From a virus: 22,782 nt of DNA. How positions within the stretch are numbered: the stretch's first letter is position 1; each line of letters begins with the position of its first letter. The notes beneath the pieces were generated by a model. It was not told the DNA's origin. It saw only the letters and a program-made list of their open reading frames with translations, and searched no databases. The position numbers were made by a program, and so were the translations under genes. Location: positions 1 through 22,782 of the IMG/VR virus record IMGVR_UViG_3300049740_000116. One strand, written 5' to 3'. Of this stretch, positions 1 through 22,782 are shown in pieces.

Positions 1-5
1 TAGGC

Positions 6-389
6 ATGAAGGTTGCTGCCGTATCTATACTTTGTCAGGACGAAAGAGTTTTCCACGCAATGATACAATCAGGTACACCTTGTCCTTACAATGGTAAGAT
101 AGGTAGTGAAGCACTTAAAGAATGGAAAAAATATGACAAGTTAAGACCTGATTACGAACAATATACAGCAGATTTAAAATACATTGAAAAGAAAAATAAA
201 AAATTAGAAAAAGCATATGAAAAGAAGATGAAAGAGAATGCTGAAGAACTATCAAAACAACAAGTTGAATTAGACGCAGTAGCGGCTGAAAAACAAAAAT
301 TGATAGATGAGATGAATGAACTAAAAGGTGTTAATAAAAAAGTTAAAGAAAAGAACATAACTGTTCACGCAGATAATGGACCGAGGTAA
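6..389 (+). CDS. Coiled-coil hypothetical protein, possibly 5'-truncated
   Basis: I do not recognise this 127-aa protein. Residues 1-50 look globular (Cys10, Cys26). From about residue 55 to 120 the sequence is a Lys/Glu-rich heptad-like helix, a probable coiled coil. The reading frame has no stop between the window edge and the ATG and no ribosome binding site is visible, so the true start may lie upstream. The same direction and close spacing suggest it shares a transcript with the exported acidic protein that follows. No function is proposed. Confidence 0.65.
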   Translation: MKVAAVSILCQDERVFHAMIQSGTPCPYNGKIGSEALKEWKKYDKLRPDYEQYTADLKYIEKKNKKLEKAYEKKMKENAEELSKQQVELDAVAAEKQKLIDEMNELKGVNKKVKEKNITVHADNGPR

Positions 390-391
390 CA

Positions 392-499
392 ATGTTAAGT
401 TTTATACTATTTACAGGATTAATAATATATGCAACGATTAAGTTTTATAATTTTATGCACAGTCTTAATCCTTACGACTTTTCAGATAAGAGTAAGTAA
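392..499 (+). CDS. Possible 35-aa membrane peptide overlapping the next gene
   Basis: An ATG two bases after the preceding stop opens a 35-codon frame. It has a hydrophobic N-terminal half (residues 1-20, a plausible membrane helix) and a charged C-terminus. GAGG lies about 6 nt upstream of the ATG. It shares 71 nt with the start of the 580-aa exported protein in another frame. It may be a real small membrane protein, a leader peptide controlling the downstream start, or chance. The overlap is larger than is typical elsewhere in the window, so confidence is modest. Confidence 0.35.
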   Translation: MLSFILFTGLIIYATIKFYNFMHSLNPYDFSDKSK

Positions 500-2171
500 G
501 GCTGAAACAGCAACATCTGGTAATCTATTACCTAACGCAGGTGATGGTGTAAACACAAACGTACAAAACTCAAATAGTACAATAGATGGTATAGACTCAT
601 CTACTGGTTTTACACTTAATGGTATTACCGACTTCTCATCAAACTACAATGAACTAGAGGCAAATGGAACTGGTACTGTATCTGCCTCAGGATCACTTGT
701 TGATATTACAACTACAACAGAATCAGGCAATTCATTTACAACAACAGAAACATCTTTAGATGGTGGTGTAACCTTAAATGCAACTACCGAAATACAAAAC
801 TGTGAATGGTCTGGCTCATCATATCAATGTGGTCAAGCAACTAATGGTAGAGATTCATTTACAACTACAATTAAAATATTAGATACTAACAATAACGTTC
901 TTTCTGTAACTAGTCTTACCAGAAACAATGACGCTGGTTATAGATCAGACACCCACACATATACAGATTCAGTAACCTCTACAATCACAGGCTCAAGAAA
1001 ATGGGATTGGGAATGGAAAGGTGTAGATGGTAATAATCCTAGTGCTACAGGTGCAGTAGGTCCTAATCTAGTAGGTGCAAGTTTAACTGCCACAATATTA
1101 GACATATCATATACACCTATTAGTGAAGAAACAGAGGAACAATTAGAAGATACAAACGAACAACTAGAATTAGCACAAGAAGAATTAGAAAATTTGTTTG
1201 AGAACATGGAAGATGTTAACTTTGAACAACTAGAAGAATTACAATTTAACGCACCTATATTAGAAGAAATAGAGATAGAAGAAATACAATTAGAAGAATT
1301 AGCAATCGCATTTGAAGAAAATTTTAAAGAAATATTAATAGAAGAAAATTTGATAGAAGAATTTGAAACTGCTTTAATAGAAGAAAATTTAACAGAGGAA
1401 GAATTTTTTGAGGAGATGACCAATATTATTGAGGAAGAGTTTGAAGAACTCATGCCTATGCCTACAGCAATGAAGGAAGAAGAAATAATAGAAATGGAAA
1501 TAACCGAAGAGGAGATTACCAATGAAGAAGAAGTAGCTACTGAAGAAATTGAAGAAGAAGCCCCACAAGAAGAAAAGTTAAACGAAGAAGTCAAAGAAGA
1601 ACCAACGGAGACAGAATCAAATGCTAACACCGAGACAAATGCAACAACTGAGGATACTAGTGAGGAATCAATGGAGACAGAGGAAACAGGAGAAACTGAT
1701 ACAGAGGAATCTACTGTGGATGAAGATACGGAAACAGAAGGATCGGAGACGGAGACGAATAATGAGGAAGCTGTGGATGATGAGGCAGTTGGCGATGATA
1801 GACAAGAGAATGACGAGATTGATAGCGTAAATGTAAAAGTAAAAAGAATAATAGAAAAATTAGAAAAGACATTGAAAGATGTAAATGATACGGTCAAGGC
1901 AGTACAGTTTGTTACACTAAAAGGTATTCAATCAGGTGCTGCTGACCTATCATCTTACAACGTACAATTAAAGGATAGCGTCAAGTTAAATGATGGCAAT
2001 CCAGACTTTTTTAATCAACTAAATATAGAGCAAGAACAGATTTATAAAAATAAATCTTTAAACGCATATACAAATAATGACCCAATATCAATAAAGCAAA
2101 GTCAACTTATACGAATTGATATTGAAAAGAAACAATTATTATTAGAACTTAAAATTTTAAGAGAGGGATAA
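429..2171 (+). CDS. Large secreted Glu-rich acidic protein
   Basis: This 580-aa protein starts with a classical signal peptide: a basic residue at 3, a hydrophobic core at about 5-20, and a likely signal peptidase I site after Ala25 (S-K-A). Residues 26-225 are rich in Thr, Ser, Asn and Gly with alternating polar/hydrophobic patterning that suggests a beta domain; Cys125 and Cys134 could form a disulfide. Residues about 228-455 are extremely Glu-rich. The first part of that tract repeats a leucine/isoleucine-plus-EE pattern and the later part is Glu/Thr-rich and probably disordered. The last 110 residues are helical and more basic. GGA lies about 9 nt before the ATG. Two membrane/coiled-coil genes follow immediately. 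I do not recognise the family. An envelope or extracellular role is inferred from export only. Confidence 0.8.
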   Translation: MQRLSFIILCTVLILTTFQIRVSKAETATSGNLLPNAGDGVNTNVQNSNSTIDGIDSSTGFTLNGITDFSSNYNELEANGTGTVSASGSLVDITTTTESGNSFTTTETSLDGGVTLNATTEIQNCEWSGSSYQCGQATNGRDSFTTTIKILDTNNNVLSVTSLTRNNDAGYRSDTHTYTDSVTSTITGSRKWDWEWKGVDGNNPSATGAVGPNLVGASLTATILDISYTPISEETEEQLEDTNEQLELAQEELENLFENMEDVNFEQLEELQFNAPILEEIEIEEIQLEELAIAFEENFKEILIEENLIEEFETALIEENLTEEEFFEEMTNIIEEEFEELMPMPTAMKEEEIIEMEITEEEITNEEEVATEEIEEEAPQEEKLNEEVKEEPTETESNANTETNATTEDTSEESMETEETGETDTEESTVDEDTETEGSETETNNEEAVDDEAVGDDRQENDEIDSVNVKVKRIIEKLEKTLKDVNDTVKAVQFVTLKGIQSGAADLSSYNVQLKDSVKLNDGNPDFFNQLNIEQEQIYKNKSLNAYTNNDPISIKQSQLIRIDIEKKQLLLELKILREG

Positions 2172-2172
2172 A

Positions 2173-2535
2173 ATGATAGATAAATTAAAAAGTAATTTAG
2201 CAAGTGTTGCCGCTCTAATTGCTGCTGTGGCTGCGATTGGTGGTGGGTTTGTTAAGTATGGCGAGATCAGTACAAGATTAAGTCAAATAGAAGCTGCACA
2301 AAGCGAAACAGTAGATACATCAGGTATCGTTGTTAACGCTGAAGACATTGCAGTACTAAAAGAAAAAGTATCAAAAGTAGAAAGTAACAAAGTTGACCTA
2401 TCAGGTATTGCTAAAAACAAAGAAGCAATTGCTGATGTAGAAACTAAAGCAAGTGTCAACGAGAAAACTTTACAACTATTCAAGTTAGAAATTGAAGAAA
2501 TTAAAATTAAGAATAAAAATCCATTAGGCGGATAA
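2173..2535 (+). CDS. Membrane-anchored coiled-coil protein
   Basis: This 120-aa protein has an Ala/Gly-rich transmembrane segment at about residues 8-27. A helical region follows with spaced hydrophobic heptads and runs of the type V-x-x-K-E (about 33-115). Topology would place a short N-terminal tail on one side and the coiled coil on the other. The start lies 1 nt after the upstream stop, and its own stop overlaps the next ATG (TAATG). It therefore belongs to a tightly coupled trio with the acidic exported protein and the tail-anchored protein downstream. Function is not recognised. Such an arrangement could form an envelope-spanning complex, which is inference. Confidence 0.75.
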   Translation: MIDKLKSNLASVAALIAAVAAIGGGFVKYGEISTRLSQIEAAQSETVDTSGIVVNAEDIAVLKEKVSKVESNKVDLSGIAKNKEAIADVETKASVNEKTLQLFKLEIEEIKIKNKNPLGG

Positions 2536-2984
2536 TGTCAGATTTAAACAAGTTAGCAACCGATTTACAAGTACTTAAAAACGAAGTAGAACAGGTTGCT
2601 AGCGTCAATACAAAACTTGACAATGCTATAGATAAACTAACAGACATATCTGGTAGTATTAAATCTATGTTAGCAGTACATGAAGAAAAACTATCAAAAC
2701 AAGAAGAAATTGATAAAGCAATATTCAACCTAATAGAGAATCGTAGAGTTGAATTTGATACGAATTACAAAGAATTACACGCTAGAATCAACAAGATTCA
2801 TCAAAATTTGACAGATGAAATAGACATGTCACAGAAGCGTTTAATGTGTGAAATTAAGACTTTAGCGTCAAATTTAGACGGTAGGATAGGCGTCTTTGAG
2901 AAATACAGATGGATCATCATAGGGGCGGCAATAGTGCTAGGATTGTCTATGCCTCAAATAATGTCAATATTCAAAATACTCTAA
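2535..2984 (+). CDS. Tail-anchored coiled-coil membrane protein
   Basis: The protein has 149 aa. Residues 1-120 are predicted to be almost entirely helical with coiled-coil character, and residues about 125-147 form a single C-terminal transmembrane segment rich in Ile, Ala and Met. This mirrors the preceding gene, which has its membrane segment at the N-terminus, so the two could be partner proteins with interacting coiled coils. Start and stop codons overlap by one base with the upstream gene. Family not recognised. Confidence 0.75.
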   Translation: MSDLNKLATDLQVLKNEVEQVASVNTKLDNAIDKLTDISGSIKSMLAVHEEKLSKQEEIDKAIFNLIENRRVEFDTNYKELHARINKIHQNLTDEIDMSQKRLMCEIKTLASNLDGRIGVFEKYRWIIIGAAIVLGLSMPQIMSIFKIL

Positions 2985-2991
2985 TAGTAGC

Positions 2992-3020
2992 TTGACAAAA
3001 ACGTATATATAGTATATACT
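2992..3020 (+). promoter_or_regulatory. Sigma-70-type promoter, leaderless, for primase-RNR operon
   Basis: TTGACA at 2992-2997 and TATACT at 3015-3020 are separated by exactly 17 nt, and the base before the -35 box is C (CTTGAC). The expected start point, seven bases after the -10 box, is about 3027. The primase ATG is at 3028, leaving a leader of only about one base. It drives the primase-nrd-RuvC gene run. Confidence 0.75.
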
Positions 3021-3027
3021 GTTTTAT

Positions 3028-4041
3028 ATGAGTGGTTACATTGATCTAAATTATATCAGCAAGATACAGCCTAGACTACAACAATTTAAAAAGAAAAGAG
3101 ATTATCTATTCAATTTTCGTTGTCCTGTCTGTGGTGATTCTAAAAAGTCTAAAACAAAAGCAAGAGCATATCTTTATAGAGTAAAGAATGATATGTTTTT
3201 TAAATGTCATAATTGTAGTGCTTCACACAATTTGGCTAATCTTATAAAACTAGTTGATCGGCCATTATACGATCAATATATTTTAGAAAGATATAAAGGC
3301 AGTAAACCTGCTAGTGAAGAAAGTCTGTTTGAAAGATTTAAAACAGATACAAAAACAAAATTAAAATCTACACCCCTACAAGGCCTTATAGCCTTTAGTA
3401 ATTTAAAAGACGACCATCCTGCTAAGCAATACTTAATCAATCGTAAGTTGCCTACTGAATACTTTGATAGATTATATTATTGCGACAAGTTCCAAACGTA
3501 TGTAAATAAGATACGTCCTGGGACGTTTGAAAGTCTAAATAAAAAGTACGAACATCCTAGATTAATTATACCTTTCTATGATGTTGATAATGAAGTCTTT
3601 GCTTTGCAAGGACGTGCCTTTGGTAAAGAACAACCAAAATATCTTACAATAAAACTACAGGAGAACAAACAAAAAATATTTGGCCTTGAACGAATTAATC
3701 TACATAGAAGATTATACATAGTAGAGGGTCCTTTAGATAGTTTGTTCCTTGATAATTGTCTTGCGGCTGGTGGTGCTGATCTACAACTACCTGTTGAAAA
3801 AAAAGATGTCGTTTTTATATTTGATAATGAGCCTCGTAATAAAGAAATAATAGATAGAATGTATAAGATGGTAGATAAAGATTATATGATAGCAATATGG
3901 CCAGAAGGGCAGAAAGAAAAAGATATTAACGAGATGATAATAAACGGCAAGACAAAAGAACAAGTACAAAAAATTATATCCGATAACACCTATTCAGGTT
4001 TATCAGCAATTACTCAACTCAACACATACAAAAGAATATAG
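3028..4041 (+). CDS. DNA primase, T4 gp61-like, zinc finger plus TOPRIM
   Basis: This 337-aa protein has the layout of a phage T4-type/DnaG-family primase, which makes RNA primers for lagging-strand synthesis together with the replicative helicase. A zinc finger near the N-terminus uses Cys32, Cys35, Cys60 and Cys63 (two CxxC pairs). A TOPRIM domain follows: the acidic glutamate motif V-E-G-P-L-D-S at residues 232-238, and F-D-N-E with Asp266 as a metal-binding acidic residue. Length matches the T4 primase family. It is the first gene after a strong promoter and lies 8 nt upstream of nrdA, so primer synthesis and dNTP supply are co-expressed. No Shine-Dalgarno is visible because the ATG sits at the predicted transcript 5' end. 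Confidence 0.88.
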   Translation: MSGYIDLNYISKIQPRLQQFKKKRDYLFNFRCPVCGDSKKSKTKARAYLYRVKNDMFFKCHNCSASHNLANLIKLVDRPLYDQYILERYKGSKPASEESLFERFKTDTKTKLKSTPLQGLIAFSNLKDDHPAKQYLINRKLPTEYFDRLYYCDKFQTYVNKIRPGTFESLNKKYEHPRLIIPFYDVDNEVFALQGRAFGKEQPKYLTIKLQENKQKIFGLERINLHRRLYIVEGPLDSLFLDNCLAAGGADLQLPVEKKDVVFIFDNEPRNKEIIDRMYKMVDKDYMIAIWPEGQKEKDINEMIINGKTKEQVQKIISDNTYSGLSAITQLNTYKRI

Positions 4042-4049
4042 GGAGATTT

Positions 4050-6362
4050 ATGGTCACAGGAAACGAGTCTATTAATGTCAAAAAAAGAAACGGTAGAGGA
4101 ACAGAACCTCTTAACATTGAAAAGATACATGAAATGGTTGAGTATGCTTGTGAAGATATAACAGGAGTTTCATCATCACAAGTAGAAATGAAAAGTGGAT
4201 TACAATTCTATGATGGTATATCTACAGACGAAATACAACAGATTTTAGTAAAGTCAGCTGCTGACTTAATAGATTTAAATTATTCTAATTACACTTATGT
4301 GGCAAGTAGATTACTTTTATATAGTTTAAGAAAACAAGTTATGGGTAAGTTATGGGATCACCCACACTTTTATGACCATGTAAAAAAAGTTGTTGATTTA
4401 GGACTATATGATAGTGAGATATTTACAAATTATCAAAGAAAGGACTTTGATAGAATGGAGAACTGGATAATTCATAATAGAGATTATGATTTTACCTATG
4501 CAGGTCTCCGACAAGTTATTGACAAATACCTTGTACAAGATAGAAGTACAAATGTGGTATACGAAACACCACAGTTTATGTACATGATGATTGCGGCTAC
4601 ACTATTTGCTAAATATCCAAAAGAAAGGAGAATGTCATATGTTAAAAAATATTATGACGCTATATCAACTTTTAAAATTAATATTCCAACGCCTGTTATG
4701 GCTGGTGTCCGTACCCCTCTTAAGCAGTATGCTTCTTGTGTCCTTGTTGACATTGATGATACTTTACCTAGTATCTTTAGTAGCGACATGGCTGTTGGGC
4801 GTTATGTTGCCCAAAGGGCTGGGATCGGAATTAACGCAGGAAGAATCCGAGGTATCAACTCACGTATTAGAGGCGGTGAGGTTCAACATACGGGTGTTAT
4901 ACCTTTTCTTAAAAAATTTGAGGCAACTGTTAAGTGCTGTACTCAAAACGGAGTACGAGGCGGATCAGCAACAGTACACTTCCCAATTTGGCACCAAGAA
5001 ATAGGTGATATTATTGTTCTTAAAAACAACAAAGGTAGTGAAGATAATAGAGTTAGAAAATTAGACTACTCTATACAATTATCAAAACTATTTTATGAAA
5101 GATTTATTAACAATGCAGATATAACTTTATTTTCACCACATGAAGTGCCTGAATTATACGAGGCATGGGGAACAGATTCGTTTGATGAACTTTACGAAAA
5201 AGCAGAAAGAAAATTATCTGTAAGTAAAACTAAAATCAACGCACAAGAATTGTTTTTTGACATCTTAAAAGAAAGAGCAGAAACTGGTCGTATCTATATT
5301 ATGAATATTGACCATTGTAATACACACTCCTCTTTTAAAGATAAGGTTACAATGAGTAACTTATGTCAGGAGATAACTTTACCAACCACTCCAATACAAC
5401 ACATTGATGGAGAAGGTGAGATTGCTTTATGTATTTTATCTGCCATCAATGTGGGTAAAATAAACAAACGTGATGAACTACAACCATTGTGTGATTTAGC
5501 AGTAAGAGCTTTAGATGAAATAATAGATCATCAAAAGTATCCTATTGACGCTGCTGAAAAATCTACAAAGGCACGTAGAAGTTTAGGTATTGGTTACATT
5601 GGTCTTGCTCACTACCTTGCAAAGAAAGGTTACAAGTACGAGCAGAAACTTGCATGGCGACAAGTAGATAAACTAACAGAAGCATTTCAATATTATCTAT
5701 TAAAGGCAAGTAATGAACTTGCAAAAGAAAAAGGTCCTTGTTCAGCATTTAAATCTACAAAATATGCAGATGGTATATTACCCATTGATACATATAAGAA
5801 AGATGTTGACGAGTTAGTTAAAAGAGAACTAACTTATGATTGGGAATGGTTAAGAAAAGAAATTAAAGAACATGGTTTAAGACATAGTACATTGTCAGCA
5901 CAAATGCCTAGTGAATCTTCTAGTGTAGTTTCAAATGCGACAAATGGTATTGAACCACCAAGAGATTATTTGTCTGTTAAAAAGTCTAAAAAAGGCCCAT
6001 TAAAACAGATAGTACCAGAGTATAATAAATTAAAAAACTTTTATACACTACTTTGGGACATGAAAGGGAACGAAGGATATATAAATATCGTTGCAGTAAT
6101 GCAAAAGTATTTTGATCAGGCAATAAGTGGTAACTGGTCATACAATCCTGAAAATTATACTGATGGTCAAGTACCAGTATCAGTAATGGCACAAGATTTA
6201 TTGACAACATATAAATTAGGTTGGAAGACTTCATATTATCAAAACACATATGATAGTAAAAAAGACGAAGACGAACCTAGTCATCCTATCGGTTGGCAAG
6301 ATAATGTACCTGAAACAAATAAAGAGGACGATCCAGAAAATTGTGATTCGTGTGCTATATAA
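4050..6362 (+). CDS. nrdA: Class Ia ribonucleotide reductase large subunit (NrdA)
   Basis: Reduces ribonucleoside diphosphates to deoxyribonucleotides with NrdB. The 770-aa length and key residues match E. coli NrdA. There is an N-terminal ATP-cone region (about 8-95). The redox pair is Cys230 and Cys461. The radical site is N-L-C-Q-E with Asn437, Cys439 and Glu441. Tyr729 and Tyr730 serve radical transfer. The C-terminal tail has the re-reduction cysteines Cys765 and Cys768. All catalytic residues are present, so it should be active. A GGGAG ribosome binding site precedes the ATG. The stop overlaps the next ATG by one base. Part of the gene, about 4690-5000, uses codons (CTT, GTT, CGT) unlike the TTA/AGA-rich remainder. 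No intein or intron interrupts it. Confidence 0.97.
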   Translation: MVTGNESINVKKRNGRGTEPLNIEKIHEMVEYACEDITGVSSSQVEMKSGLQFYDGISTDEIQQILVKSAADLIDLNYSNYTYVASRLLLYSLRKQVMGKLWDHPHFYDHVKKVVDLGLYDSEIFTNYQRKDFDRMENWIIHNRDYDFTYAGLRQVIDKYLVQDRSTNVVYETPQFMYMMIAATLFAKYPKERRMSYVKKYYDAISTFKINIPTPVMAGVRTPLKQYASCVLVDIDDTLPSIFSSDMAVGRYVAQRAGIGINAGRIRGINSRIRGGEVQHTGVIPFLKKFEATVKCCTQNGVRGGSATVHFPIWHQEIGDIIVLKNNKGSEDNRVRKLDYSIQLSKLFYERFINNADITLFSPHEVPELYEAWGTDSFDELYEKAERKLSVSKTKINAQELFFDILKERAETGRIYIMNIDHCNTHSSFKDKVTMSNLCQEITLPTTPIQHIDGEGEIALCILSAINVGKINKRDELQPLCDLAVRALDEIIDHQKYPIDAAEKSTKARRSLGIGYIGLAHYLAKKGYKYEQKLAWRQVDKLTEAFQYYLLKASNELAKEKGPCSAFKSTKYADGILPIDTYKKDVDELVKRELTYDWEWLRKEIKEHGLRHSTLSAQMPSESSSVVSNATNGIEPPRDYLSVKKSKKGPLKQIVPEYNKLKNFYTLLWDMKGNEGYINIVAVMQKYFDQAISGNWSYNPENYTDGQVPVSVMAQDLLTTYKLGWKTSYYQNTYDSKKDEDEPSHPIGWQDNVPETNKEDDPENCDSCAI

Positions 6363-7078
6363 TGAGTGAATTAAAAGATATATTCGGTAAAAGAAAACAT
6401 CCTAATATCTATAGTGATAAGATTATTCCTACTGAAAATGATATAAGAGATATAGTTACACAAGCATATCCTTTAGTTACATCATTTAGAAAAGCATTTG
6501 CTTATGAAATACATGTTTTAGGACCTGATAAGAAACGTAGTAATGAATTATGGAAGATATGTGAAGGACATAAACAAAAAATTGATGATGATAATTATGG
6601 TGATAATGCCATACAAATAAAAAGTATGGGTATGTTACATATTAATACGGCACCGTGGATATTGATTGCAACACCAAGAGTTACAGAACCTAATGGGTTT
6701 CACAAAGATGTAACAGGCAAGAGTCATTGGGAGTTTGCTGATTATGATTTTATGAATAAAAACAATAGAGAGTCTGGTGCATTAGAAATAGGTATGTTAG
6801 CAAAAATGATAATGGGATTTGCGTTACGAGGAGGTTGGGATTCTGGTTATTGTGTTTGTTTCCCAAAGACAAGAGAGAAATGGCGAGATTATCCTTTCTT
6901 AAAGTTTTATCCTACTTTGATACAAACTATAGGTAAGGCAACAAAATACGAGTATCAATGTAAAGATAAAGAAGAACTTGAATTGAATACAGCGCCACCT
7001 TTAGAAACTATATTTAAATTTTATGATTCGATAAAAGACGACCCATTTAAGGGCACAAGCATAGAGGGAAAAGATTAA
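6362..7078 (+). CDS. Nitroreductase-like flavoprotein paralogue 1, between nrdA and nrdB
   Basis: This 238-aa protein aligns by eye with the second nitroreductase-like protein that follows nrdB. Shared features are K-R-x-H (11-13 region), V-L-G-P-D-K (52-57), T-A-P-W (96-99), E-I-G-M (142-145) followed by a hydrophobic helix ending in a Gly pair, and G-K-A-T-K-Y (191-196). These are the positions of FMN-binding and core elements in the nitroreductase fold. The usual A-P-S-x-N segment is degraded here (V-T-S-F-R-K), so it may be a non-canonical or structural subunit. Cys164 and Cys166 are close together. I chose the ATG at 6362, which overlaps the nrdA stop (TAATG), over the earlier GTG at 6350. 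The substrate is unknown. Translational coupling suggests a link to RNR or nucleotide metabolism, which is inference. Confidence 0.72.
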   Translation: MSELKDIFGKRKHPNIYSDKIIPTENDIRDIVTQAYPLVTSFRKAFAYEIHVLGPDKKRSNELWKICEGHKQKIDDDNYGDNAIQIKSMGMLHINTAPWILIATPRVTEPNGFHKDVTGKSHWEFADYDFMNKNNRESGALEIGMLAKMIMGFALRGGWDSGYCVCFPKTREKWRDYPFLKFYPTLIQTIGKATKYEYQCKDKEELELNTAPPLETIFKFYDSIKDDPFKGTSIEGKD

Positions 7079-8184
7079 TGAAAACAGTTTTTAATAAGAA
7101 CAAAAATTTAGACGCTACAAAACAACCATTGTTTTTTGGTGAAGACCTTGCTGTACAAAGATATGATACATTTAAGTATCCTATATTTGATAGATTGGCT
7201 CAACAACAACTAGGTTTCTTTTGGCGACCTGAAGAAGTATCTTTACAAAAAGATAGAAACGACTATGCTCAACTATCAGAATCACAAAAGTTTATCTTTA
7301 CATCTAATCTAAAATATCAAACTATGTTAGATAGTGTACAAGGTAGAGGTCCATGTTTAGCATTTCTACCATTTGTAACTAATCCTGAATTAGAAGGTGC
7401 CATAGTTGCATGGGACTTTATGGAAACAATTCATAGTAGAAGTTACACATACATAATTAAAAACTTATATTCAGACCCTAGTGATATATTTGATACTATT
7501 ATTGAAGATAAGAAGATACAAGAAAGATCAAAAGCAGTTACAGAAGCATACGACAAACTAATTGCATTAGGTTACAAATGGCATAATGATCCTAAATCAG
7601 TTGACATTTACGAACTAAAGAAAGCATTATGGCTTGCGTTAGTAACTGTAAACGTATTAGAGGGTTTAAGATTCTATGTATCATTTGCTTGTTCGTTTGC
7701 ATTTGGCGAATTAAAACTTATGGAAGGTAGTGCTAAGATATTATCTCTTATTGCTAGAGATGAAAGTCAACACCTTGCAATGAGTCAACAGATTATCAAA
7801 GCATATCTTACAAAAGAGAATGATAAGGTAATGAATAAAGTTATTAAAGATACACAAAAAGAATGCTATAAAATATATGATGACGCAGTACAACAAGAGA
7901 AAGATTGGGCAACTTATCTATTTCAAAAAGGTTCTATGATAGGACTATCAGAAAAATTACTACATCAATATGTTGAATATATAGCAAATAGAAGAATGAG
8001 AGTAATAGGATTAGAGCAAAAATATGAACAATCAAGTGCAAACAATCCATTACCTTGGACACAACATTGGTTTAATAGTCACTCACTACAAAACGCACCA
8101 CAAGAAACTGAAATAGAAAGTTATGTTATTGGTGGGCTTAAACAAGATGTTAAGAAAGATCAATTTAAAACATTTAAACTATAA
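7078..8184 (+). CDS. nrdB: Class Ia ribonucleotide reductase small subunit (NrdB)
   Basis: Holds the diiron-tyrosyl radical that starts catalysis in NrdA. The 368-aa sequence has all expected ligands: Asp85, Glu116 and His119 (E-T-I-H), Glu195, Glu229 and His232 (R-D-E-S-Q-H). The radical tyrosine is Tyr123 in H-S-R-S-Y. These align with E. coli NrdB D84, E115, H118, E204, E238, H241 and Y122. It is therefore a canonical class Ia subunit, not a metal-free or tyrosine-less variant. The ATG overlaps the stop of nitroreductase-like paralogue 1, and the stop overlaps the start of paralogue 2, so all four proteins are coupled. Confidence 0.97.
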   Translation: MKTVFNKNKNLDATKQPLFFGEDLAVQRYDTFKYPIFDRLAQQQLGFFWRPEEVSLQKDRNDYAQLSESQKFIFTSNLKYQTMLDSVQGRGPCLAFLPFVTNPELEGAIVAWDFMETIHSRSYTYIIKNLYSDPSDIFDTIIEDKKIQERSKAVTEAYDKLIALGYKWHNDPKSVDIYELKKALWLALVTVNVLEGLRFYVSFACSFAFGELKLMEGSAKILSLIARDESQHLAMSQQIIKAYLTKENDKVMNKVIKDTQKECYKIYDDAVQQEKDWATYLFQKGSMIGLSEKLLHQYVEYIANRRMRVIGLEQKYEQSSANNPLPWTQHWFNSHSLQNAPQETEIESYVIGGLKQDVKKDQFKTFKL

Positions 8185-8879
8185 TGAATCAACCACCAAT
8201 TTTACATTTGTTGAATAAAAGACAACATGTTATGGCCTACGATACAGAGGACATACCTGAAAAACAATTGATTGAAGACTTATTATGGAAAGCATGGAAA
8301 GTTACACCATCTAAAAACAATTTTATGCCGTACCATTGTAATGTATTAGGTCCTGATAAGGTAAAAGAAAAACACTCTATATGGAAGAAAAGTCAACAGA
8401 ATAAAAAAGAAATAAATGAGCATAATATTGAAGATCACAAAGAAGAAGGATACAACAAATACTTTGATCATTTAAGTACAGCACCTTACCTATTAGTGTT
8501 TACACAAAGATTATGTGAGGCAAATGATTTTTACAGAAAGAGCATACAGGAAGGTGACTACTACGAACAAATGCACGAACATGAGATAGACTCAATGATG
8601 AGAACTACAACCGTAGAAATAGGAATGTGGATGGCTAATTTATCAGCCTTTGCATTAGAGAAAGGTCTAAATACATCTACAATAGGATGTTTTCCGTATC
8701 AACCCTTTTTTGCAAAAAATCCTAAAAATACATGGGCAGATTTACCTTGGGTAAAATATCCTGTTCTATTGTTAGGTAGTATAGGTAAAGCAAAACAATA
8801 TCGTAGAGAAAGTATGACCGAACTTGAAAAGAAAGACGATAAGAAACCAGAACCAGAAGAAATAATAAAGTGGATATAA
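8184..8879 (+). CDS. Nitroreductase-like flavoprotein paralogue 2, after nrdB
   Basis: This 231-aa protein has a recognisable nitroreductase-family layout. A basic segment K-R-Q-H near residues 12-15 ends in A-Y-D, as in the phosphate-binding R-R-S-x-R motif. Residues 41-50 read T-P-S-K-N-N-F-M-P-Y, equivalent to A-P-S-x-N-x-Q-P-W, which contacts FMN. The long helix E-I-G-M-W-M-A-N-L (145-153) leads to A-L-E-K-G-L and a C-F-P turn, and L-L-L-G-S-I-G (195-201) follows. It is more canonical than paralogue 1. The family uses NAD(P)H and FMN to reduce diverse substrates. The position directly coupled to nrdB suggests service to RNR (for example flavin-mediated radical or iron maintenance) or to modified nucleotide synthesis. 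Neither is shown by the sequence. Confidence 0.78.
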   Translation: MNQPPILHLLNKRQHVMAYDTEDIPEKQLIEDLLWKAWKVTPSKNNFMPYHCNVLGPDKVKEKHSIWKKSQQNKKEINEHNIEDHKEEGYNKYFDHLSTAPYLLVFTQRLCEANDFYRKSIQEGDYYEQMHEHEIDSMMRTTTVEIGMWMANLSAFALEKGLNTSTIGCFPYQPFFAKNPKNTWADLPWVKYPVLLLGSIGKAKQYRRESMTELEKKDDKKPEPEEIIKWI

Positions 8880-9065
8880 ATGGCTGAAGACGAGAACACA
8901 AACAAAGTACAAATAAGTTGCAACAATTGTGATGTATCTTATTGGGTAAAATGGTCAGACGAAGACGCTGAACCTACTACTTGTCCTTTCTGTGGTGCTG
9001 ATACTTCTATTGAAGAAGAGGATGCGATATTTGAAAATGAAGAAGAACAAGACAATTGGAATTGA
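8880..9065 (+). CDS. Small acidic zinc-ribbon protein
   Basis: The 61-aa product has two CxxC pairs (Cys14/Cys17 and Cys35/Cys38), the second as C-P-F-C-G. This is the pattern of a zinc ribbon. The C-terminal 20 residues are almost all Asp/Glu. The ATG directly follows the upstream stop and the gene overlaps the RuvC-like gene by 29 nt. Small zinc ribbons of this kind are common in T4-like phages and often bind nucleic acid or protein partners. The target here is unknown. Confidence 0.75.
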   Translation: MAEDENTNKVQISCNNCDVSYWVKWSDEDAEPTTCPFCGADTSIEEEDAIFENEEEQDNWN

Positions 9066-9582
9066 TTACAGTTTAAGCAGTCCTGCTATATGTGTATGTA
9101 GAGGTGAGTTTAAATTAGATAACTGTAAGATATACTATCTTACCAATGTGAAAAAATATGAAGGCAATTATTGTAATGGTAAAATAAATGGCAGATTACA
9201 TCTACCCTATACCTCCGAACAACAACGACACGATCAGATTTCCGAGTGGGCGCTTTCTGTTATTGATACTGCTATTGGTAATATTTTTATAGAAGGATAC
9301 TCATTTGGTAGTAAAGGACTTGTATTCAACCTAGCAGAGAATATGGGTGCTCTCAAACATAAACTTTATATACTCAATAAAAGATTCAAGTCTATAGTAC
9401 CAGGTCAGATAAAGAAGAATGCTACTGGCAAGGGTAACGCAGATAAGCTAAAGATGTACGAGCAGTTTACAAAAGATACTGGTGTTGATTTAGTCAAAGA
9501 ATTTGAACAAACAAAACTCAATAATCCAGTAACCGACATAGTAGATTCATATTATATCGCAAAATATGGGTACGAATCATAG
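9037..9582 (+). CDS. RuvC-like RNase H-fold nuclease (putative Holliday junction resolvase)
   Basis: This 181-aa protein carries the acidic residues of the RuvC/RNase H fold: Asp10 in I-G-I-D-Y-S, Glu86 in F-I-E-G-Y, and Asp167/Asp170 in D-I-V-D-S-Y-Y-I-A. Lys- and Gly-rich sequence before the last motif (about 126-138) could contact DNA. The family resolves branched DNA. In a T4-like phage the role would be processing replication/recombination intermediates before packaging. I start it at the ATG at 9037. Longer frames from 8992 run through the zinc-ribbon gene and add a segment that does not fit the fold. The spacing of motifs is close to that of E. coli RuvC (D7, E66, D138, D141). Confidence 0.7.
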   Translation: MKKNKTIGIDYSLSSPAICVCRGEFKLDNCKIYYLTNVKKYEGNYCNGKINGRLHLPYTSEQQRHDQISEWALSVIDTAIGNIFIEGYSFGSKGLVFNLAENMGALKHKLYILNKRFKSIVPGQIKKNATGKGNADKLKMYEQFTKDTGVDLVKEFEQTKLNNPVTDIVDSYYIAKYGYES

Positions 9583-9644
9583 ATGTTCTCGTTTTGTTCT
9601 CATAATTATTCCTAAAAAGTCAATAAAATCAACGTTTTTAACGC

Positions 9645-9673
9645 TTGACAATTTCGTATTTTTCTGATATATT
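9645..9673 (+). promoter_or_regulatory. Sigma-70-type promoter with very short leader
   Basis: TTGACA (9645-9650), a 17-nt spacer, then TATATT (9668-9673). The predicted start point is about 9680, only 4 nt before the ATG at 9684. The 18 bases at 9634-9651 (GTTTTTAACGCTTGACAA) recur exactly at 11521-11538 in another promoter. Two copies of TGTTCTC, 11 nt apart (9584 and 9595), lie upstream. Confidence 0.78.
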
Positions 9674-9683
9674 ATGTGTATAT

Positions 9684-10106
9684 ATGACAAAAGAATACTT
9701 TAAAAGTTTTAATATTATCTACAAAAGAGAATACGTTGATCCTGAAACAGAATATGATACGTTCTGGTCTTCAGCTACTATCTACAGAAACGTACCTATA
9801 GAGAAAATCAAATACTATAGAAAACAATTACTTAAATTCAAAGCTTATGCGAACAAAACGTATAAAGAAGACGCTACTAATTTCACAGGTGCTACTGGTA
9901 TTGAGATAGTATATCCAGACGAGTACTATCAAACATATGCAGATGTATTCGGTCCAGAAACGGCTGCAGGTGACAACAATTTATTTAATGACTTCGGTCA
10001 GTTATACAATGGCAGACAAGGCTTTAGAAAAGATTTTGATCCTGATTTCACAAAGAATTACAAAACAAAAAAACTTAACCCAAATTATATTTACAACTTA
10101 AACTAA
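9684..10106 (+). CDS. Hypothetical protein, first gene of leaderless transcript
   Basis: This 140-aa protein is rich in Tyr, Lys and Asp. It contains a central segment G-A-T-G-I-E-I-V-Y-P-D-E and an aromatic C-terminus. No signal peptide or membrane segment is present. A longer frame can be opened at 9645, but that codon is the -35 box of the promoter, so the ATG at 9684 is the real start. Translation would begin about four bases from the mRNA 5' end without a Shine-Dalgarno. Not recognised. Confidence 0.75.
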   Translation: MTKEYFKSFNIIYKREYVDPETEYDTFWSSATIYRNVPIEKIKYYRKQLLKFKAYANKTYKEDATNFTGATGIEIVYPDEYYQTYADVFGPETAAGDNNLFNDFGQLYNGRQGFRKDFDPDFTKNYKTKKLNPNYIYNLN

Positions 10107-10116
10107 AGGAGATACT

Positions 10117-10419
10117 ATGCAAATAAAACTAGGCGACACGATAAGAGATGATAAAGGTAGAGAAGGTGTTATAACAAACATTGGTATTGCTACTGATCCT
10201 GCTGATATAGCTGCTGAATTAGGAGTAAACGCAAAAGAATATGATACTGATTTAAATTATGTTGGTGCAATTACATTTGGTAGTAACTGGTGTTATTTTA
10301 TGCAGATAGAAGAAGTTATTAAAAAGAATGATTATGAAGAAGACACAGCATGGATGAGAGAAGATTCAGATGTTGATGTTGCAATTAATTTAGAAAACGA
10401 AAGTAAGTTGGGTAAATAA
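10117..10419 (+). CDS. Hypothetical small acidic protein
   Basis: The 100-aa protein starts with a beta-rich segment (I-R-D-D-K-G-R-E-G-V-I-T) resembling a small barrel or SH3-like fold, and ends in an acidic helix. A strong ribosome binding site (AAAGGAG) sits 6 nt before the ATG. The stop overlaps the start of the 2H phosphoesterase-like gene (TAATG). Function not recognised. Confidence 0.75.
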   Translation: MQIKLGDTIRDDKGREGVITNIGIATDPADIAAELGVNAKEYDTDLNYVGAITFGSNWCYFMQIEEVIKKNDYEEDTAWMREDSDVDVAINLENESKLGK

Positions 10420-10823
10420 TGAACGGATACTTTGCTGTACAATTAGATAAACAAAGTTGTAACGTTGTAAAGAAACTTGCTACAAAAGATATACTTGTAT
10501 CAGATCACGTTACACTTGCATTTAAACCTATTAAGAAAGTTTATAACAAATATTCTAAACTTGTAGGTAAAAAAGTGGGTGTGTTTATCAAAGGTTACAG
10601 AGCAAACAATCACATTGACGCATTATGGGTTGACAATATGGTTGATAAAGAGTACAATAGAATCAAAAGACATGATAAAGGCGCTGCTCATATTACACTA
10701 TCACATAAGAATGGCTACAAATCAGGTGACGCTAACACTATGTTTACAAACCCTAAAGTAAAAGATAAGAAATACGGATACGTAGAAGGAACTATAAAGT
10801 ATATTGATTATGACAAAAGATAA
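10419..10823 (+). CDS. Putative 2H phosphoesterase
   Basis: The 134-aa sequence has the two H-x-T motifs that define the 2H phosphoesterase superfamily: His30-Val-Thr32 followed by L-A-F, and His91-Ile-Thr93 followed by L-S-H. They are about 60 residues apart. The N-terminal Y-F-A-V-Q-L strand and the strands around each motif fit the bilobed fold. Members cleave 2'-5' or cyclic phosphodiester bonds in RNA or nucleotides. T4 encodes one (Acb1) that destroys cyclic signals of CBASS immunity, but this protein is not obviously orthologous. Roles could be anti-defence, RNA repair or tRNA processing. It is coupled to the preceding gene by a 1-nt overlap and overlaps the next gene by 14 nt. Confidence 0.6.
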   Translation: MNGYFAVQLDKQSCNVVKKLATKDILVSDHVTLAFKPIKKVYNKYSKLVGKKVGVFIKGYRANNHIDALWVDNMVDKEYNRIKRHDKGAAHITLSHKNGYKSGDANTMFTNPKVKDKKYGYVEGTIKYIDYDKR

Positions 10824-11076
10824 ATGGTTAAAGATTAATAGAGAGTCGTTTACTAGAACTCTCAAAGGATTTAATAGACCTGACTATACATTAGATATAA
10901 ATGGTCTACAAAGAAATTCTATACCTACAAGTGATAGAATATCTGGTGCATGTACTAAAGAGTCAAAACCTAAAGTACAGTTACCCGAAGGCAAGACGAT
11001 CGGCATTGCCTACAATAAAGGTAACTACCAGGTAGTTGATAAAGCTGATTTTAAAACAATGGGAAGGAAGACATAA
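10810..11076 (+). CDS. Hypothetical basic protein
   Basis: This 88-aa basic protein has no membrane segment. The C-terminal half (about 50-88) has a K-x-Q-L-P-E-G-K pattern ending in strands. I start it at ATG 10810 inside the end of the 2H gene; a TTG two codons earlier is possible. The stop overlaps the next ATG (TAATG). Not recognised. Confidence 0.65.
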   Translation: MTKDKWLKINRESFTRTLKGFNRPDYTLDINGLQRNSIPTSDRISGACTKESKPKVQLPEGKTIGIAYNKGNYQVVDKADFKTMGRKT

Positions 11077-11330
11077 TGTGGAATATAAAAAAATCATTAC
11101 TATTTGCTACGTTATTAGTTACAGTAATACTAGTATCAATGAATATGGCAAGTGCTGATGAAAAGAAGACAATCACACCACAAGAGTTTGGTAATGCAAT
11201 TGCAGAAACACCAGGCAAACTTGTAAATTTTATAGGTAGTGAAGTTGAGAAAACTAAAGAGTACCAAAAGAAGTCGTGGGCTGAAATGAAAACAAAGTGG
11301 CCTTGGACAATGTTTAAAGGTAATCAATAA
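11076..11330 (+). CDS. Small secreted protein
   Basis: The 84-aa product has a signal peptide with Lys5-Lys6, a hydrophobic core at 8-23 and a signal peptidase I site A-S-A at 25-27. The mature part of about 57 residues is charged, with an E-F-G-N-A-I-A-E segment and a Trp-rich C-terminus (Trp68, Trp75, Trp77). It is the first of a run of exported proteins between 11076 and 13651. Start and stop overlap neighbours by one base. A periplasmic or membrane-surface role, for example against superinfecting phage, is possible but unproven. Confidence 0.7.
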   Translation: MWNIKKSLLFATLLVTVILVSMNMASADEKKTITPQEFGNAIAETPGKLVNFIGSEVEKTKEYQKKSWAEMKTKWPWTMFKGNQ

Positions 11331-11518
11331 TGTTACACAAAATAAGTGATTTTTGTAAGAAGATTGATAGTATCAAAGCTCAGGCAGATAAGTTATACAA
11401 CTTGAAGTATAATCATCCTAAAACGCCTGAGCGGGATGCTGAAGTGAATCATCTTATAGATGATATACAATCCACGTGTAAAATAGTGGCAAATGACACA
11501 AAACCCTATGATTTATAA
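11330..11518 (+). CDS. Small helical hypothetical protein
   Basis: This 62-aa protein is predicted to be mostly helical, with Cys9 and Cys50 and no export signal. The ATG overlaps the stop of the secreted protein upstream. Its last codons and stop lie inside the stem of an intrinsic terminator, so the gene closes the transcript started at 9680. Not recognised. Confidence 0.65.
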   Translation: MLHKISDFCKKIDSIKAQADKLYNLKYNHPKTPERDAEVNHLIDDIQSTCKIVANDTKPYDL

Positions 11519-11526
11519 GGGTTTTT
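11500..11526 (+). terminator. Intrinsic terminator overlapping a gene end
   Basis: AAAACCCTAT (11500-11509) can pair with ATAAGGGTTTT (11515-11525) around a GATTT loop, with one bulged A, followed by a T run to 11526. The CCC/GGG core flanked by A/T tracts is typical. The stop codon of the upstream gene (11516-11518) is within the stem. A promoter -35 box begins 6 nt later. Confidence 0.7.
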
Positions 11527-11531
11527 AACGC

Positions 11532-11560
11532 TTGACAAATAGACTATTTTATGATAGAAT
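11532..11560 (+). promoter_or_regulatory. Sigma-70-type promoter
   Basis: TTGACA (11532-11537), a 17-nt spacer, and TAGAAT (11555-11560). The predicted start is about 11567, giving a 24-nt leader with a ribosome binding site (AAAAGGA) before ATG 11591. It shares an 18-base block with the promoter at 9645 and lies just after the terminator. Confidence 0.78.
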
Positions 11561-11590
11561 TAATGAATAAACTAACAAAAGGACTATATT

Positions 11591-11965
11591 ATGATAACTA
11601 AAGAAACTATATTTGAAGAATTTAAGATTGCAAAACAAAAAGACATTGCAAAATCAACAACTAAACCTCCGTACGAGAATGTGTTTACAAACAGAATTGC
11701 TGTATTGAAATCACATGCCGATACTAAAAAAACAAATCCTAAAATGTACAGAAATTTAGATATTAATTTTGATAGACTCATACTTGCCTATCAATCACCT
11801 GTACCAGTTGATCATTTTTACAAAGTTGTTTTCGGTATGACGTTGAAAGAATACGAACATAAAAAGATGATTGATGAAATGACCGAAAAACAAAAAGAAA
11901 GAGAAGAAGAAAAAAAGAAAAAAGAGAAAGAGATTGAAGGTGTTAAAGAAGTTACTTTTAATTAG
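11591..11965 (+). CDS. Hypothetical protein with charged C-terminal helix
   Basis: The 124-aa protein has a globular first part (1-95). Its C-terminal tail (about 96-118) is nearly all Glu and Lys and probably forms a single charged helix. No export signal or catalytic motif is seen. It is the first gene after a promoter and has a good ribosome binding site. Its end overlaps the start of the lipoprotein gene by 32 nt. Function unknown. Confidence 0.7.
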   Translation: MITKETIFEEFKIAKQKDIAKSTTKPPYENVFTNRIAVLKSHADTKKTNPKMYRNLDINFDRLILAYQSPVPVDHFYKVVFGMTLKEYEHKKMIDEMTEKQKEREEEKKKKEKEIEGVKEVTFN

Positions 11966-12428
11966 TTGTTTGTTGTTCCTATGCAATTGTGCTAGTAAAC
12001 AGTCCTATATTGGTGCGTCCACTACAGCGGCTGTTGCTGGTACAGCATGTTGGCAATACTTATCAGATAATCCTGCTGTCGTTGCTACTTGTGCAGTTGC
12101 AGGTTCTTTTAAGGGTGCAGATATAATGAACTCCGAAACAGACGATCAGTTAATGACAAGAGCATTTATAGATCATTTAGACAATGCTCCTAATAGTCCA
12201 GGGTTTACTACTTGGCAAAACCCTAAAACACAAAGTAATGGTATTATTAAAACTACAGGTTTTTATTTAAAGGGACCTATTAAATGTACAATGATTGAAA
12301 CTACACACGATCAGAATTTAGATAACACTAGATTCTTTGATACTATACTATATGGTAATCCGTATAGACAAATGCAATGGCATGAGGCGTGTAAAATGCC
12401 TGACGGTAGATGGATGTTAACACAATGA
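11934..12428 (+). CDS. Lipoprotein resembling 17-kDa surface antigens
   Basis: The 164-aa product has a lipoprotein signal: Lys residues at 2, 5 and 6, a hydrophobic core, and a lipobox L-C-N-C with Cys19 as the likely lipidated residue. An Ala/Gly-rich segment (28-58) is followed by W-Q-N-P (94-97), a Gly-containing strand, C118, and a C-terminal C-K-M-P-D-G-R-W (153-160). The W-x-N-P and C-x3-D-G-x-W signatures resemble the C-terminal domain of Rickettsia-type 17-kDa surface antigens. Start is TTG 11934 or GTG 11940. The stop overlaps the next ATG (ATGA). Possible roles are coating the host envelope or blocking receptor access; these are inference. Confidence 0.65.
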   Translation: MKVLKKLLLISCLLFLCNCASKQSYIGASTTAAVAGTACWQYLSDNPAVVATCAVAGSFKGADIMNSETDDQLMTRAFIDHLDNAPNSPGFTTWQNPKTQSNGIIKTTGFYLKGPIKCTMIETTHDQNLDNTRFFDTILYGNPYRQMQWHEACKMPDGRWMLTQ

Positions 12429-12895
12429 AAAAATTTATAGACCCTAAAAATCCACACACGGTGGGTGAGAGTGCCTGGAATCTAGGCAATCATATATTAC
12501 TAATAATGTTTGTTATGGCATTATTGTTTGTAGTAAAATCAAGTTATGCTGAAGATAGTTTTGAAAACACAATAAAGAAACTAGAGGCATTAGAAAACAA
12601 TGGTACAAAAGTTGAATATGATAAAATACAACCTATCAAAGATCAATATTGTTTCATTAAAGTAGAAATTAAGCAATTAGACAATGGCGATATTGTTAAA
12701 CAGGAAGTAGTAGAATGTGCAGATGGCCGAAAGGCATACGATGGCCCTAGTTATTGGGAGTTGTTTGCTCAATTCTATTATAGAGATATGTTTACACCTG
12801 CCTATTGCAGATATTATGAAAGGCCGAAACATGCCTATCATAAACCTGGCAAAGTTTGCCTTGATAAAGACGGTAATTGGGAGGTACGAAAATGA
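12425..12895 (+). CDS. Exported or membrane-anchored Cys-containing protein
   Basis: I start this 156-aa protein at ATG 12425, which overlaps the lipoprotein stop. A 21-residue N-region precedes a hydrophobic helix (about 22-38) and a possible cleavage site after Ala42 (S-S-Y-A). The exported part has about five cysteines, and its C-terminus reads V-C-L-D-K-D-G-N-W, matching the C-x3-D-G-x-W ending of the upstream lipoprotein. That suggests a shared fold or partnership. Disulfides in the periplasm are plausible. The stop overlaps the start of a 52-aa membrane protein (ATGA). Confidence 0.65.
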   Translation: MKKFIDPKNPHTVGESAWNLGNHILLIMFVMALLFVVKSSYAEDSFENTIKKLEALENNGTKVEYDKIQPIKDQYCFIKVEIKQLDNGDIVKQEVVECADGRKAYDGPSYWELFAQFYYRDMFTPAYCRYYERPKHAYHKPGKVCLDKDGNWEVRK

Positions 12896-13050
12896 TAAGA
12901 GGTATAATAACCTTAACGATTTTGTGGGTTATCCTTGCTTTTGCATGGGATCCATTTACATCAACAGTTGAGAAAACACAGGCTGTTGACAAAACAAAAG
13001 AAATAGTATATAATGTGTTTAATAATATGAAGGAGAAGGTGAATGAGTAA
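12892..13050 (+). CDS. 52-aa single-pass membrane protein
   Basis: An ATG overlapping the previous stop (ATGA) opens a 52-codon frame. It has a hydrophobic helix at about residues 4-20 containing two Trp, then a charged amphipathic helix. GAGG lies 7 nt upstream. The frame ends 8 nt into the following LPP20-like gene, and a promoter lies within it. The arrangement (tight coupling, membrane helix) supports a real gene. Role unknown. Confidence 0.6.
   Translation: MIRGIITLTILWVILAFAWDPFTSTVEKTQAVDKTKEIVYNVFNNMKEKVNE
12986..13014 (+). promoter_or_regulatory. Consensus sigma-70 promoter inside a small gene
   Basis: TTGACA (12986-12991), exactly 17 nt, then TATAAT (13009-13014): a full consensus match. 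The predicted start is about 13021, and AAGGAG follows at 13030-13035 before ATG 13043. It lies within the 52-aa membrane gene and gives the LPP20-like lipoprotein and glutaredoxin their own transcript. Confidence 0.8.
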
Positions 13051-13651
13051 GATACTCAAATATATAATGATCGGTTCTATAGGTCTGTTACTTGCAAATT
13101 GTTCTAGTAGCACTTATAAAATCAAACAAGAAAAGGATAAACAAGTCCTTAAAGTACCATCTTGGTATATGAAAGATTATAACGAGAAGAAAGAATGTGG
13201 TACTAAAACGTTCGGCAAAGGCAAAGATAAAGTTTGTATCTTTGGTGTCGGTACGAGTGTTTCACCAGATTTAGAACTTGCAATTGAAAAAGGTATGATG
13301 ATTGCAAAGGCTGAACTTGCTGATAAAGTAAAAGGTGAGATGAATAAGAAAGCGAAAATATTTACTACTGAATTAGGTAAGAATACTAATAAGACCGTAG
13401 TTACAGATGTTGAAACTACATTGGTAAATATAATTAAACAAACACCTGTAAGAGGTTATGAAGTGTTTGCTCAGGAAGTAACGCTTACAAAGAACGGATA
13501 CTATCGTTCTTGGATAGGTTTAAGACTACCTATGGGTGAATACAATAAGATGTATAACTACTCTATTGAAACTGTTGTTGACGCTTTCAAACTAAAAGAA
13601 ATGGCTGATAAGGCCTATGACGAAGTAGAGGTTATTGCTAATGAGCAGTAA
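13043..13651 (+). CDS. LPP20-like lipoprotein
   Basis: The 202-aa protein has a lipoprotein signal with lipobox L-A-N-C (Cys20) followed by Ser-rich sequence. The mature part contains P-S-W-Y (about 49-52), then G-V-G-T-S with a long helix D-L-E-L-A-I-E-K-G (residues about 78-85) and A-K-A-E-L-A-D-K. This is the pattern of LPP20-family lipoproteins, in which an (A/G)xGxS strand leads to a helix of Ala, Lys and Glu. It is likely attached to the outer or inner membrane of the host. Its end overlaps the glutaredoxin start. No enzymatic role is evident; envelope modification is inferred. Confidence 0.65.
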   Translation: MSKILKYIMIGSIGLLLANCSSSTYKIKQEKDKQVLKVPSWYMKDYNEKKECGTKTFGKGKDKVCIFGVGTSVSPDLELAIEKGMMIAKAELADKVKGEMNKKAKIFTTELGKNTNKTVVTDVETTLVNIIKQTPVRGYEVFAQEVTLTKNGYYRSWIGLRLPMGEYNKMYNYSIETVVDAFKLKEMADKAYDEVEVIANEQ

Positions 13652-13910
13652 AATAGAAATATACTCAAAGCCCAATTGTACATATTGTACAAAATCAAAA
13701 CACTTGGTTAAGAGTTTGGGCTTTGAATACACAGAAAAGATGTTTGGTAAAGACTTTAAAACACCAGACGAGTTATTTGAGGCCGTAGGTAAACAAGTAA
13801 GAACTATGCCACAAATATTAATTGATGATAAACATATCGGTGGGTACAATGAATTAGTTGAATACTTTGCCGATAAAGGTTTAGTAAACTTTAAGGGTGA
13901 GAAAATATAA
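13641..13910 (+). CDS. Glutaredoxin
   Basis: The 89-aa sequence is a canonical dithiol glutaredoxin. The first strand reads I-E-I-Y-S-K-P and the active site is Cys13-Thr-Tyr-Cys16. T-M-P (55-57) is the cis-proline loop, and G-G-Y (67-69) belongs to the glutathione-binding region. It reduces disulfides using glutathione and could re-reduce the C-terminal cysteines of the phage NrdA, as T4 NrdC and E. coli Grx1 do. The start is ATG 13641 overlapping the lipoprotein end by 11 nt; an in-frame TTG at 13635 would add two residues. It is not next to the RNR genes but is the only recognised thiol-redox enzyme here. Confidence 0.92.
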   Translation: MSSKIEIYSKPNCTYCTKSKHLVKSLGFEYTEKMFGKDFKTPDELFEAVGKQVRTMPQILIDDKHIGGYNELVEYFADKGLVNFKGEKI

Positions 13911-14122
13911 TGGCATTATCAGATTATTCTTCACACGATTGGCGTAAACATACAGATGACGCTGTTATTGTAAGTGATAAGGAATTTGAACAATTGAAAG
14001 TAAATAATAGTAGAGTTATCTTTATCAATCCAAAAACATTAAAAGAGGAATCTGTTGAAGTATCCAGATTGATTAGAGTCTTTGTAAATAATAGAGATGA
14101 TCTAAAAAGGAGTGTTAAGTAA
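13910..14122 (+). CDS. Hypothetical small protein
   Basis: The 70-aa protein has no membrane segment. It contains a strand-like V-I-F-I-N-P pattern and a basic C-terminal helix. It is coupled to glutaredoxin upstream and to a 42-aa membrane peptide downstream by one-base TAATG overlaps. Not recognised. Confidence 0.65.
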   Translation: MALSDYSSHDWRKHTDDAVIVSDKEFEQLKVNNSRVIFINPKTLKEESVEVSRLIRVFVNNRDDLKRSVK

Positions 14123-14250
14123 TGTCAAAGTTGAATGCTATTATATTGTTAATATTATTAAGTATTACAATTGCTAATTCTATTGCAATTAAAAATATAC
14201 ATGATGAAGTATTTTGGCCTGAAGGCATAATGAAACCATTAAAGAGATGA
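14122..14250 (+). CDS. 42-aa membrane or exported peptide
   Basis: An ATG sharing its A with the upstream stop begins a 42-codon frame. Residues 5-20 are strongly hydrophobic, either a membrane helix or a signal sequence; the remainder is short and charged. AAAAGGAG sits just upstream (14106-14113). The frame ends 4 nt into the next gene (ATGATGA). The exact start/stop coupling on both sides is strong evidence for a real gene despite its size. Confidence 0.6.
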   Translation: MSKLNAIILLILLSITIANSIAIKNIHDEVFWPEGIMKPLKR

Positions 14251-14624
14251 TGACAAAAGAAAAGAAACCAGATAACATAATATTGTTTCCTAAAATTCCT
14301 ATGAAAAGACCTAATCAAAAGGCACAAGAATTAGACGCTAAACGACAGGAGATGATGAGATTGCAACATAACAAGGTTTATGTACAGGCAATATCTGAAC
14401 AGTTAACAGAGTCAATGCTATTGATATTAAGAGATGAGAATATTAGTATAACAGACAAAACGTTTTTAAGTGACTATAAACTAACACTAGAGGCGATTAA
14501 CTCTATGTTGTTAAGACACGTACATATAAAACACCCTTTACAAGAGCGTGTAGATAAATCAGTAACAACAAAGGGTGAAGGTAAAGATGTTTATGCTATT
14601 ACAATTGACTATAACAAATTTTAA
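14247..14624 (+). CDS. Phage-conserved hypothetical protein
   Basis: The 125-aa protein has a basic N-terminus with an I-I-L-F-P segment, a long central helix (about 28-60) and a second helix around residues 73-93 reading L-E-A-I-N-S-M-L-L-R. I believe similar helical proteins occur in T4-like cyanophages, but I cannot name the family. It closes the gene run that precedes a control-rich intergenic region. No catalytic motif is seen. Confidence 0.65.
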   Translation: MMTKEKKPDNIILFPKIPMKRPNQKAQELDAKRQEMMRLQHNKVYVQAISEQLTESMLLILRDENISITDKTFLSDYKLTLEAINSMLLRHVHIKHPLQERVDKSVTTKGEGKDVYAITIDYNKF

Positions 14625-14638
14625 GAATTCCATAAAGC

Positions 14639-14677
14639 ACTTTGGGATAATTACTAATACTGGCAAAGTTAGTAATT
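14639..14677 (+). promoter_or_regulatory. Overlapping inverted repeats (possible pseudoknot or operator)
   Basis: Two inverted repeats interlock: ACTTTG (14639-14644) with CAAAGT (14664-14669), and AATTACTAA (14649-14657) with TTAGTAATT (14669-14677). As RNA this is the topology of an H-type pseudoknot. As DNA the 9-bp repeat straddles the region where a -35 box would lie for the TATAAT at 14694. Confidence 0.45.
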
Positions 14678-14693
14678 CTAAATCATGCCAATA

Positions 14694-14699
14694 TATAAT
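14694..14699 (+). promoter_or_regulatory. Possible -10 box without a recognisable -35
   Basis: TATAAT occurs 17 nt before the ATG of the winged-helix-like gene. The position 17 nt upstream of it, where the window's other promoters have TTGACA, lies in an inverted repeat instead. An activator-dependent or autoregulated promoter would fit. AAAGGAG between 14702 and 14709 is the ribosome binding site. Confidence 0.4.
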
Positions 14700-14716
14700 A
14701 GAAAAGGAGTGAATAA

Positions 14717-15049
14717 ATGTTTAAATCATTATTTACAAATGACTCATTAAGAGTTGTATCAAAATCAAAAAAAACTGAAACTAGAGGCAGAAAAACTTTG
14801 TCTAAAAGACAAAAGGTTCTAAATCTTTTATCAAAAGGTCAATCTGTGACTTGGAAAGCATTAAGAAGCAGATTCGATTTAGTATCGCCAAGAGCACTTG
14901 TTGATACTTTGAGAGCAGAAGGTAACATGATCTATGTTAACAAAACTGCTAAAGGTACATCTTACAGAATGGGTGTTCCTACAAAAGCGATTATCGCTGC
15001 TGGTATTAAAAAATTATATGGGACTCCGTTCGCATATAAAAATGCTTAA
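14717..15049 (+). CDS. Winged-helix-like putative DNA-binding protein
   Basis: The 110-aa basic protein has a domain at about residues 28-86 of helix (K-R-Q-K-V-L-N-L-L), turn, helix (T-W-K-A-L-R-S-R-F), then S-P-R-A-L-V-D-T-L-R-A-E-G as a recognition-type helix, and a beta wing I-Y-V-N-K-T ending S-Y-R-M-G. This matches small HTH-like proteins I recall from T4-like cyanophages. The N-terminal tail is Lys/Ser-rich. It likely acts as a regulator or nucleoid-type DNA binder. It sits between an inverted-repeat promoter region and a late promoter, so a role in the switch to late expression, or autoregulation, is plausible. The ribosome binding site is strong. Confidence 0.65.
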   Translation: MFKSLFTNDSLRVVSKSKKTETRGRKTLSKRQKVLNLLSKGQSVTWKALRSRFDLVSPRALVDTLRAEGNMIYVNKTAKGTSYRMGVPTKAIIAAGIKKLYGTPFAYKNA

Positions 15050-15060
15050 TTCTCATTAAG

Positions 15061-15068
15061 TATAAATA
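15061..15068 (+). promoter_or_regulatory. T4-type late promoter (TATAAATA)
   Basis: An exact TATAAATA octamer lies 12 nt after the winged-helix gene stop, in intergenic DNA. No TTGACA is near, which is typical for late promoters read by a gp55-like sigma and the sliding clamp. The expected start is about 15074, some 50 nt before the downstream ATG. Confidence 0.65.
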
Positions 15069-15076
15069 TCTGTATA

Positions 15077-15096
15077 GGGGTAGGGAGACTTACCCC
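15077..15096 (+). promoter_or_regulatory. 5'-leader hairpin with GAGA tetraloop
   Basis: GGGGTAGG (15077-15084) pairs with CTTACCCC (15089-15096), with one G-T wobble, around a GAGA loop of the GNRA type. It begins about 3 nt after the predicted late start, so it would cap the mRNA 5' end. The following TTT could alternatively make it a weak terminator for the gene upstream. Confidence 0.6.
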
Positions 15097-15123
15097 TTTA
15101 CATAACAACATGAGGAGGGCATT

Positions 15124-15609
15124 ATGCCAATGACAACATCACAATTACATGGTATGGATACAGCAGGTTCATCTGCTCCATTACTACATGAAATTCTAAC
15201 AAAAGTAAATAACGCAAAAGATAAACCAGCAAAGATTGCTGTTTTAAAGAAGAATGACTCTATACCTTTAAGACAAATTATAAAAGGTGCATTTGATCCT
15301 AAAATTAAATGGGCATTACCTGAAGGTATACCACCATACAAAGAGAATGACGCACCAGCAGGTACTGAACATACTACTTTATTCCAAGAAGCTAGAAGAC
15401 TATGGCACTTTGTAGAAGGCGCTGACAGTAAACTACCTAAAACTAAAAAAGAAATGATGTTTATTCAGTTACTTGAAGGCCTACATAAAGATGACGCTGC
15501 TCTTATGGTCGCAGTAAAAGACAAAGCACTTAATAAAAAGTACAAAGGTCTAACAGACGCTGTGGTAAAAGAAGCATTTGGTTGGAATTCAGATTACAAA
15601 ACGTCCTAA
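15124..15609 (+). CDS. DUF6433-like conserved phage protein, late-expressed
   Basis: The 161-aa protein matches what I recall of the DUF6433 family of T4-like cyanophages. It has an early helix with E-I-L-T-K-V-N-N-A-K, a central L-R-Q-I-I-K-G-A-F-D-P followed by W-A-L-P-E-G-I-P-P-Y, then a region with L-W-H-F-V-E-G, an M-M-F-I-Q-L-L-E-G-L-H helix, and a C-terminal A-V-K-D-K stretch. The function of that family is unknown to me. A T4-type late promoter and a GAGGAGG ribosome binding site precede it, so high late expression is expected. A virion or assembly role is possible. Confidence 0.75.
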   Translation: MPMTTSQLHGMDTAGSSAPLLHEILTKVNNAKDKPAKIAVLKKNDSIPLRQIIKGAFDPKIKWALPEGIPPYKENDAPAGTEHTTLFQEARRLWHFVEGADSKLPKTKKEMMFIQLLEGLHKDDAALMVAVKDKALNKKYKGLTDAVVKEAFGWNSDYKTS

Positions 15610-15611
15610 AA

Positions 15612-15619
15612 CATAAATA
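15612..15619 (+). promoter_or_regulatory. Late-promoter-like octamer (CATAAATA)
   Basis: CATAAATA follows the DUF6433-like gene stop by 2 nt and differs from the T4 late consensus at the first base. No gene starts until 15780. If active, it would transcribe the hairpin region 15647-15679. Confidence 0.3.
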
Positions 15620-15646
15620 TTATTAAGTGATTCTATAATATTCAAC

Positions 15647-15679
15647 TATAGGGTGCATGACAGAATGTCACACCCTATA
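15647..15679 (+). terminator. Strong two-part hairpin after DUF6433-like gene
   Basis: TATAGGGTG (15647-15655) pairs with CACCCTATA (15671-15679). Inside, after a CA bulge, TGACA (15658-15662) pairs with TGTCA (15666-15670) around a GAA loop. This is 14 base pairs in all. No T run follows, so it may be an RNA stability or processing element or a non-canonical terminator. The rest of 15610-15779 holds the promoter at 15719 and no gene. Confidence 0.6.
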
Positions 15680-15718
15680 AACCTATTGATTTATCTACAT
15701 TATTTGTCCATTTTTTGC

Positions 15719-15747
15719 TTGATTTCTTTGTTGATTTCTGATATTAT
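15719..15747 (+). promoter_or_regulatory. Sigma-70-type promoter
   Basis: TTGATT (15719-15724), a 17-nt spacer and TATTAT (15742-15747), preceded by GC as in most other promoters in the window. The predicted start is about 15754, with AAAGGAG ahead of ATG 15780. It serves the gene run from 15780 onward. Confidence 0.6.
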
Positions 15748-15779
15748 TATCATATGAAAACAACAAAGGAGAATATATA

Positions 15780-15974
15780 ATGTCAAAAACAAAACAATGG
15801 ATTGAAGATACTACTGAAACTAAAGTTGATAACATCATTGCTAAATTAACATCTGGTGAGATTACTAGAACAGACGCTAGAGATCAAATTATGGATGTTG
15901 ATAATATTGCAATGTTAGGTATTGATGAGAATACAGTTGATGAAGTAATTTACGAGGCACATGCCAATGCGTAA
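15780..15974 (+). CDS. Small acidic helical protein
   Basis: The 64-aa product is acidic and mostly helical, with a repeated pattern I-I-A-K-L-T-S-G-E-I-T-x-x-D-A in its middle, as in small helical domains of phage regulators. No export signal. It has an excellent ribosome binding site and its own promoter, implying strong early expression. Its last 8 nt overlap the following secreted protein gene. Not recognised. Confidence 0.7.
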   Translation: MSKTKQWIEDTTETKVDNIIAKLTSGEITRTDARDQIMDVDNIAMLGIDENTVDEVIYEAHANA

Positions 15975-16287
15975 ATCTTTCTTAATTTTATTTTTATTAT
16001 TTGTCTATACTTGGTCTTGGTCTATCTTTAACGTTGCCAAGGCAGATGACTATAACAAGGCTGTAATTGGTCATGTTATTTCAGAAACTATTAAAGGCAC
16101 AGATATTGATACATCATACATTATGGAGCAAGAACTTGAAAAACTTGCCCACAAATTTATGATAGATTCAGTAATTATATTACAGGCATACTTACCACAA
16201 ATTATTGATGGTGTTGCCGCTGATTTAAGATTAAAACTTGACGAAAAATACAAAGAGGCAATTTTAAATGGCGAAAATAACAACTAG
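15967..16287 (+). CDS. Secreted helical protein
   Basis: The 106-aa protein has a signal peptide: Arg2-Lys3, a hydrophobic core with several aromatics (4-22), and a cleavage site A-K-A at 24-26. The mature part of about 80 residues is helical and amphipathic without cysteines. Of two in-frame ATGs (15961 and 15967) the second has GAGG at a better distance and keeps the basic residues at the very N-terminus. The 3' end overlaps the SprT-like gene by 20 nt. Periplasmic; role unknown. Confidence 0.68.
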   Translation: MRKSFLILFLLFVYTWSWSIFNVAKADDYNKAVIGHVISETIKGTDIDTSYIMEQELEKLAHKFMIDSVIILQAYLPQIIDGVAADLRLKLDEKYKEAILNGENNN

Positions 16288-16687
16288 AAAAATGAAGGCA
16301 ATGAAGTTGAAAAAGGCTCTTAAAAAGGAGTTTTCTTCTAAGCGTCAATATAAGACTACCTATAAAGATATTAAAAAGTATTTCAAAATTCTAAACAATG
16401 TTATTTTTGATAGCAAGTTAAGTCCGTTCGGACAAATTCAAATAAAAGATTTACAAAGAGAGAAGTGTGTAGGACAAGTAGTAACCTTTGAATGGAAAAG
16501 AAAAGGTACTAGATTATACAAGTTAGAGATGTTACCTACATATCCTGATAAAAGAGATTTTATGGACACTTTAGTACATGAAATGGTACACTTGTACCAA
16601 ATGCAAAACCTGGGAGACTCGGGCAATCACAATGACGTGTTTTGGTCGTTTAGTCCAAAAGTAAACTACGTGGGTTTACAATTATAA
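16268..16687 (+). CDS. SprT-like zinc metalloprotease
   Basis: The 139-aa protein has the zinc motif His104-Glu105-Met-Val-His108 and a downstream His121 in G-N-H-N-D-V-F-W, as in SprT/Spartan-like proteases. The N-terminal part (about 32-50) contains the F-x-x-L-N-x-x-I-F-x-x-x-L-S segment characteristic of the domain. The C-terminal zinc ribbon of larger members is absent. Family members such as Spartan cleave DNA-protein crosslinks; phage versions are common in marine myoviruses but their targets are unknown to me. It is likely cytoplasmic. The N-terminus is strongly basic, which would suit DNA binding. Confidence 0.82.
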   Translation: MAKITTRKMKAMKLKKALKKEFSSKRQYKTTYKDIKKYFKILNNVIFDSKLSPFGQIQIKDLQREKCVGQVVTFEWKRKGTRLYKLEMLPTYPDKRDFMDTLVHEMVHLYQMQNLGDSGNHNDVFWSFSPKVNYVGLQL

Positions 16688-16700
16688 GAAAGAGTATATT

Positions 16701-16979
16701 ATGAAAGACGGTGAGAAGAACCACATTGATGAGTGGCTACAGAAACAAATCAAAAAAGGTATTGTCATTATTGACAAGGTACTTAACAATAACGTAAAAG
16801 AGTGGGAACTATATTATACAGGACATTTACAAAAAGATATATTGTGTAACTTTCCTGGTAGAACTAGTAAAAAGATTTTCAAAGGATATAGAAGTCATTT
16901 GGATAACGACAACCTTGTTTTTACACAAAAGAAATTTGAAGAACATGGTTATGAATATTATGTAAAGAGAGGTATATAA
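16701..16979 (+). CDS. Hypothetical basic protein
   Basis: The 92-aa protein is basic and has no membrane segment. It shows an E-W-E-L-Y-Y-T-G-H-L-Q segment and a terminal aromatic K-F-E-E-H-G-Y-E-Y-Y. Its layout (helix, then strands) is consistent with a small alpha/beta fold. The stop overlaps the start of the next gene (TAATG). Not recognised. Confidence 0.65.
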   Translation: MKDGEKNHIDEWLQKQIKKGIVIIDKVLNNNVKEWELYYTGHLQKDILCNFPGRTSKKIFKGYRSHLDNDNLVFTQKKFEEHGYEYYVKRGI

Positions 16980-17260
16980 TGAAACTATTGAAGAAACATA
17001 AAGAGATATTAAACGAACTGATAAAAGGTAAAGGTTATTTCAAAACACCTACCGTACCTAAAAACCACCAAGAGAATATTTTAGATGATTTAGTCAATCT
17101 TTATTTAAAAGATTTACTTGTGTTTAATAGAGAATATGACGTGCCATCATTTGGTCCTAGTAGTGAACACAAGGTAAGATATAAATGGTATACAGTTACA
17201 ATGCCTAAAACTAAAACAATCAAAGACTTAAAAAAGGTGGTTAAAGATGGCAAAATTTAA
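16979..17260 (+). CDS. Hypothetical basic protein
   Basis: This 93-aa protein starts with a helix L-K-K-H-K-E-I-L-N-E-L and has a pattern reminiscent of small winged-helix proteins: helices, then V-R-Y-K-W-Y-T-V strands and a basic C-terminal helix. Evidence for DNA binding is weak. It overlaps the glucosaminidase gene by 14 nt. Not recognised. Confidence 0.62.
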   Translation: MKLLKKHKEILNELIKGKGYFKTPTVPKNHQENILDDLVNLYLKDLLVFNREYDVPSFGPSSEHKVRYKWYTVTMPKTKTIKDLKKVVKDGKI

Positions 17261-17927
17261 TTGGCATAGACTAGCAAATCTGGCTTGGTTTTATACAAAG
17301 GTATTCTTTGCAGTATTGACTTTATGCGTTGTTTCATACTTGTACGGTACACATAAACCTAATGAGTCTGCTATTGCAAAAGTCAATGAAGAATTAGATA
17401 TATTTTATATGAATGAGATTAAGGCAATGGATTTACAAGAACCTGAATTTACATATAACAATGATATACAATTTGTACGTGCTATGCACAAATGTATAAA
17501 CTTCATAAATTTTACATTACCTAAAGATAAAAGAGTACCTTATGAGATGATTATAGGTCAGGCAGCGTTAGAGTCTGCTTGGGGTCAATCAAGGTTTGCA
17601 GTAGAAGGTAATAATTTATTTGGGATTAGAACATGGAGTAAAGACTCACCACATCTATTACCACAAGGTGTTACAAAGTGGCCTGGTTGGGGTGTAAAAG
17701 TATTTGCTAGTAAATGTGATAGTGTAAACTATTATATTGATCTATTAAACAATCATAATGCTTACAAAGAGTTTAGAGTATTAAGACAAAAAATGCTTGA
17801 TAAGAATCAAATGCTAGACTCATTGTTATTGATTAAAAAACTTGATAAGTTTTCTACAACAAAAGATTATGACGCTAGAGTTGCTAGAATGATATTTAAA
17901 ATCAGAAAACTAGAGGAGAAAAAATGA
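17247..17927 (+). CDS. Membrane-anchored glucosaminidase (Bax/FlgJ-like, GH73), putative endolysin
   Basis: The 226-aa protein has an uncleaved-looking N-terminal hydrophobic helix (about 11-33) and then a glucosaminidase domain. The key motif is G-Q-A-A-L-E-S-A-W-G with Glu109 as the probable catalytic acid, followed by G-N-N-L-F-G-I (121-127), the hallmark of Bax/FlgJ-type enzymes that cut the peptidoglycan glycan strand. The membrane helix suggests signal-anchor-release (SAR) endolysin behaviour, in which the enzyme waits tethered in the periplasm. It is followed with an ATGA overlap by a small membrane protein that could be a holin. Lysis is the likely role; remodelling of host wall during infection is an alternative. 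Confidence 0.8.
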   Translation: MAKFNWHRLANLAWFYTKVFFAVLTLCVVSYLYGTHKPNESAIAKVNEELDIFYMNEIKAMDLQEPEFTYNNDIQFVRAMHKCINFINFTLPKDKRVPYEMIIGQAALESAWGQSRFAVEGNNLFGIRTWSKDSPHLLPQGVTKWPGWGVKVFASKCDSVNYYIDLLNNHNAYKEFRVLRQKMLDKNQMLDSLLLIKKLDKFSTTKDYDARVARMIFKIRKLEEKK

Positions 17928-18115
17928 CAGCAGAGTACGGAGTAGGTTTATTCTTTTTAGGTATGACAATAACTTTTATAGGTTTTTTCATTGCCTTTTT
18001 AGTTGTTAACTATAATGAAAAGGTAGAACGTAAAAAGAAATACAAAGAAAAAGGTCCATTAGCAGACTTGTATAAGTATATGCCTGGTGTAAAATACGGA
18101 GATGATTGCCAGTGA
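17924..18115 (+). CDS. Small single-pass membrane protein (possible holin-like)
   Basis: The 63-aa product has one strong transmembrane helix (about 6-28) with G-x-x-F-x-G-M pattern and a basic C-terminal tail rich in Lys. Its start is ATGA-coupled to the glucosaminidase gene, an arrangement typical of lysis partners. Size and one-helix topology resemble class III holins, pinholins or small accessory membrane proteins. The sequence alone cannot separate these. It could also be an inner-membrane spanin-like component, but no outer-membrane partner is adjacent. Confidence 0.6.
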   Translation: MTAEYGVGLFFLGMTITFIGFFIAFLVVNYNEKVERKKKYKEKGPLADLYKYMPGVKYGDDCQ

Positions 18116-18330
18116 GTTATGCTAATTCAGAAAATCACAAAAGAAACGTAAGAACTTTAGCAGAGGGTGCTAGAGGTAAAAAGGTTACACGTAAAGTTGA
18201 CACGTGGGAATATCAATCACTTGCAGAATGTATTAGGAGTGATCAAGTACCTGCCGAAGAAATCGCAGAAATCTTTACAGATAAAGCATATTATAACTGG
18301 TACAAAAAGACTTATTGGTCTAATAAATAA
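18112..18330 (+). CDS. Phage-conserved small basic protein
   Basis: The 72-aa protein starts at GTG 18112, which overlaps the upstream stop (GTGA) with GGAG about 10 nt before it; a TTG at 18106 is an alternative. It is basic at the N-terminus and helical after a W-E-Y-Q-S-L segment, ending in W-Y-K-K-T-Y-W. I recall comparable small proteins in T4-like marine phages but know no function. No membrane or metal-binding features. Confidence 0.62.
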   Translation: MSYANSENHKRNVRTLAEGARGKKVTRKVDTWEYQSLAECIRSDQVPAEEIAEIFTDKAYYNWYKKTYWSNK

Positions 18331-18333
18331 TAC

Positions 18334-19257
18334 ATGTTCTTAACATTAATAACTTTTATAAGTGCAATCAGCATATCGTTAATTGCTGCTGGGTATTCTA
18401 TACTTGGTTTAGCGACATTGTTTGCTGGTGCATATGTACCTATTATTGCAATGGGTTCAGCATTAGAAGTAGGTAAGTTAGTTGCTGCCTCATGGTTGTA
18501 TCATAACTGGCGCTCAAACATACCTAAATCATTAAAGGCATATCTATTTACATCAATTATAGTTTTAATATTCATAACATCAATAGGTATCTTTGGTTTC
18601 TTATCAAAGGCACACCTAGATCAAGTTAAACCTACAGCAGGTAATACTGAACAAATAGAACTAATAGATAAAAAGATTAGACAGGAAGAGAAGATTATAG
18701 AACGAGCAGAAAGAACACTTGCTCAATTAGATAAAGCACTTGACGTTTATATTGACAAGGAATTTGTTACTAGGGGACTAAAAGAGCGAAAGAAACAAAA
18801 AGAAGAACGAGACCTGTTGAATAAATCAATAGACGAAGCAATGGAAAAAATAACGAACTTGAACAATTCCAAATCGTCAATAAATATAGAACAATTAAAA
18901 TTAGAAGCGGATGTGGGTCCATTAAAGTACGTTGCCGAGTTGATTTATGGTGATAATGCTAATGATCATTTTGATAGTGCCGTTCGTATTATTATATTAA
19001 TACTTATATTTGTTTTTGACCCACTTGCAGTATTACTATTGATCGCTGCTAATATATCACTAAATCAATGGCGTGATAAGAGAGATGAGAAGAAAACAGA
19101 TACTATGGAGAGAGCATTAAAAAGAATAGAAGTATTAGAGAATCGTAACAAACGACTCAAAATATACAAAGATTTAACAAAAGAGTTAGGTGACAATCCA
19201 GACGAAATTAAACTTAAATTAAATCAAATATATGACTGGAATAGCGATAAAAATTAG
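18334..19257 (+). CDS. Polytopic membrane protein with cytoplasmic coiled coil
   Basis: The 307-aa protein has three hydrophobic segments in the first 95 residues (about 1-25, 26-52 and 68-92) and a fourth at about 216-242. Between residues 105 and 185 lies a long Glu/Lys-rich coiled coil, and the C-terminal 60 residues are charged and helical. Conserved-looking G-S-A-L-E-V-G-K sits at the end of the second hydrophobic segment. I associate this layout with conserved membrane proteins of T4-like cyanophages of unknown role. Sensing of membrane state or superinfection exclusion are possible. The last bases overlap the next promoter region. Confidence 0.72.
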   Translation: MFLTLITFISAISISLIAAGYSILGLATLFAGAYVPIIAMGSALEVGKLVAASWLYHNWRSNIPKSLKAYLFTSIIVLIFITSIGIFGFLSKAHLDQVKPTAGNTEQIELIDKKIRQEEKIIERAERTLAQLDKALDVYIDKEFVTRGLKERKKQKEERDLLNKSIDEAMEKITNLNNSKSSINIEQLKLEADVGPLKYVAELIYGDNANDHFDSAVRIIILILIFVFDPLAVLLLIAANISLNQWRDKRDEKKTDTMERALKRIEVLENRNKRLKIYKDLTKELGDNPDEIKLKLNQIYDWNSDKN

Positions 19258-19260
19258 TGC

Positions 19261-19289
19261 TTGACTTTATTGTCAAAATGATATATAAT
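19261..19289 (+). promoter_or_regulatory. Sigma-70-type promoter, leaderless
   Basis: TTGACT (19261-19266), a 17-nt spacer and TATAAT (19284-19289), preceded by TGC. The predicted start, seven bases on, is 19296, exactly the A of an ATG. TTGAC also forms an inverted repeat with GTCAA at 19272-19276. Confidence 0.78.
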
Positions 19290-19295
19290 AATACT

Positions 19296-19478
19296 ATGAC
19301 TACTAAATTTGATAGACCTATTAGATTCTCAACCAAAGTTAAGAGATTAAACAACCTTGCTAGTGCATGTGCTAAATCAAATAACAATGACTTTAAAGCA
19401 ATGTGGTACCATAAACTAATTGACTTGGCAAAAGAATATGATATGTTAAACTATGTAATGAGAAAGGTAATACACTAA
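19296..19478 (+). CDS. Small basic helical protein from a leaderless mRNA
   Basis: I place the start of this 60-aa protein at ATG 19296, not at the upstream GTG (19257), because the longer form would include the promoter and the mRNA is predicted to begin at 19296. The protein is basic and helical without membrane segments or motifs. The stop overlaps the next ATG (TAATG). Function unknown. Confidence 0.68.
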   Translation: MTTKFDRPIRFSTKVKRLNNLASACAKSNNNDFKAMWYHKLIDLAKEYDMLNYVMRKVIH

Positions 19479-20056
19479 TGAATATATTTTATGTTGACAA
19501 AGACCCGAAGACAGCGGCTAAGATGATGTGTGATAAACATATTATTAAAATGATACTAGAGTCTGCTCAGATGTTATGTACTGCTAAAAGAGTACTTGAC
19601 GGCACAGAATATATTGATACTACAAAGAATGGTCGTAAGATTAAAAGATGGCGACTAGATAACCCTAACGAAGAAGCAATAGTTTACAAAGCAGGTTGGT
19701 TAGGTCACCCTAGTACACAATGGGTAATCAAGTCAGCATATAATTACAACTGGTTATTTAATCACTTCATAGCACTAAACGAAGAATACAAATTAAGATG
19801 GCAAAAAGATACAGACCATGTATCAATAACTAAACTTGCTGATCTACTAAAACACCCACCTAAAAATGCACCATTGAACGTAGTCGCTACAGACGCTACA
19901 CCAGCAATGCCTGATCATTGTAAGATACCAGGCGATGTTGTAGGTTCGTATCGTAAGTATTACATATTAGAAAAAGTAAGATTTGCTAAATGGGAAAAAC
20001 ATGGTGCAGTTATGCCTGATTGGTTCAAACAAGGGTTACAAGAAAATGCCAGGTAA
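19478..20056 (+). CDS. Phage-conserved hypothetical protein (C-D-K-H family)
   Basis: The 192-aa protein begins M-N-I-F-Y-V-D-K-D-P and has C-D-K-H (18-21) then K-M-I-L-E-S-A-Q-M-L. I recall the same opening in T4-like cyanophage and other phage proteins of unknown function. H-P-S-T-Q-W-V (77-83) and Y-N-W-L follow. The conserved Cys, Asp, His and Glu residues near the N-terminus suggest an enzymatic or metal-binding site, but I cannot name the activity. The end overlaps a 47-aa gene by 11 nt. Confidence 0.72.
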   Translation: MNIFYVDKDPKTAAKMMCDKHIIKMILESAQMLCTAKRVLDGTEYIDTTKNGRKIKRWRLDNPNEEAIVYKAGWLGHPSTQWVIKSAYNYNWLFNHFIALNEEYKLRWQKDTDHVSITKLADLLKHPPKNAPLNVVATDATPAMPDHCKIPGDVVGSYRKYYILEKVRFAKWEKHGAVMPDWFKQGLQENAR

Positions 20057-20189
20057 ATGGGATGGTAAGAGTAGAATACCTACTCAACTATACAAAGATA
20101 ATTACAATAGAATATTTGGTAAGAAGGATGATAAAAGAAAGAATACAACAAAAGGGCGAAGACCTAAAAATGTTGCAAGGGCACGATAG
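20046..20189 (+). CDS. 47-aa basic phage peptide
   Basis: The short frame starts at an ATG inside the end of the preceding gene. It encodes K-W-D-G-K-S-R-I-P-T followed by Y-K-D-N-Y-N-R-I-F-G, a pattern I recall from small marine T4-like phage proteins, and then a very basic tail. A longer frame from 19983 is only read-through of the upstream gene region. Overlap with the SufE-like gene start makes this a nested trio. Function unknown. Confidence 0.5.
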   Translation: MPGKWDGKSRIPTQLYKDNYNRIFGKKDDKRKNTTKGRRPKNVARAR

Positions 20190-20532
20190 ACTTGCATATT
20201 TAATAGACATTGCCAAAGACGTAGAACAATTACCAGATGAAGTTAAAACAGATGATAATAAGATAAGAGGTTGTGCTAGTAATCTATGGTTGATTGGTGG
20301 TGCAAAAGAAGATAATACAATGATATATAAGATTGACGCTGACGCATTTATAACAAAAGGTACAGCAAAGTTAGTTACTGACTTATGCAATGGTTGTCCT
20401 AAAGACGAAGTTGCTAGTTTAACTATAGAAGACTTTTTACCTTTAGGCGTTAAAGAACTTTTAACTATGCAAAGACAGAATGGTCTAGGCAGTTTGATAG
20501 AGAGGATAGTAACAATAGCAAATACTAAATAG
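20128..20532 (+). CDS. SufE-like iron-sulfur cluster assembly protein
   Basis: SufE accepts persulfide sulfur from the SufS cysteine desulfurase and passes it to the SufBCD scaffold. The 134-aa sequence matches the family: Y-L-I-D-I-A-K (24-30), I-R-G-C-A-S-N-L-W (46-54) with Cys49 as the persulfide carrier, an A-D-A-F-I-T-K-G (71-78) strand, and M-Q-R-Q-N-G-L (114-120). Length from ATG 20128 compares well with 138 aa in E. coli; an internal ATG at 20170 would shorten it to 120 aa, and an in-frame GTG/ATG farther upstream would add sequence foreign to the family. No other Suf gene is seen here, so it would act on the host system, an auxiliary metabolic role. Confidence 0.85.
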   Translation: MIKERIQQKGEDLKMLQGHDRLAYLIDIAKDVEQLPDEVKTDDNKIRGCASNLWLIGGAKEDNTMIYKIDADAFITKGTAKLVTDLCNGCPKDEVASLTIEDFLPLGVKELLTMQRQNGLGSLIERIVTIANTK

Positions 20533-20536
20533 AACT

Positions 20537-20917
20537 ATGAATAACGTAACAGATTTTATACAATTAAACATGAACTTTTTAAATGATATTCAAAGTTATC
20601 ATTGGCAAACAGAGTCATATTCTGAGCATGAAACAACAGGTGAATATTATGAAAAATTTAATAAACTAAATGACGAGTTTGTAGAAACTTGGCAAGGTAA
20701 ATCAGGTACTAGAATTAAGTTTAGTGCAGAATTAAGACCTGGCATAATGAACTATGCTGATAATAGTCAAGTAAAAGGTGAAGTGCAGAAACAAGTTGCT
20801 AGACTTAATAAGATAGCACAGAACCCTAAAGTGCAAGGTCAAATGGATTTAGAAAGTATATTAGAAGATATGCTTTTAGCAACAAATCAATTACTATTTC
20901 ATCTAACTTTAAAATAA
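20537..20917 (+). CDS. Ferritin/Dps-like helical protein (DUF5856-like)
   Basis: The 126-aa protein is helical and has H-W-Q-T (22-25) followed by S-E-H-E-T-T (29-34) and D-E-F-V-E-T-W-Q-G-K (46-55). These are the spacing and residues of DUF5856-like phage proteins that resemble half of a Dps/ferritin four-helix bundle. The His and Glu/Asp residues could bind iron. Adjacent to SufE, it hints at handling of iron, but the family is not shown to store it. The second half lacks obvious metal ligands. Confidence 0.6.
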   Translation: MNNVTDFIQLNMNFLNDIQSYHWQTESYSEHETTGEYYEKFNKLNDEFVETWQGKSGTRIKFSAELRPGIMNYADNSQVKGEVQKQVARLNKIAQNPKVQGQMDLESILEDMLLATNQLLFHLTLK

Positions 20918-21232
20918 ATGCCCCTATACACATTTAAGAATACCAAAACTGGTAAAGAGTTTACTGACATGATGTCAATAAGCGAAATGGAATCATATCT
21001 TAAAAAGAACAAACATGTAAAACAACAGATTACAAGTGTTAATATTGTTGCAGGTGTTAGTGGTATGAGTTATAGACATGATCAAGGATGGAAAGAAGTG
21101 CAATCAAAAATCGCAGAAGCACACCCACAAAGTGCCTTTGGCAGAGAACATGGTAAGAAAAGCGTTAAACAGATTAAAACAGAACAAGTAGTTAAAAAAC
21201 ATATGGCTAGACAACGTGCAAAAAATAAATAA
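20918..21232 (+). CDS. FmdB-like phage protein lacking the zinc ribbon
   Basis: The 104-aa protein begins M-P-L-Y-T-F-K-N, the start of FmdB-type putative regulatory proteins common in marine T4-like phages, followed by M-M-S-I-S-E-M-E-S-Y-L. The cysteines of the classical FmdB zinc ribbon are absent. The C-terminal half has G-W-K-E-V-Q-S-K-I and a very basic tail. Its ATG follows the previous stop directly. DNA binding is possible from charge; function not established. Confidence 0.6.
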   Translation: MPLYTFKNTKTGKEFTDMMSISEMESYLKKNKHVKQQITSVNIVAGVSGMSYRHDQGWKEVQSKIAEAHPQSAFGREHGKKSVKQIKTEQVVKKHMARQRAKNK

Positions 21233-21300
21233 TAAATGGGTACAGAGCGAGCAACTGAACAACAACGGTCGTATACCAGAGTCTAATAAGTCAATCCGCT

Positions 21301-21340
21301 CATTGTACAATACAATGCGGGCAGGACTTATAGTCCTGCC
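21301..21340 (+). promoter_or_regulatory. Tandem hairpins over a lipoprotein start codon
   Basis: CATTGTA (21301-21307) pairs with TACAATG (21311-21317); the ATG of the lipoprotein (21315-21317) is in the 3' arm. Immediately after, GGCAGGACT (21320-21328) pairs perfectly with AGTCCTGCC (21332-21340) around a TAT loop. The second stem is GC-rich in an AT-rich region. No T run follows, so translation control is more likely than termination. Confidence 0.55.
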
Positions 21341-21446
21341 AACGCTAATACTACTAACAGGTTGTGGGGTAAAAGATTATAACTTTAATCCTTATACAAC
21401 ATTATTAAATCAAGTAATTAAAACACAAAATAAACAAGGAGAATAA
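21315..21446 (+). CDS. Small lipoprotein (43 aa)
   Basis: From ATG 21315 the product has Arg2, a hydrophobic stretch and a textbook lipobox L-T-G-C with Cys17 as the lipidated residue, leaving a 27-residue mature peptide. A longer in-frame form from GTG 21216 (76 aa) would place a polar 33-residue extension before the signal sequence, so the short start is preferred. No Shine-Dalgarno is visible; the start lies in a hairpin. Small lipoproteins in phages include outer-membrane spanins (Rz1-like) and superinfection exclusion factors. With cell-wall enzymes nearby, an o-spanin role is possible, but no i-spanin is identified next to it. Confidence 0.6.
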   Translation: MRAGLIVLPTLILLTGCGVKDYNFNPYTTLLNQVIKTQNKQGE

Positions 21447-21448
21447 CT

Positions 21449-21826
21449 ATGGCAGACATACCTGATTTTATGCGAGAGTTTGATACAGACGTTGACTTTG
21501 GTTTTACTCCTGTATCTAAAAAACCAGCTGAAGAAACAACAAGTCAGCCGAGTGCTGATCCACTAGAACTAGCAAAAATTAAGTCAGACGTATCTGATAT
21601 AAAATCTGCTATGAATGAGGTTATGCAGATTGTAGCAGAGAAAGACTCTGTTAACAAAGATATACAGGACGCTGATACTACAGCAAGATTTAAAGAGATT
21701 GAAAAGATTATGTTACCTTTTTTATATAATCTTTCAAAGTCTAATGAACCTTATATACATTGGCCAAATAGAGGACCAATTATCAAGGCTCAGATGGACA
21801 AATTGTTAAAACTTACAAGGGGGTAA
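21449..21826 (+). CDS. T4-like marine phage conserved hypothetical protein
   Basis: The 125-aa protein has an acidic disordered N-terminal third (M-A-D-I-P-D-F-M onward), a coiled-coil-like middle (about 40-75) and a C-terminal Y-I-H-W-P-N-R-G-P (101-109) followed by a helix L-L-K-L-T-R-G. I recall the Y-I-H-W-P-N-R signature from T4-like cyanophage and pelagiphage genomes, where its role is unknown to me. A strong AAGGAG precedes the start. Confidence 0.72.
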   Translation: MADIPDFMREFDTDVDFGFTPVSKKPAEETTSQPSADPLELAKIKSDVSDIKSAMNEVMQIVAEKDSVNKDIQDADTTARFKEIEKIMLPFLYNLSKSNEPYIHWPNRGPIIKAQMDKLLKLTRG

Positions 21827-21827
21827 T

Positions 21828-22001
21828 ATGTTAGAAGTGAAAACTCATCATAAAGAACTGAAAAGAGCAGTGAATGAAGTTGAAGAAAAAAGAAGAAATG
21901 ACAGATCATCTAAATTATGGTTTGATGTAAGAACCTTGAAGAAAATTAAACTAAATGCAAAGGATAAACTAAATGCAACTAAGCAAAAACTTTTCGCTTA
22001 A
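21828..22001 (+). CDS. 57-aa DUF465-like helical protein
   Basis: The frame from ATG 21828 follows the upstream stop by one base, with GGGGG as ribosome binding site. It encodes H-H-K-E-L-K-R-A-V-N-E-V-E and ends L-K-K-I-K-L-N-A-K-D-K-L, a pattern like DUF465/YdcH small helical hairpins. The last 29 nt overlap the M15 peptidase gene. Small relatives are common next to this region's neighbours in T4-like marine phages. Function unknown. Confidence 0.65.
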   Translation: MLEVKTHHKELKRAVNEVEEKRRNDRSSKLWFDVRTLKKIKLNAKDKLNATKQKLFA

Positions 22002-22443
22002 AGAACTAACTGCTTCACAAACAGCAGATAGACATGGTATTAGCAATAATCCAAGCGAAGATCATATGGATAACTTAAAAAAACTATGTGATAATGTTCT
22101 ACAAAAAGTTAGAGATCATTATGGCAAAGTAGTATCTGTATCAAGTGGTTATCGTAGTCCTGAATTGTGTGTAAAGATTGGGTCAAGTATGAAGTCCCAG
22201 CACGCAAAAGGCCAGGCTGCGGACTTTGAAATCTTTGGAATTGCTAACGCTGACTTAGCAAAGTATATTATAGATACTTTAGATTTTGACCAGCTGATTT
22301 TAGAGTTTCATAAACCAGAAGAACCTAATAGCGGATGGATTCATTGTTCGTATAAGAACAAAGAAGAAAACAGAAAACAAGTATTAAGAGCATACAGAAA
22401 TGATGATGGTAAGACGGTATACGAACCGTATGACCCTAGTTGA
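21973..22443 (+). CDS. M15-family peptidase (VanY/endolysin-like)
   Basis: The 156-aa protein has the M15 zinc peptidase pattern: S-S-G-Y-R-S (57-62), then His77 with Asp84 in Q-H-A-K-G-Q-A-A-D-F, and His124 in G-W-I-H-C-S-Y. These enzymes cut peptidoglycan stem peptides or crosslinks. No signal peptide is present, so it would need a holin or virion delivery to reach the wall. It complements the membrane-anchored glucosaminidase at 17247, giving the phage two different cell-wall cleavage activities. The frame continues past the TGA for 25 further codons. Confidence 0.88.
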   Translation: MQLSKNFSLKELTASQTADRHGISNNPSEDHMDNLKKLCDNVLQKVRDHYGKVVSVSSGYRSPELCVKIGSSMKSQHAKGQAADFEIFGIANADLAKYIIDTLDFDQLILEFHKPEEPNSGWIHCSYKNKEENRKQVLRAYRNDDGKTVYEPYDPS

Positions 22444-22521
22444 GCTACTGAACGTCTTAATAATGACAGAATAGAAGAGCAGAATAAGATCATTGATCTT
22501 TATATGCAAAAAGGAATTTGA
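22444..22521 (+). other. In-frame coding-like extension after the peptidase stop
   Basis: After TGA 22441-22443 the same frame stays open for 25 codons, reading A-T-E-R-L-N-N-D-R-I-E-E-Q-N and ending in TGA 22519-22521. The composition looks like an amphipathic helix. It could be a read-through extension, a decayed C-terminus or a remnant of another small gene with a non-ATG start. TGA serves as a normal stop in several tight overlaps elsewhere, so general recoding is unlikely. Confidence 0.3.
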
Positions 22522-22522
22522 T

Positions 22523-22782
22523 ATGAAGACAGTTATATTATTGATAGATTTTAAAGGTCATCCTGCTCTTGGTGATGAGTATCTTAACAATTTAAGATAT
22601 AAAGAGGTACAAAAAATACTATCTAATCCTCTAATTGATAAAACTAAAATAGTATTCTGTTCTACATCTGATAGTCGTCCAGACCCAAAGATGGATGAGA
22701 TTCAGTTTATGGCAAACCAAACAGGTTTTCACTTTTTAATATACGAAGAGCATATATCTTTTGCTATGTTGAGAGTACAGTT
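22523..22782 (+). CDS. Hypothetical protein, cut by the window edge
   Basis: An ATG with AAGGA 7-8 nt upstream opens a frame that runs 86 codons to the end of the window without a stop. The N-terminus V-I-L-L-I-D-F-K-G is a buried beta strand ending in Asp, and a second strand K-I-V-F-C-S-T-S-D-S follows around residue 44. This is the alternation of a Rossmann-like alpha/beta fold. No family is recognised from this fragment. Confidence 0.7.
   Translation, partial: MKTVILLIDFKGHPALGDEYLNNLRYKEVQKILSNPLIDKTKIVFCSTSDSRPDPKMDEIQFMANQTGFHFLIYEEHISFAMLRVQ

Follow-up and report, generated by a model that had tools for sequence, protein, structure and literature searches.

Two Nitroreductase-Fold Proteins as Probable Accessory Cargo in the Ribonucleotide Reductase Operon of Marine T4-like Phages, One with a Putative Docking Tag

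Introduction

Why does a marine phage carry two nitroreductase-like genes among its ribonucleotide reductase (RNR) genes? The question arises from IMG/VR record IMGVR_UViG_3300049740_000116, a 22.8-kb fragment of a phage genome that was analysed over its full 22,782 nt (the window). Its open reading frames include nrdA, NR1, nrdB and NR2, in that order. A sequence-only reading had proposed that NR1 and NR2 pair as a heterodimer in which one subunit is degenerate, serving either to maintain the iron/tyrosyl centre of NrdB or to modify a nucleotide that RNR makes. The nitroreductase fold family consists of dimers with shared active sites, which favors such a pairing. Our analysis makes it probable that NR1 and NR2 are separately acquired accessory cargo of the nrd operon in marine T4-like phages and not parts of RNR. 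A pair apparently dedicated to RNR would thus be cargo from elsewhere.

Results and Discussion

Layout of the nrd Locus

All genes of the locus lie on the plus strand. nrdA (4050 to 6362) encodes the class Ia large subunit (NCBIfam NF006578, 1053 bits; PHROG 84, E 0). NR1 (6362 to 7078) encodes 238 aa from an ATG at 6362 and ends in a 12-residue C-terminal tag, DPFKGTSIEGKD (7040 to 7075). nrdB (7078 to 8184) encodes a small subunit with an ordinary class Ia sequence (NCBIfam equivalog NF006576, 462.9 bits). NR2 (8184 to 8879) encodes a 231-aa protein that is assigned to the FMN-type nitroreductase family by PF00881 and predicted fold, and that gene contexts and tree relate to the nitroreductase of a radical-SAM cassette. 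The next gene (8880 to 9065) encodes a 61-aa zinc-ribbon-like protein with four CxxC-type cysteines and weak zinc-ribbon matches, and in relatives lacking NR2 it lies directly 3' of nrdB. The same order of four genes was seen again in contigs of related marine phages.

One-base TAATG overlaps join the four genes at 6362, 7078 and 8184, and NR2 abuts its 3' neighbor at 8880 (TAA next to ATG) without overlap. The same overlap occurs at 2535, 10419, 11076, 11330, 16979 and 19478 of this compact genome. Since TAATG overlaps are widespread in the window, they are no special evidence of coupling within the nrd operon. The three junctions had been described correctly, but their interpretation as the sign of a special coupled unit is not supported.

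Homology, Motifs and Fold of NR1 and NR2

Searching with NR2 retrieved NR1 from the same record at 29% identity (E 1.7e-25), a sequence similarity above chance level that marks the two as paralogues. Their alignment contains every block listed earlier: KRKH/KRQH, HVLGPDK/NVLGPDK, TAP, EIGM and GKA. NR2 passed the PF00881 gathering cut-off of 23.5 (34.1 bits, E 3.9e-8). NR1 fell short of that cut-off, with no Pfam match at E 1 and no NCBIfam model matched, so the suggested profile check succeeded for NR2 and failed for NR1. Both proteins are nevertheless predicted to adopt the nitroreductase fold over their full length, as in the PF00881 members 3gbh, NfsB and iodotyrosine deiodinase. The NR2 model (pLDDT 94.0) had 3gbh as its best Foldseek match (E 1.9e-9) and aligned with it over 187 residues at 3.0 Å (VIA Z 15.9). 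For NR1 (AlphaFold2, pLDDT 85.2), 3gbh was again the best match (E 8.8e-9). Identity to solved members is only 12-19%. PDB sequence searches with NR1 or NR2 alone gave no clear match, and a search with the NR family profile returned nitroreductases.

The two paralogues differ in the FMN-type motif, in line with the earlier description. NR2 retains TPSKNN and with it the P-S-x-x-N signature of the family plus an N-terminal Arg (R13, P42, S43 and N46, which we take to correspond to NfsB R10, P38, S39 and N42). NR1 has VTSFRK at this position. Of the signature residues it keeps just the Ser and the N-terminal Arg, and the alignments show no FMN-binding signature in NR1. Every NR1 in the window's clade has VTSFRK, as do the two NR1 of about 60% identity. 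NR1 also had the highest dN/dS of the operon (0.35-0.59, compared with 0.04-0.29 for NR2 and 0.08-0.17 for NrdB). These values were well under 1 in all 15 pairs, indicating from the sequences that NR1 is still under purifying selection. Of the two paralogues, NR1 would be the older and the faster to evolve, and its FMN motif is degraded.

No NR relative was found when an NR alignment was run against 84,980 bacterial and archaeal genomes, a search with one narrow pattern that cannot establish absence. Among cultured phages, the sole relative was Mosig_00082 (30-31%), which adjoins radical-SAM-type genes and not nrd.

A Shared C-Terminal Tag

In 121 marine-phage loci the tag of NR1 makes up the very C-terminal end of proteins that fall into 19 mutually dissimilar families, NR1 and 18 others. 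Its consensus is [RK][DN]TxxDPFKGTx[IM]EG[KR]D-stop. Each locus holds at most one copy, and there is apparently one tag per genome. The carriers include heme oxygenase, 2OG-Fe(II) oxygenases, Asp hydroxylase, a peroxiredoxin-like protein, a PD-(D/E)XK exonuclease, small terminase and many proteins of 60-110 aa. NR1 of the window's clade bears a tag that in other phages ends proteins of unrelated kinds, at a rate of about one per genome.

NR1 could be a decaying nitroreductase remnant without enzyme activity, kept to carry the tag or to space nrdA from nrdB. Its lost FMN motif, its elevated dN/dS and the occurrence of the tag on carriers as small as 60 aa are compatible with decay, but the purifying selection and the intact predicted fold speak against it. 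Moreover, three NR1 lack the tag (L010, L017 and L182), so selection keeps something besides it. We therefore consider decay unlikely.

The tag could also have been left by a mobile 3'-end DNA cassette (a recombination arm or a ribosome-binding region for the next gene) and not be a working peptide. It moves among unrelated genes, often sits directly 5' of an overlapping start codon and contains a GAGGG-like sequence, and a single copy per locus would suit one mobile element. However, the tag is encoded by 54 different DNA sequences, with free variation at third codon positions but none of that freedom in the residues. Rare variants are conservative (IEGRD, MEGKD), the D-stop end is constant, and every match is in frame at the exact C-terminus. 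This protein-level conservation makes a DNA cassette quite improbable.

A plausible reading, at slightly less than even odds, is a new marine-myophage tag on just one protein per genome, whichever that is, serving to dock or deliver its carrier or acting as the working peptide in its own right. As to its role, our guess would be docking to a partner from the phage or the host. Encapsulin cargo-loading peptides are short C-terminal sequences that follow a flexible linker on proteins unrelated to each other, an arrangement that the tag shares. The tag differs from them in sequence and in occurring once per genome. We know of no counterpart to a linear C-terminal tag that some 20 unrelated proteins share with protein-level conservation, once per locus. 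Should a single protein be tagged in each phage, this would mark one delivery, docking or take-over step.

Two other identities for the tag were rejected. The T4 prohead protease site follows the pattern (I/L)-x-E, which the tag does not match. A product of the radical-SAM cassette described below was also set aside, because no cassette radical-SAM gene occurs in the tag loci and no tag occurs in two long cassette-bearing relatives; no tag-cassette link was found. The tag gave no match in cultured-phage records or in a PDB search with the peptide, and a literature search for the string returned no paper. It seems to be previously undescribed.

Two Insertion Slots around nrdB

The 80 nrdB loci closest to that of the window, chosen without bias and lying on partial contigs, were surveyed for the genes flanking nrdB. 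The gap between nrdA and nrdB was empty in 49 loci, held the orf239 family in 13, NR1 in 12 and SpeD in one (PF02675, E 5.5e-14), and was not visible in five. The gap 3' of nrdB was empty in 59 and held NR2, with or without a hydrolase, in 20. Both were empty in 37 of the 80, although NR copies may lie elsewhere in those partial genomes. Two such relatives, L142 and L145, have no adjoining NR gene even though their NrdB is 97% and 96% identical to that of the window. These absences, together with the usual class Ia NrdB, argue against a role in RNR.

NR1 and NR2 occurred together in eight loci, which is 8 of the 12 that bear NR1. This co-occurrence is suggestive of some link, but the phages are related and hence not independent. 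On these partial contigs, L182, L184, L187 and L006 have NR1 beside nrdB but no NR2 there, and the reverse holds for 12 of the 80 loci.

Cargo between nrdA and nrdB is already known. In T4 this gap is occupied by mobE, with the same UAAUGA junction (PMC2988022), which further weakens the overlaps as a sign of a special unit. NR1 resembles mobE as cargo, being a gene in this gap with a UAAUGA overlap where relatives have an empty gap. mobE is a homing endonuclease, whereas NR1 has a nitroreductase fold and no endonuclease was found beside it. No endonuclease domain appeared among the Pfam or PHROG matches of NR1 or NR2, which speaks against that identity for both. In the cultured relative HTVC008M, other genes occupy the same nrd slot.

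NR1 would have entered the nrdA/nrdB gap, and NR2, often with an isochorismatase-like partner, the gap 3' of nrdB. Both gaps would act as insertion slots in which stop/start overlaps keep the operon readable. Cargo in such slots would be co-expressed with RNR and need not act on it.

NR2 and the Radical-SAM Cassette

Relatives of NR2 were found at 65 IMG/VR loci, many with the order tail tube-RS460-NR2-LIDF-RS526-UvsY, in which LIDF denotes the hydrolase position. RS460 matched PF04055 (E 1e-11 to 1e-13) with an invariant CNLDCxMC. The usual neighbors of NR2 are radical-SAM enzymes and an isochorismatase-like protein, and a tie to phage radical-SAM cassettes and nrd genes sets NR1 and NR2 apart from the PF00881 nitroreductases above. 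Radical-SAM cassettes are known from pelagimyophages and from other T4-like marine phages (PMC7029224, PMC5332604), and it is in cassettes of this kind that the NR2 relatives lie beside radical-SAM enzymes. The searched text of both papers mentions neither nitroreductases nor a move into the nrd operon, and a literature search yielded no relevant paper combining nitroreductase, radical SAM and phage RNR. An RS460 alignment gave three weak radical-SAM matches in the 84,980 bacterial and archaeal genomes, again a narrow pattern that cannot establish absence. Cultured phages gave only three weak matches for RS460 and none for LIDF.

In an unrooted tree, nrd-linked NR2 fell inside a 14-row clade with tail-tube-linked NR2 (99/97), itself within a 26-row clade of both kinds (96/97). 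A 10-row clade of nrd NR2 reached only 84/76. NR1 stood apart (100/100) on a branch of 2.8. The long separate branch of NR1 and the nesting of NR2 among radical-SAM-linked copies suggest that the two are not a co-evolved pair from local duplication, and the tree rules out a tandem origin.

These results leave an NR1-NR2 heterodimer that serves RNR very unlikely: the shared operon and its TAATG overlaps, the paralogy, the dimeric fold family, the single FMN motif and the eight joint loci favor it, but each gene occurs alone beside nrdB, closely similar nrdB loci have neither, NR2 relatives are tied to radical-SAM genes distant from nrd, and the tree separates the two. The AlbAB cyclodipeptide oxidase does have a nitroreductase-fold subunit in a hetero-oligomer, and 8uc3 was among the NR2 fold matches, but the presence/absence pattern gives no evidence for an obligate NR1-NR2 complex. 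In the phages that carry both genes, NR1 and NR2 might still pair.

Under the cargo reading, as judged from homology, predicted fold, FMN motif, cassette context and tree, NR2 most likely serves as the FMN oxidoreductase in a pathway of radical-SAM modification, and the remaining genes of that pathway would be located at other places in the genome. We infer its substrate, its continued service to that pathway and the direction of its move, the last from nesting in the unrooted tree. This would tie an orphan FMN nitroreductase to cassettes of radical-SAM genes that are so far unexplained and occur in the most abundant marine myophages. In the 170.8-kb relative G002, the sole NR lies within the cassette and nrd is elsewhere. 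The relative G001 (165.7 kb) has RS526 alone in its tail-tube slot, NR2-LIDF at nrd and RS460 at a third place. An in-frame TAG in the RS460 of G001 proved to be its terminal stop.

Nitroreductase-Fold Proteins in the nrd Operon

In the window, a virus fragment of 22,782 bases, nrdA (4050-6362), NR1 (6362-7078), nrdB (7078-8184), and NR2 (8184-8879) follow one another with one-base TAATG overlaps at all three junctions, as the sequence-only reading had proposed. Six more occur elsewhere in the window, so the overlaps are a sign of a compact genome and do not mark a special unit. A T4-type primase 5′ of nrdA, together with a 61-aa zinc-ribbon-like protein and a RuvC-like resolvase 3′ of NR2, indicates a T4-like phage. 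The window also encodes a pyrimidine-dimer glycosylase-like protein (19478-20056, PF03013 E 8.7e-8) and two lysis-type enzymes, a glucosaminidase-domain protein (17247-17927, PF01832 E 2.8e-15) and an M15 peptidase (21973-22443, PF08291 E 1.5e-18).

NR2 scored above the cut-off against Pfam nitroreductase (E 3.9e-8), and its predicted model (pLDDT 94.0) matched 3gbh (Foldseek E 1.9e-9; VIA Z 15.9 over 187 residues). By Pfam and predicted fold, NR2 is a nitroreductase. The Pfam search returned no match for NR1, which shares 29% identity with NR2 (E 1.7e-25) and has the same predicted fold (pLDDT 85.2; 3gbh E 8.8e-9). The proposed nitroreductase-like pair was confirmed by profile for NR2 and through NR2 homology and predicted fold for NR1. 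R13, S43, E145, G147, W184, and G201 (NR2 numbering) are invariant in the family alignment. The claim that the FMN-type motif is kept in NR2 and lost in NR1 also held: NR2 carries T-P-S-K-N-N, whereas NR1 of the window's clade has V-T-S-F-R-K and the L182 NR1, which is more distant, has V-T-S-K-Q-K. The loss is confined to NR1, since S-K-N/Q-N is retained in other distant paralogues. Given its degraded motif, NR1 may be a weak FMN binder or a partner protein, or have some other role. Pairwise dN/dS (NG86) was 0.35-0.59 for NR1, 0.04-0.29 for NR2, and 0.08-0.17 for NrdB; by this measure NR1 is constrained, yet the least of the three.

Variable Cargo at nrd

Gene order was read in the 80 IMG/VR loci whose nrdB is closest, chosen without regard to NR genes; all are partial contigs, and absence of an NR refers to the contig and not to the whole genome. 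The nrdA/nrdB gap was empty in 49 loci, held the unrelated orf239 family in 13 and NR1 in 12, and was not visible in 5. One locus had an S-adenosylmethionine decarboxylase (SpeD-like) there (L173:3600-4001, PF02675 E 5.5e-14). Behind nrdB, NR2 was found in 20/80 loci and nothing in 59. NR1 and NR2 occurred together in 8 loci, NR2 without NR1 in 12, and NR1 without NR2 in L182, L184, and L187, as well as in L006 from the first search. Two loci with NrdB 97% (L142) and 96% (L145) identical to that of the window have no adjoining NR gene. The empty site is clean, L145 reading nrdA TAATG nrdB where the window reads nrdA TAATG NR1 TAATG nrdB. Where NR genes are missing at nrd, the long contigs (18 to 68 kb) contained none anywhere.

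The observation of NR1 and NR2 stands, but their reading as a heterodimer serving the NrdB center or acting on a nucleotide made by ribonucleotide reductase does not: each occurs without the other, and both slots are empty in 37/80 loci, judged by operon position only. Unknown genes are known to intersperse phage nrdA and nrdB (PMC3653736), and T4 mobE, with its UAAUGA junction (PMC2988022), occupies the same gap in the same manner of insertion as NR1. Two other genes fill it in the cultured pelagiphage HTVC008M. The arrangement is an already known cargo insertion in a new form. Tandem NR2 pairs, each copy about 60% identical to the class of the other, lie behind nrdB in L016, L017, and L021.

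A Probable Radical-SAM Origin of NR2

Many of the 65 NR2 relatives in IMG/VR lie away from nrd, in an RS460-NR2-LIDF-RS526 cassette with the tail-tube gene on one side and uvsY on the other; PHROGs identified the tail tube, the major head protein, and UvsY. Both RS460 and RS526 belong to the radical-SAM proteins (PF04055), with C-N-L-D-C-x-M-C invariant and four more cysteines conserved; an N-terminal GGPGDK...W motif is common to both. LIDF is isochorismatase-like, with PF00857 below the cut-off (E 0.003 to 0.03), an N-terminal Asp, and the motif G-G-T-N-x-x-G-C-V, in which the Cys is the expected one. Further cassettes also contain a third nitroreductase, small proteins of the SPASM-like and radical-SAM types, and a PP-loop protein.

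In a tree of 54 proteins, nrd-linked and tail-tube-linked NR2 fell together in a 14-row clade (99/97). The surrounding 26-row clade (96/97) contained only these two kinds and nests in a larger set of radical-SAM-linked NRs. NR1 stood apart in a clade of its own (100/100), with a branch length of 2.8. We conclude that NR2 probably belongs to the radical-SAM system and moved to nrd, the nesting suggesting this direction. LIDF often follows NR2 at nrd too, which argues that the two moved together; in the window it is lost from this position. The start of a LIDF-like protein, cut by the window end, lies at 22493-22782, a second cassette-gene place in this phage. A 165.7-kb relative (G001) has NR1 and NR2 at nrd, RS526 only in the tail-tube slot, and RS460 in another cassette. 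Another of 170.8 kb (G002) has a single NR in the tail-tube cassette, with nrdB 107 kb away.

Homology, predicted fold, the FMN motif of NR2, and its genomic partners are observed. In the proposed mechanism, NR2 would be an FMN oxidoreductase working on the substrate of the radical-SAM enzymes or on their product; LIDF would be a hydrolase, and the nrd operon would serve NR2 for its expression. Pelagimyophages are described as carrying radical-SAM cassettes in their variable region (PMC7029224), and one marine T4-like genome as having 12 radical-SAM genes (PMC5332604). Radical-SAM/nitroreductase/isochorismatase-like/PP-loop cassettes were seen in marine T4-like phages (L022-L066, L117-L134, L085, L086, L088), either between tail tube and uvsY or as part of larger clusters. 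Tandem or near-tandem diverged nitroreductase-like pairs occur in radical-SAM clusters off nrd (L126:5207-6657, L132:5290-6681, L133, L134).

A Shared C-Terminal Tag

In the window's clade, the last residues of NR1 are DPFKGTSIEGKD (7040-7075 in the window), a low-confidence, flexible end of the predicted model. The unrelated orf239 proteins in the nrd gap of other phages end in the same residues. A degenerate-DNA scan of IMG/VR for this tag gave at least 119 stretches and, with NR1 loci added, at least 121 loci (L221-L372 included); the tag reads [RK][DN]TxxDPFKGTx[IM]EG[KR]D-stop. Among the matches listed, all tags were in frame at the exact C-terminus, the stop codon being absent from the search pattern. 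With 24 residues cut off, the carriers sorted into at least 19 families, NR1 and 18 others, among which no similarity was detected at E 1e-3. Besides NR1 and orf239, they include heme oxygenase (PF01126 E 1.5e-22), 2OG-Fe(II) oxygenases, aspartyl hydroxylase (PF05118), a PD-(D/E)XK exonuclease, small terminase (PHROG 445 E 1.6e-44), a peroxiredoxin-like protein, and many proteins of 60-110 aa. The leading [KR][DN]T is also alike and often preceded by K-[FY]-x-E-x-N.

At least 54 distinct DNA sequences encode the tag, with third positions free. When the last seven residues were left free, 129 of 130 matches examined were C-terminal tags, with IEGRD or MEGKD as the only variants; with DPFK left free, 162/162 retained it (many loci overlap in both sets). 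The free third positions and retained residues indicate conservation as a peptide. We favor a docking peptide. The tag is the surprising part of this analysis and, as far as can be told, undescribed.

No link of the tag to the radical-SAM cassette was found, and it is absent from G001, G002, Mosig, HTVC008M, and S-TIM5; a 23-aa query matched no record in the cultured-phage collection. None of the tag-bearing loci listed had a second tag. With two per genome, uniform placing predicts 7.5 to 9.8 second tags in the 1.28 Mb of sequence from tagged loci, and a probability of none of 5e-5 to 5e-4; this is a guide only, as the contigs are partly redundant. Beside tagged carriers lie an untagged small terminase (L239) and an untagged exonuclease (L250).
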